Assembly (NCBI RefSeq): GCF_002001165.1
Contig: NZ_MUNQ01000018.1
Location: 1-64,000 of the forward strand
DNA length: 64,000 nucleotides
Direction of reading: 5' to 3'
Source of the DNA: Rhodanobacter sp. C05
Lineage (GTDB): Bacteria > Pseudomonadota > Gammaproteobacteria > Xanthomonadales > Rhodanobacteraceae
In this document: in pieces, positions 1 through 64,000 of the stretch
Layout of the letters: each line of letters starts with the position of its first letter
How positions within the stretch are numbered: position 1 is the first letter of the stretch
Notes under the pieces: model-generated
Databases searched by the model: none
What the model was told of the DNA's origin: nothing
The model's input: only the letters and a program-made list of their open reading frames with translations
Translations under genes and position numbers: made by a program

Positions 1-12
1 ATTGGATTGCGC

Positions 13-2940
13 ATGAATCGTTGGATCGGGGGATGGGGTTCGCTTGTCCTGGTGGTGTGCGGCTTGCTGGCGGTATCGCCGGCCTGCGCGCTTGATCCCG
101 ATCGCGCCATCGGGCAGCTGACCCACGTCTGGTACGAGAACCAGCTGCCACAAGGCACGGTGTTGTCCATCGCGCAGGGCAAGAACGGCTCGATCTGGCT
201 GGCGACTTACGGCGGCCTGGTTCACCACAGCGGCGCGGAGTTCGACGCCATCGACCCGCGCGTGGCACCCGTGCTGAAGAGCACGGCAATCACTGCCGTT
301 TATGTCGATCGCAATGGCACGCTATGGGTCGGCACGCTGAACAACGGGCTGTACCGCCGCCGTGGGCGCGAGCTGGAGCCGGTGGCGTTGCCCTCGAACA
401 TCAAGAGCGTGTTTGGCATCGTGCAGGATCGGGGCGGTGCGCTCTGGCTGACCACCAACGCCGGCGTCGCGCGGATGGGCGCGAAGGGGATCCGCCTGCT
501 CGGCGAGGAAAGCGGGTTTCCGCCGCGCGCGTTCTATCACGCGATCGTGGCCGATGCGGCGGGCGGGGTGTGGATCGCCGTGGATGATGTCGGTGTCGTG
601 CACTGGCTGAATGATCACGTCGAGCTGTTCGACACCCGGCGCGGCCTGCCGACCAATGCGGTACACAGTCTCGCGATCGATCATGCAGGAACGGTCTGGG
701 TCGGCACGCAGGGTGGTCCCGTGCGCTACCGTGATGGGCACTTCGAGCGCGATCCGCGCCTGGGTGCGCTCGATGGGAAACGCATCTATTCCCTGTACGG
801 CGATCGTGACGGCAGCATGTGGTTCGCGCCGCTCGGCGGTGTGGGTATCTGCCGCCTGACGGCCGCACGCTTCGATTGCGACAACACGCTGACCGGCCTG
901 GTCGGCGAGACCGTGCGGTCGATGTTCGAGGATCGCGAAGGCAACCTCTGGATGGGTACCACCTCCAGCGGCATCCACCGCTTCAGCGATTCGAAACTCG
1001 TCACCGTCACCGGGAAAATGGACTCCAACGCGGTGCGTGCCGTCTACCAGGATCGCGCGGGCACGCTCTGGATCGGCACCGACGGTTCGGGGCTGTCGCG
1101 GTACGAGAACCTGGCGCTGGTGCCGGCGACGACAATCAACGCGAAGCTGTCGAGCCTGTTGCTGCGCGCGATCGAGTCAGATGCGGCCGGCAACCTCTGG
1201 GTGGGATCGACCGATGGGGTGAGCCGGATCGCGCCCGATGGCACGGTGCGCAACTTCGGCATCGGCGATGGTCTGCCCGGCACGATCGTGTTCGCGTTCG
1301 CGCCCAGCAGCGATGGCGGCATGTGGGTGGCGACCCTGCAGGGCGTGGCTAAGATCACGCCGGACAAGATCAGCGGCGACAAGGTCAGTGTGGTTCAGGG
1401 CACGCACGGTGACGATACGCGCGCGCTGTACGTGGATCCGGGCGGGCGTCTGTGGATCGGCGAGCGCAGCGGTTTGCGCTGCCTGCACGATGGAGTGATC
1501 GACCGCTGCGGTACCGACGGTTTGTCGGGCATCAGCGTGTTCGCGTTTCATCCGGAACCCGATGGCGATCTGTGGCTTGGTACCAGTTTGGGCCTCATGC
1601 GCATTCGCGGTAAGACCGTTCAGACTTTCACCGAGCGGGCGGGTTTCTACGGCGACGCGGTGTTCGCCATGCTCGATGACGACGCGGGTCACTTCTGGGT
1701 GAGTTCGAACCGCGGCATCGCGCAGCTAGCGTGGGCCGATATCGATGCGCTCGACCGCGGTGTGGTGAAGCAGATAGAACCCCACTGGTATGGCAAGAAC
1801 GACGGCATGCTGTCCCAGCAGGCCAATGGCGCCTCGCAAACGCCAGCTTGGCGCACGAACGACGGACGGATGTGGTTCGGCACGGCCAACGGTGTGGTCA
1901 TCGTGGATCCGAAGCACGAGCGGGTGAACCGGATGCGTCCGCCGGTCGCGATCGAGCGTGTGCTGGTGGATGGCACGGACGTGGCCCCGGATCATGTCGG
2001 CCGGGTCGGTCCCGACGTGGAACGTATCGAACTGCACTATGCCGCGATGAGCTACGTGGCGCCGGCCGCGGTGCAGTACCGTTATCGCATCGACGGCTTC
2101 GACCATGACTGGATCGACGCGGGCAACACCCGTGTTGCCTACTACACCAATCTTCCGCCCGGCGACTACGTGTTCCGCGCGATCGCCAGCAACAACGACG
2201 GCGTGTGGAACACCGACGGTGCCAGCGTGGCCTTCACGATCGTGCCGCGCTGGTATGCCACCTGGTGGTTCCGTACCCTCGTTGCGCTGATCGTCATCGG
2301 CCTGCTCGCCGTGATCCACCGGCTGCGAGTGTGGCGTCTGCACGAGCGCCAGCGCGAGCTGACACGCGAGGTCGCGCAGCACACCGAGGCACTGCGCAAT
2401 GCGAACGCCGAGCTGACACGCATCGCCGCGCTCGACGGCCTCACCCGGATTGCGAATCGCGGCGCGTTCGATCAGCGGCTGCGCGAGGCCCTGAACGAGC
2501 ATGTGGCGCGTGGCGCGTCGGTGGCCGTGTTGATGTGTGACGTCGATGCGTTCAAGGATTACAACGATACCTATGGCCATCTCGCCGGCGATGTCGCATT
2601 GACGGCTGTCGCAGGTGCACTGACCAGGGTGCTGCGCCCGGATGCGGATCTCGCCGCACGCTACGGTGGCGAGGAGTTCGCGGTGCTGCTCACCCGGTGC
2701 GACGCCAACGCAGCTGCCGCGGTCGCGCAACGCATTCTCGAGGCCGTGCGTGCGCTGGCGATCGAACATCGCTGCTCCGGCGTCGCGCCGCACGTGACCA
2801 TCAGCATCGGTATTGCCGCCGTCGTGCCGACTGCCACGGACTCGCCGGAACAGCTGTTGCGCTGCGCTGACGAGGCGCTGTATCGCGCCAAGGCAGCGGG
2901 GCGCGACCGTATGGCCTGTGGCCCTGAACATGCCGGGTGA
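13..2940 (+). CDS. Beta-propeller (two-component-regulator-like) sensor diguanylate cyclase
   Basis: 975 aa. Predicted inner-membrane sensor that makes c-di-GMP from two GTP. A signal peptide (about residues 1-26) leads into roughly 700 periplasmic residues of repeated 'LWxGT/MWFGT' blades (reg_prop beta-propeller), then a Y_Y_Y-type Ig-like domain (about 650-745, ending near the motif YTNLPPGDYVFRA). One membrane helix (about 755-775), a short coiled segment and a C-terminal GGDEF domain follow, with the active-site motif RYGGEEF. The inhibitory RxxD motif is not in canonical register (RPDAD). An in-frame TTG lies two codons upstream, but ATG at 13 gives a cleaner signal peptide. The upstream region is outside the window. 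Ligand unknown; the architecture is common in Xanthomonadales. Confidence 0.93.
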   Translation: MNRWIGGWGSLVLVVCGLLAVSPACALDPDRAIGQLTHVWYENQLPQGTVLSIAQGKNGSIWLATYGGLVHHSGAEFDAIDPRVAPVLKSTAITAVYVDRNGTLWVGTLNNGLYRRRGRELEPVALPSNIKSVFGIVQDRGGALWLTTNAGVARMGAKGIRLLGEESGFPPRAFYHAIVADAAGGVWIAVDDVGVVHWLNDHVELFDTRRGLPTNAVHSLAIDHAGTVWVGTQGGPVRYRDGHFERDPRLGALDGKRIYSLYGDRDGSMWFAPLGGVGICRLTAARFDCDNTLTGLVGETVRSMFEDREGNLWMGTTSSGIHRFSDSKLVTVTGKMDSNAVRAVYQDRAGTLWIGTDGSGLSRYENLALVPATTINAKLSSLLLRAIESDAAGNLWVGSTDGVSRIAPDGTVRNFGIGDGLPGTIVFAFAPSSDGGMWVATLQGVAKITPDKISGDKVSVVQGTHGDDTRALYVDPGGRLWIGERSGLRCLHDGVIDRCGTDGLSGISVFAFHPEPDGDLWLGTSLGLMRIRGKTVQTFTERAGFYGDAVFAMLDDDAGHFWVSSNRGIAQLAWADIDALDRGVVKQIEPHWYGKNDGMLSQQANGASQTPAWRTNDGRMWFGTANGVVIVDPKHERVNRMRPPVAIERVLVDGTDVAPDHVGRVGPDVERIELHYAAMSYVAPAAVQYRYRIDGFDHDWIDAGNTRVAYYTNLPPGDYVFRAIASNNDGVWNTDGASVAFTIVPRWYATWWFRTLVALIVIGLLAVIHRLRVWRLHERQRELTREVAQHTEALRNANAELTRIAALDGLTRIANRGAFDQRLREALNEHVARGASVAVLMCDVDAFKDYNDTYGHLAGDVALTAVAGALTRVLRPDADLAARYGGEEFAVLLTRCDANAAAAVAQRILEAVRALAIEHRCSGVAPHVTISIGIAAVVPTATDSPEQLLRCADEALYRAKAAGRDRMACGPEHAG

Positions 2941-2987
2941 TGGCTTGGGCCAGGAAGGGGAAATCCCAGACTCCGCCCCGGGTTCGA

Positions 2988-3374
2988 TCAGGCTCCGGAA
3001 GGTTTCGGGCTGCCGCTGTGTGGCGTCAGGCGCAGGCCACTGCTACGGCAGACATTGATGTGGGGGAAGAGCTGCGTGCGCCCACCGTGGAAGGTGACGC
3101 TGAGGTCGCGCAGGCATCCGCCGGCCGGGACATCGAAGGTCATCGAAGTCGGGCCACCCTGCAGCGGCTGACCCAGGGCGATGTCCTGGAAGGCATCGTG
3201 GTCGGCAGGCGCGATGGCGAGTGCGATGACACTGTCGAACGTGGCATTCACCAGATCGAAGTGCCGTGCGGGTCTGGGCACGGCGTTGGCGCTGGCCGCC
3301 GATGGAACGACGAGCAGGTTGCCAAGCGCGACGGCAAACACGGCGATGAGGGCGGTGGTGCGGGTCGTATTCAT
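2988..3374 (-). CDS. Small secreted protein of unknown function
   Basis: 128 aa from the ATG at 3374 (MNTTRTTALIAVF). The frame is open 15 codons further, but this start places a clear signal peptide (hydrophobic run ending ASA-NA, about residues 1-28) at the N-terminus. The mature part holds two cysteines (GGCLRD and NVCRSS) that could form a disulfide in the periplasm. It faces the end of the diguanylate cyclase gene and is divergent from the LytS-type kinase gene. I do not recognise the family; the sequence resembles small periplasmic proteins seen in Xanthomonadales. Confidence 0.7.
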   Translation of the reverse strand: MNTTRTTALIAVFAVALGNLLVVPSAASANAVPRPARHFDLVNATFDSVIALAIAPADHDAFQDIALGQPLQGGPTSMTFDVPAGGCLRDLSVTFHGGRTQLFPHINVCRSSGLRLTPHSGSPKPSGA

Positions 3375-3580
3375 GGAGGTGCTCCGGCTGGGGTGAGGTG
3401 CCGCCGGTGGCTCGTGCACACACGGTCGGCAACGCGATATGGCCGGATGAAGGCGTCCTGCGAAAGCGGTTCGGGACGAATCGTCGTAACGCGGTGATGA
3501 ATCGTAGTGGTGTCGTGTTTTGCTTTTCAGCGCGCCGCGGCACCCCTAGGATGTTCTCCAACATCCGCAGGATACCGACG

Positions 3581-4693
3581 ATGAAGATCCGTCTGGGCAA
3601 TACGAAAATCGGCCTGTGGTCCTATCTCGGCCTGTGGACGGCAGTGGTCGTGCTGTTCGCGATGCAGAATTTTGTGGCGGATGCATTGAATGGACGCACG
3701 TGGCCGGCGTGGGATTATCTGCGTTGGTCGGGTATCCGCTGGTACACCTGGGCGGTACTGGCGCCGTTGGTGTTCCGGCTCGCCGAACGCTATCCCATAC
3801 ATGCGTCGCTGCGCCTGCGCGGCCTTGGCACCCAGTTGATCGCGAGCATGGCGGTTACCTTGCTGGTGTTGGTGATCGGGGCGTTTGTCTCAACCGCGTT
3901 TGAGCCCAGTAACTTCGACACGCAACTGCGCTATTTCCTGGGCTTTTATGTCGCTACAGGATTGCTGACTTATTGGGCCTTGTACGCGGTGCAGCGAGCC
4001 GTGCAGTTCTACGAAGAGAAAACGCACCGCGAAGTGGAAGCGAGCCGGCTGGCTTCGGAATTGGCGCAATCGCGCCTGCGCGCGCTGAAGTCGCAGCTGC
4101 AGCCGCATTTCCTGTTCAACACATTGCACGCGATCGCGACGTTGCTGGACGAGGACACGTTGTCGGCCGAAGACATGCTGCTGCGCCTGAGTGACTTGCT
4201 GCGTGCATTCCTCGAGGACTACGACGGCCAGGAAGTCAGTTTGCGCCGGGAGCTGGTGCTGCTGGATCTCTACCTCGGCATCCAGCGTATCCGCTTCAAG
4301 GACCGCCTCACCACGCAGATCTATGTCGCCCCTGATACGCTGGACTGCGCTGTGCCCAGCCTGATCCTGCAGCCGATCGTGGAGAACGCCATCACCCATG
4401 GGATCGGCAAGCGGATCGGTGTGGACTGCATCGAGGTTGAAAGCCGGCGCGAGGGCGACACCCTGTGCATCGATGTGCGCAACCGCAACAGCACGCTGGA
4501 GGCCGGGGTTGCATCCACGTCGGGGCATGGTATCGGCCTGTCGAACACCGAGCTGCGCCTGCGCGAATTGTATGGCGACGTTGCGCAGGTGCGCCTGGAG
4601 ATGATCTGGCCCGAGGGTGTGGTCTGCCGGCTGCGGCTGCCGTTCCGCGAGATCGAGGAAGCTGACGATGCGCCCGAGGTCGAGCTTACGTGA
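3581..4693 (+). CDS. LytS/AlgZ-type sensor histidine kinase
   Basis: 370 aa. Membrane kinase of the His_kinase (PF06580) family, partner of the LytTR regulator that follows. Four hydrophobic segments fill about residues 12-140, then a coiled linker. The H-box is SQLQPHFLFNTLHA, with His176 as the likely phosphorylation site, and a HATPase domain follows (N-box IVENAITHG, G-box GHGIGLSNT). ATG at 3581 is chosen because GCAGGA sits 8 nt upstream and the protein then starts just before the first membrane helix. The frame is open upstream to 3398, but that part is not hydrophobic. Its last bases overlap the GTG of the regulator, so translation is probably coupled. Confidence 0.93.
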   Translation: MKIRLGNTKIGLWSYLGLWTAVVVLFAMQNFVADALNGRTWPAWDYLRWSGIRWYTWAVLAPLVFRLAERYPIHASLRLRGLGTQLIASMAVTLLVLVIGAFVSTAFEPSNFDTQLRYFLGFYVATGLLTYWALYAVQRAVQFYEEKTHREVEASRLASELAQSRLRALKSQLQPHFLFNTLHAIATLLDEDTLSAEDMLLRLSDLLRAFLEDYDGQEVSLRRELVLLDLYLGIQRIRFKDRLTTQIYVAPDTLDCAVPSLILQPIVENAITHGIGKRIGVDCIEVESRREGDTLCIDVRNRNSTLEAGVASTSGHGIGLSNTELRLRELYGDVAQVRLEMIWPEGVVCRLRLPFREIEEADDAPEVELT

Positions 4694-5478
4694 GCATCGC
4701 CACCCTGGTCGTGGACGACGAACCGATCGCGCGCCATGCCATCGTGCGCCTGCTGCGCGACGATCCCGACATCGAACTGCTGGCCGAGTGCGGTGATGGC
4801 GTGTCGGCAGTCGCGGCGATACGCAGCCAGTCGCCGGACCTGGTCTTTCTCGACATCCAGATGCCTGCCATGAACGGCATCGACGTGGTGGCGACGATTG
4901 GTGCAGAGCGCATGCCGGCGACGGTGTTTGTCACCGCCTTCGAGCAATACGCGGTGCGGGCGTTCGAGGCGAATGCGGTGGATTACCTGGTGAAGCCGTT
5001 CAGCCGGGAGCGTTTCGCGAATACGCTGCGGCGCGTGAAGGCGCGGCTGTCCACCGGCGAGGGCGTGGGTGGAGCAGCCTCTGTGCAGATCCTGCAGGCG
5101 CTTGATGCCTTGCGTCAGCGCGACGACTACATCGAGCGCCTTCCCGTGCGCATCGACGAGCACATCAGCTTCATCGACGTCGACCAGATCGTGTGGATCA
5201 AGGCCAGCGGCAACACCGTGCAGATCCACCTGGCCGACGGCGTCCACGAAATGCGCGAGACCATGAGCGCGCTCGCCGCGCGGCTCGATCCGCGGCATTT
5301 CGCACGCGTCCACCGCTCGGCCATCATCAACGTGCGCCGGATCCAGGCCATCCATCCGTGGTTCAACGGTCACCACGTCGTCACGATGGATACCGGCCAG
5401 AAACTGCGCATGAGCCGCTACCAGCACGAAACCTTTCTGCGCCTGGTCTCGGCCAGCGGCGGGAAACGGGTGGAATAG
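4690..5478 (+). CDS. LytTR-family response regulator (AlgR/LytR-like)
   Basis: 262 aa. Cytoplasmic DNA-binding regulator. An N-terminal receiver domain (about 1-120) shows acidic residues DDEP, phospho-acceptor Asp55 in LVFLDIQMP and the conserved lysine in DYLVKPF. A C-terminal LytTR DNA-binding domain (about 150-250) contains 'HFARVHRSAIINVRRI', typical of the fold. It starts at GTG in a GTGA overlap with the kinase stop codon, making the two genes a co-translated two-component system. The target genes are not evident; the neighbouring M61 peptidase gene 150 bp downstream is a candidate only by position. Confidence 0.94.
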   Translation: MSIATLVVDDEPIARHAIVRLLRDDPDIELLAECGDGVSAVAAIRSQSPDLVFLDIQMPAMNGIDVVATIGAERMPATVFVTAFEQYAVRAFEANAVDYLVKPFSRERFANTLRRVKARLSTGEGVGGAASVQILQALDALRQRDDYIERLPVRIDEHISFIDVDQIVWIKASGNTVQIHLADGVHEMRETMSALAARLDPRHFARVHRSAIINVRRIQAIHPWFNGHHVVTMDTGQKLRMSRYQHETFLRLVSASGGKRVE

Positions 5479-5626
5479 GGCGTGGGCGCAAACAGCGAAG
5501 CGCAATGTCACCCGCCGTGGCCGGATTCTCTCTCCACGTTCGGGACCAGAAATAAATCGGGCTACACAGTTTGCGCAGCGATGTTAACTTGTGCGAATCC
5601 CCTGGGTCTGCCTGTCGGAGTTCATG

Positions 5627-7585
5627 ATGTCCGTTGCCTCTCTCCCCCGGTCGCCGTCTGGCGCGCACCGCACATTTGCACGTCTTGCCGTGGCCATATC
5701 CATGGCCCTGGCGACCGCTGCCGTCCATGCGCAGGATCCACGAACCGACCAGGTACCTCCGCCACGGGACACGCCCTATGCCGGCACGATCGCGCTTCAT
5801 GTCGATGCCAGCGACACGTTGCAGGGCATTTTCCGCGTCCATGAGACGATTCCGGTGCAGGCGGGCGCGTTGACGCTGCTGTATCCGCAGTGGATTCCCG
5901 GCGACCATTCGCCGACCGGCCCGATCGCGATGCTCGCCGGCCTCGAACTCAGCGCCAACGGCAAGCCGCTGATGTGGAAGCGCGACAAGTACAACGTGTA
6001 CGCGTTCCATCTCGACGTGCCCGCGGGCGTTTCCACCGTTGATGCGACCTTCCAGTACATGTCCGGCCGCACCGACGACGAGGGCTTCGAGATCACCGAC
6101 CGAATGATGGACATGGAATGGAGCAAGGTGTCGCTGTATCCGGCCGGCTATTTTTCGCGCGGCATCACCTTCGCGCCCAGCGTGACGCTGGCGCATGGCT
6201 GGCAGTTCGGCACGGCGCTGGAGACGAGCTCGCAGTCGGGCGACATGACCACCTTCAAGCCGGTGACGTTCAACAACCTGGTCGATTCGCCGATCTATGC
6301 GGGCCAGTACTTCAAACGGGTCGATCTCAACCCGGGCGGTGACGCGCCGGTGCACCTGGACATCGTTGCCGACGCGCCGAAGTACCTGGAGATGACGCCC
6401 GAGCAGTTGAAGGTGCATCGTGCGTTGGTGACGCAGGCGGTGAAGCTGTTCGGCTCGCACCACTACGACCACTACGACTTCCTGTTCTCGCTGTCGGATG
6501 TGCTGGGTGGCAACGGCACCGAGCATCATCAGTCGAGCGAGGACGGTATGGGCGCCGACTACTTCACCGCCTGGAACGACGCTGCGCCTGACCGCGACCT
6601 GCTGGCGCACGAGTACACGCATTCGTGGAACGGCAAGTTCCGCCGTCCGGCCGACCTGTGGACGCCCAATTTCAACGTGCCGATGGGCGATTCGCTGCTG
6701 TGGGTGTACGAGGGGCAGACACAGTACTGGGGCTACGTGCTGACCGCGCGCGCCGGCATGTGGACGCCGCAGGAGTTCCGCGACGCGCTGGCGATGGAGG
6801 CGGCCAACTACGAGCGCAACCGCGCAGGTTTCCAGTGGCGCACGCTCGAAGACACCACCAACGACGCGACTGCCGCCCGCCGCTCGAGTCTGCCGTACCG
6901 CAGCTGGCAGATGAGCGAGGACTACTACAGCGGCGGCCAGATGATGTGGCTGGAAGTGGACGCCAAGCTGCGTGCGCTGACGGATGACCATAAATCGCTG
7001 GACGACTTCGCGAGTGCGTTCTTCGGCGTCGACAACGGCAGCTATGTGACCAAGACCTACACCTTTGACGACGTGGTGGCGGCCCTGAACGGCGTGGCCA
7101 AATACGACTGGGCAAGCTTCCTGCACGCGCGCGTCCAGACGCTCAATCCGCCACTTGAGAACGGCATCGCGGCAACCGGCTGGAAGCTGGTCTACACCGA
7201 TCAGGAAAGCGGGTACGAGAAGCAGTACAACAGCCGGCCGGAACCATCCCGCCATCTGTACAACTTCGCCTGGTCGATCGGCCTGACGATGACCGACAAA
7301 GGCGAGGTCAACGACGTGCGCTGGGACGGCCCGGCGTTCAAGGCCGGTGTCAGCACCGGTGCCACCCTGGCCGCGGTGAACGGGCAGAGCTATTCGAGCG
7401 ATGTGCTGAAGAGCGCGATCGCGGCGGCCAGGGACAGCAAGACGCCGATCCAGCTGCTGCTGAAGTACCAGGGCGGCTACCGCACGGTGCCGGTGGATTA
7501 CCACGGCGGCCTGCAGTACCCGCATCTGGTGCGCATCGAAGGCACGCCGGATTACCTGAGCCAGATCATCGCACCGCGCAAGTAG
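5627..7585 (+). CDS. M61-family (glycyl aminopeptidase-like) metallopeptidase with PDZ domain
   Basis: 652 aa secreted peptidase. The signal peptide ends near AAVHAQ. An N-terminal beta-rich M61 domain is followed by a thermolysin-like catalytic domain with the zinc motif LLAHEYTHSWNGK (HExxH), and a downstream glutamate in WVYEGQTQYW is the likely third ligand. The C-terminal 100 residues form a PDZ-like domain. M61 enzymes remove N-terminal Gly or Ala from peptides. ATG at 5627 is preferred over 5624 because GGAG ends at 5620, leaving 6 nt; the frame is also open to a GTG at 5591. The gene is followed by a REP-doublet element (7648-7776). Confidence 0.92.
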   Translation: MSVASLPRSPSGAHRTFARLAVAISMALATAAVHAQDPRTDQVPPPRDTPYAGTIALHVDASDTLQGIFRVHETIPVQAGALTLLYPQWIPGDHSPTGPIAMLAGLELSANGKPLMWKRDKYNVYAFHLDVPAGVSTVDATFQYMSGRTDDEGFEITDRMMDMEWSKVSLYPAGYFSRGITFAPSVTLAHGWQFGTALETSSQSGDMTTFKPVTFNNLVDSPIYAGQYFKRVDLNPGGDAPVHLDIVADAPKYLEMTPEQLKVHRALVTQAVKLFGSHHYDHYDFLFSLSDVLGGNGTEHHQSSEDGMGADYFTAWNDAAPDRDLLAHEYTHSWNGKFRRPADLWTPNFNVPMGDSLLWVYEGQTQYWGYVLTARAGMWTPQEFRDALAMEAANYERNRAGFQWRTLEDTTNDATAARRSSLPYRSWQMSEDYYSGGQMMWLEVDAKLRALTDDHKSLDDFASAFFGVDNGSYVTKTYTFDDVVAALNGVAKYDWASFLHARVQTLNPPLENGIAATGWKLVYTDQESGYEKQYNSRPEPSRHLYNFAWSIGLTMTDKGEVNDVRWDGPAFKAGVSTGATLAAVNGQSYSSDVLKSAIAAARDSKTPIQLLLKYQGGYRTVPVDYHGGLQYPHLVRIEGTPDYLSQIIAPRK

Positions 7586-7647
7586 GGCGAAGTCGGTAGC
7601 GCAATTGCGACAGTGCCGAGGTCATCAAGAAGTGGTCTCTGCGCCGT

Positions 7648-7776
7648 CTAGGGATGGTCTGTATAACTCGTCATTCCAGCGAAAGCTGGAATCCAGCGTC
7701 TTCCGTGCCTTGCGACGGCGCTGGATCCCAGCTTTCGCTGGGATGACGGGCAAACGCTTATTCAGACCATCCCTAG
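7648..7776. repeat. REP-doublet / MITE-like element, copy 1
   Basis: 129 bp element bounded by inverted ends (CTAGGGATGGTCTG / its complement at 7763-7776). Inside are two facing REP-like units, each a GAAA-loop hairpin (TTCCAGC-GAAA-GCTGGAA, and CCCAGC-TTTC-GCTGGG on the other side). The outer ends also pair across the whole element. It lies between the convergent M61 peptidase and peroxiredoxin genes, so it may stop or stabilise both transcripts. A second copy with the same layout lies at 16178-16308. It carries no coding sequence, so any mobility would need a transposase (REP-associated RAYT type) encoded elsewhere. Confidence 0.88.
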
Positions 7777-7785
7777 GATCCGCGT

Positions 7786-8349
7786 TTACTTCGCGGCGCT
7801 GTCCGGTTGCTCGAGCGCCTTCACCGCATTCAATGTCTCTTCGACATGCTTGGTGGGGCTGAGGCTGGAATAGACATGGGTGATCTTCCCCGACGGGGCG
7901 ATCACGTACGAGGTGCGGTCGGACCAACCGGGCTTCATCAGCAGCAACGCGTCGTATTGCTTGGCGATCTTCGCACCCTCGTCGGCAGCGACCGGGAACT
8001 TGCCGCTGCAGTGGTCGGCTTCCTTCGAGAACGCCGCCAGCTGGTCGAGGTTGCCTGCGGTGACGCCGATCACGGTGGCATGTTCCGCTTTGAACTGGTC
8101 GATGGCCTGCGAGAACAGGTGCGCCTCGACGTTGCATCCCGAGGTGTGCGGGGCAGGGAAGAAATAGACCACCACCGGCCCCTTCTTCAGGGCATCGGCG
8201 AGATTGAACGTGAAGGGTTGTCCGGCGAGATAGGCCGGGGCGGTGAAATCGGGTGCCTGGGTGCCTTCCTTCAGCGCGGCAAACGCTGACGACGCGAGTG
8301 TGACGGTACCGACGAGGGCGACGGCTGCAAACTTCAGCAATGACTTCAT
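7786..8349 (-). CDS. Periplasmic BCP/AhpC-type peroxiredoxin
   Basis: 187 aa thiol peroxidase that should reduce H2O2 or alkyl hydroperoxides. A signal peptide (MKSLLKF...SSAFA, about 23 residues) makes it periplasmic, unlike cytoplasmic Bcp. The thioredoxin-fold domain carries the peroxidatic motif FPAPHTSGC (PxxxTxxC), whose Thr and Cys are the catalytic pair; a second Cys in DHCSGKF may be the resolving residue. The start ATG is preceded by AGGAG at good spacing. It sits alone, convergent with the peptidase gene, its stop only 9 bp from the REP-doublet element. The periplasmic reductant partner is not in the window. Confidence 0.9.
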   Translation of the reverse strand: MKSLLKFAAVALVGTVTLASSAFAALKEGTQAPDFTAPAYLAGQPFTFNLADALKKGPVVVYFFPAPHTSGCNVEAHLFSQAIDQFKAEHATVIGVTAGNLDQLAAFSKEADHCSGKFPVAADEGAKIAKQYDALLLMKPGWSDRTSYVIAPSGKITHVYSSLSPTKHVEETLNAVKALEQPDSAAK

Positions 8350-8490
8350 GGGTGTGGCTCCTGGGGGGCGGAAGGTCAGCCTGTTTATACGCCAGAAGTG
8401 CCTGGACGGATGTCACTTGCCCGAGGTGACATCAAAGCGATGACTTTCGCTTGCGCAGGCAGCCGAGGTGCTGATGAGGGTGGCGAGCGT

Positions 8491-8730
8491 CTAGCCGGCG
8501 TCGGAACTCGCGGTTTCCATCCCTTGATCCCCGCCTGGCTGCCAGTGGAACACTTCGTCGACCCGCTTGCCGAAGAGATGGGCGATGCGGAAAGCGACGT
8601 CCAGCGACGGCGAATAGCGCCCCTGTTCGATCGCGGCGATGGTCTGGCGCGTAAGGCCCACGCGCTTGCCCAGTTCGGCCTGCGTCATGTCCTGGGCGAG
8701 GAAGCGCAGCAGGCGCACCTCGTTGGTCAT
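8491..8730 (-). CDS. XRE-family transcriptional regulator (YozG-like)
   Basis: 79 aa, nearly all one helix-turn-helix domain: MTQAELGKRVGLTRQTIAAIEQG is the HTH core, and the C-terminal 'FHWQPG' tail is typical of short YozG/Cro-like regulators. ATG at 8730 lies 4 nt past the stop of the upstream membrane protein gene; an in-frame TTG at 8745 would overlap that gene but is a poorer start. The membrane-protein/XRE pair is a recurring module, probably self-regulated through the direct repeats at 9193-9221 in front of the operon. No toxin-like feature is seen. Confidence 0.88.
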   Translation of the reverse strand: MTNEVRLLRFLAQDMTQAELGKRVGLTRQTIAAIEQGRYSPSLDVAFRIAHLFGKRVDEVFHWQPGGDQGMETASSDAG

Positions 8731-8734
8731 CGTT

Positions 8735-9160
8735 TCAGTGGGCAAGATGTGGCTGCCGGTAGCCGATCAGGATCAGTGCATAGCGCGCCGTCTCGGTCAG
8801 CACGATGAAGAACAGGGCGGCGTTGACGAGCTCCCACCCACTGTTGCTGAACGGCATGACCATGCCGACCACGATCATGCCCGTCAGCAGGATGAAATAA
8901 GCCGTGCGGGTCGCGCGCCCGTCGATGGCGCGGTCGCGTTCGTCCTGGAGGAGCGGCTCGCCAGCTTCATGCCGCTTGATCACCAGCAGGCCGCAGATAT
9001 AGGCCACGGCATGGAAACTGGCCACCACGGCCAGGCAGCCGATGCGTTCCAGCATGGTCGGCCGCAGGTACGGAAGCCCGATCTGGGCCACGAAGTAGAT
9101 GCAGTAGACGGGGCACATGCTCCACAAGGCGAGCCATGCGCGCTTTTGAAGTGATGACAT
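8735..9160 (-). CDS. Small four-helix membrane protein paired with an XRE regulator
   Basis: 141 aa, four predicted membrane helices in two hairpins. The cytoplasmic loop holds LLQDERDRAIDGRATRTAY, a charged 'DERDxxI...R..R.aY' motif typical of DUF2178-like small membrane proteins that neighbour YozG-type regulators. ATG at 9160 has AGGA about 8 nt upstream. First gene of a two-gene operon with the XRE regulator, which begins 4 nt after its stop. The biochemical role is unknown. One inference is that it senses membrane state and modulates the regulator. Confidence 0.82.
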   Translation of the reverse strand: MSSLQKRAWLALWSMCPVYCIYFVAQIGLPYLRPTMLERIGCLAVVASFHAVAYICGLLVIKRHEAGEPLLQDERDRAIDGRATRTAYFILLTGMIVVGMVMPFSNSGWELVNAALFFIVLTETARYALILIGYRQPHLAH

Positions 9161-9192
9161 GATTCGGTCCTTGGGTTAACTAGATCGTACGT

Positions 9193-9221
9193 AATGTCAA
9201 ACATATATAACATAATGTCAA
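9193..9221. promoter_or_regulatory. Putative XRE operator: paired AATGTCAA direct repeats
   Basis: AATGTCAA occurs at 9193-9200 and again at 9214-9221, start-to-start 21 bp (two helical turns), with an AT-rich spacer containing ATATATAA. On the minus strand each repeat reads TTGACATT, so they overlap possible -35 boxes for the membrane-protein/XRE operon. Autoregulation by the XRE protein is inference. Confidence 0.5.
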
Positions 9222-9278
9222 GCAATTTAGCCAAGCTGACCCATTGAGTCGCTTCCGTCCCCGAGCTCTTGGTCTTGT

Positions 9279-10151
9279 CTAGCGTCGAATCGCCAGCACG
9301 CCGTCGAGCGCCAGCTGCGCCCGGAAGCCGGCTTTCTCCAGCCGCTTTTCCACCTCGCGCGGGACATCGCGGCCGCTGGTGAGCTTGTTCGGGCTGCCGG
9401 TGTAGTGGAACAGGCGTCCACCGCGCCGCAGCACCCGTGCAAGCTGGTCGTAGAACGCCTGCGAATACAGCTCGCCAGCGATGCCGAAGCGCGGCGGATC
9501 GTGCAGCAGCGCGTCCACGGAGGCGTCGGCGATCTGCGTGATCGCCAGTGACACGTCGGCATGGGTGAGTTGCAGGCGGCCGCCGCTGGTGGGCGCATCC
9601 GGGTCAATCTCATCAGTGCCAGCCTCATCAGGATCGGGCGACCACGGGTTGAGCGTGCGCAGCCACAGCACATCGGCGTTCTTCTCGAACGAGTGGATGC
9701 GCGCCACACCCGCTTCCAGACAGCACGCTGCGAAGTAACCGAGACCACCGCAGGTATCGAGCACTACCTTGCCACGCGGTTCGATCAGCGCCACCTTGCG
9801 GCGTGCATCCTCGAACGGCGATTCCTTCGAGGTGGGCAGCATCTTGATGCCGTCGATCTCGAAGGTGGGTGCGCCCCATTCGGTGGGCACCAGCTTGATC
9901 AGCGAGCCGGCATAGCGCGACACCGGCGCGAACTCGTCGCCGTCCCAGTGATAGATCGTGCGGTCTTTCAGCGGGTGTGGATACGGATAGCGCTGGCTCC
10001 GCCACTGCCAGGCGTCCGCTTCCAGCAGCGCATTGCCGTTCGAGCGACCCAGGTCCAGCGAGCCGGTCCATTCACCCACACCGGCATCGCGCGCGGCAAG
10101 CAGTGCCTCGGCGATCGGGCGCGTGAGCAGGGGACCGGAATAATGCGACAC
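9279..10151 (-). CDS. Predicted class I SAM-dependent methyltransferase, COG2521-like
   Basis: 290 aa. The N-terminal half (about 1-130) is a small domain carrying 'FEIDGIKMLPTS'. The C-terminal half is a Rossmann methyltransferase: motif I is VVLDTCGGLGYFA, then an acidic residue in HSFEKN, and motif IV is LLHDPPRFGIAGELYS followed by LRRGGRLFHYTG. The DPPRF/ELYS/LFHYTG set is what I know from COG2521, a family described mainly in archaea, where the substrate is not established. GTG at 10151 is chosen since GGAG lies about 10 nt upstream; the frame stays open to 10232. The gene stands alone, so context gives no substrate. Confidence 0.78.
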   Translation of the reverse strand: MSHYSGPLLTRPIAEALLAARDAGVGEWTGSLDLGRSNGNALLEADAWQWRSQRYPYPHPLKDRTIYHWDGDEFAPVSRYAGSLIKLVPTEWGAPTFEIDGIKMLPTSKESPFEDARRKVALIEPRGKVVLDTCGGLGYFAACCLEAGVARIHSFEKNADVLWLRTLNPWSPDPDEAGTDEIDPDAPTSGGRLQLTHADVSLAITQIADASVDALLHDPPRFGIAGELYSQAFYDQLARVLRRGGRLFHYTGSPNKLTSGRDVPREVEKRLEKAGFRAQLALDGVLAIRR

Positions 10152-10392
10152 GACGGGCAGTCTCCAGGAGTAGCTGCAGAGAACCGACGACAGCTTGCTG
10201 CAACGCGAGGAAGGGGCAGCATCGTAACCCACGGTGTGGCGGATTCGTTGTACTGGCGCGTTTCGAAGGTGAGACCGGAGCCGTCATCGGTCGTTGTACG
10301 AGCGCACGTGCGGCTAATCGGTGCGGCCGGGAAAGGGCGCGGCAGGGTAGTGACTCTGACCCGTTTTGATCGCGCTGCCCGACATCAGAATA

Positions 10393-10424
10393 AAAGCCGA
10401 GGGGCGCATGCACCCCTCGGCTTT
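10393..10424. terminator. Rho-independent terminator
   Basis: Perfect 12-bp stem AAAGCCGAGGGG / CCCCTCGGCTTT with an 8-nt loop, followed on the minus strand by TTTTATT. It ends the secreted-protein gene that stops at 10464 and may also work on the plus strand. Confidence 0.9.
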
Positions 10425-10463
10425 CACTTTTGCCAGATTTCAGTTTATTGCGATCTGGTGAAC

Positions 10464-11564
10464 TCAGTTCGACTCGGTAAATTTGATCGACGGCGATGAT
10501 CCACCGGTGGCGGTGCAGCTGCCCAGGTTCAAGTTGTTGCTCTCGCCGGTTGAGCCAGCGTTCGCGGCGCAGGTCGGCTTGGCGGTGCTCCCGTCGCTTA
10601 CCGCGAGATTCACCGTGATCGACGAGCCGGAGTTGAACACTGCTTCCGATCCACCTGCGTTGCCGACGACGTTGAACTCCGTCTGGTCCCACGCGCTCGC
10701 GAGATCCAGCACGCTGTCCTTCGCGCTGAGCGTGTAGGCCGTGGTGCCATTGGTGAACACCACCGTGTCATTGCCGCCGCTTGTGGCCGTGCCGGAAATC
10801 TTGAGGTTGGCCAGTTGGGTGGCCGGCACGTCCGGCGCCGTTACGGCGGAGCTGTTCTTGTAGCAATCACCGGAGCCGTCGCTGCCGAATCCGCTCGGGC
10901 AAGAGGTGCCGCCGTAGCCGAGCAGCCAGTACTGGATGAAAACGGCAGCCTTCCCCTTGGTGCTGTAATCCGGGGAATAGATGAATTGCTGCCAGACCGT
11001 GCAGCCCGAATGGCTTTTGCACGCGCTGGTGGTCTTGTTGTAATTCGAATTCACCTGGAGCGTGTATTCGTTCGCTCCAAGAATGCCGCCGCCACCGAAC
11101 GCGGCGACGCCAACGCTCTTTTCAGAAGTTACGCCCGTGACCGACGGAAAGGTTCCTGTGGCACTTTTGATCAGCCCCGAAACCTCAATGGCGTAGTCGG
11201 CACCATTGCCCGTGGTCTGCGTACCGCCAGCACCCGCGCTCTCCGAAAACCCCGTGAAGGCATTCGTATGCCGCGGCAGTGGGTGGGTAAAGGGCTGTAC
11301 CTGGGTGCAAGCCACCTGTTTCCAGAGAATGCTGGGGAATATGGCCTGAAAGCAGCCTTCCGAAGGTGCCGCCATGCGGACCATGTCCTCGTGCCAGCTT
11401 TGAATGGCCTGAGCCTGGACCATCGAAGGGACTTGTGCTTGATCAAACTGGTTATCGACGGCAGGTGCGGCAAAAGCCGATGGAAGCCATGCTGCACTGA
11501 CGAGACTTGCAACAATTGCGATCTTGAGCAGTTGGCGTGTGCCGGAAATCTTCTTGGATTGCAT
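10464..11564 (-). CDS. Secreted protein of unknown function (GCF...W...C / SPSIKFTESN family)
   Basis: 366 aa. Signal peptide ends near SAFAA. The mature protein begins with a linker, then the segment APSEGCFQAIFPSILWKQVAC, a beta-rich Gly/Ser/Thr/Asn body with several cysteines (SACKSHSGC, TSCPSG, GDCYKN), and ends in SPSIKFTESN. I recall similar secreted proteins of unknown function in Xanthomonadales, Myxococcales and some Actinobacteria, but no named domain. The paired cysteines suggest a disulfide-stabilised beta fold. The gene is monocistronic, with a strong terminator 40 bp past its stop. The codon third-position bias is milder than in its neighbours. Confidence 0.8.
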   Translation of the reverse strand: MQSKKISGTRQLLKIAIVASLVSAAWLPSAFAAPAVDNQFDQAQVPSMVQAQAIQSWHEDMVRMAAPSEGCFQAIFPSILWKQVACTQVQPFTHPLPRHTNAFTGFSESAGAGGTQTTGNGADYAIEVSGLIKSATGTFPSVTGVTSEKSVGVAAFGGGGILGANEYTLQVNSNYNKTTSACKSHSGCTVWQQFIYSPDYSTKGKAAVFIQYWLLGYGGTSCPSGFGSDGSGDCYKNSSAVTAPDVPATQLANLKISGTATSGGNDTVVFTNGTTAYTLSAKDSVLDLASAWDQTEFNVVGNAGGSEAVFNSGSSITVNLAVSDGSTAKPTCAANAGSTGESNNLNLGSCTATGGSSPSIKFTESN

Positions 11565-11978
11565 AGATGTTCCCCATTGGTGGCTAAAGTGTTGTGGTCG
11601 GTGGGCCTGGATTATCCAAGTCCACCGTTATTCCCAAAACAAAATACAGCCCGGAGCCCCTATCTCCGTATCGCCATGCGATGGCGACCGCCGTACGCTA
11701 GCGGCTATCGCGGCCATTTGGTAGCTGCAAGTTATTGCGCGCTTTTTTAATTGAAGACGGCATTAAAGGTGGCAGTACCGAGCTTGTCCGTTCCGAATGG
11801 AAACCGTGACCGGAGTCCGCTTTCTCGAGATTATTCTGAACAAGGATGGCGAGTTGATTAACTCCTCTTCGTTGGCAGTCACGGTGCATGGTGGGCCAGG
11901 TATCCCCTTTTTCGTTGAGCGGCACAGGCTTATGCTGCAGTGAGTGCGGCGCATGCCGCGTTACTCCGGAGTTGTGCC
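11565..11978. other. Intergenic region between divergent genes
   Basis: 414 bp, more AT-rich than the flanking genes, between the start of the secreted-protein gene and the start of the small periplasmic gene at 11979. It must hold promoters for both directions. I see no convincing ORF, RNA gene or repeat in it. Confidence 0.4.
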
Positions 11979-12386
11979 ATGGCGAAGAAATTCATTCGGT
12001 GGTTGCCGATGCTCCTGCTGGCGGTCGCATTGCCCATGCTCGCGCAAGCGACGGATGCCGGCGATGTGGTATCGAAGCAGATGGGTACGGCCAGCGCACA
12101 CGCCGGCATGGCGCTTGGTGCGACGGATCTGAAGACGGCGCATGCGCATCTGCACCACGTCATCAACTGTCTGGTCGGGCCGTCCGGCAAAGACTTCGAT
12201 GCCCAGGAAGCGGACCCGTGCAAAGGTCAGGGCCAGGGTGCCATCGTCGATGCCAAGGGCGATGCCGCCAGCGAGTCCAGATTGCACACCGCGTTGACCC
12301 AGGCCGAGCATGGCTTGAAGAGCACGACGCTGGAGGCTGCACACGCAGACGCGCATCAGGTCCTGACCACCCTGCAGGCGAAATAG
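11979..12386 (+). CDS. Small periplasmic protein of unknown function
   Basis: 135 aa from ATG 11979, which has CCGGAG 7 nt upstream; the frame is open 13 codons further but without a ribosome site. Signal peptide MAKKFIRWLPMLLLAVALPMLA-QA. The mature part is helical and His/Ala-rich (TAHAHLHHVINCLVGPSG, LEAAHADAHQVL), with one cysteine pair (NCLVG, DPCKG). Histidine spacing could bind metal, but that is speculation. It resembles small 'CLVG' periplasmic proteins found in several proteobacteria; function unknown. First of three same-strand genes for unknown envelope proteins. Confidence 0.75.
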   Translation: MAKKFIRWLPMLLLAVALPMLAQATDAGDVVSKQMGTASAHAGMALGATDLKTAHAHLHHVINCLVGPSGKDFDAQEADPCKGQGQGAIVDAKGDAASESRLHTALTQAEHGLKSTTLEAAHADAHQVLTTLQAK

Positions 12387-12433
12387 TACCGGGAGCCGGA
12401 TTCAGAGCCCGGGTGCTCAACAAGGGGTCAGTA

Positions 12434-12934
12434 GTGGAGCCGCTTCCGTTTCAATTCTTCAATCATTATTTCTGGGCAATTGCCATCGGCATTTCGCTGA
12501 TCAACTACGTGATCGGGCGTCGCCGAATCGTTGCTGCCATCGGTCTAGGCCAGAGCCAGCCGAACGACATGCTGGGCCTGTTTGGACGGTTGTGCCTGTT
12601 TTCGAACATGCCGTGGCTGGTGATGGGCTGGGGTCTGTTGTACGGCGGTGTGCCGTCGGTTTTCAGCTATCTGCAACCGCAGGACCATAACCCTTATGTG
12701 AGCTGCTGGTATGGCAGCCTGTTGCTGCTGGCGATCGTCAACGCCCTCTGGATCTTGCTGGCCGATGGTGCGGGCAGGGTGCGAGAGTTGCAGCAGCTCG
12801 GCGCGTTTGGCTCGCGACAAAAGAATGCCACCATGCCCGAGTGGACCATCAAGCTATTGGCGATACTCGGTCCGGTATTCGTGTTGATCTGGATCTACTG
12901 GATGCAGTTCGTTACTGTGGAGGCGCCTCATTAG
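12434..12934 (+). CDS. Membrane protein of unknown function
   Basis: 166 aa with about four predicted membrane helices (near residues 7-27, 52-70, 92-112 and 138-158). GTG at 12434 is chosen because AAGGGG ends 6 nt upstream and the reading then starts 47 bp after the preceding gene; the frame is open further upstream as a continuation of an overlapping frame. The loop between helices 1 and 2 carries 'GRRRIVAAIGLGQ'. No family recognised. Probably transcribed with 11979-12386. Confidence 0.7.
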   Translation: MEPLPFQFFNHYFWAIAIGISLINYVIGRRRIVAAIGLGQSQPNDMLGLFGRLCLFSNMPWLVMGWGLLYGGVPSVFSYLQPQDHNPYVSCWYGSLLLLAIVNALWILLADGAGRVRELQQLGAFGSRQKNATMPEWTIKLLAILGPVFVLIWIYWMQFVTVEAPH

Positions 12935-13056
12935 CACGCCGCAATCCGAGTCTGCCGGTATGCCAATATCTCGTTAGCAACTGGATCAGCAGCCCCTGCC
13001 GACGATGCGCTGGCTTCACAAGTTCCGTGAATTTTCTGTGGCTCTTGGGGGGAATC

Positions 13057-13782
13057 ATGAAGTGGGCTGGATTACGCTCGTTCTTTGTCGTGCTGTTGAT
13101 GGCTTTTGCCGCTGGTGGAAATGTCTCGGCTGCCGGTACGGCGCCCAATGATGCCAATGATCTGGAGGAGGCTGCAGGCATGGTGGATGCGCAGTCTGCA
13201 TCCATCTCCGCGGTAATGAAGCTATGCGAGCAGAAGCAGCCGAAATATGCCTACGATTTTCACATGGCCGACTATGTCTGGCATGCGGACAACCACGATA
13301 TGGTACTGGCTGAAAAGCGGGTCCTGGGTAACGCGGCTGAGCGAGCGCTGCAACCTTTGATTGAACGCGGCATTGACGAGATAGAGAAGGGAGTGGAGGC
13401 AAATCCATCCAATTGCGTCAGATTTTCCAACGCTCTGATTACCGGATCGCGAAACGTAAAAACCTATACGCCGAGGGCTTACGGTTACCTCATTGCCGTA
13501 TATGAAAAGGCTCCAGATCTGATCGCCGAACATGAGCGCCAGGAAGTGGAAACGGGTTGTGTGAAGGGCTATTCGAATCGAGGTGGCCGGAATTTCGAAA
13601 AAGCGCTGGGCATGTGCCGCTGCACCCGGGATGCCATCTATACGGCGCTGACCGATCAGGAGCGGCAGGACATGTTCGCCCACAGTGGCGATCCGACCTA
13701 TATGCAAAAGGCATCCTGGAGTGGAAAGTTGCGCAAGAAGGGGCAGGCCTGCATGGCCATGCTGGATACACAGACCCAGTGA
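13057..13782 (+). CDS. Secreted cysteine-containing protein of unknown function
   Basis: 241 aa from the ATG at 13057, preceded by a G-rich ribosome site (TTGGGGGGAA). Signal peptide MKWAGLRSFFVVLLMAFAAGGNVSA. The mature part is mostly helical, with cysteines at KLCEQK, SNCVRF, TGCVKG, GMCRCT and QACMAM, suggesting disulfides. Composition is charged and clearly less GC-rich than the neighbours. No family recognised. It may belong to the same transcription unit as the two upstream genes, 122 bp away. Confidence 0.72.
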   Translation: MKWAGLRSFFVVLLMAFAAGGNVSAAGTAPNDANDLEEAAGMVDAQSASISAVMKLCEQKQPKYAYDFHMADYVWHADNHDMVLAEKRVLGNAAERALQPLIERGIDEIEKGVEANPSNCVRFSNALITGSRNVKTYTPRAYGYLIAVYEKAPDLIAEHERQEVETGCVKGYSNRGGRNFEKALGMCRCTRDAIYTALTDQERQDMFAHSGDPTYMQKASWSGKLRKKGQACMAMLDTQTQ

Positions 13783-13896
13783 AGTGAGGTTGAAGGAGCG
13801 CACGAGTCATCTTGAGCCTGTGCGGATTTGGCCATTTGACCCTTTGATCCCGTGACTCGTCGTAGACTCGGCCAAATGCCCGGGCCAGCTATAGCC

Positions 13897-15000
13897 ATGA
13901 CGCATCCCACTCCAGCTGACGAGCACGCGCAGGGGCAGCGCTCACCATGGAGCGAGCGCGATGCGTCTGATCGGCGTGCCATGCTCACCGAGATCCTGGC
14001 GCAGGTGTCGATGGAGGCGTTGCAGGGCGATACCCTCGAAGCCATGCTGCAGGGCATAGTCGATTGCGTGGCACGGCGGCTGCCGGTGGCCATTGCCAGC
14101 ATCATCCTGCTCAACGACGAGGGTACGCATTTCGTGCAGGAGGTCTGGTCGGGCATCGAGCTCAATCTGCCCGGTGATCTGCCGTGGCCCGTGACGATAG
14201 GGGCATCCGGCCGTTGCGTGCGCAGCGGAGAGGCGCAGCTGATCGCCGATGTGGAAACCGACGCAGATTACGTGCCGGGCAACGGTCAGGTGAAATCCGA
14301 ATATCTGGTACCGATCCGGCATCGAGCGCACCTGCATGGCGTGCTCAATCTGGAAAGTACCTCGGCGGACTTCTTCACGCCGGAAGTGTGTGCGATGTTC
14401 GACGCCGTCGCGCTGCAGATCGCCGGCGCCGTCCACCTCGCGCGCGTGGTGCGTGAGCTGGAGCTGGCCAATCGCAAGCTGGAGCAGCTGTCGATGAGCG
14501 ACGGTCTCACCGGCATCGCCAACCGGCGCAGTTTCGATCGGCGTCTTGAGGAGGAGTGGCAGCAGCACGCACAGGAAGGCAGGTACCTGGCCTTGCTGCT
14601 GGTCGATGTCGACTGCTTCAAGGCACTCAACGACGCCTGCGGCCATGTGTTCGGTGATGAATGCCTGCGCATGCTGGCGCGGCTGTGTGCCGAGATTGTC
14701 CACGGCACGCAGGCGCACGTCTCGCGCTACGGTGGCGAGGAGTTCGTGCTGTTGCTGCCGGGCTGTGACTTGCGCGAGGCGCAGCGGCTTGGCGTGGATC
14801 TGTGTCGCCGCATCGAGGCGCTGGCCATCGGCCATCCCGCATCGATCGTGGCCGACCGCGTCACCGTCAGCATCGGCGTCAGTGCTTCGCGCCCGGACCC
14901 GAAGCAGCCACCGGAGTCCCTGATCGTGGTGGCCGACCGCGCACTTTACGAAGCCAAGGCCAAGGGTCGCAATGGCGTCGTCGCGCTGCCTTGCGCGTAA
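13897..15000 (+). CDS. GAF-GGDEF diguanylate cyclase
   Basis: 367 aa cytoplasmic c-di-GMP synthase. A GAF domain covers about residues 30-185 (ends 'LHGVLNLES'), a short coil follows (VRELELANRKLEQL), and the GGDEF domain occupies about 195-362 with DxD residues in VDVDCFK and active motif RYGGEEF. The inhibitory RxxD motif is absent (HGTQAHVS at that place), so product inhibition may be weak. The start is uncertain: ATG at 13897, ATG at 13876 and GTG at 13852 are all in frame and none has a good ribosome site. Ligand of the GAF domain unknown. Confidence 0.92.
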   Translation: MTHPTPADEHAQGQRSPWSERDASDRRAMLTEILAQVSMEALQGDTLEAMLQGIVDCVARRLPVAIASIILLNDEGTHFVQEVWSGIELNLPGDLPWPVTIGASGRCVRSGEAQLIADVETDADYVPGNGQVKSEYLVPIRHRAHLHGVLNLESTSADFFTPEVCAMFDAVALQIAGAVHLARVVRELELANRKLEQLSMSDGLTGIANRRSFDRRLEEEWQQHAQEGRYLALLLVDVDCFKALNDACGHVFGDECLRMLARLCAEIVHGTQAHVSRYGGEEFVLLLPGCDLREAQRLGVDLCRRIEALAIGHPASIVADRVTVSIGVSASRPDPKQPPESLIVVADRALYEAKAKGRNGVVALPCA

Positions 15001-15156
15001 CCCTGAGCTGCCTTGATTCGAAATGCATCAGTGCGCAGGTTGTGGTTCGCCTTGCTGACCTCAATCTATGCAGATCCCTTTCCATCGAACGATGCCGCCG
15101 GTCCGGATCGGCCTACCGGTTCAGATCGGTGAAGTTGCCTGAAGCAGGAGCAGCAC

Positions 15157-15606
15157 ATGAGCCAGTACAGCAAGAGCCCCGATGCGATCGCCAAGCTCAC
15201 GCCGGAGCAGTATCGCGTCACCCAGCAAAGTGCCACCGAACGCCCCGGGACTGGCGAATACCTGGACAACAAGCAGCCGGGCATCTACGTCGACATCGTT
15301 TCGGGAGAGCCGCTGTTTGCCTCGTCCGACAAATTCGAATCGGGCTGCGGCTGGCCGAGCTTCACCAAGCCGATCGAGCCCGCCAACGTCAACGAATTGC
15401 GCGACGGCAGTCACGGCATGGTCCGCACCGAGGTGCGCTCGGCACATGGCGACAGCCATCTGGGGCACGTCTTTCCCGATGGCCCGCGGGATCGCGGCGG
15501 CCTGCGTTACTGCATCAACTCGGCCTCGCTGCGCTTCGTCCACCGCGACGACATGCAGACTGAGGGTTACGGTGACTATCTGGATCAGATAGAGGACATG
15601 CGATGA
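15157..15606 (+). CDS. msrB: Peptide-methionine (R)-S-oxide reductase MsrB
   Basis: 149 aa. Reduces the R form of methionine sulfoxide in proteins. The catalytic Cys lies in [11 protein letters not shown] and a probable resolving Cys in SGCGWPSF. The two CxxC pairs that bind zinc in many MsrB proteins are missing ([12 protein letters not shown] and [12 protein letters not shown]), so this is the zinc-free type. The start has GCAGGAG upstream. It overlaps msrA by 4 bp (ATGA), so both stereoisomers are handled by one translationally coupled unit. No signal peptide: cytoplasmic. Confidence 0.96.
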
Positions 15607-16112
15607 CCACTGAACGTGCTGTGCTTGCCGGTGGCTGCTTCTGGGGCGTGCAGGATCTGCTGCGCCGCTATCCCGGCGTGATCTCCACCCGTGTGGGTTA
15701 TACCGGTGGCGACGTGCCGAACGCGACCTATCGCCATCACGGCAGCCATGCGGAGGGCATCGAGGTCATCTTCGATCCCGCGGTATTGAGCTATCGCACG
15801 TTGCTGGAATTCTTCTTTCAGATCCACGATCCGTCCACGCCGAACCGGCAGGGCAATGATCGCGGCACTGCCTACCGCTCGGCGATTTTCCATACCTCCG
15901 AGGAGCAGAAGAGAGTTGCCGAAGACACCATCGCCGATGTGGATGCCTCCGGCCTGTGGCCCGGCAAGGTGGTGACCGAGCTGGCGCCGGCCGGCGACTT
16001 CTGGGAAGCCGAGCCAGAGCATCAGGATTACCTCGAGCATTATCCCAATGGCTATACCTGCCATTTCGTGCGACCGGGTTGGAAATTGCCACCTCGCAAA
16101 GCGGCCGTCTGA
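15603..16112 (+). CDS. msrA: Peptide-methionine (S)-S-oxide reductase MsrA
   Basis: 169 aa. Reduces the S form of methionine sulfoxide. The catalytic motif AGGCFWG is at residues 9-15, and the family motifs RVGYTGG and NDRGTAYRS are intact. A likely resolving Cys lies in [10 protein letters not shown] near the C-terminus. Its ATG overlaps the msrB stop codon (ATGA), so translation is coupled. No signal peptide. Followed 65 bp later by REP-doublet copy 2, which probably also marks the end of this transcript. Confidence 0.96.
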
Positions 16113-16177
16113 TTGGCGGTCAGGTGCACACGCGGCACTCCGACATTGAGTTTCGGCAAGAAGTCGCACTGACCTGC

Positions 16178-16308
16178 TTTAGGAATGGTCTGAATAGCTC
16201 GTCATCCCAGCGAAAGCTGGGATCCAGTGCCGTTGCAATGCGCTGAAGACGCTGGATCCCAGCTTTCGCTGGGATGACGGGCACAGGCTTATTCAGGCCA
16301 TTCCTAAA
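16178..16308. repeat. REP-doublet / MITE-like element, copy 2
   Basis: 131 bp, same layout as 7648-7776: ends TTTAGGAATGG / CCATTCCTAAA, inner facing hairpins CCCAGC-GAAA-GCTGGG and CCCAGC-TTTC-GCTGGG, and the same 'GGTCTGAATA' step between end and hairpin. It lies between the convergent msrA and siaD-like genes. Its right end overlaps the coding end of the latter: complement of 16304-16306 is that gene's TAG stop. Confidence 0.88.
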
Positions 16309-17008
16309 AGACGACAGCATTCCTGCCGCGGCGTTTTGCTTCATACAACGCCTGGTCTGCACGTCCATAAGCATCGCCGAACGTGCTTCCGGATGGCGTG
16401 TGGCTGACGCCGAAGCTCGCCGTCACGGTGCAGCCCGCAGGCATGTCAAACGGTGTCGCAGCGACTTTTGCACGCATGCGTTCGGCCAGCGCGACGGCTG
16501 TTTGAAGCTCCATGCACGGCAGGACAACGGTGAACTCCTCGCCGCCGACACGGCCGATTTCCGCATGCTCGGGAGCGACGGTGCGCAGGCGTGCGACGAG
16601 TTCCACGATCACCGCATCGCCGGCCGGATGACCGTGCTCGTCGTTGACGCGTTTGAAATGATCGATGTCCAGCACGATCAGCGCGAGCGTACCGTCGCGC
16701 AGATGTGCCTCGGTAAGTTCGATGACGGCGCGCCGGTTGAAGGCGCCGGTCAGCGGATCGTGCTTCGCCTTGTAGTCGAGCTCGGCGGCGAGCTGGGTCA
16801 GTCTGGCGTTCAGCGTGTTGAGCTCGCGTTCCTGGCGGTCGCTGTGCACGATGACGCGCCGCGTTTCGCGCACCAGCCGGCGGAACTGGACGATGAGCGC
16901 GCCAAGCGCGTCGCGATAACTTCCGGCATCGAGTGAATCCAGCGCATGCGTGTCCGTGGCGGCACGCAGCGCCGATTCCTCAGCCTCGAAGAGATCGTGT
17001 TCGGCCAT
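16304..17008 (-). CDS. siaD: SiaD-like diguanylate cyclase
   Basis: 234 aa. Cytoplasmic GGDEF protein, last gene of the SiaABCD-like operon. An N-terminal helical/coiled region (about 1-75) is where SiaC binds in Pseudomonas; then the GGDEF domain with IVLDIDHFKRVND and active motif RVGGEEF. In P. aeruginosa unphosphorylated SiaC activates SiaD. ATG at 17008 shares one base with the stop of the siaC-like gene (TGATG); an in-frame TTG lies one codon upstream. The last residue and stop codon (TTT TAG) fall inside the end of REP-doublet copy 2, so the original C-terminus may have been altered by insertion. Confidence 0.88.
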   Translation of the reverse strand: MAEHDLFEAEESALRAATDTHALDSLDAGSYRDALGALIVQFRRLVRETRRVIVHSDRQERELNTLNARLTQLAAELDYKAKHDPLTGAFNRRAVIELTEAHLRDGTLALIVLDIDHFKRVNDEHGHPAGDAVIVELVARLRTVAPEHAEIGRVGGEEFTVVLPCMELQTAVALAERMRAKVAATPFDMPAGCTVTASFGVSHTPSGSTFGDAYGRADQALYEAKRRGRNAVVF

Positions 17009-17412
17009 CAACTGACGGTCGGCAGGTCACGAAATTCAAGAGCAGTGAAGTCGTCGTGCAGTTCGCTGCCGAAATCCCCGATGGTGTCGTCTTCCGGGTC
17101 GTGGTGCCAGTTCAGCACGACGCGTACGCCGCGCGTGGCCGCGCTGTTGAGTGCGTCGAAGAAGGCGAACAGCATTTTCGTGCTGGAACTGTTGAAGTAG
17201 ATCAGCGCCACATCGACCGTGATCGTGGTGCCATCGCCGCAACCCGCCAGATAGTCCCGCAGCTGGTGGATGATGCTGCCATAGAACGCGGCGGCGTTTT
17301 CCGGATACGACTCGCCTTTCAGCGCGAGTTCGTGCGTATCGAAGCGGAAGTCGACTTCGGGCGAGTCCGCCGTTGCCGCAAGGTACAGGTTTTCCATTGG
17401 TGCATTGCTCAT
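17008..17412 (-). CDS. siaC: SiaC-family regulatory phosphoprotein (DUF1987)
   Basis: 134 aa. In P. aeruginosa SiaC is phosphorylated by SiaB and dephosphorylated by SiaA, and only the unphosphorylated form activates SiaD. This protein has the DUF1987 marks: an N-terminal 'LYLAATADSPEVDF', a central VALIYFNSSSTKMLF with a Ser/Thr cluster at residues 75-78 where the phospho-acceptor should lie, and a C-terminal 'VVLNWHHDPEDDTIGDFG'. The start is 1 bp after the stop of the kinase gene, and its stop overlaps the siaD-like start, so the set is tightly coupled. Confidence 0.88.
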   Translation of the reverse strand: MSNAPMENLYLAATADSPEVDFRFDTHELALKGESYPENAAAFYGSIIHQLRDYLAGCGDGTTITVDVALIYFNSSSTKMLFAFFDALNSAATRGVRVVLNWHHDPEDDTIGDFGSELHDDFTALEFRDLPTVS

Positions 17413-17413
17413 A

Positions 17414-17968
17414 TCAGACAGTCACTTTCAGGTAGAACATCATGTCGTCGTGGTTGTCGAGCGGGGCGAATTCGAATTCGAGCGGTTCGCTCGCGTCGCG
17501 TGCGACGGTGAGGAATCCAAGCCCGGCCCCCTTGCTGCCTTCCGGTTGCTCGGAGCGCAGCGTGTCCTGGTAGGCGCGCTTGATTTCTTCCAGTGTCATC
17601 GACTTGAGCGGCTCGAGCTTTTCGCGCAACGGTGCGACATCACTCGCGGCGACGCGATTCGAGCACATCAGGTAGAAGCGGTCGCCGGTGTGGCCGATGC
17701 AGACCGAGCCCTGGCGGACTTCGGCATCGTCCTGCGTCGCTGGTGTGAGCGCTTCGGACGAATAGTGAATGATGTTCTGCGCCATCTCGACAAAGCATGA
17801 GAACAGCTTGCGCTTGGCGGAGGCAGTGGTATCAGCCTGCTTCATGCTCAGCTTGATGGTGTCCGCCATGGCCGACACGATGGTCTGCGAGAAATAGCCG
17901 TAGTAATAGAAGACGATCTTGCGCTGCGCGACGAAGTCCGAAAATATGCGGTACTCGGAATAGTTCAT
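17414..17968 (-). CDS. siaB: SiaB-family protein kinase (DUF6272)
   Basis: 184 aa. GHKL-fold Ser/Thr kinase expected to phosphorylate the SiaC-like protein. N-terminal motif MNYSEYRIFSDFVAQRKIVF and FYYYGYFSQTIV match SiaB; the ATP-binding N-box is VEMAQNIIHYS and a glycine loop GSKGAGLGF lies near residue 155. ATG at 17968 begins 9 bp after the phosphatase gene stop; a GTG at 17980 overlapping that stop (GTGA) is the alternative. Third partner-switch component between phosphatase and target. Confidence 0.86.
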   Translation of the reverse strand: MNYSEYRIFSDFVAQRKIVFYYYGYFSQTIVSAMADTIKLSMKQADTTASAKRKLFSCFVEMAQNIIHYSSEALTPATQDDAEVRQGSVCIGHTGDRFYLMCSNRVAASDVAPLREKLEPLKSMTLEEIKRAYQDTLRSEQPEGSKGAGLGFLTVARDASEPLEFEFAPLDNHDDMMFYLKVTV

Positions 17969-17976
17969 GCGGGTTC

Positions 17977-19218
17977 TCACTGCACGCGCAGGCAGAAAAG
18001 GGAGACGTCGTCGCGGCGCCGGTGTTGCCCCTGGTACTGGCCATGCTCCTGCATGATCGCTGCAGCCTGTTCCGCTGCCGGCATGTCACGGCAGCCAACA
18101 AGCAAGTCGCGCAGGCGACGCTTGCCGAAGGCGATGTTGCGGGGGCCACCGATCTGGTCGGTCAGGCCATCGGTGGCCGCGTACAGCAGGTCGTTCTGCT
18201 GCAGCGTCAGCGTACGGTTCTGCCAGCGGTGGTCGACCGCCGTTGCGACATAGCCGACACCGACTCGATCCGTTTCGTGCGTGGTGACCGCCGCTGCGCC
18301 GGCGTGCAGCACATGCAGGGGCATGCGCGCGCCGGCATAGGTCATCACGCGGTCGCGCCGATTGAGCCACATGAACAATGCATCCAGGCCGTCATCGGAC
18401 TGCTCGCCGGCAACCCGCGAACCGATCTGTCCCAGCGACTGCTTGATCTTGCGGTTGAGCGTGCCGAGCAACTGGGCCGGATCGGCAGGGCCGTCGCGTT
18501 CCAGCGCCTGGGCGAGCCAGGATGAAGAGATCAGGGTCATGAAGGCGCCGGGCACGCCGTGTCCGGTGCAGTCGGCCATCGCGACGAACACGCCGTGGTC
18601 GAATTTGGCGCACAGGAAAAAGTCGCCGCCAACCGTATCGCGCGGCTGCCAGATCATGGCCGAATCCGGCAGCTCTGCCTTCAGGAGTTCCTGCGAGGTA
18701 TGCAGCATCGCGCGCTGGATGACGCTCGCGTAGTCGATGCTCTGCATGATCTGGCGGTTCTTCGCCTCCTGCAGGTCGGCCACCATGCGCATGAGGTCGA
18801 GACCAAAGCCGACACCCAGGAAGTCGTTGCCACGCACGACGAGGAAGCCGTCGGCGAGGGCATTGCTGCGGCTGTCGGCGACCAGCTTCGCGGCGCGCTC
18901 GATCGACGTGTCCGCCTCGATGATCAGCGGTTGCCCATCCATGAAGGCAACGCAGCTCTTGTGTTCGTGCAGCTCCTGCCGGAACGGCCTGGCCATTTCG
19001 GACTGGAACGTGTGTCGTTTGATCAGGCCGAGCGCGCGCGTACCGTCGACCACGGGCAGGCTGATCAGCTCCCGATGCTGGTCGAACAACTCGCGTACAG
19101 TCGCATTTGTATCCGTCGGGGCGACCATGGGTACCGGCCGGCACAGGTTGGCGGCGCGCGGCATCTCGGCGGGGCCGAAACCCCGCATTCCAGACATGAT
19201 TTGCAACGACGTGGTCAT
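17977..19218 (-). CDS. siaA: SiaA-like PP2C/SpoIIE phosphatase with N-terminal CBS-like pair
   Basis: 413 aa. The C-terminal PP2C (SpoIIE) domain (about 200-410) has metal ligands in PRDTVGGDFF, MADCTGHGVPGAFM and the final DDVSLFCL; it should dephosphorylate the SiaC-like protein. Unlike P. aeruginosa SiaA, which has membrane helices, a periplasmic domain and HAMP, this protein is soluble. Residues 20-170 resemble two CBS motifs (ISLPVVDGTRALGLIKR and GFLVVRGNDFLGVGFGLDL), followed by a helical linker. ATG at 19218 has GGGGGACGGA directly upstream; the frame is open to 19308. First gene of the operon; the CBS pair probably binds a nucleotide, which is inference. Confidence 0.87.
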   Translation of the reverse strand: MTTSLQIMSGMRGFGPAEMPRAANLCRPVPMVAPTDTNATVRELFDQHRELISLPVVDGTRALGLIKRHTFQSEMARPFRQELHEHKSCVAFMDGQPLIIEADTSIERAAKLVADSRSNALADGFLVVRGNDFLGVGFGLDLMRMVADLQEAKNRQIMQSIDYASVIQRAMLHTSQELLKAELPDSAMIWQPRDTVGGDFFLCAKFDHGVFVAMADCTGHGVPGAFMTLISSSWLAQALERDGPADPAQLLGTLNRKIKQSLGQIGSRVAGEQSDDGLDALFMWLNRRDRVMTYAGARMPLHVLHAGAAAVTTHETDRVGVGYVATAVDHRWQNRTLTLQQNDLLYAATDGLTDQIGGPRNIAFGKRRLRDLLVGCRDMPAAEQAAAIMQEHGQYQGQHRRRDDVSLFCLRVQ

Positions 19219-19419
19219 TCCGTCCCCCGGATGACCATGCAGGATCGGAAGATTTGATGACGGATTGATGACAGGGCCTTCCGTATGGCGCGACGATGCA
19301 GGCAACATCCCGGATGTTCAACCTGAACCTGGCGCATGTCGATTTCGGGAGCGCTCGTTCGACGCGAGAGTGAGGGGCACCGATCAGGCGGCGCAACCGG
19401 ATATCCAAGAGACCCATGC

Positions 19420-20901
19420 ATGAACAAGACAACCATCGACAAGCCGACTGCGACGCCGCCAGGCAGGCATGCGCACCACGACCGGCGCTGGCTGGCCTTG
19501 ATCGTGCTGTGTCTTGGCGTCTTGATGATCGTGCTCGACACGACGATCGTGAATGTCGCGTTGCCATCGATCAAGACGGATCTGAAGTTCTCCGCGACGA
19601 CCCTGGCTTGGGTGGTGAATGCGTACATGCTGACCTATGGCGGCTTCCTGCTGCTCGGCGGCCGGCTCGGTGACCTGTACGGGCATCGGCGCCTGTTCCT
19701 GATCGGCATCGTGGTGTTCACGCTGGCGTCGATGGCCTGCGGCCTGTCCTCCACGCAGGCTGCGCTGGTCATTGCGCGCTGTGTGCAGGGGCTCGGCGGT
19801 GCCGTGGTGACGGCGGTGGCGTTGTCGCTGATCATGGACCTGTTCACCGAGGCGGCCGATCGCGCCAGGGCGATGGGTGTCTACGGCTTCGTCTGTGCCG
19901 GTGGCGGCAGCCTCGGTGCGATGCTGGGCGGTGTGCTGACCAGCAGCCTGAGCTGGCATTGGGTGTTCCTGGTCAACCTGCCGATCGGCATCGGCGTGGT
20001 CGTGCTTTCCCTGCGGCTGCTGCCGGCGGTGTCGGGCCAGGCGGCGTCGCGGCATCTGGATGTGCTCGGCGCGGTGACCGTGACCACGGCGCTGATGCTT
20101 GCCGTCTATGCGATCGTCAACGGCAACGAAATGGGATGGACCTCGCAGCGTACGCTGGGGCAACTGCTGGTCGCGATCGCCTTGCTGGCGCTATTCCTGC
20201 TGATTGAAGCGCGCGTGCGTGTGCCGCTGATGCCGCTGCGGCTGTTCAGGCTGCGCAATCTTGTGGTGTCCAATGTTGTCGGCGTGCTGTGGGCGGCGGC
20301 GATGTTTGCGTGGTTCTTCTTGTCCGCGCTCTACATGCAGCTGGTGCTCGGCTATAACCCGATGCAGGTGGGGCTGGCTTTCCTGCCCGCGAATCTGATC
20401 ATGGCCGCATTCTCGCTGGGGATCTCAGCGAAGCTGGTGATGCGTTTCGGTATTCGTCGCCCATTGGCGTTTGGCCTCTTGCTGGCGGCGGCCGGCTTGC
20501 TGCTGTTTGCGCGGGCGCCGGTCGACGGCCACTTCGTGATCGATATCCTGCCCGGCATGGTGTTGCTCGGCCTGGGTGCAGGCATCGCGCTCAATCCCGT
20601 GCTGCTGGCCGCCATGAGCGATGTGTCGCCCTCCGAATCCGGTCTTGCCTCGGGCGTGGTCAACACGGCCTTCATGATGGGCGGCGCGCTGGGCTTGGCC
20701 ATTCTTGCCAGCCTCGCGGCTTCACGCAGCGAAGGCTTGCTTGCGAGTGACTACCCATCGGTCGTTGCGCTTGCCAGCGGCTATCAAGCCGCTTTTCTGG
20801 TGGGCGCCTGTTTCGCCGCGCTGGGCGCTTTGCTCGGCGCGGCGCTGTTGCGCGCGAACCTGGTTGCGGCGGAAGGCGATCAGGCTGTGTCGATGCCTTG
20901 A
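19420..20901 (+). CDS. DHA2-family MFS multidrug efflux transporter (EmrB/QacA-like)
   Basis: 493 aa with 14 predicted membrane helices, the DHA2 number. Family motifs: LDTTIVNVALPSI in helix 1, GRLGDLYGHRRLF (motif A) after helix 2, and a glycine-rich 'GSLGAMLGGVL' (motif C) in helix 5. It should export lipophilic compounds with proton antiport in the inner membrane. ATG at 19420 begins just before helix 1 after a short His-rich leader. No emrA-type adaptor gene lies beside it, so it may work alone. It ends at a terminator shared with the convergent SDR gene. Confidence 0.92.
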   Translation: MNKTTIDKPTATPPGRHAHHDRRWLALIVLCLGVLMIVLDTTIVNVALPSIKTDLKFSATTLAWVVNAYMLTYGGFLLLGGRLGDLYGHRRLFLIGIVVFTLASMACGLSSTQAALVIARCVQGLGGAVVTAVALSLIMDLFTEAADRARAMGVYGFVCAGGGSLGAMLGGVLTSSLSWHWVFLVNLPIGIGVVVLSLRLLPAVSGQAASRHLDVLGAVTVTTALMLAVYAIVNGNEMGWTSQRTLGQLLVAIALLALFLLIEARVRVPLMPLRLFRLRNLVVSNVVGVLWAAAMFAWFFLSALYMQLVLGYNPMQVGLAFLPANLIMAAFSLGISAKLVMRFGIRRPLAFGLLLAAAGLLLFARAPVDGHFVIDILPGMVLLGLGAGIALNPVLLAAMSDVSPSESGLASGVVNTAFMMGGALGLAILASLAASRSEGLLASDYPSVVALASGYQAAFLVGACFAALGALLGAALLRANLVAAEGDQAVSMP

Positions 20902-20917
20902 ATGCGGGCAGTCACTC

Positions 20918-20949
20918 GGGCGCATTCCAGGTGTCGGAATGCGCCCTTT
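20918..20949. terminator. Terminator between convergent genes
   Basis: 11-bp perfect stem GGGCGCATTCC / GGAATGCGCCC, loop of 7, followed by TTTG on the plus strand. It lies 16 bp past the MFS stop and 14 bp before the SDR stop. Confidence 0.75.
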
Positions 20950-20962
20950 GTGATGTTGTCGT

Positions 20963-21709
20963 TTAACGCACGCCACCGCCGGCAAGCAACTGTTCGCCGG
21001 TGAGCCAGTACGAATCATCAGAAGCCAGGAACACCGCGATCGAGGCGATGTCGTTCGGCTGGCCGATTCGCCCCAGCGGCGTTTTCGTGATGGCATCGGC
21101 TTCGAAATCCGAGCCGATGAAACCGGCGGTGTGGGTGCCTTCGGTTTCGATCATGCCAGGGTTCAGCGCGTTGACGCGGATCTTGCGCGGGCCCAGTTCG
21201 CGTGACAACACGCCGGTGATGGCATCCACCGCGCCCTTGGTTCCGGTGTAGATCGCGCTGCCCGGCGGGGTGATGCGGGTGACGACGGAGCCGATGTTGA
21301 TGATGCTGGAGCCCTCGCCAAGATGCTTGCTGGCAGCCTGTGTCGTCAGCAGCAGGCCGAGCACGTTGACGTTGAAGTGCCGGTGGAAGTCTTCTTCGGT
21401 GATGCTCTCGAGCGGGGAGAATCCGTAGACGCCGGAGTTGTTGACGAGGATATCCAGCCTACCGAAATGCTCGATCGCCGCGTCGACGATGGCTTGCGCA
21501 TCGGCGGCCTTGGAGACGTCGCCGCGTACGGCAACCGCCTTGCCTCCGGCGGCTTTGATCTCGGTGACGACGGTGTCGGCGCCGGTCTTGCTGGAGGCGT
21601 AATTGACGACCACGGCCGCGCCGGCGGCGGCCAGTGATTTGGCAATGGCCGCGCCAATGCCTTTGGACGCGCCGGTGACGATGGCGACTTTGCCTGTGAG
21701 CTTGCTCAT
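20963..21709 (-). CDS. SDR-family NAD(P)-dependent oxidoreductase (FabG-like)
   Basis: 248 aa classical short-chain dehydrogenase. Cofactor motif TGASKGIG (residues 13-20), NNSG in place of NNAG, catalytic Ser in INIGSVV and YxxxK in YTGTKGAV, then the C-terminal LTGEQLLAGGG. A basic or small residue after the first strand suggests NADP preference, but this is not firm. The substrate is unknown. It is divergent from the ArsR-type gene at 21781, and the shared 70-bp gap holds the repeats at 21759-21780, so that regulator probably controls it. Confidence 0.9.
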   Translation of the reverse strand: MSKLTGKVAIVTGASKGIGAAIAKSLAAAGAAVVVNYASSKTGADTVVTEIKAAGGKAVAVRGDVSKAADAQAIVDAAIEHFGRLDILVNNSGVYGFSPLESITEEDFHRHFNVNVLGLLLTTQAASKHLGEGSSIINIGSVVTRITPPGSAIYTGTKGAVDAITGVLSRELGPRKIRVNALNPGMIETEGTHTAGFIGSDFEADAITKTPLGRIGQPNDIASIAVFLASDDSYWLTGEQLLAGGGVR

Positions 21710-21758
21710 GACGTTTCCTGTTGTGCGTGGTGGAAGAGGCTATACTTCATTAGTCCGT

Positions 21759-21780
21759 AACTTATGAACTATGGAACTAA
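21759..21780. promoter_or_regulatory. Putative ArsR-type operator, AACT repeats with 8-bp period
   Basis: AACTTA, AACTAT and AACTAA begin at 21759, 21767 and 21775, each 8 bp apart, between the divergent SDR and ArsR-family genes. TATACT at 21741 is a possible -10 box. Binding by the adjacent regulator is inference from position. Confidence 0.4.
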
Positions 21781-22191
21781 ATGTCAAGGGCTGGTACCAT
21801 CAAAACCATGAGGCCGCTGATTCACCCATCGATCGAAGACGTCACCGTGGAGGGCATCCTGCATGCCTTGTCCGATCCGGTGCGTGCGGCGATCTATGTG
21901 GAGTTGGCAGGTGCGACGTGCACCAACATCTGCTCGAACTTCCTGCAGATCAGCGATCGCAGCATCCCCAAGTCCACGCTTTCACAACACTTCCGCGCGC
22001 TCAGGGAAGCGGGGCTGGTGCGTAGCGAGCGTCATGGCGTGGAAATGCACAACACCAGCCGTTGCCATGAAATCGAACAGCGCTTCCCCGGATTGCTCCC
22101 GGCGATTCTCAACGCGCATCGCGTCCAGGCTGCCGACCGTACCCGCGCACTCAAGCGCAAGCAGGCCACCGCCAGGAAGCAGGGCGGCTGA
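21781..22191 (+). CDS. ArsR-family winged-helix repressor
   Basis: 136 aa. Helix-turn-helix core: VEGILHALSDPVRAAIY, then SIPKSTLSQHFRALREAGLV and the wing RSERHGVEMHNT. Cysteines at CTNICSNF and SRCHEIE could sense metal or thiol stress but do not form the classical ArsR CxC set. Start ATG 21781 overlaps the putative operator; ATG at 21808 (MRPLIHP) is a plausible alternative giving 127 aa. Divergent from the SDR gene, which is its most likely target. Confidence 0.85.
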   Translation: MSRAGTIKTMRPLIHPSIEDVTVEGILHALSDPVRAAIYVELAGATCTNICSNFLQISDRSIPKSTLSQHFRALREAGLVRSERHGVEMHNTSRCHEIEQRFPGLLPAILNAHRVQAADRTRALKRKQATARKQGG

Positions 22192-22240
22192 GACTGGCGG
22201 CAACGGATCAGCTCGCGTTTTTCGGCAGCGCCAGCCCGGC

Positions 22241-23839
22241 TCAGGTACCGGCTTTGGGTGCAGCGAACATCAGGATGGTGATTTCCTTGCCCTCGGGGAT
22301 TTCCAGGGCGGGCGTGCCCAGGGCGGCGATGCGGGTCTTGAACGCGTCGAGTTCCTCGCGCTGACCCAACGCCGAACGGCCGTTCACCGCCCACACGCGG
22401 CCACCCTGTTTCCAGCGTGCCAGGGCCACGTCAAGTCGCGGTGTCACCAGTGCGGTGTTGCCGATTGGCGCGGCGTCCCTGGGTCGCAGTACGGCGAGCA
22501 TGGTGGGTGCGTTCGGATCGCCGGTGAATACCGTATCGCCGGGGCGGACATTGGCAGCCAGCGTGGCGGCCGCTTTATCCCAGCGCGGCTTGGTTTCGGT
22601 CCGGTAGACCGGCGCAAGATTGATCGCGCACAGCAGCAGCAAGGCTGTAACCGCGACAGGCATGAGGCGACGCGGCAGGGCGGCAGCGCCCATCCCGGCC
22701 AGGATGAAAAACGGTGCGGCGCTCCACAGGATATAGCGCGGAAGCACCATGGACTTGACCAGTGAGATGGCCAGCAGCAATAGCGGCAGTGCCGCGAAAC
22801 CCAGCAGCAGGACCCGACCTTCCAGCCGTCCGCGCATGCGGAACAGTCCGATGCCACCCAGTACCGCCACGAGCAACCCGAGCAGCGGCACGGCCGTGGG
22901 CAGTACGCTGAAACGCACCACGGCGGCGATGCGCATCAGATAGGCGCTCTTGGCGGCGACCCGGAGATTGCGCCAGCTCAAGGGCGGGATCCAGTCGAAC
23001 TTCTGCAGCATCTGGCCATCGCTGGCCGCCAGGATCGCGCCGTAAAAGGGCACGCAGCACAAAAGGATGAGCGCCACGCTCAGCAACCAGTTGCGTCGGA
23101 AGCCAGCGCGCTGCCCATGCGGTTGTTCCGGACGCAGGCTGCGCCAGATCAGCAACAGCGAAATGTTGGCGGCGATCAGCCAGGGCGCTGCATCGCCGAG
23201 CACATCCAGCGCGCCGATCGTGCCGACCACATAAGCGGCCCAGCCGCAGCGATCGAACTCGGGATGGCGAATATCCAGCGCAGCCCGCGCCGGATTCTGT
23301 GCCAGGCGCACCAGGCCCCACAGTGCGACGGTGATCAGCAAGGTGACGAGCGTGTACGAGCGTGCTTCCTGGCCGTATTGCACCTGCAACGGCGACAGCG
23401 CCATCAGCAGTCCGGCGACGATGGCGGCACTGCGGCCGCCGATGCGTCGTGCGATCACGAATACCATGCCGGCCGACATGGCACCGAACAGCGCCGACGG
23501 TATCCGCAACCACGCGTTGGCCGAGTCGAATTGCGAGAACAGCTGCAGCATCAGGAAATAGCTCGGCATGTGCCGGTTGCTGAAGCTGTCGGCGATCAGG
23601 CCATCGATGCCGAGATGAATGCGCTGATAGGTCAGCGCCTCATCGAGCCAGAACGGTTGGCTTTCGATGTGGAGCAGTCGTGCCGTCAAGCCGATGAGCA
23701 AGACGATCAGCATCCACGTCATGTCGCCGGGCAGCCATTTTCCGATGGTGCCGGTTTGCCGGTTGTCGATGGCGATGGGTGCGCTCAAGGGGAAGCAACC
23801 ATGCTGCTTGCAAGGGCGATACAAGTGGCCAGGACGCAT
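22241..23839 (-). CDS. GT39/ArnT-like membrane glycosyltransferase
   Basis: Up to 532 aa, about 10-12 membrane helices. The first periplasmic loop has the GT-C signature FWLDEALTYQ, and 'NRHMPSYFLML' follows, as in PMT/ArnT-type enzymes that move sugars from polyprenyl phosphate to a periplasmic or lipid acceptor. The C-terminal soluble part (about 400-532) includes 'PGDTVFTGDPNAP'. The start is uncertain: the ATG at 23839 lacks a ribosome site, and ATG 23722 (MTWMLIVLL), right at helix 1, is a good alternative of 493 aa. No lipid-A or polyprenyl genes adjoin it, so the substrate cannot be told. Confidence 0.85.
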   Translation of the reverse strand: MRPGHLYRPCKQHGCFPLSAPIAIDNRQTGTIGKWLPGDMTWMLIVLLIGLTARLLHIESQPFWLDEALTYQRIHLGIDGLIADSFSNRHMPSYFLMLQLFSQFDSANAWLRIPSALFGAMSAGMVFVIARRIGGRSAAIVAGLLMALSPLQVQYGQEARSYTLVTLLITVALWGLVRLAQNPARAALDIRHPEFDRCGWAAYVVGTIGALDVLGDAAPWLIAANISLLLIWRSLRPEQPHGQRAGFRRNWLLSVALILLCCVPFYGAILAASDGQMLQKFDWIPPLSWRNLRVAAKSAYLMRIAAVVRFSVLPTAVPLLGLLVAVLGGIGLFRMRGRLEGRVLLLGFAALPLLLLAISLVKSMVLPRYILWSAAPFFILAGMGAAALPRRLMPVAVTALLLLCAINLAPVYRTETKPRWDKAAATLAANVRPGDTVFTGDPNAPTMLAVLRPRDAAPIGNTALVTPRLDVALARWKQGGRVWAVNGRSALGQREELDAFKTRIAALGTPALEIPEGKEITILMFAAPKAGT

Positions 23840-24184
23840 CGCTAAACCGTCGTGGAATATTTCATGGACATGACAGCCCAGCGATCTGTCTCGGGGGAAC
23901 TAGGAATCTAACGCGGCTGGGATGAATCGGTTGTCAGCCCGAAGTTACACGTTGGATCGCGTTCAGTCCGGTGACCTGGAAGAGAGAACCAGGGACATGC
24001 TCACCGTTTGGGTCGATAAGCGCATGGACATGGGCCATGTAGCGGGCAGGAATAAAAAGGCAAGGAAATGCGTCGAACGTGTCGATCCTGCTGCCTCCCA
24101 TTCGTTGCATGGACAGCAGTGAGGTTTTAGAGGGTGCGCAATTGTCCAGCACCCGGCCAAACAGCCAACGACAGGAGCATGACC
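23840..24184. other. Intergenic region
   Basis: 345 bp between the divergent glycosyltransferase and YCII genes. Short open frames here have no ribosome site or recognisable product. No hairpin or repeat of note was seen. Confidence 0.35.
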
Positions 24185-24541
24185 ATGCGATTTCTTTCAA
24201 TGATCAGGATCAATGAAAACAATGGATTGCGGCCCAGCGAGCAGTTGATGAGCGACATGGGCAAGCTGCTGGAAGAAATAACCAAAGCCGGGGTCATGCT
24301 GGATACGGCCGGACTCAGGCCGACCTCCGAAGGCGTTCGTGTGCGGCTTGCCCACGGCAAGATCAGCGTGGTCGATGGCCCATTCACCGAGACCAAGGAG
24401 GTGATCGGCGGTTACGCGCTGATGGAGACGAAGTCGATGGAGGAGGCTATCCATTGGACTACGCGCTTCCTCAAGGTGCACGGCGAGGAATGGGACATCA
24501 CGTGCGAAGTGCGCCAGCTGGAAACACATCCCTCGAGTTGA
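24185..24541 (+). CDS. YCII/DGPF-domain protein
   Basis: 118 aa single-domain protein of the YCII-related fold. It begins MRFLSMIRI and carries the signature VVDGPFTETKEVIGGYAL (DGPF), with the acidic region in 'HGEEWDITCEVRQLE' at the end. ATG at 24185 has AGGAG 7 nt upstream; ATG 24179 is too close to it. These proteins often accompany ECF sigma factors, but none is present here. The exact reaction is unknown. Confidence 0.88.
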   Translation: MRFLSMIRINENNGLRPSEQLMSDMGKLLEEITKAGVMLDTAGLRPTSEGVRVRLAHGKISVVDGPFTETKEVIGGYALMETKSMEEAIHWTTRFLKVHGEEWDITCEVRQLETHPSS

Positions 24542-24672
24542 AGATTCGACCGTTCAAACCAGTTGTTTCGGTCGCCGAGTCCGTGACTAGGCTCATCTGG
24601 CGGATTGTCCGGCGCATCGAGTGTCACGCGTCCAGATCGGCAGGCAATCTGCTGCCAACCTGGACGCAAGCA

Positions 24673-25383
24673 TCAGGCCGGGTAATTGAGTTTCGGGTAC
24701 CAGTCGACGCCGCGCCCCTCGGGCGTGACGTCGAGGATGGTCCAGAGCGGCATCAGGTCGGGTGCGCCGCGCGCATCCTGGCCGGGATCAGCGCTTTCGG
24801 AACCCATTTCGCCGCTCCAGAAGTGGCGGATGCTGCCGTCTCGGCGGGTGAACACGGTGAAGGCGGCATCGTCGCCGCCGTTCTTGTCGATGCCGTGGTA
24901 ATCGCGGCTGAAGTTGCCGTTGGTATCGGAATACAGCTTCAGGTCGCGCCAGCCACGCTCCTGTTTGAAGGCGACAAGGCGCTCGATTGGTGAGCGTGCG
25001 ACCACGGCGAGCGCGATCCGCTGATGGATGTCGCGTGCCTCGCCGTCCCATGCGCTCAGCAGCGACGTGCACATCGGGCACGGGCGCTCGCGCTGCGGGC
25101 CGAACATGTAGCTGTAGACGACCAGGGTCTGCTTGTCGCCGAACAAACCGGCAAGATCATGCGGGCCATCTTCGCCTTCGAAGCGATAGTCGCCGGTCAC
25201 TTCGCCACCCGGTGGCAGGGCGCGGCGTTGTTCGGCGACGCGCTCGATATGCCGGCGCAGCTCGATTTCCTCGATGAACAGTGCATTGCGTGCGCGGCGA
25301 TAGTCGACGTTTTCGTTGGGGAAGGTCATGGTGTTGAGCTTCGCCAGCTCGGTCGCGGGGACGAGGGTTGGGGTGTGGGCCAT
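24673..25383 (-). CDS. DUF899 thioredoxin-like protein
   Basis: 236 aa. Thioredoxin-fold family annotated as predicted dithiol-disulfide oxidoreductases. Landmarks: SYMFGPQRERPCPMCTSLLSAW with a CPMC pair, then 'DLKLYSDTNGNFSRDYHG' and 'FTVFTRRDGSIRHFWSGE', and the C-terminal 'PLWTILDVTPEGRG'. No signal peptide, so cytoplasmic. Just upstream of a GST gene on the same strand (gap about 40 bp the other way), it fits a thiol or electrophile defence group. Substrate unknown. Confidence 0.9.
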   Translation of the reverse strand: MAHTPTLVPATELAKLNTMTFPNENVDYRRARNALFIEEIELRRHIERVAEQRRALPPGGEVTGDYRFEGEDGPHDLAGLFGDKQTLVVYSYMFGPQRERPCPMCTSLLSAWDGEARDIHQRIALAVVARSPIERLVAFKQERGWRDLKLYSDTNGNFSRDYHGIDKNGGDDAAFTVFTRRDGSIRHFWSGEMGSESADPGQDARGAPDLMPLWTILDVTPEGRGVDWYPKLNYPA

Positions 25384-25422
25384 GGTCAGACTCCTGTTCG
25401 GGCAGGTATCAATCGCGGCGAT

Positions 25423-26082
25423 TCAATCACGAGCGGGCGCGCCGAGCGGGAACAGCGGGCGGTAGGGACGTGCCTCATCGACTGCGCGGGCAAACGACGG
25501 ACGTGCCAGCAGCCGCTGGCGGTAGGCAATCACGTTCGGAAACGATGGACCGATGCGATGCGTCCAGTCGGCATAGAACAGGAACGGTGCAGCGCCGCAA
25601 TCGGCGAGGCTGAAGCTGTCGCCGGCCACCCATTCACGCCCAACCATGACCTTGTCGAGCCAGCCGTATGCGGTATCGAGCATGAGGCGAGCATCGGCGA
25701 CCCCGCGCGCGTCGCGCTCAGCTTCTGGTCGCAGGCTGTCGGCCACGATCTTCTGCTGCGGCGTCGAGATGTAGTTGTCGAAGAAGCGGTCCATGCTGCG
25801 GACCTCGAGCGCGGCGCGGGGATCCGCGGGCAGCAGTGATACCGGTCCCGGATGGTACAGACCGAGGTACTCGATGATCACGCTCGCCTCGATGACCGTA
25901 CGATCGCCGTCCACCAGCACAGGAAAACGCTTCAGTGGCCATAGCGCTGCGAATTCCTCGAATAGCTGCGGGTTATCGTGCGAAAGCAGGCGCCATTCGA
26001 ACGGTGTGCCGTTCTCATACAGCGCAACCAGGGCCTTCTGGCAATAGGAGGAAAAGGGGTGGGCATAGAGCTTCAAGGTCAT
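25423..26082 (-). CDS. Glutathione S-transferase family protein
   Basis: 219 aa. N-terminal thioredoxin-like GST domain starts MTLKLYAHPFSSYCQKALVAL with a Ser/Cys near the usual catalytic position, has the cis-Pro segment KRFPVLVDGDRTVIEASVIIEYL, and an all-helical C-terminal domain (about 90-210) with 'SLADCGAAPFLFYADW'. Likely conjugates glutathione to electrophiles. ATG at 26082 is chosen because the domain begins there; the frame is open for 88 more codons without family similarity. It precedes the DUF899 gene and may be co-transcribed with it. Confidence 0.92.
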   Translation of the reverse strand: MTLKLYAHPFSSYCQKALVALYENGTPFEWRLLSHDNPQLFEEFAALWPLKRFPVLVDGDRTVIEASVIIEYLGLYHPGPVSLLPADPRAALEVRSMDRFFDNYISTPQQKIVADSLRPEAERDARGVADARLMLDTAYGWLDKVMVGREWVAGDSFSLADCGAAPFLFYADWTHRIGPSFPNVIAYRQRLLARPSFARAVDEARPYRPLFPLGAPARD

Positions 26083-26369
26083 CGTGGGTCGCCTTGGTTG
26101 GGGAAGGATGGCTTTCCTTAGCGACGAACGAGGTCGAAGGAAATCGACACCCGTTCGAAAACCTTGCTTGACGTTTTGCCGTTGCGATGGGTTTTCTGGA
26201 AACCAGGCGGCAAGACACACTTTGCCGTTACGATAATTGCCTGAAGCCGCGCGGGTCGATGCATCAGCCCATGCAACAAGCGGCCACCACGACGTCCCCA
26301 TGCTCAAGTACGTAGCGGAACGCAAGAGTGCGGGACATTGGCGCAACAGCCTTACACGAAAGGATCGGC

Positions 26370-27758
26370 ATGCTTGCTCGTACGCTCAAGATCATCGCTG
26401 GAACGCTGCTGGTCATCACGCTGATCGCAGCGGTTCTCATCAAGATATTCGCTGGTGAACCACTCACGATCGCCACCAACTCGGTGAGCCGTTCCCTGTG
26501 TGACGCGGCCTTCCTGTCGCAGGTGGATCCCGACCGCCTGTTTGCGGAAGAGCAGTTGCCCAACATGCGCAGCATCGGCTGGGCACTTCACTATCACGTG
26601 GACCGCGAGAAGCATGAGGTCCGTGCCAGCGTGTTGGGTGCCTTCGGCGCCCGCGCGGTCTATCGCGAGGGCCTGGGATGCGTGCTGGTTCATGGGGATG
26701 CCACGTTGCCCGAGGCCGCGGGTTTCAAGGCCGACCCCATCGCCGGTGCTTACGCCGAATCCAGCGTGGTGGAGCCTGCCGACCCGGCGTTGCGCCAGGT
26801 GCTCGATCACGCCTTTGCCGAACCCGATCCGTCGCAGCCGCGACTGACCAAGGCCATCGTCGTGCTGCACGACGGCAAGCTGATGGCGGAGCGCTACGCG
26901 CCTGGCTACGGACCCGACACCCCGATCTGGGGTCATTCGGTATCGAAGTCGATTACCAGTGCGTTGATCGGCATTCTTGTGGAACAGGGCAAGCTGCGCG
27001 TGGATCGGGTCGCGCCGATTGCCGCGTGGGCCTCGCCGCAGGATCCGCATCACGCCATCACCATCGACCAGCTGCTGCGCATGGATAGCGGCCTGCCGTT
27101 CGATGAAACCGATGGCCCGGTCAATCCCATGGCGCGCATGTTTTTTCTGGAAAACGACATGGCCCGCTATGCGGCGACGGTGCCGCTGGACCATCCGCCG
27201 GGCACCGTCTGGGCCTACAGCAACCTCGGTTATGTTTTGCTTGCGCGCATTGCGGTCAACGCGGCCGGTGACGGCGGCGCGGCGGATGCCGAACGCTTCG
27301 TGCGCGAGCAGCTGTTTGCGCCACTTGGCATGCGCCATGCCGTTTTCGAAACCGATCTTGCCGGCACGCCCGTCGGCTCCAGTCATGTCTACGCATCGGC
27401 AAGGGATTTTGCACGATTCGGACAACTCTATCTCGATGATGGCGTGGTCAATGGACGTCGCATCCTTCCCGAAGGATGGGTGGCCTACAGCCACTCGCAA
27501 ACCCTCAAGACCGGCTATGGCGCGGGCTTCTGGACCAATCTGGTGAACGAGGGCAGCGTGCCGGTATGGGATGCACCCTGGGGCATTCCGCAGGCGCCGG
27601 AAGACATGTTCTACGCCCGCGGCGCGTTCGGCCAGTACATCGTCATCGTGCCGTCGGAACATCTGGTGATAGCGCGCCTCGGCATCAGCCTCCATGGAGG
27701 CACCGGTATCGGTGACCTCGTCGCCGGGGTCATCACTGCGCTGCATCACCAGCCGTAG
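26370..27758 (+). CDS. Membrane-anchored beta-lactamase-family serine hydrolase, paralogue 1
   Basis: 462 aa. One N-terminal membrane helix (about 5-27), then a roughly 110-residue extension, then a class C beta-lactamase/DD-peptidase-like domain: nucleophile motif HSVSKS (Ser190, Lys193) and YSN in AYSNLGYVL. Family members include esterases, DD-peptidases and amidases; acylation chemistry is clear, substrate is not. ATG at 26370 has AGGATCGG upstream. A clear paralogue lies at 40397-41767 with the same extension and motifs (ERYAxGxxPDTP). Confidence 0.9.
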   Translation: MLARTLKIIAGTLLVITLIAAVLIKIFAGEPLTIATNSVSRSLCDAAFLSQVDPDRLFAEEQLPNMRSIGWALHYHVDREKHEVRASVLGAFGARAVYREGLGCVLVHGDATLPEAAGFKADPIAGAYAESSVVEPADPALRQVLDHAFAEPDPSQPRLTKAIVVLHDGKLMAERYAPGYGPDTPIWGHSVSKSITSALIGILVEQGKLRVDRVAPIAAWASPQDPHHAITIDQLLRMDSGLPFDETDGPVNPMARMFFLENDMARYAATVPLDHPPGTVWAYSNLGYVLLARIAVNAAGDGGAADAERFVREQLFAPLGMRHAVFETDLAGTPVGSSHVYASARDFARFGQLYLDDGVVNGRRILPEGWVAYSHSQTLKTGYGAGFWTNLVNEGSVPVWDAPWGIPQAPEDMFYARGAFGQYIVIVPSEHLVIARLGISLHGGTGIGDLVAGVITALHHQP

Positions 27759-27836
27759 CGTAACCACAGTGAGGGAGCTTTCTTCTCTGCGAGGATGAGC
27801 ATCCACTGCTGCCGCTGTGCGCGACCACGCCATCGG

Positions 27837-28046
27837 TCACTGTTTGTGCAATTCGCCGCTGCCAATGCCGAGGCACAGACGTAGCGTCAACACGCTCCGG
27901 CGCACAAGCGTGGAAGACTGGCTCTGCGATTCGTTATCAGAAGGCACTGATGCCGGAGGCGCGGGCATGGACGACAATCGTCGTGCGAGCCGCCAGTCAG
28001 TGAGATGGCCGTGCAGAAACAGCAGGTCGGTCCAGAGGGAACTCAT
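27837..28046 (-). CDS. Possible small protein downstream of a GST gene
   Basis: 69 aa, starts MSSLWTDLLFLHGHLTD with CCAAGGCAACCAAG before the ATG (AAGG about 8 nt away). It lies 76 bp downstream of the GST gene on the same strand. The N-terminal 25 residues look like a real amphipathic segment; the rest is low-complexity Ser/Arg. I cannot name a family, and it could be a chance frame. Confidence 0.4.
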   Translation of the reverse strand: MSSLWTDLLFLHGHLTDWRLARRLSSMPAPPASVPSDNESQSQSSTLVRRSVLTLRLCLGIGSGELHKQ

Positions 28047-28122
28047 CTTGGTTGCCTTGGGGTGGGTAGGGGCGGCGGCAGCCGTGGTCGCATGCCGCGG
28101 CTTTGGCTGCGCGTCGTGTTGA

Positions 28123-28740
28123 TCAGTCTTTCGTGTCGCCGCTGAGTGTCGTCGCGTGCATCGATGGTCGCGCGCAGAACTCGTCGTACCAGGACGACAG
28201 GCGTGGTCGTGCTTCCCGGAAAGCATAAACATCGCGGAATTCGATCCAGCTCAGGGTGGTGGCCAGGGCGATGGCGCCGATATCGATGGCATCGCTTGCG
28301 ATCATTTCCCGTTCCAGGAAATCGCAGGCGGCGATCACCTTCTGCAGCTGTCCATCCCGCATCGTCGGCCAGCGCAGCGATTCGGGGCGCCGCTCGGCCT
28401 CCCATCGCACGGCGATGCCCGCATCTGCCATGCCCTGTGCAAGTGCCTGCCATTGCAGTGCTCGGTAGCGCCGTTTCGGATCGACAGGGACCAGCTTCGG
28501 ATGTCCACCCAGGTTGTCCAGGTAGTCGCAGATCACGCTCGAGTCGAACAGCACCTGCCCGTCGTCACACAGCAGTACCGGCACTTTGCCCAACGGGTTG
28601 AGCGCGAACACTTCCACGTTTCGCCACGTCGGGCTGGTCTCGTGATGGATGATTTCCACCGATCCGGCGAGGCCGAGTTCATGGGCGGCGACGAGCACCT
28701 TGCGGGCATAGGGGGAGTGCGTCTGATACAGGAGTTTCAT
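28123..28740 (-). CDS. Glutathione S-transferase family protein
   Basis: 205 aa. N-terminal thioredoxin-like domain begins MKLLYQTHSPYARKVLVAA (Ser9 near the catalytic position), cis-Pro segment GKVPVLLCDDGQVLFDSSVI, helical C-terminal domain ending 'RLSSWYDEFCARPSM'. This 'SPYARKV' type is common in proteobacteria as YibF-like GSTs. ATG at 28740 is taken since the domain starts there. It ends a same-strand series with the PLP enzyme gene (28781-29728) 40 bp upstream, so the two are likely one operon. Confidence 0.92.
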   Translation of the reverse strand: MKLLYQTHSPYARKVLVAAHELGLAGSVEIIHHETSPTWRNVEVFALNPLGKVPVLLCDDGQVLFDSSVICDYLDNLGGHPKLVPVDPKRRYRALQWQALAQGMADAGIAVRWEAERRPESLRWPTMRDGQLQKVIAACDFLEREMIASDAIDIGAIALATTLSWIEFRDVYAFREARPRLSSWYDEFCARPSMHATTLSGDTKD

Positions 28741-28780
28741 GGATGGGTTTTGCCTTGGAGAGGGAATGCTGTGGACGATG

Positions 28781-29728
28781 TCAACGTGTGGCCAGCAGCC
28801 GGTCACGCAGGTCGAGCGGGATGTTTCCACCGCTGAGGATGGTGGCGACGCGCCGGCCCGCGTAGCGCTGACGGTCAGCCAGGATCGCAGCGAGACCGGT
28901 CGCGCCGGCGGATTCCGTCAGGCGATCGAGATATCGGTAAGCAAGTCGCATGGCATCGAAAATATCCTGCTCGGACACGGCGACGGCGTCGTCGCAGCAG
29001 GCGCGCAGATCGGCCAGCGTGGATGCGATCGGCACACGGACCGCGATGCCGTCGGCGATGGTTTCCGCATGATCGGTTTCGACGACATGTCCGGACTCGA
29101 GCGAAAGCTTCATCGCCGGGGCGTTACGCGCCACCACCGCGATGATTTCAATGTGCGGCGCAAGCTCGCGCAAAACCGTGCCGACGCCGGCAAGCAGTGC
29201 ACCGTTGCCCAAGGGCAGCACGATCACATCGAAGTTTGTGTCCCGCAGCAATTCCAGCGCGATCGTGCCTGCGCCTTCGGCAAGCGCTGGATCGACGCCA
29301 TCCTCGACGAAGCGCAGGCCATGCGCGGATGCATGGCGTCGAGCGGCTGCCTTGGCCGCATCGAAATCGACACCGGCGAGATGGACGTCCGCACCGAATC
29401 GGCGCATCGCGTCGACCTTGACGTTGTTGGCGTTTTTCGCCGCAAAAACGGTGCAGGGATGACCGCGACGTACTGCTGCCCGCGCAAGCCCTTGTCCGAA
29501 ATTGCCTGCCGAGGCGCAAACGAGACCTTGCGCTTCCAGCAGGCTGGTTGCGCAGAACAATTCGGTGCCACGACCCTTGAAAGAGCCAATCGGGTTGCCC
29601 AGTTCGACCTTGGCCAGCACCTGGCAACCCAGCTGCGTATCGAGCTGGCTGTCAGAAGCGATAGGTGAGTCGAGGAATACCGGATCGATGTGACGCGATG
29701 CGGCGAGGATATGCGCGAGGTCGAGCAT
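28781..29728 (-). CDS. PLP-dependent threonine dehydratase/serine racemase-like enzyme
   Basis: 315 aa, fold type II PLP enzyme. The cofactor lysine is in IGSFKGRGTE; 'SAGNFGQGLA' is the substrate loop, LPLGNGALLAGVGT is the phosphate-binding glycine loop, and 'ILSGGNI' lies near the C-terminus. Typical reactions are deamination of Thr/Ser or racemisation. No ACT regulatory domain is present, so it resembles catabolic or racemase types. The divergent Lrp/AsnC gene starts 135 bp away, which suggests amino-acid-responsive control. Confidence 0.88.
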   Translation of the reverse strand: MLDLAHILAASRHIDPVFLDSPIASDSQLDTQLGCQVLAKVELGNPIGSFKGRGTELFCATSLLEAQGLVCASAGNFGQGLARAAVRRGHPCTVFAAKNANNVKVDAMRRFGADVHLAGVDFDAAKAAARRHASAHGLRFVEDGVDPALAEGAGTIALELLRDTNFDVIVLPLGNGALLAGVGTVLRELAPHIEIIAVVARNAPAMKLSLESGHVVETDHAETIADGIAVRVPIASTLADLRACCDDAVAVSEQDIFDAMRLAYRYLDRLTESAGATGLAAILADRQRYAGRRVATILSGGNIPLDLRDRLLATR

Positions 29729-29862
29729 GGATTCAGTACCGGAGGGGCGGGGTGCGAGGTGGGCTGATCGATGACCTATGCTAGGGTTCGGCCGCGCGGC
29801 GTTGCCGCATCTCTGGCCACTTCTGTGGGTTTTCTCCCTGACATGCGGGACTCGTACGCCTG

Positions 29863-30342
29863 ATGCCGCCGGAACTCGACAAATTCGATCGCGGAATACT
29901 CGCGATACTCCAGCGCGATGCGCGGCGCTCGGCCGAATTGATCGGCACGGCCATCGGCCTGTCGGCATCGGCGGTGCAGCGACGGATCGCGCGTTTGCGC
30001 GAGGAAGCAGTGATCACCGCGGAGGTGGCCATCGTCGATTCGCGAATCGTCGGACGCCCGCTGACCCTGATCGTCGATGTCGAGGTGGAGCGGGAGCGTC
30101 CCGAACTGCTGGTGAGCCTGAAACACTGGATCGCCAGGGAGCCCGCCATCCAGGAGGCGTGGTACGTGACGGGAGAGGGCGATTACGTCCTGATCGTCAC
30201 GGCGTGCGATGTCGACGACTACGATGCGCTCATGAAAAGACTGCTCGCGGAGAACGCCAACGTGCGGCGCTTCCAGACACGGGTGGCACTTGGCACCCTG
30301 AAGCGCGGGCAGCTTGTTCCGATAGAACCGGTATCCGGGTAG
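29863..30342 (+). CDS. Lrp/AsnC-family regulator
   Basis: 159 aa. N-terminal HTH: LDKFDRGILAILQRDARRSAELIGTA and LSASAVQRRIARLREEAVI; C-terminal RAM/ACT-like ligand domain with 'YVTGEGDYVLIVTACDVDDYDAL'. It is divergent from the PLP enzyme gene and probably regulates it in response to an amino acid. ATG at 29863 follows a weak ribosome site. Lone regulators of this kind usually act on the gene opposite. Confidence 0.92.
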   Translation: MPPELDKFDRGILAILQRDARRSAELIGTAIGLSASAVQRRIARLREEAVITAEVAIVDSRIVGRPLTLIVDVEVERERPELLVSLKHWIAREPAIQEAWYVTGEGDYVLIVTACDVDDYDALMKRLLAENANVRRFQTRVALGTLKRGQLVPIEPVSG

Positions 30343-30463
30343 CTCTGGAGTACGGGTTGGAGCCGGGAGACTTGTCGGCAGTGAACGCGTCCACCACTGC
30401 TGACACGATGTTGTCAGCAGCCCTGCGTCAGGCTAAGCGCATCTCTTGTCGCCGAGCCTGTTC

Positions 30464-31210
30464 ATGTCCTCATCGAGCCTCACCCTGTACGCCACCCGCG
30501 CCGGCTTCGGGTTGCCCGACACCAGCCCGTTCGTGATCAAGACCGAAGTGCAGCTGCAGATGGCCGGTCTGGCCTATGACAGGGCATCAACCATTCCACC
30601 GCAGGCACCGAATGGCAAGCTGCCCTTCATCAATGACCACGACGAGATAGTGAGCGATTCCACCTTTATCCGTGCGCATATCGAGCGCAAGTACGGCGTG
30701 GATCTGGACGAGGGGCTGGACGCGCGCCAGCGTGCGGAATCCTGGGCGATCGAGCGCCTGCTCGAGGACCATCTCTACTTCGCCATGGTCTGGTTCCGCT
30801 GGATCGACCCGGAGAATTTCGCCAAGGGACCGGCGCATTTCGCCGATGGTGCGCCCGAAGCGGAACGTGCGCAGCTGCGTAACGACATGCAGGCACGCAA
30901 GGCTGTCGAGCTGCATGCACAGGGGATGGGCCGGCACACGCCTGCGCGGATCGCCGAGTTGGGTGCACGCTCGATCGACACGCTGGCGCAACTGCTGGGC
31001 GACAAGACTTATCTCATGCGCGAATCGCCCGGTGCTGTCGATGCGACAGCGTTTGGCGTGCTCGCTGCCGTACTCACGCCTTTCTTCGACACACCGTTGC
31101 GCCGGACAGTGGACGGTCATCCGAACCTGGTTGCCTACGTCGCACGCATGATGCAGCACTACTATCCGGAACACGCATGGGACTTGCCGAAGCCTGATGG
31201 CAGGTTCTGA
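30464..31210 (+). CDS. Glutathione S-transferase-like protein (metaxin/Tom37-type)
   Basis: 248 aa from ATG 30464 (MSSSSLTLYATRAGFGLPDTS); an in-frame TTG lies 6 codons upstream. The N-terminal half has the 'NGKLPFINDHDEIVSDSTFI' segment of GST folds, and the C-terminal half is helical with 'LMRESPGAVDATAFGVLAAVL'. This layout is the failed-axon-connection/metaxin-like GST group, not classical detoxifying GSTs. No catalytic residue can be assigned. Third GST-like gene within 6 kb; not close in sequence to the other two. Confidence 0.88.
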   Translation: MSSSSLTLYATRAGFGLPDTSPFVIKTEVQLQMAGLAYDRASTIPPQAPNGKLPFINDHDEIVSDSTFIRAHIERKYGVDLDEGLDARQRAESWAIERLLEDHLYFAMVWFRWIDPENFAKGPAHFADGAPEAERAQLRNDMQARKAVELHAQGMGRHTPARIAELGARSIDTLAQLLGDKTYLMRESPGAVDATAFGVLAAVLTPFFDTPLRRTVDGHPNLVAYVARMMQHYYPEHAWDLPKPDGRF

Positions 31211-31266
31211 CGCACGCGATCCTGCTCGGCTGCCCGCCCCTTCCTGAGTATGCAGCCGGCTTGGAC

Positions 31267-31289
31267 CCCGGCGGCGTATCGCCGCCGGG
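31267..31289. terminator. Possible bidirectional transcription stop
   Basis: Perfect 10-bp GC hairpin CCCGGCGGCG-TAT-CGCCGCCGGG between the convergent GST-like and membrane protein genes. No U-tract follows in either direction, so it may need Rho or simply protect 3' ends. Confidence 0.4.
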
Positions 31290-31299
31290 TGCACGCAGC

Positions 31300-32088
31300 C
31301 TACGGCATCGTCTGCAAGGCGGAATGAGATGGGCCATCTGCTGCGTTCACTGATGGCTGACCACTGCTCCGATCATGCATGAGCAGCGCCGCTGCGGCGA
31401 CATTCCAGGTCAGCTGCGCCACCAGCACGCTGAGCAGGGAAGTCATGGTCATGTACGTCGCCGACCCGGCGATCAGGGCGATGACCAGCAGGCTCGACAG
31501 CACGCCGACCACACCAGCCGCGCGATGGAATCCACGCTCCTGCACCAGTGCAGCCGACCAGGCCAGCGTGCCGGCGGCCTGCAGCAGCCAGCCCAGCTTC
31601 GCCATGTCGTTGAGCGCAACGCCGGCGTAGCGGATCAAGTCGTAGGCAAAGGCGACGCGCTCGGGCGTGGCGGTGATCGCATCCATCGCGATATGCGTGG
31701 TCACGAAGCCATCGGTGATCGTCGCGCCGACCATGGCAATGCAGCCGATCAGGTAAGCCGTCAGGCCAGCCAGTACCAGCGGCCGCTGCAGCCCCAGTCG
31801 CTGCGACAGACTGGCGTAACCGAACGCGAAGGCGCAGACGCTGGCGATGGCCACGGCGTGTACCACCTCCTTCAGCATTTGCAGCCTCGCGATGCCCTGC
31901 AGAATTTCCAGCGGATTGTTACCACCGCCGCTGCGGTCGAGCGCAACGAAAATCGTCGACACCACGGCGGCTGTGGCGATGGCGATACCCGCGGTGCGGG
32001 TGCGCGGCATGAATGGGTCAGTGGGTATCGCGGCAGCATGGAGCATCGCGGTCATTCCTTCAGGGTCGTGCATGGCGGGTATCGTCAT
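31300..32088 (-). CDS. Multi-helix membrane protein of unknown function
   Basis: 262 aa, about seven hydrophobic segments. Small polar N-terminus, then 'TAGIAIATAAVVSTIFVALD' as helix 1, a loop 'RSGGGNNPLEILQG', and a long helical core with charged C-terminus. Start uncertain: ATG at 32088, 32073 or 32055 all in frame; 32055 has AAGGA directly before it but too close. No family named with confidence; general fold resembles DUF4386-type proteins only loosely. Confidence 0.72.
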   Translation of the reverse strand: MTIPAMHDPEGMTAMLHAAAIPTDPFMPRTRTAGIAIATAAVVSTIFVALDRSGGGNNPLEILQGIARLQMLKEVVHAVAIASVCAFAFGYASLSQRLGLQRPLVLAGLTAYLIGCIAMVGATITDGFVTTHIAMDAITATPERVAFAYDLIRYAGVALNDMAKLGWLLQAAGTLAWSAALVQERGFHRAAGVVGVLSSLLVIALIAGSATYMTMTSLLSVLVAQLTWNVAAAALLMHDRSSGQPSVNAADGPSHSALQTMP

Positions 32089-32312
32089 GCTGGCCGACAC
32101 GCTAGCGGCTCTGTCTTTTGGCAATGTCTCGGGCACGTAAAGATTTGCATACCGCGGATTGGAGCCTGTGCCCGTCGGGCTGCGAGGTGATGCGGTTTCT
32201 ACATAAAACTTTACAAAGCGCTTGTCCGGGCTGAACGGTCGCCAGCCACGCTGTACCTGTCCGCGGATCACATTGACGCGGCGATCCCCCACTTCAAGCA
32301 CAGGTGACAGCC

Positions 32313-32888
32313 ATGAAAGACACGACAGCAACGACATCGACCCGGGGTTCATCCCGCGGCCCGAACTGGAAAGCCACGCTGCTGCGCAGCTTCGCACTGA
32401 CCGCTGCGCTTGCGGTTGGCTCGACGGCGGTGTACCTGACGGTGGCGAGCTCCGCGCGCGCGGTCAGTGCCACTTCTACGGACCATAGCGCTTCCTTCTT
32501 GCAGCGGATGCATGGTGGCGCCCATTCGAACCAAGATCTGCACGCTCATTTCGACAAGGTACTCACCGAGGCTGGAGCCAGCGATGCGCAGAAACGGCAG
32601 ATTCAGACCATCATCAAGCAGGCCATGACCGCCGAGCATGCCGACATGCAGGACTATCACGCCTCGGTGGGCCACCTGAAGAGCCTGCTTGCCGCCGACC
32701 CGATCGACGATGCAGCCATCGCTACCCTGCGTACCGGGCAGGATCGTCTGGTGCTTTCAGCAAGCCGCCGCCTGTCGGATACTGCGGTCACGATCGCCCG
32801 TGTCCTGACGCCTGCGCAGCGTGTGAAACTGGGCGCGGAGATCGACCGGATGATGGCGTCGCATGAAGAGCAGCATCACGCCATGTGA
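32313..32888 (+). CDS. Spy/CpxP-like periplasmic chaperone
   Basis: 191 aa. N-terminal signal anchor (about 20-45) exports a helical His-rich domain. The mature part shows the LTxxQ-family pattern: 'VLTEAGASDAQKRQIQTIIKQAMTAEHADM' and 'VLTPAQRVKLGAEIDRMMASHEEQHH', the second repeat with the classical L-T-P-A-Q-R. ATG at 32313 has AGGTGA upstream. It sits just before an OmpR-type regulator and kinase, matching the cpxP-cpxR-cpxA theme; it may bind misfolded proteins and damp the kinase. Confidence 0.87.
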   Translation: MKDTTATTSTRGSSRGPNWKATLLRSFALTAALAVGSTAVYLTVASSARAVSATSTDHSASFLQRMHGGAHSNQDLHAHFDKVLTEAGASDAQKRQIQTIIKQAMTAEHADMQDYHASVGHLKSLLAADPIDDAAIATLRTGQDRLVLSASRRLSDTAVTIARVLTPAQRVKLGAEIDRMMASHEEQHHAM

Positions 32889-32906
32889 TGGCCCGCTCTA
32901 TGATCA

Positions 32907-32935
32907 CAGCTGCCGTCACTCCGTGGCGGCAGCTG
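32907..32935. promoter_or_regulatory. Stem-loop between spy-like and regulator genes
   Basis: Perfect 9-bp stem CAGCTGCCG / CGGCAGCTG, loop of 11, between the chaperone stop and the likely regulator start. No U-tract, so it may lower rather than stop read-through. Confidence 0.4.
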
Positions 32936-32949
32936 CATCCATCACTCCA

Positions 32950-33660
32950 GTGAGCCTGCCGGTGTCCCAACGTATCCTGATCATCGACGACGACGAGCGC
33001 CTGTGCGGGATGCTGGAGCAGTATCTGTCACAGGCCGGCTACCAGGTCACATCCCGGCATACCGCCAGCGATGCCCTGGCCGAACAACGACGTGCCCCAC
33101 CCGACGCGATCATCCTCGACCTGATGCTGCCTGATGCGAGTGGTCTGGATGTATGCACCCAGCTGCGCGAATCCACCGGCGTGCCGATCATCATGCTCAC
33201 CGCACGGGGCGAGGCCACCGATCGTGTGGTCGGCCTGGAACTGGGTGCGGATGACTATCTGCCCAAGCCCTTCGATCCGCGCGAACTGCTTGCCAGGCTG
33301 CGCACGGTTCTTCGCCGCGGTACGGCAAAGATCAACCCGGTCCTGCGCTTCGGCCGGTTGGAGATCGACTGCGAGGCGCGCCAGGTTCGTCTGGATGGGC
33401 AAGGCCGCAGTCTCACCAGTTACCAGTTCGACATCCTGCTGGCATTGGCCGAGCGGGCCGGTCGCGTGGTCAGCCGCAACCAGTTGCTCGATTGCGTGGC
33501 TGGTCGCGCACTGGATGCGTTCGACCGCACCATCGACGTGCATATCTCCAACATCCGGGCCGCTATCGAGGATCAGCCCAAGCAGCCCAAGCGGATCCTC
33601 ACCTTGCGCGGAGTCGGCTATCTGTTCACCCGCGTGCAGGACGATGGTGCTTCGCTGTGA
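32950..33660 (+). CDS. OmpR-family response regulator (CpxR-like)
   Basis: 236 aa from GTG 32950 (MSLPVSQRILIID); GTG 32962 and ATG 32863 are also in frame, the last overlapping the upstream gene. Receiver domain: IDDDE at the N-terminus, phospho-acceptor Asp57 in IILDLMLP, Lys in DYLPKPFDP. The C-terminal winged helix has 'LTSYQFDILLALAERAGRVVSR' and 'FDRTIDVHISNIRAAIED'. Its stop overlaps the kinase GTG (GTGA). Order chaperone-regulator-kinase is that of an envelope stress system. Confidence 0.93.
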   Translation: MSLPVSQRILIIDDDERLCGMLEQYLSQAGYQVTSRHTASDALAEQRRAPPDAIILDLMLPDASGLDVCTQLRESTGVPIIMLTARGEATDRVVGLELGADDYLPKPFDPRELLARLRTVLRRGTAKINPVLRFGRLEIDCEARQVRLDGQGRSLTSYQFDILLALAERAGRVVSRNQLLDCVAGRALDAFDRTIDVHISNIRAAIEDQPKQPKRILTLRGVGYLFTRVQDDGASL

Positions 33661-34922
33661 TCCAGCGCCTGTATGTACGTATTTACCTGACCACCCTGGC
33701 GTCGCTGGTGGTGGTCGTCATTCTTTTCGCGTTGCTGTGGCAATTCACCGCCGAGCGTGCTGCCAGCACGGATCACGACCTTTTCATCGGCGCGCTGGCC
33801 AGCCAGGCGTTGCCGCAAGGTGGTAATGCCGAGGCGTTGCAGGTAGCGCTGACCCGGCTGGTGGTGCCGCCGATCGAAGGGCTGGCGCTGTATGACCGGC
33901 AGGGTGTCCGTCTGGCCAGTGCGGGCAATCAGGCTGGCATCAGCAGCCCTGCCGTGGTCGAGCAGAGCAAGCCAGGCCACGGCATGTCCGTGGCACGGCT
34001 GATCCGTCTCGACGACGGTCGCGTGATCGTTGCCCGCACGCATACCGATTCGCTGCAAGTGCATCTCGGCGGACTCGCCCTGATCGGTCTGATTGCACTG
34101 GCCGTTGCGCTGGGTACCTATCCGGTGGTGCGCCGGCTGACGCGGCGGCTGGAGGCGCTGGCCAGCGATGTCGATCGTTTCGGTGCTGGCGACCTGACGG
34201 TCCGCGCCCCCGTGTCCGGCCAGGACGAAGTGTCGAGTCTGGCCTCCAGCTTCAACGGCATGGCTGATCGTGTCGCGAAATTGCTCGAGGCGCACAGCCG
34301 CATGCTGGTCAACGCCTCGCACGAACTGCGTTCGCCGCTGGCCCGCGTGCGACTGGCGCTGGAGCTTTACGAGACAACACCTCGTGTCGAGCTGTTGCAG
34401 GGCATGCGCCAGGATTGCGCCGAGCTCGGCGAGCAGATCGAGGAGATCCTGCTGGCCAGCAAGCTGGATGCCGTCGATACCGCATTACCGCAGGACACGC
34501 TGGATCTGGCCGTGCTGGTGGCGGAAGAAAGCTCGCGGCTCGGTATCGCGTTCGAGGTTGTTCACGCAGAAGTCCGCGGTGACGCGCGGCTGTTGCGCCG
34601 GCTGATCCGCAACCTGCTCGAAAACGCGCTGAAATACGGCGGCCAGGGTGTGGACGCCCAGCTTGGCGTGGACGACGGCGGCAGCCGCATGCTGCAGATC
34701 AGCGATCGTGGGCCGGGCATTGCCGAGGCCGAGCGCGAACGCATCTTCGAGCCGTTCTATCGCCCCGCCAACAATGCAGAAACCGGCAGCGGCTGGGGGC
34801 TGGGGCTGGCCTTGGTCAGGCAGATCGCGGACCACCACCACGGCAGTGTTCGTTGCCTGGCGCGCGCGGGCGGTGGTTGCGTATTCGAATTGACACTGCC
34901 TGCGCCGGATGAAGCAGTCTGA
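33657..34922 (+). CDS. Envelope-stress sensor histidine kinase (CpxA-like)
   Basis: 421 aa. Membrane helices near 10-30 and 138-155 flank a periplasmic domain of about 105 residues; a HAMP domain (155-208) precedes the dimerisation domain with H-box NASHELRSPLARVRL (His222). The catalytic domain has N-box NLLENALKYGG, G1 ISDRGPGIAEAE, F-box FEPFYRP and G2 SGWGLGLALV. GTG at 33657 overlaps the stop of the regulator. The H-box reads HELRSP, an accepted variant of HELRTP that CpxA also has. Confidence 0.93.
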   Translation: MIQRLYVRIYLTTLASLVVVVILFALLWQFTAERAASTDHDLFIGALASQALPQGGNAEALQVALTRLVVPPIEGLALYDRQGVRLASAGNQAGISSPAVVEQSKPGHGMSVARLIRLDDGRVIVARTHTDSLQVHLGGLALIGLIALAVALGTYPVVRRLTRRLEALASDVDRFGAGDLTVRAPVSGQDEVSSLASSFNGMADRVAKLLEAHSRMLVNASHELRSPLARVRLALELYETTPRVELLQGMRQDCAELGEQIEEILLASKLDAVDTALPQDTLDLAVLVAEESSRLGIAFEVVHAEVRGDARLLRRLIRNLLENALKYGGQGVDAQLGVDDGGSRMLQISDRGPGIAEAERERIFEPFYRPANNAETGSGWGLGLALVRQIADHHHGSVRCLARAGGGCVFELTLPAPDEAV

Positions 34923-34937
34923 GCATCCACCTTGAAT

Positions 34938-34959
34938 CCTCTCCCCCTTCGGGGAGAGG
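34938..34959. terminator. Possible transcription stop after the kinase gene
   Basis: 9-bp stem CCTCTCCCC / GGGGAGAGG with a 4-nt loop, 15 bp after the kinase stop and 48 bp before the isoamylase stop. No U-tract. Such CCTCTCCCC hairpins recur in Xanthomonadales intergenic DNA. Confidence 0.45.
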
Positions 34960-35006
34960 GCAGGGTCATGGACGATGCTCGCGCCGCGCTCCGGTGTCTC
35001 AGCCGA

Positions 35007-37337
35007 TTATTTTGAAATCAGCACAAGCAAGGACTGGCCGCACTGGCTGTAATTGGTGCCGCTGCCACCGATCAGCGTTTCGTTGCCTGGAGTGACGAAG
35101 GTGTTGGCGCCGTCGTTCCAGTCACAGGTATCGGTCACGCGGTACCAGTTCGTGCCGGTTGGTGGTGCGGGTAGGGTGAACGTGACGCTGCCGGACCAGC
35201 CGTTATAGGCGATGTACATCGAATTGGCATCGCCGAATGAAGATCCATTGACGGTATAGGCGAGCGCGTAGTTGCTGGTGTTGTTCCAATAGCTGCTGGT
35301 GGCGACCGCGCCACTCGGCTGATACCAGACAACCTGGCTGGAGGTGTACCAGGTGACCGGACGCAGCGCCGGATGCGCCTTGCGGAAGGCAATCAATCGC
35401 TGGGCGAAGTTGTAGAAGTTCGACTGGTTGGTGCTCCAGCTGTAATTGAGCCAGTTGGCGGTCGAGTCGAGGTTGTAGGCGTTGTTGTTGCATTGAAGCG
35501 TGCGCAGGTATTCGTCACCACCCTGCATCAGCGGTGTGCCCGCCGACAGCATTTCGAAGGCCATGCCCGTGCGCGCCGCACGACGCTGATCGACCGCCGT
35601 GCCGGTGCCAGCCGACATGCCCTGATCCCAGCTGTAGTTGGTCGTGGTGCCGCCGTCGGATGGGCCGTAAGGCCACGCCTGGCTGTTGCTCGAACCATTG
35701 CAGGAATACACGTCGTTGAGCGTCAAACCATCGTGGATATCGATGAAGTTGGTGGAGTTCCAGGGTGAACGGCCGCTGGCCTGGAACAGGTTGGAAGAGC
35801 CGGAGAAATCATTCGCATCCTGGGTGATGTAGATCGTCATGTTGCCCAGCTCGTTCTGGGCCTGGCGCAGGCTGTCGCGAAAGACGCCGTTCCACTCGGA
35901 CCAGCCCTTCGGAAATCCGCCGAGCTGATACGAATTGCCACCGATCGCCCAGGGTTCGGCATACAGGTCGAGCCCGCTGCCACCGGCTGCCGGACGCACC
36001 GTGAATTCCTTCAGGATGCGATTGATCGCCACGTTCGAATCTGCGGCGTCGAAGTTGTATCCGCCGTTCGGGCAGTTTGGTGCGGCCGACTCGTAGCTGC
36101 CATTCAGGCAGCTGTTGCCCAGCACCGAGGCAAGATCGAAGCGGAAGCCGTCGACGCCCATGGTATTGGTCCAGTAGGCGAGCGAATCGACGATCAGATT
36201 TTGCGCGACAGTGTTGTAGGTGCTGTAGTTGGCACCGACGCCGGTATTGTCGTAGTAGTACTGATTGCCCGAGGTAAGTTCGTAGTAAGTCGTGTTGTCC
36301 AGGCCGCGCCAGGAATAAATGGTCGCCGTAGTGGGGTCGGAACTGGTCCAGGTGCCACCTTCGCCGGTGTGGTTGTAGACCACATCCATGTAGACCTTGA
36401 TTCCAGCAGTGTGGAACGCTTTCACCATCGCCTGGAACTCGGCGGTCGGGCCACCCGCTGCCTTGTTGTAGGCATAGTGGCGATCCGGTGCGAAGTAGTC
36501 TTCGGTCATGTAGCCCCAGTAGTTCTGGTTCGCATCCGAATTCGGCACGACATCGTTCGCATCGTTCTGGGTTTCCTGCACGGGCAGGAACTCGACTGCG
36601 GTGACACCAAGGCTGGCCAGGTAGCTCGCCTTGAGTCCGGCACCGTAATAGGTGCCCTGGTATTGGGTGGGAATGCTCGAGTCCTGCTTGGTCAGGCCAC
36701 GTACGTTCACCTCGTAGACCACGTCGTCCTTCTGTGCGCGCGTCGGCTTGGTGCCGGTGCTTTGCCCGCTGGCGGACAGCACGATTCCCTTCGGTGCATA
36801 GGTGCCGCTGTCGATGGTCCGGTAACTGGCACCCGACGCGAAAACATCGGCATTCTGATTCGATGTGTTGAGTGGATCCTGGCTCATTTCCTGCGCATAA
36901 GGATCCAGCAGCAACTTGTTCGGATTGAAGCGGTTGCCGTTGGCGTCGACGTCCGAGATGAAGCCCGCGGAAGACCCTTTGCCCCAGCTCGCGCTATATG
37001 GCCAGTTCGGGCCCCAGGCGCGATAGCCGTAATAGACCGCCCCGGTAATGCCGGCCGCCTGGATCGAGGAAACCGGTACCGTCACTGCCCAGACACCGCT
37101 GCCTGCCGGACTCAGCACATAGGTCGCGGAATCCTGCGCGCCGTAACCGCTCGCATACAGGTAGAGCACCATGCGGGTGGCCTGGGAGGAATACACGCGG
37201 AAAGTGATGCTGGTTTTCTGGGCGTTGTAGCTTGCGCCGAGGCTCATGCTGTTGATGGCTGCATGAGCAGGCATGATCGGTGCGACGGTGAGGCTGGCGA
37301 TGGCCAGCAACACGGCGAGGATCTTCGGACATTTCAT
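35007..37337 (-). CDS. iam: Secreted isoamylase (glycogen/amylopectin alpha-1,6-glucosidase, GH13)
   Basis: 776 aa, EC 3.2.1.68 type. A 26-residue signal peptide (MKCPKILAV...MPAHA) is followed by the mature AINSMSLGAS start. N-terminal CBM48-like domain (about 1-160 mature), TIM barrel, C-terminal beta domain. Counting from the mature N-terminus, the nucleophile is Asp375 (GFRFD), acid/base Glu435 (LYAEPW) and third acid Asp510 (IDIHD), exactly the positions known for the Pseudomonas amyloderamosa enzyme, and length matches (776 precursor). It should debranch starch or glycogen outside the cell. ATG at 37337 starts the signal peptide. No other glycogen genes lie nearby. Confidence 0.96.
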   Translation of the reverse strand: MKCPKILAVLLAIASLTVAPIMPAHAAINSMSLGASYNAQKTSITFRVYSSQATRMVLYLYASGYGAQDSATYVLSPAGSGVWAVTVPVSSIQAAGITGAVYYGYRAWGPNWPYSASWGKGSSAGFISDVDANGNRFNPNKLLLDPYAQEMSQDPLNTSNQNADVFASGASYRTIDSGTYAPKGIVLSASGQSTGTKPTRAQKDDVVYEVNVRGLTKQDSSIPTQYQGTYYGAGLKASYLASLGVTAVEFLPVQETQNDANDVVPNSDANQNYWGYMTEDYFAPDRHYAYNKAAGGPTAEFQAMVKAFHTAGIKVYMDVVYNHTGEGGTWTSSDPTTATIYSWRGLDNTTYYELTSGNQYYYDNTGVGANYSTYNTVAQNLIVDSLAYWTNTMGVDGFRFDLASVLGNSCLNGSYESAAPNCPNGGYNFDAADSNVAINRILKEFTVRPAAGGSGLDLYAEPWAIGGNSYQLGGFPKGWSEWNGVFRDSLRQAQNELGNMTIYITQDANDFSGSSNLFQASGRSPWNSTNFIDIHDGLTLNDVYSCNGSSNSQAWPYGPSDGGTTTNYSWDQGMSAGTGTAVDQRRAARTGMAFEMLSAGTPLMQGGDEYLRTLQCNNNAYNLDSTANWLNYSWSTNQSNFYNFAQRLIAFRKAHPALRPVTWYTSSQVVWYQPSGAVATSSYWNNTSNYALAYTVNGSSFGDANSMYIAYNGWSGSVTFTLPAPPTGTNWYRVTDTCDWNDGANTFVTPGNETLIGGSGTNYSQCGQSLLVLISK

Positions 37338-37813
37338 TCGGGTCTGCCTCCATCCTGTTTCGTTGATGATCAGGTGCAACAGAGCGACGTGATTGAGAGC
37401 AATTCCTGGAACGGTATGGCTTGGCCTGACGACTTGCGGTTGTCGCGGAAGTGTTCGAAGCCAACATGCATGGCATGTGGGCGCGATATGGGTGATGCCG
37501 GAAACCCCTGTATCGCATGGTAGGTAGCATCGCAATGCAGCAACCAGCGGATGCATACGTATTCATTGGAATGTGATGCACTTATTTGCTCTGTTGCACC
37601 GCGCTGGGTGCAGCGTCCGATGGCGTGAGTGCCACGATCTTCGGTGTGCTCGACCGGATTTGCGCTTTTCTTCGATGCATTGCGCGTCGGGAAGTGGAGG
37701 TTCGCCGCGACCTGATCGTTTACGTTGCACGCATCACGTAACGCTATTGGCACGAGCATGCGTGGAACGGGTCACGGTCGATGAAGGGCTGACTCGTCCG
37801 GATCAGTCGTCCG
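37338..37813. other. Intergenic region upstream of the isoamylase gene
   Basis: 476 bp, AT-richer than average, between the FUSC gene end and the isoamylase start. It should contain the isoamylase promoter and perhaps sugar-responsive sites; I cannot pick a clear operator. A palindromic CATGCATG/GCATG patch lies near 37467-37478. No gene or RNA seen. Confidence 0.35.
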
Positions 37814-39328
37814 CTATTCGGTCAGCGCACGATGCAAGTCTTGCAATGCCGGTAAAAGCTCCACGGGATCGCGCATCGACTTGCGTGCTGCGCCGATAGT
37901 CCGGCGTACGCCACCGGGAGTCTCACCTTTTTCGATCAGTGCGAGTGCAGGGGCCCGGCAAGCCATCAATGCATCCACCCAGTCCGCCGGCTGCACGACC
38001 TGGAAGCGCCGTGTCACCAGGCGGCTTGCACGAAATGCTGGAGCCAGCTGCTCCACTTCGGCGACCGCTGCGGCGAAGCCAGCAGGAGTTCGCACCGGAT
38101 TGGCAGGATCCAGCGAATCCGCGAGGGCAGCCAGTGCATCGGCCAGGCGCCGCCGCAGCACGGCGGTCGATCGCACGGGCAGTACGAACCAGGCGGAGAT
38201 GACGCCGATGATCGCCCCGATCACGATTTCCTCCAGCCGTGGCCACAGGATGCGTGGCGCCGATGAACCTGCGAAGCCTTGCAGCAAGGCAAGCGCGATG
38301 GTGACGAACAGCGCCCACCACGCGTAACCCAGCGGACGCAGCCATAGTCCAATAAAGATGGCGGCGAGGATCAGCACGACCGTGGTCATGTCATGCGATC
38401 CGACGTGCAGGGTAAGCGTCAGGGCGACGACGGTGCCGGCCGCGGCGCCCAGCACGCGCAGCACGCTCTTGTACGCGACATCCAGCCGGCCACGGTTGCC
38501 GCTGATGACGATGAAGGCAGTGAGCACGATCCATGCCCATCGCTCAGTGAAGAAGACATAACCGACCACGAAGGACGTTGCGAGCGCGACAGCCATCTGG
38601 ATGGCCATCCGAGTGCTTGCAATCGGGTGCATCGAACTTTCGCGTGCCGGTGCGGGTGCGGGACGTTCCGCCACACGTACCGGCGGAAGCAGGCGCATGC
38701 AACGGGCCAGTGCATGCAGCACACTCACCCAGAGCAGGGCGAGCAGCGCGATGAGTATCGGTATCAGCAGTGTCGGGATGCTGCTGGCTGGCGCAGCCTG
38801 GATGTGTGGCGTGGTGAGCAGCACCACGAAGGGCAGCGCGATCAGCGAGCCGGCACGACGTGCCATCGGGCCGAATCGGCGCAACCAGATCGACACGAAC
38901 ATGCCGGTGACGAAGACACATGCGCCTAGCCACGGTGCGCGAAGCAGCAACATGCCGACGCCGACCGCGACCAGGCCGATGACGGGCAGCACCACGGCTG
39001 CTTCGATGCGACCGCGCAGATCGCGGTCGAGATGACTGCGCGAGAGCGATAGGCACAACACAACAGCCAGCACGGCAGGGCCTGGTCCGGGGGCGATCGC
39101 CAGCGCACAGAGCAAGGTGGCGATGGCAGCCAGCATGGTCACGCTGGCCTCTCGCAATGCGCGGAGGAGTGTCGCGGCGCTCCACGCCGCCATGCCGGGT
39201 ACATGTCGTGTCAAAACTGCAGGAATCATTCGCGCGACAATGAGATCGGCAAGGGAGTCGAATCCTACTGTCTCATGCTTGCGGGGTTCCTCGACAGCCT
39301 GCACGACCCGCCGGCTGTCCTCTGTCAT
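37814..39328 (-). CDS. FUSC-family membrane transporter (YccS/AaeB-like)
   Basis: 504 aa from ATG 39328 (MTEDSRR); the frame is open to 39460. Two groups of hydrophobic helices (about 60-220 and 285-410) flank a cytoplasmic segment, and the second group has 'RTRMAIQMAVAL'-like and 'VISGNRGRLDVAYKSVLRVLGAAAGT' motifs diagnostic of FUSC proteins. These export aromatic acids or related compounds or act in unknown transport. The C-terminal 90 residues form a soluble helical domain. No AaeA-type adaptor gene is adjacent. Confidence 0.88.
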   Translation of the reverse strand: MTEDSRRVVQAVEEPRKHETVGFDSLADLIVARMIPAVLTRHVPGMAAWSAATLLRALREASVTMLAAIATLLCALAIAPGPGPAVLAVVLCLSLSRSHLDRDLRGRIEAAVVLPVIGLVAVGVGMLLLRAPWLGACVFVTGMFVSIWLRRFGPMARRAGSLIALPFVVLLTTPHIQAAPASSIPTLLIPILIALLALLWVSVLHALARCMRLLPPVRVAERPAPAPARESSMHPIASTRMAIQMAVALATSFVVGYVFFTERWAWIVLTAFIVISGNRGRLDVAYKSVLRVLGAAAGTVVALTLTLHVGSHDMTTVVLILAAIFIGLWLRPLGYAWWALFVTIALALLQGFAGSSAPRILWPRLEEIVIGAIIGVISAWFVLPVRSTAVLRRRLADALAALADSLDPANPVRTPAGFAAAVAEVEQLAPAFRASRLVTRRFQVVQPADWVDALMACRAPALALIEKGETPGGVRRTIGAARKSMRDPVELLPALQDLHRALTE

Positions 39329-39579
39329 GAATGCTGGCCATGGCGGTGGTTGTGGTGGTGAATCAGCGATGACGCATCCACTGTCCGCTGCCGGCAGCAA
39401 AACCGGACGGGTAATCAGGTGAAAGCCATGGCCGCTACCGCTAGGGTGATCCGGCTTCAATGGCTGTCTGCAGAATCAATCCTGTTCTAGCCTGTTCTAG
39501 CCGTTTGCATTCGCGCCAGTCAGTATGCGTGCCAGATCCGTCGTGCTGGACCGGATGCGTCACTCCACCGATCTGGCGA

Positions 39580-40110
39580 TCAATTTGCCAGGTTGAAGTG
39601 CACCGGCACTCTCTGGGAAAGGCCCGGGTGTGGGTCGAAGCGCCAGCCGCGTACTGCTTCCAGGGCCGAGCGATCCAGTTCGGGGAAGCCGCTGGATTGG
39701 GAGATGCTGTCGTCGGTGACCGAGCCGTCGGCGGCAAGCTCCACCCGAACGATTACGACGCCCTGATGGTGTTCGCGCACGGCCTTCGGTGGATATTTTG
39801 CCGGCTGGGTCGCTGCCGACGGCGGCGGCGATACCAAGGGGGGAATACAGGTGATTCTTTCGCTTTCCCGCAGCGATTTCAGGTTGGCTTCGTCGGAAGG
39901 CTCCGTGACCTTGCGCTTGAGCTGCTCCTGGATCTGCTCTCGCGTCTGTTCACAACGAAACTGCTGCCGCTGCTGCTCCGGGGTCATCTTGGTGGTGTCA
40001 CTGCTTCCTGCCGGAGAGGTATTCCCGTCCTGAATGTATCCGGCGGGAGATCCTTGTCCGAGGCAGGTCGTGGAAACGGCAAGGAGGGCCAGCAAGGTCA
40101 AACGTCGCAT
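39580..40110 (-). CDS. TonB C-terminal-domain periplasmic protein
   Basis: 176 aa. Signal peptide (MRRLTLLALLAVSTTCLG) rather than the usual TonB membrane anchor and proline-rich stretch; a helical, Gln-rich middle (PEQQRQQFRCEQTREQIQEQ), then a TonB_C domain: KYPPKAVREHHQGVVIVRVEL, 'GSVTDDSISQSSGFPELDRSA', 'RGWRFDPH'. Such proteins may act as energy-transducer-like or peptidoglycan-binding partners. No ExbB/ExbD beside it. The Cys at 16 is a poor lipobox match. Confidence 0.88.
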   Translation of the reverse strand: MRRLTLLALLAVSTTCLGQGSPAGYIQDGNTSPAGSSDTTKMTPEQQRQQFRCEQTREQIQEQLKRKVTEPSDEANLKSLRESERITCIPPLVSPPPSAATQPAKYPPKAVREHHQGVVIVRVELAADGSVTDDSISQSSGFPELDRSALEAVRGWRFDPHPGLSQRVPVHFNLAN

Positions 40111-40396
40111 GATCGTGTATCGCCTTCATTGAGTGATTTTCTGGCCGGTGCCATATGCTACGGTCGGTCTTGGCAACCTTAGCTCACGCTCTTTGGGAGA
40201 TGCAATTTTTCGACGATGTGATTGCATGCCCTGACGCAACATCGTGCCGTTGAAACCTTTCTCATGCTGACCTGAAGCTGGGGACAGATGGCGCCTGTCC
40301 CCGCGGGACCTGAGGGCCGATGCGGCACCTCGCACCAGTCGGGCATCGAGGGTGCGTTACATCGGAAGGCTTCGCGGTGGCCTCACGCACGGACGT

Positions 40397-41767
40397 TCAG
40401 TGCACCGTGGCCGCTACATCATCCACGAGACGAACCAGGCCGCGCATGTCGAAATCAGGTGGGTCGACCGTGGATCCCAATCGCACGATGACCAGCCGTT
40501 TGGACGGCACGATGACAATACGCTGACCGTTCAGACCTGAAGCGAAATACGCATCACCAGGCATGCCGGCAATGATGTGGCTGCCGTCTGCGGCGGTACC
40601 TGCATTGGTCCAGAAACCCGAGCCATAGATGCTGTCGAGTGTTTGCCGGCTGACGTAGGCACTCCATCCCTCGGGCAGAATGCGTCGGCCGTCAATCATG
40701 CCATCGTCCAGGTACAGTTGACCGAATCGCGCCCAGTCACGGGCCGATGCGTAGATGCGGGTGGAACCAACCAGGGACTGTGCACCGTCGAATTCCATCA
40801 GCACGTGTTGCATGCCCAGCGGATCGAACAGCTCCCGATGTGCGAAACGGATGAGGCCGGGCGCACCACCACCTACCGTATCGCGCAGGATCCCGGTGAG
40901 GATCAGGGTATTGCCGCTGGTGTACTCCCATTGCTGTCCGGGCTGGATTCTGAGCGAGGCATGGGCGGCGTATCCGGCCATGTCCTTCTTCAGGAACAGC
41001 ATGGTCGAGACCGGATCGAAACCACTGTCGTCCTCAGTGAGATCCAGCCCCGAGACCATCCGCGACAGTTGATCCAATGTGATGCGATGACGAGGATCGC
41101 CAGGCGACTGCCAGGCGAGTACCGGTGCCGGCATGTTCATGGTCAGCCTGCCTTGCTTCACCAGAATGCCGAACAGGGCATTCACCACCGACTTGCTCAA
41201 CGAGTACCCCAGTTGCGGCGTGTCTGGATTGAACCCCGCGGCATAACGTTCGGCGATGATCTTGCCGTCGTGCATCACCACGATGGCATGCACGTTACGA
41301 TGTGGGCCATGGGCGGGCTCTGCAAAAGCGAGCGCCAGCGCGCCGACGATGGTCGGATCCTCGCTTGTGGCTGGCGCGTCGGTTGTGGCTGTGGCTACTT
41401 CATGCGCTGCTTGCAGGGTGGCAGCATCCGGTGCAAGCAGGGGCAGCGCGCAGCCATAGGTGGGGTAATAGGTCACCTCGCTGACAAAGTGCCCCAGCCA
41501 TTGGGCAGTCACCTTGCGAGTGTCCCTGTCGACTGCATAGTGCAGTCGCGGCAACAGGATATGCATGCCTTTCATCGGGGCGATGTTTTCGGCAAAAACC
41601 CGATCCGGTGCCAACCCTTCGACAAACACGCCAGTGCAAAGCGTTTGCGCGACATTGGCCGTGGCGACCCTGATGGCGCGATCCGGTCGTCTCCACAGGC
41701 AGAACCCTGCCATCGAAAGCAGTAGCACCAAAAAGAGGGAACAAACGATCCGGGCAGTCGTTTTCAT
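40397..41767 (-). CDS. Membrane-anchored beta-lactamase-family serine hydrolase, paralogue 2
   Basis: 456 aa. N-terminal membrane helix (MKTTARIVCSLFLVLLLSMAG), an extension of about 100 residues, then the beta-lactamase-like domain: LGYSLSKSVVNALFG gives Ser and Lys of SxxK, and 'YTSGNTLILTG' replaces the YSN motif with YTS. Same architecture as 26370-27758: 'AERYAAGFNPDTPQLGYS' against 'AERYAPGYGPDTPIWGHS'. Likely recent or lineage duplication. The ATG is taken at the membrane helix; the frame is open far upstream. Substrate unknown. Confidence 0.9.
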   Translation of the reverse strand: MKTTARIVCSLFLVLLLSMAGFCLWRRPDRAIRVATANVAQTLCTGVFVEGLAPDRVFAENIAPMKGMHILLPRLHYAVDRDTRKVTAQWLGHFVSEVTYYPTYGCALPLLAPDAATLQAAHEVATATTDAPATSEDPTIVGALALAFAEPAHGPHRNVHAIVVMHDGKIIAERYAAGFNPDTPQLGYSLSKSVVNALFGILVKQGRLTMNMPAPVLAWQSPGDPRHRITLDQLSRMVSGLDLTEDDSGFDPVSTMLFLKKDMAGYAAHASLRIQPGQQWEYTSGNTLILTGILRDTVGGGAPGLIRFAHRELFDPLGMQHVLMEFDGAQSLVGSTRIYASARDWARFGQLYLDDGMIDGRRILPEGWSAYVSRQTLDSIYGSGFWTNAGTAADGSHIIAGMPGDAYFASGLNGQRIVIVPSKRLVIVRLGSTVDPPDFDMRGLVRLVDDVAATVH

Positions 41768-42246
41768 ACGCGCCGATAAAAGTGTTTTGCGGTGATCCGC
41801 GAGGGTGTTTCGCATGGCTGGCCGGGTACCTAGTCTGGCCAGCCATGGGGCACCAACGCTAACCGATAAAAGACAATTCAACGAGTGACAGCTGTCATCC
41901 GGCAACTGGCCCGGAAGGTGTTGTCTCTTGAGGCAGGGAGCGCCAAGGCGTATCAGCGACGGCCCGGATGGCGGCAAGCAACCATGATTGATGCTGATAC
42001 TGGAAATGGCGCAGATATCGACCAGATGACTGCATCTGCCAAGAGTTGCAAGTACGGAGTGGGCGAGCGCAAGTCCTGAGCCGCTGCTCCCGGTCAGGTT
42101 GACGTTGTGTACGGCCCCCTGCTTGCAGCACATGGCGAACTAGTCACAGTTCGCCATGTGCCTTGTATGCCAATCATGCTCAGGCGAGCGCGGAGAGAAT
42201 TATCTCCGGCTCCACTTTTCAGGCAGCTGGCATTGTGGTCTTGATG
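41768..42246. other. Intergenic region with one strong inverted repeat
   Basis: 479 bp between the second serine hydrolase start and the end of the Spy-like gene. Apart from the inverted repeat at 42129-42160 I see no gene; open frames here lack ribosome sites. Confidence 0.35.
42129..42160. repeat. Perfect 13-bp inverted repeat
   Basis: CACATGGCGAACT and AGTTCGCCATGTG flank a 6-nt loop. It lies 87 bp downstream of the Spy-like gene stop. There is no U-tract on either strand, so it may be an RNA 3'-end stabiliser, a weak terminator or a protein-binding palindrome. Confidence 0.7.
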
Positions 42247-42783
42247 CTAGTGGGAAGCAGGCATCGCGGAAGAGGCCGAGCTTGCCGGTGCAGCAGACTT
42301 CTGCTTGTGCATCGCCTTGTGTCCCTGCGCGCCGGTGTTGCGGTACATCTCGTCGGCGGTCTGTTTCTGATCGCTGGACAGCACAGCATACAAGTCACTC
42401 ATGGCAGCAGACAGCTTCTGCATGTTTTCGGCATGGAGCTGAGTGAGCGCGGCATAGGACTTCATGGCTTCATCGGCGTTCATGGACGGAAGCTTCTGCG
42501 CGCGGTCGCGGAAGGCATCAGCGGTCTTCTTGGCATTGTCACGCATCGTTTGTGCAAATGCATCCCATTGCTTCGACTGCTGATCGGTAATCTTCAGCTG
42601 GGCATGCAGATCGCTGATGCGTTGTTCCACGGCGTCCGCGCGCTTTTGCGAATGGTGCGTTGCCGCTGTCGCTGAGGTGGACTTGCCGGAGGTCGCGGTT
42701 GCCTGCTGTGCCCAAACCTGGCCTGTCAGCATGGCAAATGCAAGCAAGCCGGGTACGGCAAGATTGCGAATGACGTTTTTCAT
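42247..42783 (-). CDS. Spy/CpxP-like LTxxQ periplasmic protein, second copy
   Basis: 178 aa. Signal peptide MKNVIRNLAVPGLLAFAMLTGQVWA-QQ. Mature part helical: 'RISDLHAQLKITDQQSKQWDAFAQTMRDNAKK' fits the LTxxQ repeat 1 with 'ITDQQ', and 'LYAVLSSDQKQTADEMY' the repeat 2. Ser/Ala-rich tail. Likely an ATP-independent periplasmic chaperone, or a stress-sensing partner. Two-gene cluster with the proline-rich gene upstream (64 bp gap). Confidence 0.85.
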   Translation of the reverse strand: MKNVIRNLAVPGLLAFAMLTGQVWAQQATATSGKSTSATAATHHSQKRADAVEQRISDLHAQLKITDQQSKQWDAFAQTMRDNAKKTADAFRDRAQKLPSMNADEAMKSYAALTQLHAENMQKLSAAMSDLYAVLSSDQKQTADEMYRNTGAQGHKAMHKQKSAAPASSASSAMPASH

Positions 42784-42846
42784 GGTTGGATGCTCCGATT
42801 CACAGTGTCGAGTCGATGGCAGCCCGGGACGGGCGCTTCGTGGCAT

Positions 42847-43209
42847 TCAATCTTGATACGGATTCTGATCAGGCGGCGGAGGTGGTGGATTGTTGTTGTC
42901 GTAATAGACGACACCCGGCGGTGGCGGTGGCGGCGCTGTCGTGTAAACCACCGCAGGCGGTGGTCGCTGCACCGAGTTTGCAATCACCGTACCGGCGACC
43001 AGTCCCAGCAAGGCACCGGCGATAAGATTGCCGCCTCCATTGCCGCGGCCGCGATAGTCATGCCCGCGATACTGGGGCACTGGCCGTCTGTGGTATCCAT
43101 CGTGCCGATAGTCTTGTGCGTGAGCGGGCAGAGCGGGTGCCGTTACGGCGACGGCAAAAAGCGCTACAGCGATCTGACGATACACATGGGTTCGAGAAAT
43201 GTGAGTCAT
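42847..43209 (-). CDS. Small glycine-zipper, proline-rich envelope protein
   Basis: 120 aa. Signal peptide to about AHAQ, a His/Tyr/Arg-rich segment (YHRRPVPQYRGHDYRGRG), a glycine-zipper helix (NLIAGALLGLVAGTVIANS), and a Pro-rich tail with PPPPPP runs. Glycine zippers promote helix packing in outer-membrane proteins. ATG at 43209 follows AGGAGAATGCAGTG; a GTG one codon earlier is possible. Common small envelope proteins of unknown task; probably co-transcribed with the Spy-like gene. Confidence 0.78.
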   Translation of the reverse strand: MTHISRTHVYRQIAVALFAVAVTAPALPAHAQDYRHDGYHRRPVPQYRGHDYRGRGNGGGNLIAGALLGLVAGTVIANSVQRPPPAVVYTTAPPPPPPGVVYYDNNNPPPPPPDQNPYQD

Positions 43210-43671
43210 CACTGCATTCTCCTCACTATGTCACGGTGGTCGCATGGCATCGGCCAACATCGGATGCCTGCGAGGGCATGAATCAGCGCGGCAAGAGCAG
43301 GCAATGACAACGAGGACCGGCATGTCATTGCGATCGCCGACAATGGAGTCTATGCCAAATCGCGTGAAGTGATGCTCAATGGGGCCGCGCTGACAGGTAT
43401 CGGTTCATGCCATCAGGCAATGCATGGTGGCGATAGCGGGGATGTCATTCATCGACACGTCATTGCCGCTTCGTCTTGCCATAAATGCCATTGAAGTCAT
43501 TTGCTTGCGGTGCCATTGCTTCCGTGTGAGCCGGATTTCGCAATCTTTCACGTTGAAGCTCCAGATTACTGACGGGTTTGGTGACCGCAAGCACCTGCAG
43601 GTGCTTCGTCACGGTCTGTCGGTGATGTCGATACCGCAGGTGAGCTGTGTGATATCTACCCGCGTCAGCAG
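43210..43671. other. Intergenic region
   Basis: 462 bp, clearly AT-richer, before the end of the sulfatase-like gene. No open frame has a recognisable product; short CAATGACA/CAATGGCA-like motifs recur irregularly between 43310 and 43520 but without a regular period. It contains the promoter of the glycine-zipper gene. Confidence 0.3.
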
Positions 43672-45558
43672 CTAGTGCAAAGGCTCGAAGATGCGGTTGG
43701 CTTTTTCCAGTCGATAGTAATCTTCGACTGCTGCCTTGTCGTCGGTGAAGGGTTTCAGATAGGTGGCCGGGATGCTGCCTTCCGGGTAGACGCCGTGTGC
43801 GTCAGTGGCATAGAACTCGCGGCCGATCGCTGAGAAGCCGATGGGTTGATGATTGTCCTCAAACAGGGATGTGCCGAGAAAGCTGTTATCCACACGGCGT
43901 ACGCCGAGCAGCTGCAGCAAGGTTGGCGCGAGGTCGATCGAGGTTCTGCCGTTGGCGTCGTAGGTGGCTGGCAGCCGATGGAACGGATCGTAGATCAGCA
44001 AGGGAATCTGGTCGACGAAGTAAGGTTGATAATCCTTTCCTGCGACCTGCCGATACGCGGGGTCGGGGTAGGTGGCGTGATCGGCCGTGAAGATCAGGAT
44101 GGTGTTCTTCGCGTATTCGCTGGCAAAGAAATAATCCAGAAATGTACCCACGGCGTGATCGTAGTTATGCAACTTGTTCAGGGATGGGTTGCTGCCATCG
44201 CCGTACTTCAGGCCGAATGCAACAACATCGAGGAAGGCGTGCGTGCCGAAGTTGTATACCCCGGTGAAGAATGGCTGGCTGGCGCCGGAAAGCGTATGCC
44301 GTTGCAGCAGCAGGTTCAGCGCGTGGAACAGTTCGCCATCGCTGAGCGCACCTTCCACGGTATACATCGGGTTGCCCGGCGCAATGTCCCGACTGACATC
44401 ATCGAAGGAAAATACCTTGTCGAAGCCCAGCATGCGCAGCATTGTGTTGAGTTCGACCGTGTCGTGATGGGGTGACAGGAAATTGGTGCGGTAGCCAAGA
44501 TCCCTGAGAGTCATCGGTACCGATCGATAGTTGGTGCTCACCATCGAGGATCGCAGGTTCGAGTTTTCCCAGGCATCCGTGTCGCCGCCGCCGCCCGCCC
44601 AGGGGTAACCCGAGACGAGTTGCCCCTGTATTCCCCGGTAGGTTGCAGCGGTGTGGTTGTAGTAGTGGGTCACGCGCATCGAGCGCGCGGCCAGGCGATC
44701 GATATTGGGTGTCAGGTTCGGGTATTGGCCACCGTATGCGCCGATCAGGCGTGCGGACGTACCCTCGGTGAAGATGACAATGACGTTCTTGATGGTCGCG
44801 TCATTATCTGTCGAGGCGAATGACAATGGTGTCGAGTAAACCTCGCGCTTCTCGAGTGGAAAGGTTGCAGCTTCGCCTGCGCTATCGGTCTGCCGTGAAG
44901 ACGGCAGCATGAGATTCGACCGCAACACCTTGCCGTAGTTGCTGACGAGACTCCCGATGGGGGCCTGGCGATAACCGACTTCGAGCAAGCTGGTGCTTCC
45001 CTGCCAGGGGACAAGGCAAGCCTGAACCAGCAGCAGCGCCAAAGTCAGTGGCAGCAGCCAGTTTCTGCTCCGCTGCGTGGGTAGCAGGCCGCTTGAAGTC
45101 GGGCGTGGGGCTCTTCGTGCACGCAGGCAGGCTGTCGCATGGATCAGCCACCAGACAACGGCGATCAGTAGAGCCAGATAGAGCGAGCGCTGCGCGACGA
45201 TCCGGCTTTCAGTGCGGTTTTCGATGGCCAGGACGGTGATGAAATTTCCCGAAAGGTATAACGCGTAGATCTGCACGGCGTAAATGGCGCTGACGATGGC
45301 GGCGATCAGCAGGACGAGCGCGCTGGCAATCCGGCCGGGCCATCGTCCGTCCAGCCATTCGGTGAAGCTGTAGAAAAGGCCGAGTTCGATCAGTGGCGTG
45401 ACGAGGCGAACCAGGGACTCTCCGATCGAATCACCGTGTATGCCAACCAGGCCATACAGCGCAATCAGATAGGCGAGATAGAGACCCGTTACAAATACGA
45501 GTCTGTGGCGGGGCGCCATGTATCGATCGGCGGCCGCCTGCCCGGTATTCCAGCGCAT
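43672..45558 (-). CDS. LtaS-like sulfatase-family membrane protein (putative phosphoglycerol/phosphoethanolamine transferase)
   Basis: 628 aa. Five membrane helices in the first 210 residues, then a periplasmic alkaline-phosphatase/sulfatase domain (PF00884). It starts at VIVIFTEGTSARLIGAYG, giving acidic metal ligand and Thr nucleophile as in LtaS/OpgB/EptA; 'HYYNHTAATYRGIQGQLVSGYPW' is typical, and the closing ligand site is 'LIFTADHATY'. It could decorate a glucan, lipid A or other lipid. ATG at 45558 is used because AGGAG lies 7 nt upstream; ATG 45564 is too close to it. Confidence 0.88.
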   Translation of the reverse strand: MRWNTGQAAADRYMAPRHRLVFVTGLYLAYLIALYGLVGIHGDSIGESLVRLVTPLIELGLFYSFTEWLDGRWPGRIASALVLLIAAIVSAIYAVQIYALYLSGNFITVLAIENRTESRIVAQRSLYLALLIAVVWWLIHATACLRARRAPRPTSSGLLPTQRSRNWLLPLTLALLLVQACLVPWQGSTSLLEVGYRQAPIGSLVSNYGKVLRSNLMLPSSRQTDSAGEAATFPLEKREVYSTPLSFASTDNDATIKNVIVIFTEGTSARLIGAYGGQYPNLTPNIDRLAARSMRVTHYYNHTAATYRGIQGQLVSGYPWAGGGGDTDAWENSNLRSSMVSTNYRSVPMTLRDLGYRTNFLSPHHDTVELNTMLRMLGFDKVFSFDDVSRDIAPGNPMYTVEGALSDGELFHALNLLLQRHTLSGASQPFFTGVYNFGTHAFLDVVAFGLKYGDGSNPSLNKLHNYDHAVGTFLDYFFASEYAKNTILIFTADHATYPDPAYRQVAGKDYQPYFVDQIPLLIYDPFHRLPATYDANGRTSIDLAPTLLQLLGVRRVDNSFLGTSLFEDNHQPIGFSAIGREFYATDAHGVYPEGSIPATYLKPFTDDKAAVEDYYRLEKANRIFEPLH

Positions 45559-46236
45559 CCACATTCTCCTGATCTGATTCGTCACTCGTGCAGATTCGGG
45601 ACCGGACACCGGGACTGTTCTGATGCAGCACGCCATGCCATCCGGACACGGGCACGTTGGTCGATGAACGGTAGGTGCTACGGGTTCGTACCGCAAGGAG
45701 TCGGTCGCGAGCCATGCCGGACTTCGGTTGCGGGTGCAGTGTTCCGTCATGACGGGCAGGTCCGGGGCTGTCGACTGACAGGCTTCCTGTGCCCTGCCCA
45801 TGCGGATCAGTGCTGACGGCGAAGTGCTCTCTCTTCGGCTCGCCATGGGCGAGCTTGTATGGCCTGATCACAGGAGATTCTTCCGTATTTTCTGCTCCTG
45901 TGGATAGATCGAAAGCAAGTCACGTGCCGAGATGCCCAATACGACCCTGTGCCCAGCGTGCAAGATGGTCGAACGCCGAAACTTGGGCACGAAACCATGG
46001 CAGCGTAGGCGGTCTGGCGATAGTTGCAAGAATTCGTGACACGGAAAATGGGCACCATCCCGGATGGCGCGAGTTACACTGTTGTCGGGCACGTCTGAAC
46101 GACATGCTCGGGGGGATCCACGGTAACCGACTTGACAGGCTTCGACGCGTGCGCGCCTCGGCGGTATGGATGCGACGTGGCAGCACGCAAGCAAGCAGGA
46201 CGCTCATTGATTCTTCGCTGACAGGGTGTTTCGCCC
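45559..46236. other. Long intergenic region
   Basis: 678 bp between the divergent sulfatase-like and 46237 genes, the longest gap in the window. Open frames exist on both strands (the longest about 140 codons, minus strand), but none has a good start or recognisable domain, and codon bias looks random. I see no tRNA or strong hairpin. Confidence 0.35.
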
Positions 46237-46611
46237 ATGGCCGATCAAAAATCCTTCCCGAAAGTGCCGACCAATCCAGTCGACTGGAATGATCCAACAC
46301 TGGTGTCGCTGCTCGACAAGACCGGAGAGTGGCATCTCGACAACCGCCTCGCCTATCCGCCGAAAGACATCCAGATCCAGTTCGGCTGGGGCGGTGGAAC
46401 CGTCAAGCCGGCCATGCTGGTATGGCAGGGAGAAGAGGCGATGGTCATCGAGACAAGCTTTCCGATCGAACAGGGTGAACACGTGCGCATCAACAAGTAC
46501 CTGGAGGACGACTTCGGAACCCAGTGGGGCGAGGTTGTCGAGAGCCGGGCAGGGCACCGTGCCGATGACAAGACAAACGGCACGCATGTTCATTGGCTGC
46601 ACATGCGCTGA
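46237..46611 (+). CDS. Small hypothetical protein
   Basis: 124 aa, soluble, no signal peptide. Starts MADQKSFPKVPTNPVDWNDP, with a central GWGGGTVKPAMLVWQGEEAM and 'FPIEQGEHVRINKYLEDDFG', and ends 'HVHWLHMR'. The 'fpl..G..v' phrase vaguely recalls PilZ domains, but the RxxxR signature is missing, so I do not assign it. The codon bias is like that of real genes here. It stands alone. Confidence 0.65.
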   Translation: MADQKSFPKVPTNPVDWNDPTLVSLLDKTGEWHLDNRLAYPPKDIQIQFGWGGGTVKPAMLVWQGEEAMVIETSFPIEQGEHVRINKYLEDDFGTQWGEVVESRAGHRADDKTNGTHVHWLHMR

Positions 46612-47054
46612 TCGGGAATGAACCTGTCGTCACCGGCATGACATGCCGGAATAGCGCCTTGTGTGCCGCATGTAGCATCAATCAGACTTGAATTGAATGA
46701 CGCCGTGCGGCGCGATGAATGTCTTGCGCTTGCTGCTCATGCAACCGATCGCGGTTGGCTGCGGGCAATGCGGGTCGTTCTATGGTGGATCTCGCGCAAT
46801 GCTCTTCAGTTGTTCGAGGGGTGGAAACACGTGAGATCGGCAAGGATGCCCGACGAGCAATTGCGAAAATCCGGTATAACCACTGTAAGGCGATTCCGCA
46901 TTTTCATGCGATTTGGCGCCGGCGTGGTTGTGCTCGACTGGGCCCGAACCGACACTGACACTTGTGTCGATGCCTGACACACGGCAGGCTGAACGCTGTG
47001 CCGTGGCCCGGGGGAGTTTGCCGCGGCAGTCGGGGTTTCGTTACCGCGTGTGCC
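46612..47054. other. Intergenic region
   Basis: 443 bp. A small hairpin CCGGCAT-GAC-ATGCCGG lies at 46633-46649, 21 bp past the previous stop, and may slow transcription; no U-tract. A 104-codon frame on the plus strand has no ribosome site or similarity. Nothing else supported. Confidence 0.3.
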
Positions 47055-47720
47055 GTGGAGGCTCAGCTCATTCCTGTCCCAACGAACCACCGCGAACTTG
47101 CTGCAGGCATTGACTACTTCTTTGCCGTGTTGCCGGATGATCAGGCCCGTGCAGGGATTGCCGGTGCCTGTGAACGTTTCTGCAAATCGCACCGGGTGAG
47201 TGGCTCATTGGTCGGCACCGACAACTTTCATCTGACACTCTGTCCGATGGGCAAGGTGGAGCGGATGCTGCCGTCGCTGGAAGGCGCATTGCTGGCTGCC
47301 GCCGGCACGGTGCGGGCCAGCGCCTTCGACATCACACTGGACTCGGCCATGCGCTTCAGTGTGGTGGATGGCCGCTTTCCATTCGTCCTGTGCACGGACA
47401 GTGCCAGTACCGAGTCGGCCCTGAAGCTCCGACAGGCCGTTGCCGAGGCACAGCGTCGCGGCGGACTGGCGGTGACAGGCGTCTCCAGCTATCTGCCGCA
47501 TGTGACGCTGCTGCATGGGCATGCGGTTGATGCAATCCAGGAGTCCATCGCACCGATCCGCTGGACCGTGCGTGAATTCGTGTTGATTCGCAGATTCTTC
47601 GGCCAGTCCCGCCAGGAAGTAGTCGAGCGCTGGCCACTGGAATCACCCATCGCCAAGGCGCCCGAGTTCTTCGACCTCTCGGATCTGCCGGATCTGGCCG
47701 AGTTGCCGGAAGACGAGTGA
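47055..47720 (+). CDS. 2H phosphoesterase (2'-5' RNA ligase/ThpR-like)
   Basis: 221 aa. Two HxT motifs: NFHLTLCPMG (about residue 58) and YLPHVTLLHG (about 150), the catalytic pair of the LigT-like 2H family, which act on 2'-5' RNA bonds or cyclic phosphates. GTG at 47055 starts just ahead of the domain; the frame is open to 46962. An acidic C-terminal tail (DLSDLPDLAELPEDE) extends beyond the domain and is unusual for LigT. No RNA-processing neighbour. Confidence 0.86.
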   Translation: MEAQLIPVPTNHRELAAGIDYFFAVLPDDQARAGIAGACERFCKSHRVSGSLVGTDNFHLTLCPMGKVERMLPSLEGALLAAAGTVRASAFDITLDSAMRFSVVDGRFPFVLCTDSASTESALKLRQAVAEAQRRGGLAVTGVSSYLPHVTLLHGHAVDAIQESIAPIRWTVREFVLIRRFFGQSRQEVVERWPLESPIAKAPEFFDLSDLPDLAELPEDE

Positions 47721-47763
47721 TACGCTCGCGGAGTGTGACCTGATTGTCGTCCGTTGAGCTGGA

Positions 47764-49836
47764 TCAGCCGGCGAGACGTTCGAGCCAACTGTGGAACGCT
47801 GCCGAAGGCAACGCCGGGCTCACCAGGTAGCCCTGGATCGCGTTGCAGCCCAGCCCTGCCAGCGCGGTGCGCTGCTCTTCGGTTTCAACGCCTTCGGCGA
47901 CCACGGACATCTTCAGGTGATGTGCGATGGCGATCATGGCCTCGATGAAGCGGTCGTGCGAGCCGAGGTGCAGGCCCTCGATGAAGGTGCGATCGATCTT
48001 GAGTTCGCTCACGGGGAGTTTCTTCAGGCTTTCCAGCGAGGTGTAGCCGGAACCGAAATCGTCGAGCGAGAACTGGAACCCGGCGGCTTCCAGTGCGCGG
48101 ATCTTGCTGGCGGCGTCGTCCAGATCGTGCAGGAAGGCGTTCTCGGTGATCTCGAGAGTGATCCGTCGCGGATCGGCTTGAGTCGATGCCACCGTTTCCT
48201 GGAGGGTATGCACAAAATCCTGAGTGAACAATTGCCACGGACTGACGTTGATCGAGATACGCGCTTTGGCATGCGCGGCCGGCCACGTCTCCAGTTCAAG
48301 GCAAGCCTGCTGCAGGACGTCGCGACCGATGCGGTGGATCAGACCGGTTTCCTCGGCAATCGGGATGAACTCGTCCGGGTCGATCAGGCCATGCTCGGGA
48401 TGCCGCCAGCGCAGCAGCGCTTCGGCACCGACGAAGCGGCCCTGCATGTCGAGCTGGGGCTGGTAGTGCACTTCGAATTCGCCACGGTCGAGGGCGAGCC
48501 GCAGGCCTTTCTCCAGCAGCAGGCGTCGGTCGGCCTGCGCCTGCATCTCGCTCTCGAACACCACGGCGGTATGGCGCCCGGCCGCCTTCGCCCGGTACAG
48601 AGCCATGTCGACCTGGCGCAGCACGCTGTCGACATCACGCGCCGTGCCTGGGAGTGGCGCGATGCCGGCGCTCACGCCAACCACGAGGTCATGGTTGCCG
48701 ATGCGCAGCGGCGCGGTGAGTCGTGCGGTGATTTCCTGCGTGATGCGCAGGGCTGCCTGCGCGGGAGATTCATTGTTGTCGATCAGTGGCTGGAGATGCA
48801 GCGCGAACTCATCGCCGCCCAAACGGGCGACGCAGGCGCCGGGCGGCGCCGCTTCACTGATGCGTGTGGCGACCCCTTTCAGCAATTCGTCGCCCACGTC
48901 ATGGCCGAGTGCCTCGTTGATGGTCTTGAAGTGATCGAGGTCGAACAGGATCAGCGCGCCGTCGACCTGCTCGGTGGAGGCAAGTGCCGCCTGCAGACGC
49001 TCGTGCATGAAGTGGCGGTTCGGCAGGCCGGTCAGGTGGTCATGGTAGGCAAGGTGTCGCAGATCCGCTTCAACGCCTTCCCGGCGCAGGGTTTCACTGC
49101 GCAGCTCGTCGAGACTGACCGCCAGCGCCTGATTCCGCCGCTGCAGTTCACGCCGGAGTACGCCACTCATCAGCAGCACCAGTGCGAGGAAGGCCAGCGA
49201 ATCGAAGGTCAGTCCGCGGCCACCGTGGTAATTGACCATTTCGGCGTGTACCGATGCCGTGGCCTGCAGGATCAGATACAGCGTGAGCGACCATACACGA
49301 GCGCCACGACCATGCCGCCACAGCAGGACGCAGCAGCACACGGCCCACAGGAAGCTGGCATCCACTGCTGCGTAGTAGAGGCCGGTCAGCACCGGCGCTT
49401 CAGTGCCGGCAAAATCATGCACGCTTTCACCCCAGGGCAGCACGAGCGGTGGCCGCATGGTGATGCCGGTGTACAGCATGCTGTACGGCGAGCCCAGGTT
49501 GATCAACAGCATGGGGGTGAAGATCACTACGGCAGCGATGACCCAGCGACGCCAGTGAACAAGGCCGGCGTACAGGCTGAAGAACCAGATGCCGGTCGGA
49601 TAGATCAGGCAGCCAAGGGTGATCTCCGCGCGTGCCAGAGCGGCGGCAGTCGAGATGGATTCCGCCTGATAGAGCGATGCGGCCAGGGCGAGATAGACCG
49701 AAACCAGCAGGCTGAGGCAACCGAATGCCAGGTACACGCGATCTTGCCCCTGTGCAGACCGGGCGAACGTGGCGTGGATGCCGGCGAAGAAGCAGATCCC
49801 GCAGGCAATCAGCAGGCTGGATATATACAGAGTCAA
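47764..49836 (-). CDS. Membrane GGDEF-EAL c-di-GMP enzyme
   Basis: 690 aa. N-terminal membrane region of about seven helices (residues 1-225) as sensor, then a GGDEF domain with intact active motif RLGGDEF (about 320) and DLDHFK, then an EAL domain: EALLRW, SINVS, LEITENAF, DDFGSGYTSL, LKIDRTFI, AEGVETEEQ, QGYLVSPALP. All metal and catalytic residues of the EAL appear intact, so it can probably degrade c-di-GMP, and synthesis is possible too. It starts at TTG; no better start lies upstream in frame. Confidence 0.92.
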   Translation of the reverse strand: MTLYISSLLIACGICFFAGIHATFARSAQGQDRVYLAFGCLSLLVSVYLALAASLYQAESISTAAALARAEITLGCLIYPTGIWFFSLYAGLVHWRRWVIAAVVIFTPMLLINLGSPYSMLYTGITMRPPLVLPWGESVHDFAGTEAPVLTGLYYAAVDASFLWAVCCCVLLWRHGRGARVWSLTLYLILQATASVHAEMVNYHGGRGLTFDSLAFLALVLLMSGVLRRELQRRNQALAVSLDELRSETLRREGVEADLRHLAYHDHLTGLPNRHFMHERLQAALASTEQVDGALILFDLDHFKTINEALGHDVGDELLKGVATRISEAAPPGACVARLGGDEFALHLQPLIDNNESPAQAALRITQEITARLTAPLRIGNHDLVVGVSAGIAPLPGTARDVDSVLRQVDMALYRAKAAGRHTAVVFESEMQAQADRRLLLEKGLRLALDRGEFEVHYQPQLDMQGRFVGAEALLRWRHPEHGLIDPDEFIPIAEETGLIHRIGRDVLQQACLELETWPAAHAKARISINVSPWQLFTQDFVHTLQETVASTQADPRRITLEITENAFLHDLDDAASKIRALEAAGFQFSLDDFGSGYTSLESLKKLPVSELKIDRTFIEGLHLGSHDRFIEAMIAIAHHLKMSVVAEGVETEEQRTALAGLGCNAIQGYLVSPALPSAAFHSWLERLAG

Positions 49837-50278
49837 ACGATCACCGACGGATTCCCCCGTGCAGCCGCTGCCCTGCGACCGCCGATGACCATGTTACGCC
49901 TCCGGCCATGCAGTAGTGAGCGCAGGCGCGCTGCAGGCAGGATGGTGGAAGATCTCCGGCAACAGGGCCGGCCTTCTCGAGCATTCCGGAGCGCGGTCGC
50001 TCGAGTCGGCGACATGAGGTATTCATGGCACCTTGCCGACGAAAATCCTTGCGGATGGATAGTCCGCTGGCCCAGCTCCTTGCGCGTATGGGAGGGTATA
50101 GTCAGCCGTGCCGGCGTTCGGGTTTGCTTGTCGCCCCCGATCGCCCTGCCAGCAAGAAGCGACTCGATGCATGCTTTCAGGGGTCTCGCCGTCAAGCATG
50201 GTGAATGCCATCGGTCCATTGGGGACATCCAGTTCAGGAACTGGCGCGTGAGGCCATAACGCCACAGCAGGAGCAACG
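49837..50278. other. Intergenic region between divergent genes
   Basis: 442 bp. The minus strand carries a 158-codon frame partly overlapping the GGDEF-EAL start, with no ribosome site or similarity. Both flanking genes need promoters here; nothing else is evident. Confidence 0.3.
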
Positions 50279-50773
50279 ATGATGAAGATGCTCGTCTACG
50301 CGGCAGCAATAATCCTCATGCCGATCGGTACCGCCCATGCCGTCAGCCCGCCGCCACTGCGTGAAGGGCTCTGGCAATCCCACACCCAGAATATCGAGAG
50401 TCCTGGTGGTGACAAAACCGAGATGACGTCAGAGATCTGCCGCAACCATGCGGTGGATCAACACGCGGAATCCCTTGTAAATAACATCAAGGGCTGCACC
50501 AAGGTCAGCGAAAATGTCGAGGGCAACACGTACACCTCGGAGATGCGCTGCGTCGTCGGCAATACGGTTATCGACAGCAAGGGCGTGGTGACCGTCCAGG
50601 GCGACACGTCAGCTCATTCCGAGACGCATATCACCTACACGCCTGCCCTGGGCGGCAAAACCGGGGGCATGATGATCCAGGATTCAAAATATGTCGGCAG
50701 CTGTCCGGCAGGTATGCAGCCTGGAGATGTCAAATTTCCGGACGGCAGAATCGTGCATCGAGGTGGGCATTGA
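50279..50773 (+). CDS. DUF3617-family secreted protein
   Basis: 164 aa. Signal peptide to about AHA-VS. The mature part starts with the family mark PPPLREGLWQSHTQN, followed by cysteines at EICRNH, KGCTKV, MRCVVG and GSCPAG, all as in DUF3617, likely two disulfides. Role unknown; such proteins occur in many proteobacterial envelopes. AGGAG lies 5 nt before ATG 50279 (8 nt for ATG 50282). It ends at a strong shared terminator 80 bp downstream. Confidence 0.88.
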   Translation: MMKMLVYAAAIILMPIGTAHAVSPPPLREGLWQSHTQNIESPGGDKTEMTSEICRNHAVDQHAESLVNNIKGCTKVSENVEGNTYTSEMRCVVGNTVIDSKGVVTVQGDTSAHSETHITYTPALGGKTGGMMIQDSKYVGSCPAGMQPGDVKFPDGRIVHRGGH

Positions 50774-50851
50774 GGGGCTCGGCAATATCGGGCGATCAGG
50801 CCATCTGCAGCATACGGAAGGTTGTTGTCCTCGACCTCGATAGAGCATGAA

Positions 50852-50881
50852 AAAGCGGGCCGGATTGCTCCGGCCCGCTTT
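50852..50881. terminator. Bidirectional rho-independent terminator
   Basis: Perfect 13-bp stem AAAGCGGGCCGGA / TCCGGCCCGCTTT with a TTGC loop. The plus-strand read gives TTTG; the minus-strand read ends TTTTTC. It separates the convergent DUF3617 and WXXGXW genes. Confidence 0.93.
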
Positions 50882-50914
50882 GTATCCTGAATCACTTCTT
50901 GTAATGCGCGTAGC

Positions 50915-51970
50915 TCAGTGCTTGTCCTGGTGCTCCCCTCTGTTGCCACCACCATTACGAGCCGGTTGGGCATGTGGCTGGGCCTGTGGGCGTGCCTGTG
51001 AAGGACGATAGGCCGCCGTAGCAGGCCGCATGGAAGCTTGCCTTTGATAGTTGGGTGCATTGCGTGCGGGGGCCGCGTTCGCGTTTGTGCGGTTGTACGG
51101 TGTCGACCGCTGGCTGTTGCTGTTTCTCGGCGCATAGCCAGCGGAGCGTTGGGTGTTGTAGCTGGTCCGCGAAACGGGGCGATTGTTCACGGCGTTTGTG
51201 CGCGGGGAAGCTGCGTAGCCGGGCCTGGTGGTTCTGGCCGCCGCTGCGCTCATGGCCGGACTCATCGTTCCACGTGCCCTGACCACGCCATTGCCGCTGA
51301 AGGCGCCCGCTCGCGGTGTGGCGGCAATGGACGGCGAGCCATGGTTCACCGAGGCTCGCAGCGAGCGGTTCTCACCGGCCATGCGAACCTGCTGTTGCTG
51401 CGCGGCCAGCGGCTGCATGTGCCGATCATGCACGGCCATTTGCTCCTGGGGCGTGGGGCGCGCCATCAGGCCACCTCGACCACCGTTGTAGCTGACACGG
51501 CTCATGCCCGTGTTGTACGCGACGTTTCGGTTGTAGTTGAACCGGCCATGATCCCAGTAGCCGCCCCGGTAGCCCACGCCCTCGTAGCCATAGCCATAGT
51601 TGATGCCGCCATAGAACCCCACATGCGGCCCCCAGTAGCCGCGATTGAATACATAGAAACCGTTGCTCCAGCCCCAATAGCCAGGCGTCCACAACGCACC
51701 CATATAAGGGGCCAGTACCCAGGTGCCTGGAACCCAGAAATAGCCGCCATCCCCATAGGCCCAGTAGCCCGGCGTCCAGATATAGCCATCTCCGGGCATC
51801 ACGGGCTGTGCATAGATCGGCAGGGGTGGTGGCGCGATGCTGACCGAGACGAACACGCCTGCAAAAGACGCGAACGAGACCGCCATGAAGCAGGTGGCCA
51901 CCAGCCACATGGCGAATCGGCGAAGCGGCGGCGATCGCAGCATCGAGCGGCTATTCAAAAGCAGTTTCAT
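50915..51970 (-). CDS. WXXGXW-repeat (YXWXPGXW) secreted protein
   Basis: 351 aa. Signal peptide in about the first 38 residues. Then three repeats of W/Y-x-P-G-x-W (YIWTPGYWAYGD, YFWVPGTWVLAP, ALWTPGYWGWSN) and a Gly/Tyr-rich segment (YGYGYEGVGYRGGYWDHG), as in BcpO/YXWXPGXW family envelope proteins. A long low-complexity tail rich in Asn, Arg, Gln, Ala and Ser follows. ATG at 51970 gives the signal peptide. Function unknown. Confidence 0.85.
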   Translation of the reverse strand: MKLLLNSRSMLRSPPLRRFAMWLVATCFMAVSFASFAGVFVSVSIAPPPLPIYAQPVMPGDGYIWTPGYWAYGDGGYFWVPGTWVLAPYMGALWTPGYWGWSNGFYVFNRGYWGPHVGFYGGINYGYGYEGVGYRGGYWDHGRFNYNRNVAYNTGMSRVSYNGGRGGLMARPTPQEQMAVHDRHMQPLAAQQQQVRMAGENRSLRASVNHGSPSIAATPRAGAFSGNGVVRARGTMSPAMSAAAARTTRPGYAASPRTNAVNNRPVSRTSYNTQRSAGYAPRNSNSQRSTPYNRTNANAAPARNAPNYQRQASMRPATAAYRPSQARPQAQPHAQPARNGGGNRGEHQDKH

Positions 51971-52217
51971 GGGAGCACCCTGGAGGTTGACAGTACTAGG
52001 ACACAATAACGGGTCGGTGCCGATCCGGAGGACGCAGTGCACAGGATTGCCGAAAGCTGTTCATACAGGAGTCGACAAGGTGTACCCCGAATAACTTGTC
52101 CTGCAATGCGTACCGCAGCCTGGGCACGATGGCATGGTGTGCCCAGGACAGGCCGGCGATGAGTTGAATAGTAAGGTGCCGCAACGGTACTGCCGTCATG
52201 CCTCGCGGCAAACCAGA

Positions 52218-53621
52218 TCAGACGCTGCCTGCCGGTTGGTTCGGGATGTCGCTCATCATCAGGCGGTTGCCGCCATGTTTCTTTGCGTTGTACATGGCGT
52301 CGTCGGCAAAGCGCATCAGCTGCTTGCTGTCGCCGCCATGCTCGGGATAGACCGCGATGCCGATGCTGGTCGAAATATGCAGGCAGTGGTCGGGCAGTTC
52401 GAATGGCTGGTTGAGTGCTGTGCGGATCTTTTCGGCAACGATGGAGGCGTGCTCCGGCTGGCCGATGTTGTCGAGCAGCACCACGAATTCGTCGCCGCCC
52501 ATGCGGCCAACCGTATCCACTTCGCGCACGCAATGTTTGAGGCGATGGGAAACCTCGCACAGCAGCAGGTCGCCGACGTCGTGGCCGAAGCTGTCGTTGA
52601 TCAGCTTGAATTTGTCCAGGTCAACGTAGAGCAACGACAGCCGGCCGTGGTCGCGCCGTGCCCTGGCAAGCGCGCTGCGCAGGCGGTCATGGAACAGCAT
52701 GCGGTTGGGCAGGGCGGTCAACTGGTCGTGCAGCGCGACATACTGCAGCCAGGTCTGGGTCTGCTTGCGCTCGATGGCCGCGGCGATCTGGGTGGAGACA
52801 AACTGCAGCAGCACCTTGTCCTGCTCGGTATAGCGCACCTCGCCGGAATAACTTTGCACTACCAGCGCACCGATGATGCCTTGCTGGGTGTTGAGCGGGA
52901 CGCCGAGCCAGTGCAGGGCGCCCCGACCGTCAAGCGGGGCGTTGTATCGTGGTCGCATCACCGGTGTGTCGGGCGTGAGCAGCAGCGCCTGTCCGGTACG
53001 GATCACTTCGGCACTGAGGGTGCCGGAATCGAGCTTTTGTACGGACGGAGCGCTGTCGTGCTCGTCGACGAAGTAGGGGAAGCTCAGCTGGTCCTTCTTC
53101 TCGTCGTAAAGCGCAACGAAGAAATTGCGCGCAGGCAGCAGCTTGCCGATGATCAGGTGGATATTCCGGAACAGCGCCAGCAGATCCGCAGCCGAGTGCG
53201 CGGCTTCCGAAATGGCGTGCAGTGCGACCTGCATCGATTCGGCGCGCTTGAGCTCGGTGATGTCGCGCGCCACGGCTACCCGCATGCCATCCGCTTCCGA
53301 CCAGCGCGCCGACCACATGATGTGGATCACCCGGCCATCCTTGCGTACGTAGCGGTTCTGGAAATGCGGCTTGGGCTGGCCAGCCATGATTTCGCTCGCC
53401 GCCTGCAGGGTGCGTTCGCGGTCATCCGGATGCACCAGCTCGATCATCGGTTTGCCGATGATTTCCTCCGGCGTATAGCCGAAGATGCGCTCGAATGCGG
53501 CGCTGACAAAAACGTAACGACCTTCGACATCGACCACACAGATCGCGTCGAGCAGGAGATCCATGACATTCGCGAGCGGGGCGCAGGCGTTCGGTTCCAT
53601 CGGTGAAAGCGGTTGGTTCAT
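52218..53621 (-). CDS. PAS-GAF-GGDEF diguanylate cyclase
   Basis: 467 aa, soluble. PAS domain (about 20-135: 'FVSAAFERIFGYTPEEIIGKP', 'VHPDDRER'), then a GAF domain (about 150-295), then GGDEF (about 305-460) with YVDLDKFKLIND and the intact motif RMGGDEF. Here the inhibitory site is complete: REVD five residues before the GGDEF core, so feedback control by c-di-GMP is expected. ATG at 53621 begins MNQPLSPMEPN; the frame is open 10 codons more. Ligands unknown. Confidence 0.93.
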   Translation of the reverse strand: MNQPLSPMEPNACAPLANVMDLLLDAICVVDVEGRYVFVSAAFERIFGYTPEEIIGKPMIELVHPDDRERTLQAASEIMAGQPKPHFQNRYVRKDGRVIHIMWSARWSEADGMRVAVARDITELKRAESMQVALHAISEAAHSAADLLALFRNIHLIIGKLLPARNFFVALYDEKKDQLSFPYFVDEHDSAPSVQKLDSGTLSAEVIRTGQALLLTPDTPVMRPRYNAPLDGRGALHWLGVPLNTQQGIIGALVVQSYSGEVRYTEQDKVLLQFVSTQIAAAIERKQTQTWLQYVALHDQLTALPNRMLFHDRLRSALARARRDHGRLSLLYVDLDKFKLINDSFGHDVGDLLLCEVSHRLKHCVREVDTVGRMGGDEFVVLLDNIGQPEHASIVAEKIRTALNQPFELPDHCLHISTSIGIAVYPEHGGDSKQLMRFADDAMYNAKKHGGNRLMMSDIPNQPAGSV

Positions 53622-53833
53622 TGATGACCATGTAGAGGCGACGCCGGGCACTCGGCAACGATCTGGTTGAAGCCTACCTCGAAACCACGCGGATGAGGTT
53701 TGCGCAGCTTCATATTGATGTGATGCGTCGGCACGCTTGCGGAGTCAGGAGGTATGGAGCGTGCTCACCGTGGAGACACGCGCATCTGTTGTCGAATGGA
53801 TTGTCGATCGAACGTCCTGACATTACTTGTATA

Positions 53834-53852
53834 AATGAGAGTGATTATCATT
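53834..53852. promoter_or_regulatory. Probable Fur box
   Basis: AATGAGAGTGATTATCATT. The core 53836-53850 matches TGATAATNATTATCA in all but two positions of the left arm; the right arm ATTATCA is perfect. It lies about 60 bp before the PepSY-like membrane protein gene, so that gene is probably repressed by iron-bound Fur. Confidence 0.7.
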
Positions 53853-53909
53853 GGTGTTTGATGAAAACTCCGGTAAAATCCACCGGACTTCCATTGGCGT
53901 GCAGGTTTT

Positions 53910-54440
53910 ATGTCCTCGGTACACCGTTTTCTCAAGATCGCCCGCAGTGTTCACCTTTATCTCGGCGTGTTCACTGCACCGATGCTGTTGTTCTTCGCGA
54001 TCACCGGTGGTCTGCAGACTTTCAGTCTGCACGAGACCACGCGCGGCAGCAGCTACACGCCGCCCGCCTGGCTGGCCAGCATGGCGCAGTTGCACAAGAA
54101 GCAGACCACCGTGATGCCGGTACGGCGGCCGCGCCCGGCAGATGCCGGTGCGCCAGCGACGAACACCGATACGGCAGGCACCATGACACCGCTGCCGGCA
54201 ATTGCCACATCAGACGCCCGCGTAGCGGTGTCGACGGGTCCGGCAACCGATAGTGCTGGTGCTCGACCGAAGAAAAACCTGTTGCCCATGAAGATCTTCT
54301 TCGCCCTGGTATCGCTGAGCTTGTTGATCTCCACGTTGACCGGGATCTACATGTCCTATCGTTACAGCCGCAAGCCCCGGCTGGTAAGCATGATTCTGGG
54401 AGCCGGGATCCTCGTGCCACTGCTGCTTCTGCTGTTCTGA
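53910..54440 (+). CDS. PepSY-associated-like membrane protein, probably iron-regulated
   Basis: 176 aa with three hydrophobic segments (about 20-40, 130-145, 155-176). It begins MSSVHRFLKIARSVHLYLGVFTAPMLLFFAITGGLQTFSLHE, a 'RxxHxxxG...TG..l' pattern shared with PepSY-associated transmembrane proteins near siderophore receptors. The central part is a variable Ala/Thr-rich loop. ATG at 53910. The upstream Fur box supports a role in iron supply, perhaps as a reductase-like partner; its own function is not known. Confidence 0.82.
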   Translation: MSSVHRFLKIARSVHLYLGVFTAPMLLFFAITGGLQTFSLHETTRGSSYTPPAWLASMAQLHKKQTTVMPVRRPRPADAGAPATNTDTAGTMTPLPAIATSDARVAVSTGPATDSAGARPKKNLLPMKIFFALVSLSLLISTLTGIYMSYRYSRKPRLVSMILGAGILVPLLLLLF

Positions 54441-54535
54441 GTTTGAGCCACCTGTCGGTTGCAGCGGCGGCGACCATCAGCGATCGCCACCTTTTGTCGA
54501 TCGACAGGCTTGTTTCGCCAGCCTGGTGATGCGCC

Positions 54536-54961
54536 TCAGACGACGGTCAGCGTGACGTCGATGTTGTTGCGGGTGGCGTTGGAATAGGGGCACACGATGT
54601 GCGCCTTCTGCACCAACGCCTCGGCATCGGCACGAGGCAGGCCAGGGATCGAGATGCTCAGTTCGACCTCGATGCCGAAACCGGTCGGGATCGGACCGAT
54701 GCCGACCTGGCCGGTCACCTGGGTATCCGCCGGCAGCTGCAGTTTCTGCTGACCGGCCACGAATTTCATTGCGCCGAGAAAGCAGGCCGAGTAACCAGCC
54801 GCGAACAGCTGTTCCGGATTGGTGCCTTCGCTACCTGCGCCACCGAGCTCCCTGGGCGTGGTCAGCTTGATATCGAGGACGCCATCCGACGAGGTGGCGC
54901 GACCATCACGACCGCCGGTGGCGCTGGCCTTGGCACGATAAAGGACTTTTTCGATGGACAT
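54536..54961 (-). CDS. ohr: Organic hydroperoxide resistance protein Ohr
   Basis: 141 aa thiol peroxidase that reduces organic hydroperoxides. Catalytic Cys60 ([12 protein letters not shown]) and resolving Cys124 ([14 protein letters not shown]) are both in place; '[16 protein letters not shown]' is the family signature. Cytoplasmic dimer. It lies 93 bp downstream of ohrR, and the gap contains a copy of the 17-bp motif also found before ohrR, so ohr can be controlled directly. Confidence 0.96.
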
Positions 54962-55010
54962 GGGGTGTCTCCTTCTCGATTGGTTTGGGGTGTCGCAAAA
55001 AATAGCCGGC

Positions 55011-55027
55011 TATTAAATAGTGAGCTA
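55011..55027. promoter_or_regulatory. Putative OhrR operator, ohr promoter copy
   Basis: TATTAAATAGTGAGCTA, matching 16 of 17 bases of 55531-55547. It sits between ohrR and ohr. Binding by OhrR is inferred from position before both genes. Confidence 0.72.
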
Positions 55028-55054
55028 TGTATATGGACAAATAAGTGAACCCGA

Positions 55055-55522
55055 TCAGGGTCCGTTGGACAGTCTGGCGCGCAGACCCTCAAGCTCACCT
55101 TTCAGATGCTTCAATTCGCCTGGCGTGCATTGCGTGGCGCAGAACACCGATTCCTGCACCTTGCCGGCTTTCACCTGCAAAGCCTTGCCACGCGTGGTCA
55201 ACGAGATGACCACATGCCGCTCGTCTTCGCGTGAGCGCAACCGTGTCAGCAATCCTGAAGTTTCCAGACGCTTGAGTAGCGGCGTCAACGTAGCCGAATC
55301 CAGGAACAGTCGCGTACCGATTTCCGACACACTCAGACTTTCGTCCTCCCACAGCACCATCATCACCAGATATTGCGGGTAAGTAAGATCCAGCGGCTTG
55401 AGCAGTTTGCGATACACCTTGTTCATCGCCAGACCTGCCGAATACAGCGCGAAGCACAGCTGCACATCCAGTCTGGGAGCGCTGGCCAAAGCAACTGGAG
55501 GAGATGTGCGTGCAGATTTCAT
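55055..55522 (-). CDS. ohrR: MarR-family organic hydroperoxide sensor OhrR
   Basis: 155 aa from ATG 55522 ([10 protein letters not shown]). Redox repressor of ohr. The reactive cysteine is Cys23 in [12 protein letters not shown], and the C-terminal helix has Cys128 and Cys132 (SVFCATQC), corresponding to the Xanthomonas two-Cys OhrR (Cys22, Cys127, Cys131), shifted by one. Winged helix: '[16 protein letters not shown]', '[13 protein letters not shown]', '[13 protein letters not shown]'. An in-frame upstream start (55558) would overlap the putative operator and is unlikely. Confidence 0.95.
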
Positions 55523-55530
55523 GCACAACA

Positions 55531-55547
55531 TATTAAATAGTGCGCTA
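55531..55547. promoter_or_regulatory. Putative OhrR operator, ohrR promoter copy
   Basis: TATTAAATAGTGCGCTA, lying 9 bp before the ohrR ATG on the minus strand. Paired with the copy at 55011-55027; suggests autoregulation. Confidence 0.72.
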
Positions 55548-55669
55548 CTAGATTGCAAGCTATTTTTTTACAGCCTTTGATGGCGACCGTCGGTATCGAC
55601 CTGTGAGGCATTCCATAAGCGGTGGTATGAGGTAGCGTATACGGTCATTGCCATGAGGATGCTTGCCAC

Positions 55670-56797
55670 ATGCCTGCTGCGATCCGTAAACCCTTGATGA
55701 TCGTCGGCGCCGGTCCCACCGGTCTGGCTGCCGCACTGTTTCTCAGCCGACGCGGTGTACCGGTACGTATCATCGATGCCGCCACACAACCGACGACAAC
55801 CTCGAAGGCGTTGCTGGTCAATCCGCGTTCACTTGAAATTCTCGGACAGAGCGGCGTGGCGGCAAGCATCATCGCCGAAGGCTACGAAGTGCTGGGTGTG
55901 ACGATGCACCGTGGCGGTCGTGATGTGGCATCGGTCGATCTGGGGCGTGAGCTGCGCTCGCGGCTGCCGATCGGCCTGACCCAGGCACGCACCGAAGCGC
56001 TTCTCACCGAGGCGTTGAGCGCAAAGGGCGTGCAGGTGGAGCGCGGCTTGACGCTGCAGACGCTGCAACAGGATACGGAACAGGTGACGTTGACCCTGCA
56101 GCAGGCTGACGGCAGCACGCAGACCGTGCAGGCGCCGCTGGTGTTTGGTGCGGATGGTGCGCGCAGCGCAGTGCGGCATGCGCTGGGTATCGATTTCGCA
56201 GGTAACGCGTTGCCCGAGCCGTGGCAGTTGTGGGACCTGCGATTGCGCACGTCACTGGACCGGCAGCGGGCGCATATCGGACTGGTGCCGGACGGCTTCC
56301 TGTTCCTGATGCATCTGCATGCAGGTGTGTGGCGCGTGATCGGCAATGGCGCAGACCCGCTGGCACATTTGCCGGGTGACAGCGTACCTGGTGAGGTGCT
56401 GTGGCAATCGCAGTTCCATATTGCGCACCGGTTGGCTGACAAGTTCAGCGTGGGGCGGGTGGCGTTGGGTGGCGATGCGGCGCATATCCATTCGCCGCTC
56501 GGCGCACGGGGCATGAATCTGGGTATCGAGGATGCGTGGGTATTCGCCGACTGCGCTTTCGATGCCATGGGCGGCAAACTCGAACGCATGCAGGAATATG
56601 CCGAGCTGCGCCAGCTCCTGGACGGTCAGGTGGTCCGTCGTGTGGAGGCGATCACCAGGCTCATGCGCGGCCGTCCGGCCTCACTGCGCTGGTTGCGCGA
56701 TCACTTGGCACCCCTGGTCATCAAGTTTCCGCCAGTGCGTCGGCGCTTGCTGCAAACCATGGCTGGCCTCGACCACCCGTTGAGCACACGCTGCTGA
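55670..56797 (+). CDS. FAD-dependent monooxygenase (class A, PHBH-fold)
   Basis: 375 aa. FAD motif LMIVGAGPTGLAAALFLSRRG near the N-terminus (GxGxxG), the middle 'LVFGADGARSAVRHALG' (DG motif), and GD motif RVALGGDAAHIHSPLGARGMNLGIEDA. These enzymes hydroxylate aromatic or related compounds with NAD(P)H and O2. Substrate not deducible. ATG at 55670 begins just before the FAD fold. The gene stands alone, near the ohr region but on the other strand. Confidence 0.9.
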   Translation: MPAAIRKPLMIVGAGPTGLAAALFLSRRGVPVRIIDAATQPTTTSKALLVNPRSLEILGQSGVAASIIAEGYEVLGVTMHRGGRDVASVDLGRELRSRLPIGLTQARTEALLTEALSAKGVQVERGLTLQTLQQDTEQVTLTLQQADGSTQTVQAPLVFGADGARSAVRHALGIDFAGNALPEPWQLWDLRLRTSLDRQRAHIGLVPDGFLFLMHLHAGVWRVIGNGADPLAHLPGDSVPGEVLWQSQFHIAHRLADKFSVGRVALGGDAAHIHSPLGARGMNLGIEDAWVFADCAFDAMGGKLERMQEYAELRQLLDGQVVRRVEAITRLMRGRPASLRWLRDHLAPLVIKFPPVRRRLLQTMAGLDHPLSTRC

Positions 56798-56878
56798 GTG
56801 CGGTGCAGTGACCGCTGCTGCCTTTTACTTCAGGCAGTCGATGAAGCAGACCCGATGCAGCTGTTGCGAGGTATACCC

Positions 56879-57373
56879 ATGAATCATTGCCTGCAAACCC
56901 TTTCGCGCCTTGGCGTTGCCACGCTGTTTGTATTTGCCAGCGTGAATGTCATGGCGAAGGACCAGCACACACCAGCCGAGCGCGAAGTGCTGGGAGCGGT
57001 TGATGCCTTGTTCGATGCGATGGCGAAACATGATGTTGACGCGTCGCGCAAACTGATCCTGCCCGGCGCAGGTTTCATGGCAGTGAGCCCCGAGGGCACG
57101 GCCCAGATGAAGCACGACACCGACTACCTGGATTCGCTGGCGAAGCACAAGGAAGCCTTCCGCGAGCGCATCTGGAATCCGAAGGTGCTGGTGCAGGGCG
57201 GGATCGCGCAGGTATGGGCGCCGTATGACTTTCACCTGGACGGCAAATTTTCCCACTGCGGGATCGACAGCTTCAGTCTGGTGCGCAGCGGTAAAGACTG
57301 GCAGGTGGCGAGTGTCAGCTATACCGTGCAGAAGCAAGGCTGCCCACCGAGTCCGCTGGGTGAGTTGAAGTAG
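56879..57373 (+). CDS. Secreted NTF2-like/SnoaL-like protein
   Basis: 164 aa. Signal peptide MNHCLQTLSRLGVATLFVFASVNVMA. The mature part reads as an NTF2-like cone: 'AEREVLGAVDALFDAMAKHDVDASRKLILPGAGFM', ending 'GIAQVWAPYDFHLDGKFSHCGIDSFSLVRSGKDWQVASVSYTVQ', typical of DUF4440/SnoaL-like proteins. Two cysteines in the mature part. ATG at 56879 has GAGG about 8 nt upstream. Function unknown; possibly co-transcribed with the monooxygenase gene 82 bp upstream. Confidence 0.85.
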   Translation: MNHCLQTLSRLGVATLFVFASVNVMAKDQHTPAEREVLGAVDALFDAMAKHDVDASRKLILPGAGFMAVSPEGTAQMKHDTDYLDSLAKHKEAFRERIWNPKVLVQGGIAQVWAPYDFHLDGKFSHCGIDSFSLVRSGKDWQVASVSYTVQKQGCPPSPLGELK

Positions 57374-57406
57374 CGGTCATTGTCGGATCGTCATCCCCGG
57401 ACTGAT

Positions 57407-58207
57407 TCAACCATCTTCGCCATCCTCATCTGTGCCGGCTTGCCAGTAGCCCTTGGCCTTCATCCAGTCCTTTGGCACACCTCGTTCCTGACTGAGCCAC
57501 AGGCGCATGTTGCGGGTGCGGTGCGATTCGGTGGCGATCCAGTAGAAGGTGTCGCCTGCGGGTGTGGATAGTGCCCGCAATGCCTGTTCCAGCAGATCGC
57601 TGCCGTCGCCGGTTGCACCGTCGCGCTCGAGCCAGGTGATGTTGACATCTGCGGATGAGCGCCATGATTGGCGATCATCCGCAGATGGAATTTCAGCCAG
57701 TACTTCGACCCGAGTGCCTTCGGGCATTTCTTCGAGCCGGCGGCCGATCGCGGGCAGGGCGGTTTCGTCGCCGACCAGCACATACGTATCGAAATCGTCG
57801 GCAATGAGGTTGGAGCCGCGTGGTCCGCCTGCGCCAATCCGTTGACCGGGGCTGGCCTGCACGGCCCAGTTTGAGGCAGGGCCGTCGCCGTGCAGCACGA
57901 AGTCGACGGTCAGTTCGTTGAGTGTGCTGTCGTAACGACGAGGCGTGTAGTCGCGCATTGGCGAGTATTCCGGGCCGGCCGGATAGGTTGGTCCGTTCGG
58001 ACCCATCACGGGCGTAACAATTTCACCAAGGCTGTTCGGAAAGAACAGCTTTACGTGGTCGTCGGGCGCCGCACTGGCAAAACCGCGCAAATCGGTACCG
58101 CCAAAGACGATCCGCTGCATGTGCGGAGTCAGGCGTTCGACGCGTAATACTTCCAGCGTGCGGAACACGACGGTATGGCGAATCATTCGATGGGCATGGG
58201 GTGTCAT
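57407..58207 (-). CDS. yqjH: Siderophore-interacting protein / NADPH ferric-chelate reductase (YqjH/ViuB-like)
   Basis: 266 aa. FAD-binding part: 'RRYDSTLNELTVDFVLHGDGPASNWAVQASPGQRIGAGGPRG', preceded by MRDYTPRRYD (RxYS/T-like motif RDYTPR), and an NADPH part ('YVLVGDETALPAIGRRLEEMP', 'TFYWIATESHRTRNMRLWL'), all SIP-family marks. It should reduce Fe(III) in ferric siderophores in the cytoplasm. ATG at 58207 gives MTPHAHRM; frame open 20 codons further. Last gene of the cluster with a Fur-like and a PadR-type regulator. Confidence 0.9.
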   Translation of the reverse strand: MTPHAHRMIRHTVVFRTLEVLRVERLTPHMQRIVFGGTDLRGFASAAPDDHVKLFFPNSLGEIVTPVMGPNGPTYPAGPEYSPMRDYTPRRYDSTLNELTVDFVLHGDGPASNWAVQASPGQRIGAGGPRGSNLIADDFDTYVLVGDETALPAIGRRLEEMPEGTRVEVLAEIPSADDRQSWRSSADVNITWLERDGATGDGSDLLEQALRALSTPAGDTFYWIATESHRTRNMRLWLSQERGVPKDWMKAKGYWQAGTDEDGEDG

Positions 58208-58306
58208 CAGCAGGATCTTCAGGGATGTGGATGAGGTGCCGGCACAAGCTCCACGCGATCCGTACATGGCGGAGTGCGAGCGTTGGCGAAGGAGGTAAGG
58301 CTCTTG

Positions 58307-58792
58307 TTACGCGAGCCGGTAGCCGAGGCATTCGGCAATTTCGTGCAGCGGTCCGACCGCGATCGCGATCGCTGTCAGACTGGTCGGTACGGGTGCGGCG
58401 AGCGCGTCGAGCTGTGCAGGTAATGCCTCGACGAAGCCGAGTTTTTCCAGTTCGCGCAGGAAATGTTGCACCTGAAGCATCATCATGTGGATGCTGCCCG
58501 TGACCTGTTCCGGTGTTGCGTCGTGCAGACGCCAGCGAGTTCGACCGTGTGGTTGCAGCTGGACCTCGATCAGCCCGAGTTGCTTCAACTCGCGCAGCCA
58601 TCGATAGACCGTACCGATGCTGGTGGCGGCATGATGCTCACGCGCTGCCTGCAGCAGCGTCACCGCATCGTGCGCGTGGCCGAGCTGCAGCATTGCGGCG
58701 AGGATGGCACGACGCGGTGCAGTCATCAGCATGCCGAGCGATTTGCAACGCGCCTCCCACGCCACCAATGCAGTGCCGGCTGCTTCAGTCAC
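58307..58792 (-). CDS. Fur-like winged-helix regulator lacking metal sites
   Basis: 161 aa from GTG 58792 (MTEAAGTALVAW), overlapping the PadR-type gene by 8 bp; GTG 58801 and further upstream starts are in frame. The N-terminal half has the Fur fold: 'RRAILAAMLQLGHAHDAVTLLQAAREHHAATSIGTVYRWLRELKQLGLI'. The C-terminal half is helical, with HMMMLQVQ and 'HEIAECLGYRLA', and lacks the HHHHxxC-type clusters that bind metal in Fur, Zur and PerR. It may dimerise with other proteins or sense something other than metal. Confidence 0.78.
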   Translation of the reverse strand: MTEAAGTALVAWEARCKSLGMLMTAPRRAILAAMLQLGHAHDAVTLLQAAREHHAATSIGTVYRWLRELKQLGLIEVQLQPHGRTRWRLHDATPEQVTGSIHMMMLQVQHFLRELEKLGFVEALPAQLDALAAPVPTSLTAIAIAVGPLHEIAECLGYRLA

Positions 58793-59453
58793 GGTATTCA
58801 CCGGTGGCGATGGCCGTGGCAGCGCGTTCGAGGATCTCGGCCACGCGCTGGGCCTCGGCCTTGTTCCAGTCGCTGCCACGCATCAGCAGCGCGTGCTTGA
58901 GTGCATGCATCGCCTTGCGCACGCTCATGGGGGCAGCCATTTTCGCGGCCATCCTGGCGCTGTGCTCGGTGCGTGCGGTGACCGCGTCGACCGCGTCGCG
59001 GTTCTCGTCCAGATAGGCACGGCCGGCGGCGGTGATCGCGTACAGCTTGCGGCCACCCTGCTCGTTGGTCACTTCGGCGTGGCCGAGTTCTTCGAGCATG
59101 GTCAGGGTGGGGTAGATCGCGCCGGGGCTGGGCGAATACTGCCCGTGGAACATGTCCTCGATGATGCGGATCAGTTCATAGCCGTGGCGCGGTTGCTGTT
59201 CGATCAGTGCCAGCAGCAGCAGCTTGAGGTCGCCGTGACCGAACATGCGGCCACCACCGCCACCACGACGGCCACCACCGCGCATTTCGTTCCAGTCGGC
59301 GAAGAAATCACCGCCGCCGTGGTGGCCGCCGAACGGGCCGCGCCCGGCATGGTGTTCGTGATGCCCATGGTCGCCGCGGTCTTCGCCGTGACCGAATGCG
59401 TGACCGTGATGGTGGTGATGAAAGGCGTTGAAAAAGATCTGGCGCATGCGCAT
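58785..59453 (-). CDS. yqjI: PadR-family metal-responsive regulator (YqjI-like)
   Basis: 222 aa. The N-terminal 75 residues are His/Gly-rich (FHHHHHGHAFGHGEDRGDHGHHEHHAG), as in E. coli YqjI where this region binds nickel or iron; then a PadR winged helix: 'LKLLLLALIEQQPRHGYELIRIIEDM', 'SPSPGAIYPTLTMLEELGHA', 'KLYAITAAGRAYLDENRDAV', and a helical dimerisation tail. E. coli YqjI represses yqjH, and here both are in one cluster. ATG at 59453 is preceded by GGAA; ATG 59447 is an alternative. Confidence 0.86.
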   Translation of the reverse strand: MRMRQIFFNAFHHHHHGHAFGHGEDRGDHGHHEHHAGRGPFGGHHGGGDFFADWNEMRGGGRRGGGGGRMFGHGDLKLLLLALIEQQPRHGYELIRIIEDMFHGQYSPSPGAIYPTLTMLEELGHAEVTNEQGGRKLYAITAAGRAYLDENRDAVDAVTARTEHSARMAAKMAAPMSVRKAMHALKHALLMRGSDWNKAEAQRVAEILERAATAIATGEYRD

Positions 59454-59463
59454 GACAAGTTCC

Positions 59464-59497
59464 GATATATCGTTGAGGTAACTTAAAGATATATCGT
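59464..59497. promoter_or_regulatory. Probable YqjI-type operator: two GATATATCGT direct repeats
   Basis: GATATATCGT at 59464-59473 and at 59488-59497, 24 bp apart, in an AT-rich segment starting 11 bp before the PadR-type start codon. The second copy is embedded in ACTT...AAGT flanks. Binding by the PadR protein is inference; PadR operators are usually ATGTxx-type palindromes. Confidence 0.55.
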
Positions 59498-59655
59498 AAG
59501 TGTATCTAAAGCAATACGTGACCTGACCAGGAAGGCCATGTGGAAGAACGCAGGAGAGGAGCGTGAGGCGCGAAGACCGCCAGCAATAGGCATCGCCGGT
59601 GCAAGCGGCCGCAGGCATGCTCCTGCGGCCATGACACCCGGGCAGGTTATTCCGG

Positions 59656-60426
59656 CTAGTTGTTGTCGCCGCTCAACATCGAACCCACGATGCCGCCAAG
59701 CAGGCCGCCACCTACTCCGGCCGATGCCGCCTGGCCACCGCCTCGGGGCATGTACTCGGCGATCTGGTGAGCCAGGCGCGAGATCGGCAGCGTCTGCAGC
59801 CACACCGTGCCAGGGCCGGTGAGCGCGGCCAGGAAGATGCCATCGCCGCCAAAGATCGCGTTCTTGATGCCTGGAACCGTGGTGATCTGGAATCCCACGG
59901 AAGCCTGGAACGCACCGACATGGCCAGGGTGAACCCGCAGGGTTTCACCAGGCGCCAGATTCTTCTGGATAAGCTCGCCGGAAAGCTCCAGCCATGCCGT
60001 ACCCGTACCGCCGATCTTCTGCAGCAGAAAACCGTCGCCACCGAAGATGCCGGCTCCCAACGACTGCTGGAAACCCACGCCGATGGTGACCTGCGGCGTG
60101 GCGCAGAGGAAACCGTGGCGATGCACCATGTATTCGCTGCCCGGGGTCACCGGCACCGGCACGATATGGCCGGGCACCTTGGTGGCAAACGCCACCTCGC
60201 CGGGAGACTGCACGGCACGGTATTCCGTCATGAAAAGGCTGCCGCCGGCGACAACCCGCTTGAACATGCCAAGCAGACCGCCGCCACCGCCCATCTGGGT
60301 ATGCGTGGTCATCTGTACCGAAGCCGTCATCCACGAAAGCTCGCCGCTTTCCGCAAAAACGCTCTCGCTGGGGTCAAGCTGCACTTCGAGCACGGGCATG
60401 GTCGTGCCCTGGATACGAGTCTGCAT
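59656..60426 (-). CDS. AIM24/TIGR00266-family protein
   Basis: 256 aa. Beta-solenoid-like TIGR00266 family (mitochondrial AIM24 relatives). Signature runs: 'MTTHTQMGGGGGLLGMFKR', 'GFLCATPQVTIGVGFQQSLGAGIFGGDGFLLQKI' with the hallmark IFGGDGFLLQ, and 'GIKNAIFGGDGIFLAALTGPGTVWLQTLPI'. The C-terminus is Gly-rich (GGGLLGGIVGSML). Cellular role unknown; no signal peptide. ATG 60426 begins MQTRIQGTTM. Isolated gene. Confidence 0.92.
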   Translation of the reverse strand: MQTRIQGTTMPVLEVQLDPSESVFAESGELSWMTASVQMTTHTQMGGGGGLLGMFKRVVAGGSLFMTEYRAVQSPGEVAFATKVPGHIVPVPVTPGSEYMVHRHGFLCATPQVTIGVGFQQSLGAGIFGGDGFLLQKIGGTGTAWLELSGELIQKNLAPGETLRVHPGHVGAFQASVGFQITTVPGIKNAIFGGDGIFLAALTGPGTVWLQTLPISRLAHQIAEYMPRGGGQAASAGVGGGLLGGIVGSMLSGDNN

Positions 60427-60983
60427 GGCGGATCCTCCTGGTGATGGGCGGCGCACTTGTCCGGACGTGACCTGTTCGGGCAGGCGGCGGATTCTTCGGT
60501 GAAGAATTCGTGGATATTACGCTTCCGGATGCCGGTCGGTAGCAGTGGATTCGGCAGGTGTGGTGAACCGCTGCAAGCTGACAAAAGCCTCGCTCCAATG
60601 CCTCCATAGTGGGCTTGCAACAAAGCCGCAACCGGGTTCGCTGGTGGCTGTCAGCCGAGCATGAGCCGGCGCCGTTTCCAGCGCTTGTGCTGGCCTGCAG
60701 CAAACCAGGCCGACAGCCATGATTGCCACCACTGGCCCCGGCTACGTATGCTTGCGTGGCATTCCGGGGGGGGATTCGACGAATTTTGAGGCTGCTGCGG
60801 TCAGCATGGATTGGGCTGAAGACTGCAGGCAGGCTCGGTGGCTGCGGGGGAGCAGCAGTGCATGTCGCGATTCCCCAGCAACCTCCGGGTTGATAGTTGA
60901 GTGATCTTTCAGGGTTGGACGACACTGGGTGCGCGACGCGTATCGGAACATCGGTTCGTTATGAACAGGCCACTGGGGGTTGC
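60427..60983. other. Intergenic region with weak features
   Basis: 557 bp. A 7-bp hairpin ATTCTTC-GGT-GAAGAAT is at 60491-60507, 65 bp before the AIM24-type start, possibly an operator. A G8 run lies at about 60766-60773. A 71-codon frame on the minus strand (60517-60732) begins MVAIMAVGLVCCRPAQALE, signal-peptide-like, but lacks a ribosome site and I do not call it. Confidence 0.35.
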
Positions 60984-61550
60984 ATGAAGAAGGAACGCGG
61001 TTCGATCTCGCTGCGCACGCTGGTCGGCGTTGCGACGATATGTGTGGGACTGATGGTGCTGATCGTGCGTCACGGCACGGTACAGGCGAGCACCTCGGAC
61101 CATGTCATGACGACAGCGCCAGCGGCGGATGCGGCACCAACTGTCGAACCGTCCGCTGAGCCGGTGGCCCCTGTCGCCGCAACGTCGGTGGCAGTCGACA
61201 CGCGCGCGCTTGAAGCTGCCAGGCAGGCCCGGCGTGCACATGATGCGGCACAGATCGCGCCGCTGCTCGGCCAATGGTCGGTAGCTGACACCAAGGCCAT
61301 GGCAACGCCGCCGGAACAGTTGCAGTCGCGTATCGAGGAGCTGCAGCAAATCCGCGAGCGCTTTGCCGAAGTGCCGGTGACCGAGGAGTGTGTTCTACGG
61401 GTCCAGCATGCCAACGGCAACGCGATGGATGCGCACATCACCTATTTCATCGCGGTGATGGATCACTGGCCGACTGTGCCGGAGCGTCGCGCGGCGGCCG
61501 AGCAGGCGGCCAGTGACGCCAGGGCCGCCAATGCCGGTTGCAATGCCTAG
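60984..61550 (+). CDS. Single-helix membrane/periplasmic protein of unknown function
   Basis: 188 aa. Membrane helix at about 10-28 (LRTLVGVATICVGLMVLIV), then a Pro/Ala/Val linker (PAADAAPTVEPSAEPVAPVA) and a helical domain (residues 70-188) with cysteines ECVLRV and GCNA at the C-terminus. ATG at 60984 follows GGGGGT. No family recognised. It stands alone between the AIM24-type and DUF5329 genes. Confidence 0.72.
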   Translation: MKKERGSISLRTLVGVATICVGLMVLIVRHGTVQASTSDHVMTTAPAADAAPTVEPSAEPVAPVAATSVAVDTRALEAARQARRAHDAAQIAPLLGQWSVADTKAMATPPEQLQSRIEELQQIRERFAEVPVTEECVLRVQHANGNAMDAHITYFIAVMDHWPTVPERRAAAEQAASDARAANAGCNA

Positions 61551-61686
61551 CAAACGACACTGGCGGTTTGTACTTGCTGCATTTTCGCCACCACATCGAC
61601 ATCGACCACCATGTGCCGTCCGCAGACGATGAGGTCGGTCAGCGTTGCCATGACACTCAGTGATGCGGTAACAGGCACTGGTGGAT

Positions 61687-62061
61687 TCAAGGCTTGCTGT
61701 TGTTGAATCGCGCTTCGTACTCGGCCAGTCTGCGATGCAGAAAGGTGGCCGAATCGACGCTGTGACCGTCTTGGAAGCGGATCGTGTATTTGATGCCGGA
61801 CATCGATGAACCGGTTCCACAGTAGACAATGAAGTCTTCCGCGGTCTTTATGCGGCTGCCGGAAAAACGCAGTTTCAGACGCATGTGATCGGCGGCGTGT
61901 GCCGCATCATAGGCGGTGCCGTTGCGGATAAAGGTCGCGTCCTGCAGGGTGGCCACCGAATCAATGAGGTAGGCGATTTTCTGCTGTTCGATGTTCTGCT
62001 GGCCAAATACAGGCATCGCCAGCAAGGCGAACAGCACCAGTGAAGCCATCACCCTGTTCAC
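61687..62061 (-). CDS. DUF5329-family secreted protein
   Basis: 124 aa. Signal peptide (MASLVLFALLAMPVFG), then the family motif 'KIAYLIDSVATLQDATFIRNGTAYDAAHAADHMRLKLRFSG' and 'TAEDFIVYCGTGSSMSGIKYTIRFQDG'. Starts at GTG 62061, preceded by GGAG at 7 nt, which supports it over internal ATG codons. Envelope protein, role unknown. It is just downstream of the phospholipase-D-like gene (gap about 100 bp) on the same strand. Confidence 0.85.
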   Translation of the reverse strand: MNRVMASLVLFALLAMPVFGQQNIEQQKIAYLIDSVATLQDATFIRNGTAYDAAHAADHMRLKLRFSGSRIKTAEDFIVYCGTGSSMSGIKYTIRFQDGHSVDSATFLHRRLAEYEARFNNSKP

Positions 62062-62164
62062 ACGTCCACTCCGCAGCTGGCGATATGCCGCCAGCGCTGT
62101 ATTCCGTGGCTATTGCGCGCTGCGACTGTGGGAACGCGCGTTCTTGTCGGGTAGCTGGCGCCGC

Positions 62165-63754
62165 TCAAAGCATGCCTTCGATCGGCATCAGCCTGAACAT
62201 GTCCACTTCCAGTCGGCGCGTCACGCTGGTTTCGGGATCGTGGTGATAGATCACCGGCTTGCCGCCATCGCTGTCCTGCCATTGCATGCGACCGCCATGC
62301 GGCGAATCGTGTGTGGTCAGCGTCACGTGGTAGGCACTGGTGGGCTGGGTGGCGGTGTCGAAGAACTGCGTCACGGCCACCGCCAGTGGTGGCGAGTCGA
62401 CGATGATGCCCATTTCGGTGTTCAACAGTTTCGAGCGCGGATCCATGTTCATCGAGCCGATGAATACCTGCTGCTGATCCACCACGATTGCCTTGGCATG
62501 CAGGCTGACACCGGAGGAGGTGCCTTTCGCAGTCGCCGGTTGTTCGACGCCGGGAGCGGGCCGCAGTTCGTAGAGGTCGACGCCGCCTTCGAGCAGCGCG
62601 CGCCGATAACGCGAATAACCCGCATGCACGACGGCCTCATCGTTGGAAGCGAGCGAGTTGGTCAGTACCTTGACGGTCACACCCTGCGCGACGCGGCCGG
62701 TGAGATATTGGGTGCCCTTGTCGCCCGGGATGAAATAGGGCGATATAAGCAGTACATCCTGTTGCGCCTGGTCGATCATCGACTTGATCTGCGGGCCGAT
62801 GCGCAATGAACGCTCGTCCCTGGCGCTGGCGGCATCGATCTTTGCCGGCTGGTCGGCGACCAGCGTGGCGTGCCCCCAGAACCACGTGCCGGGGCGGTCG
62901 GCGGAGGGGCCGTTCGGCAGCTGATCCAGCGTCGCCTGCGCATAGTCGGACTGCGCGAACGCGCGTGCGTCATGGGTCAGGTCGATCCGCAATTTTGCAA
63001 GGTCGTAGTGGCTGGCGCGCTTGCCGTGAAACGCAGTCACCGGAATGGCGGCATCGCAGTTCCAGTATTCGTCGAACGCATGCGAGGCATCCTTCACCAC
63101 GGGCCCGATCGCGATCAGGTCGAGGTCGCGGAAATTGGTGTCGTTGCCGGCATCGAAATAGGCGTCGCCGATGTTGCGGCCACCGATGACCGCCACGTTG
63201 CCGTCCACGATGAACGACTTGTTGTGCATGCGGCGGTTGAGCCGGTGCGCGTCAAGCAGGAATTGCGTGGTCTTGGACAGCATCGACGGATCGCGTGTAT
63301 GGAACGGATTGAACAACCGGACCTTGATGTTCGGGTGCGCGTTGAGCGCACTCAGCATGTCGATCTCATCGTGCAGATTGATGGCATCGAGCAGCAGGCG
63401 CACGCGTACGCCGCGATCCGCCGCCGCCAGCAGGCGCTGCGCTAGCAACCGTCCGGTCGCATCGTTGTTGAAGATGTAGTACTGCAGATCGATGGAATGC
63501 TGGGCATGGTCAGTCAGCGCGACGCGGCTCATCAGCGCGTTGTTGCTGAGCGTGAGCAGGCGGAAGCCGGACTGGTCGAGATGTTGGTCCACCTCGGCAT
63601 GGATGTAGCGCCCACTCGGCGTGCCGGTGGCCGGAGGCAACGCCTTCGACGGTCGCTTGACGAAGTCGCTGCGCATCGACGAGCACGCGCCGAGCACCAG
63701 CACGACGATCGCCAGAGCAGCCATGACGCCTGTATGTCGCAACCCGTGTTTCAT
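62165..63754 (-). CDS. clsC: Phospholipase D-family lipoprotein (cardiolipin synthase C-like)
   Basis: 529 aa. N-terminal lipoprotein signal with lipobox LVLGACSS (Cys about 24), then two PLD domains with complete HKD motifs: MHNKSFIVDGNVAVIGGRN and LHAKAIVVDQQQVFIGSMN. E. coli ClsC uses such a pair to make cardiolipin from PE and PG, usually with partner YmdB; none is here. ATG at 63754 (MKHGLRHTG) is chosen for its signal; ATG 63778 is in frame. It is likely outer-membrane- or inner-membrane-anchored facing the periplasm. Confidence 0.88.
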   Translation of the reverse strand: MKHGLRHTGVMAALAIVVLVLGACSSMRSDFVKRPSKALPPATGTPSGRYIHAEVDQHLDQSGFRLLTLSNNALMSRVALTDHAQHSIDLQYYIFNNDATGRLLAQRLLAAADRGVRVRLLLDAINLHDEIDMLSALNAHPNIKVRLFNPFHTRDPSMLSKTTQFLLDAHRLNRRMHNKSFIVDGNVAVIGGRNIGDAYFDAGNDTNFRDLDLIAIGPVVKDASHAFDEYWNCDAAIPVTAFHGKRASHYDLAKLRIDLTHDARAFAQSDYAQATLDQLPNGPSADRPGTWFWGHATLVADQPAKIDAASARDERSLRIGPQIKSMIDQAQQDVLLISPYFIPGDKGTQYLTGRVAQGVTVKVLTNSLASNDEAVVHAGYSRYRRALLEGGVDLYELRPAPGVEQPATAKGTSSGVSLHAKAIVVDQQQVFIGSMNMDPRSKLLNTEMGIIVDSPPLAVAVTQFFDTATQPTSAYHVTLTTHDSPHGGRMQWQDSDGGKPVIYHHDPETSVTRRLEVDMFRLMPIEGML

Positions 63755-64000
63755 TTTGTCCACCGTAACTTGAACCATAATCCAGACTTGCCGTCGCATG
63801 CCGCGTGCATCGGTCGAGGGATATGCATGCGTCAAACGCTGGCCCGGCGGCTGGATACGGATACGGGCGTGAAGGCAATGTGTGCCTGATGATGTGAACG
63901 TGGTGCGAGATACGACCGTGTTCGATGCGGGTGGGTTGGTCGTACAACTTGTGTGTGACGCCCGCATCACATGACTGAACGCAAGTCTCGTCACAACATG

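What the first reader, a model, noticed from the sequence alone, without database searches (positions are those of the whole stretch)
16304..19218. SiaABCD-like c-di-GMP partner-switch operon with a soluble CBS-type SiaA
Four overlapping or adjacent minus-strand genes encode a PP2C phosphatase, a DUF6272 kinase, a DUF1987 phosphoprotein and a GGDEF cyclase, the order of P. aeruginosa siaABCD. The phosphatase differs: no membrane helices, no periplasmic domain or HAMP, but an N-terminal CBS-like pair. The input may therefore be a cytoplasmic nucleotide rather than a surface or surfactant cue. The domain composition is seen in sequence; the signal is inference.
Basis: partly seen in the sequence, partly recalled or inferred. 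Interest (0 to 1): 0.74.

Follow-up and report, generated by a model that had tools for sequence, protein, structure and literature searches.

The report
CBS-gated SiaABCD c-di-GMP switch
A four-gene bacterial switch for the biofilm messenger c-di-GMP carries a soluble CBS sensor-like input on its phosphatase instead of the membrane sensor known from Pseudomonas, and this version forms its own lineage in several groups of proteobacteria.

Summary
The genes at 16304-19218 (minus strand) are siaABCD in the P. aeruginosa order. The phosphatase has no membrane segment and an N-terminal CBS pair: Pfam CBS above cut-off, AlphaFold2 pLDDT 88, best Foldseek matches AcuB with AMP/ADP/ATP/Ap4A. CBS-type SiaA forms one clade on the phosphatase tree (98), with matching SiaB and SiaB+SiaC clades (97), apart from ten membrane/HAMP-type SiaA. 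Found through the CBS profile alone, 16 of 16 further CBS-phosphatases have siaB beside them. SiaD of this lineage lacks the RxxD inhibition site (0 of 19, against 14 of 16 others) and has one SiaC-binding motif where the Pseudomonas-like type has two. In some genomes the SiaD slot holds an EAL-GGDEF or HD-domain protein. The same CBS subfamily sits inside EAL-GGDEF enzymes. Best explanation: a cytosolic ligand on the CBS pair gates dephosphorylation of SiaC, which switches SiaD. The ligand is unknown; c-di-AMP is unlikely because no synthase was found in this genome. New variant of a known kind; nine literature searches listed no description of it.

The parts
17977..19218 (-). siaA-like gene: CBS pair + long helix + PP2C/SpoIIE phosphatase, 413 aa
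   Evidence: best fold match 6k4e, SiaA-PP2C
18808..19161 (-). CBS pair (residues 20-137 of SiaA)
   Evidence: Pfam CBS above cut-off; AF2 pLDDT 88 with two beta-alpha-beta-beta-alpha units by my reading of the listed elements; Foldseek AcuB E about 1e-8 to 5e-8, TMq 0.73-0.75 in the first nine rows
18673..18804 (-). 44-residue helix (residues 139-182) joining CBS pair and phosphatase
   Evidence: AF2 model; contains Q156, S160, I161, Y163, A164, invariant in 19 sequences
17980..18663 (-). PP2C phosphatase domain (residues 186-413) with D199, D216, D350 and D403/D404 at the metal-site positions
   Evidence: Pfam SpoIIE; alignment to 6k4e, 4e-42; invariant columns; Asp roles from PMC7647112 passages
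17414..17968 (-). siaB-like kinase (DUF6272), Glu box VEMAQN kept
   Evidence: the equivalent Glu is residue 61 in a Pseudomonas-like relative, L056
17008..17412 (-). siaC-like phosphoprotein; FNSSS, Ser at the Thr68 position
16304..17008 (-). siaD-like diguanylate cyclase; GGEEF, no RxxD, one SDRxE stalk motif
19219..19275 (-). 57-bp leader of the operon holding TGTCATCAATCCGTCATCAAA, conserved in three relatives (candidate control region)
   Evidence: function inferred

Best explanation
This is a soluble-input version of the SiaABCD partner switch. Inferred working: a cytosolic small molecule binds the CBS pair of a SiaA dimer; the change is passed along the 44-residue helix to the PP2C domains and sets phosphatase activity; SiaB phosphorylates SiaC (on Ser, at the Thr68 position) and SiaA removes the phosphate; unphosphorylated SiaC binds the single SDR motif on the SiaD stalk and turns on c-di-GMP synthesis. 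SiaD lacks the RxxD inhibition site, so the usual product feedback should be weak or absent and control should rest mainly on the SiaA/SiaB balance. Shown here by sequence and model: domains, fold, conserved catalytic and docking residues, co-inheritance of the parts. Inferred: ligand binding, the direction of the signal, and every biochemical step, which is transferred from P. aeruginosa.
For: Domains and order. CBS fold. PP2C closest to the solved SiaA-PP2C. SiaC closest to solved SiaC. SiaD's best PDB hit is 7e6g, an entry that also holds SiaC. The CBS type is one side of a branch for PP2C (98), SiaB (97), SiaB+SiaC (97) and SiaC (81), so input and partners were inherited together. Linkage without bias towards SiaC: 7 of 7 relatives found with SiaA have siaB, siaC and siaD beside it, and 16 of 16 further CBS-phosphatase loci found with the CBS profile have siaB (some cut by the locus end), 7 of these with siaC in view too. 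The other 12 CBS-type loci were found through SiaC, so their siaC linkage is by construction. RxxD: 0 of 19 CBS-type SiaD, 12 of 14 in loci whose phosphatase has no CBS, 2 of 2 with no phosphatase in view. SiaC-SiaD contacts and the role of T68 from PMC8457831 (section 8 read); linker-dimer mechanism for this phosphatase class from PMC12143880 (passages, part of the abstract). dN/dS 0.06-0.19.
Against: No ligand, binding or activity was tested. The CBS pair could be a plain dimerisation module. Pfam CBS is below cut-off in 2 of 4 further CBS-phosphatases scanned (L099 23.8, L094 19, cut-off 24). Of 15 extended loci (L115-L129), only 4 have a SiaD-like cyclase next to siaABC, and three of those four read KxxD, not RxxD, while L115 has neither, so cyclase output is not universal and the loss of the I-site is not equally complete. 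The Arg at the position of P. aeruginosa SiaD R201 (whose mutation removed feedback, passage) is kept in the window protein, so loss of feedback is a prediction only. Ser at the Thr68 position is not special to the CBS type: 14 of 24 non-CBS loci and 4 of 4 without a phosphatase in view have it; Thr is the mark of the ten Pseudomonas-like loci. The single stalk motif may likewise be the commoner state: L079, not CBS-type, also has one. The model is a monomer; no dimer was modelled.
Confidence: 0.7

Rival explanations
1. The CBS pair binds an adenosine nucleotide (AMP/ADP/ATP/Ap4A), making the operon an energy-charge to c-di-GMP link.
For: Best fold matches are AcuB structures holding AMP, ADP, ATP or Ap4A; CBSX2 with AMP is at rank 17. 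The window keeps Asp141 in CBS2; the EAL-type relatives keep S/T138 in 11 of 13 and D141 in 11 of 13.
Against: CBS1 lacks the acid (Thr70 here). Asp141 is kept in only 18 of 34 phosphatases (Gln 8, Arg 3, others 5); position 138 is Ser or Thr in 13 of 34 and Phe in the window. Nucleotide-free AcuB and c-di-AMP-bound OpuCA are among the matches as well: fold likeness does not carry ligand identity.
Confidence: 0.35
2. The CBS pair senses no small molecule: it dimerises SiaA or responds to ionic strength or a protein partner.
For: CBS pairs commonly dimerise (general knowledge). The most conserved part outside the CBS core is the stretch E82-K87-C89-M93-P97 between the two CBS units, which could be a protein contact.
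Against: R68 is 47 of 47 and C89 46 of 47 across two protein classes, stronger than dimerisation alone would seem to need; a pocket role for these was not tested.
Confidence: 0.3
3. SiaA acts on another STAS or SiaC-like protein elsewhere, and this SiaC is not its substrate.
For: STAS and PP2C partners can cross-talk (general knowledge).
Against: The genome holds one SiaC-family gene and one match to the phosphatase at E <= 0.001, both in this operon. PP2C, SiaB and SiaC trees agree on the CBS clade. STAS proteins elsewhere in the genome were not searched.
Confidence: 0.07

Closest known systems
SiaABCD of Pseudomonas aeruginosa
   Same: Gene order, PP2C domain (6k4e), SiaB kinase family, SiaC family (6k4f/6kko), SiaD stalk-GGDEF (7e6g); Asp metal-site positions, SiaB Glu box and SDR stalk motif kept
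   Different: SiaA input is a cytosolic CBS pair, not two membrane helices with HAMP (P. aeruginosa SiaA: PMC7647112 figure legend; ten Pseudomonas-like SiaA); Ser for Thr68 (shared with other non-Pseudomonas-like types); SiaD has no RxxD, one SiaC motif instead of two, and about 7 more residues between motif and GGDEF
RsbU/RsbZ-type sensor phosphatases of partner switches (PMC12143880, passages)
   Same: N-terminal sensor joined by a long helix to a PPM/PP2C phosphatase
   Different: Sensors named in the passages seen are PAS, GAF, receiver, HAMP and the RsbU N-domain; 'CBS' has 0 occurrences in that text; the output there is the general stress response
EAL-CBS-GGDEF proteins (one noted in Cupriavidus metallidurans, PMC6629876, passage; whether it is of this CBS subfamily was not tested)
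   Same: 11 of 11 non-phosphatase loci returned by the CBS profile have EAL and GGDEF by Pfam, 9 of 11 also CBS above cut-off; shared R68, E82, K87, C89, M93, P97
   Different: The CBS pair lies between EAL and a GGDEF domain whose motif looks degenerate in the ends seen (by eye); no phosphatase or partner switch is implied
Signalling-helix proteins (PMC1592074, passages)
   Same: That 2006 survey lists CBS among N-terminal sensors and PP2C among C-terminal outputs joined by a signalling helix, so a CBS-helix-PP2C protein would not surprise its authors
   Different: The passages seen name no CBS-PP2C protein, SiaC or c-di-GMP partner switch; whether the helix here is an S-helix was not tested

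Membership tests
SiaABCD partner switch (broad family) | PP2C phosphatase, SiaB-family kinase, SiaC-family protein and GGDEF cyclase in one operon | tested here: met
   co-transcription itself was not tested
SiaABCD partner switch (broad family) | Catalytic and docking residues kept (PP2C Asp residues, SiaB Glu, hydroxyl residue at SiaC 68, SDR on the SiaD stalk) | tested here: met
   Ser replaces Thr at SiaC 68
SiaABCD partner switch (broad family) | SiaB phosphorylates SiaC, SiaA reverses it, SiaC activates SiaD | not testable with these tools
   needs protein biochemistry
P. aeruginosa-type SiaA (NF038263 equivalog) | Full-length match above 700 bits, membrane helices and HAMP | tested here: not met
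   192 bits, only model positions 406-657; no membrane segment; no HAMP among Pfam matches
P. aeruginosa-type SiaD | Two SiaC-binding stalk motifs 32 residues apart and an RxxD I-site | tested here: not met
   One motif in the window SiaD and in 17 of 18 distinct CBS-type stalks printed (L043 has none by the pattern; L051, L063, L118, L119, L121 were not printed); two in 8 of 9 Pseudomonas-like stalks printed; RxxD 0 of 19
CBS/Bateman module | Two beta-alpha-beta-beta-alpha units with the CBS fold | tested here: met
CBS/Bateman module | Adenosine-ligand binding with the S/T-x-x-D signature (recalled) | tested here: inconclusive
   CBS1 degenerate, CBS2 has F138 and D141
c-di-AMP receptor CBS | Organism makes c-di-AMP | tested here: not met
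   DAC profile 0 of 1 in the own genome; control 11 of 14

The most novel reading that the evidence does not exclude
The CBS subfamily is a dedicated c-di-GMP-network input: the same cytosolic ligand is read by SiaA (making c-di-GMP through SiaABCD) and by EAL-CBS-GGDEF enzymes (breaking it down), giving push-pull control. In the CBS-type operon, feedback has moved from the lost SiaD I-site to the SiaA CBS pair, possibly read as a guanine nucleotide or c-di-GMP itself.
Probability: 0.13. Interest if true: 0.78.

Novelty: new variant of a known kind. Interest (0 to 1): 0.52.

Why it matters
In the papers seen here SiaABCD is studied in P. aeruginosa, with a membrane-bound SiaA. A sister lineage with a cytosolic, ligand-type input, an altered SiaD and no canonical product-inhibition site suggests that the core A-B-C switch is a portable module whose input and output can both be exchanged. 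It offers soluble proteins in which the input signal can be sought by ligand screening, which is harder with the membrane-bound SiaA. The shared CBS subfamily in EAL-GGDEF enzymes makes a direct test of common ligand control of c-di-GMP synthesis and breakdown possible.

Tried and rejected
c-di-AMP as ligand: made unlikely by the absence of the synthase. Recent sporadic fusion: rejected, since the CBS type is one clade with matching partners. Chance or misread CBS: rejected. tRNA-borne island: no tRNA in the 64 kb window; one tRNA-Ala lies about 260 bp past the operon in L037, none in L038 or L039. Sigma-70 promoter: none by consensus scan; terminator-like hits at chance level, 3 found against a mean of 2.8. 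Whole-model Foldseek listed only PP2C-type phosphatase entries in the 50 rows shown, so the CBS part was modelled alone. The count of long extra CBS-matching ORFs in genomes with a CBS-phosphatase locus (14 of 19, against any match in 55 of 181 other genomes; Fisher p 0.0005; counted by hand) rests on ORF length for most rows, ignores kinship, and leaves matches in ORFs of 447-492 aa unexamined; and the window's own genome has no second CBS match. It is not used as proof of push-pull control. The 3 kb homology block with differing flanks suggests transfer as a unit, but donor and mechanism were not found.

Rows dropped or not taken: one search removed one duplicate CBS region (20 to 19). Searches removed repeated sequences. 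One search printed only SiaD under 400 aa with a recognisable D-x-LT start. Of 83 SiaC-family places listed (my count), 36 regions were fetched, chosen by hand and not at random, plus 4 from the own-order search; the trees hold 44-48 rows. G832 (L094, short contig) was not extended.
Full report
What is there. The four genes lie on the minus strand at 16304-19218 in the order phosphatase, DUF6272 kinase, SiaC/DUF1987 protein, GGDEF cyclase, with stop-start overlaps or gaps of a few bases. Pfam assigns SpoIIE plus CBS, DUF6272, SiaC and GGDEF, all above cut-off. NCBIfam puts the kinase in the SiaB family but leaves the four proteins below the SiaA-D equivalog cut-offs; the SiaA model is matched only in its phosphatase half. 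The closest solved structures are SiaA-PP2C 6k4e, SiaC 6k4f/6kko and, for SiaD, 7e6g, an entry that also holds SiaC. The genome has one match to SiaA and one SiaC-family gene.

The CBS claim. The region passes the Pfam CBS cut-off. Modelled alone from eight sequences it gives pLDDT 88 and two CBS units. The first nine Foldseek rows are AcuB with AMP, ADP, ATP or Ap4A (TMq 0.73-0.75); CBSX2, CBSX1, nucleotide-free AcuB and c-di-AMP-bound OpuCA follow. The whole-protein model (pLDDT 80.5) shows the CBS pair, a helix at 139-182, then PP2C. No membrane segment was found. Further CBS-phosphatases scanned with Pfam were near the cut-off: L090 and L088 above it, L099 and L094 below.

It is a lineage, not a one-off. 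The single genome-contig scan found seven relatives: Rhodanobacter sp. PCA2 and two Dyella at 83-86% identity, two Cupriavidus, a Burkholderiaceae MAG and an Alcaligenaceae genome at 47-50%; all seven sit in siaABCD operons. Among the phosphatase loci in hand (44 with the window) 20 are CBS-type, 18 have predicted membrane segments and 6 neither. Ten of the 18 are Pseudomonas-like: they match the NCBIfam SiaA model along its length (8 of 10 above cut-off) and have HAMP (10 of 10). The CBS type is one side of a branch on the PP2C tree (98), SiaB tree (97), SiaB+SiaC tree (97) and SiaC tree (81). These are quick trees, and L062 is a long branch.

Linkage. Searching 200 genomes of the order of G613 (Burkholderiales by my inference) with the CBS alignment alone gave 74 genomes with a match at E <= 1e-10. 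Of the 30 loci returned, 19 hold a phosphatase, and all 19 have siaB next to it; three of these repeat earlier loci, so 16 are new. The other 11 have EAL and GGDEF by Pfam, 9 of them also CBS above cut-off. Matches without a returned locus were not examined. So this CBS subfamily is fused, in what was seen, either to the SiaA phosphatase or into an EAL-GGDEF enzyme. Across 34 phosphatase and 13 EAL-type sequences R68 is 47 of 47, C89 46 of 47, M93 46 of 47, E82 43 of 47, K87 41 of 47.

Differences beyond the input. SiaD lacks RxxD in 19 of 19 CBS-type loci; 12 of 14 non-CBS loci and 2 of 2 without a phosphatase in view keep it. In four further CBS-type SiaD it is also absent, but three read KxxD. 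The stalk has one SDRxE motif (17 of 18 printed) where Pseudomonas-like SiaD has two SDxxQ motifs (8 of 9 printed), and about seven more residues separate motif from GGDEF. In P. aeruginosa four SiaC bind the two-motif stalks of a SiaD dimer, so a 2:2 complex is expected here (inference). SiaC has Ser where Pseudomonas-like SiaC has Thr (residue 68, the phosphorylated and SiaD-contacting residue in PMC8457831), in 20 of 20 CBS-type loci; but 14 of 24 non-CBS loci also have Ser, so this marks the Pseudomonas-like group rather than the CBS type. L079, not CBS-type, also has a single stalk motif, so only the I-site loss stands out as special to the CBS lineage.

Output swaps. Of the 20 first-set loci, 19 have a SiaD (L062 has none). 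Of 15 extended loci (L115-L129), 4 have a SiaD-like cyclase (L115, L118, L119, L121). One (L116) has an EAL-GGDEF protein in the SiaD slot, matching the CBS query by phmmer though not by Pfam, and another divergently upstream. Four (L125, L126, L128, L129) have an HD_5 protein after siaB, in gene order A-C-B; one was checked and keeps HHExxDGxGYP. Six have no output recognised next to them by eye (L122 has a GGDEF gene on the opposite strand). In L130 and L131 a DUF3369-GGDEF-EAL protein follows siaD.

Spread. SiaC-family genes are rare in the window's order, 5 of 299 genomes, and commoner in the phylum sample, 67 of 398. In the window's family 16 of 233 genomes match the full alignment: 5 over the whole CBS-SiaA, 3 in the phosphatase part only, 8 in the CBS part only; the 20 same-genus genomes shown have none. 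Against L037, L038 and L039 about 2970 bp around the operon align; flanks do not, apart from one match of L038 to a distant part of the window. This fits transfer as a unit. On plasmid records, 10 Paraburkholderia, Caballeronia or Variovorax replicons hold relatives over at least 95% of the protein at 49-50.5% identity; two have a named feature there, 'SpoIIE family protein phosphatase' and 'hypothetical protein'.

Mechanism. The P. aeruginosa scheme (SiaB phosphorylates SiaC, SiaA reverses it, free SiaC activates SiaD; passages of PMC7647112 and PMC8457831) is transferred by homology. A 2025 paper links P. aeruginosa SiaA to membrane perturbation (PMC12834913, passages), an input that a soluble SiaA could not share in that form. 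For PPM phosphatases a dimeric helical linker is reported to carry the sensor signal (PMC12143880, passages); the 44-residue helix here fits that. The CBS ligand is open: adenosine-type residues are partly kept, c-di-AMP is unlikely.

Literature. Ten text searches were made; all but, which concerned RsbU, bore on this system. 'DUF1987' with 'CBS domain', 'CBS domain' with 'SpoIIE' and 'PP2C', and 'SpoIIE' with 'CBS domain' gave no paper; 'DUF1987 or DUF6272' gave only PMC8457831. Of the papers listed, only passages of ten and one full section were read; one search showed 20 of 87. PMC1592074 names CBS as a sensor and PP2C as an output of signalling-helix proteins in general. The library lacks most subscription journals, so an earlier description cannot be excluded. 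Chen et al. 2020, the source paper for SiaC, was not seen.

Noticed in passing
window 16169-16317 (copy 7669-7748): Nested inverted repeat (31-nt arms, 97% complementary, within an outer 28-nt pair) abutting the end of siaD; its 27-bp core has 43 matches in the genome at up to 2 mismatches and 0 for the reversed control, several in facing pairs as in a REPIN/MITE-like element.
   Followed up: partly
window 19219-19275: Operon leader with two GTCATCA repeats 11 bp apart (start to start), conserved in three relatives whose DNA further upstream is unrelated; possible regulator site.
   Followed up: partly
L116:2145-8348: siaABC flanked by two EAL-GGDEF proteins that match the CBS query, one divergent and one in the SiaD slot.
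   Followed up: partly
L125:3687-4817: HD_5 protein following CBS-siaA-siaC-siaB; keeps HHEHFDGTGYP but the first HD pair looks degenerate by eye.
   Followed up: partly
L062:2137-4582: CBS-PP2C, SiaB and SiaC without a SiaD; long branches in the trees, SiaC reads INSAST.
   Followed up: no
window 13852-15000: A second GGDEF protein, with a possible GAF-like N-terminus, about 1.3 kb beyond the operon past msrA/msrB-like genes, on the plus strand (naming by eye, not scanned).
   Followed up: no
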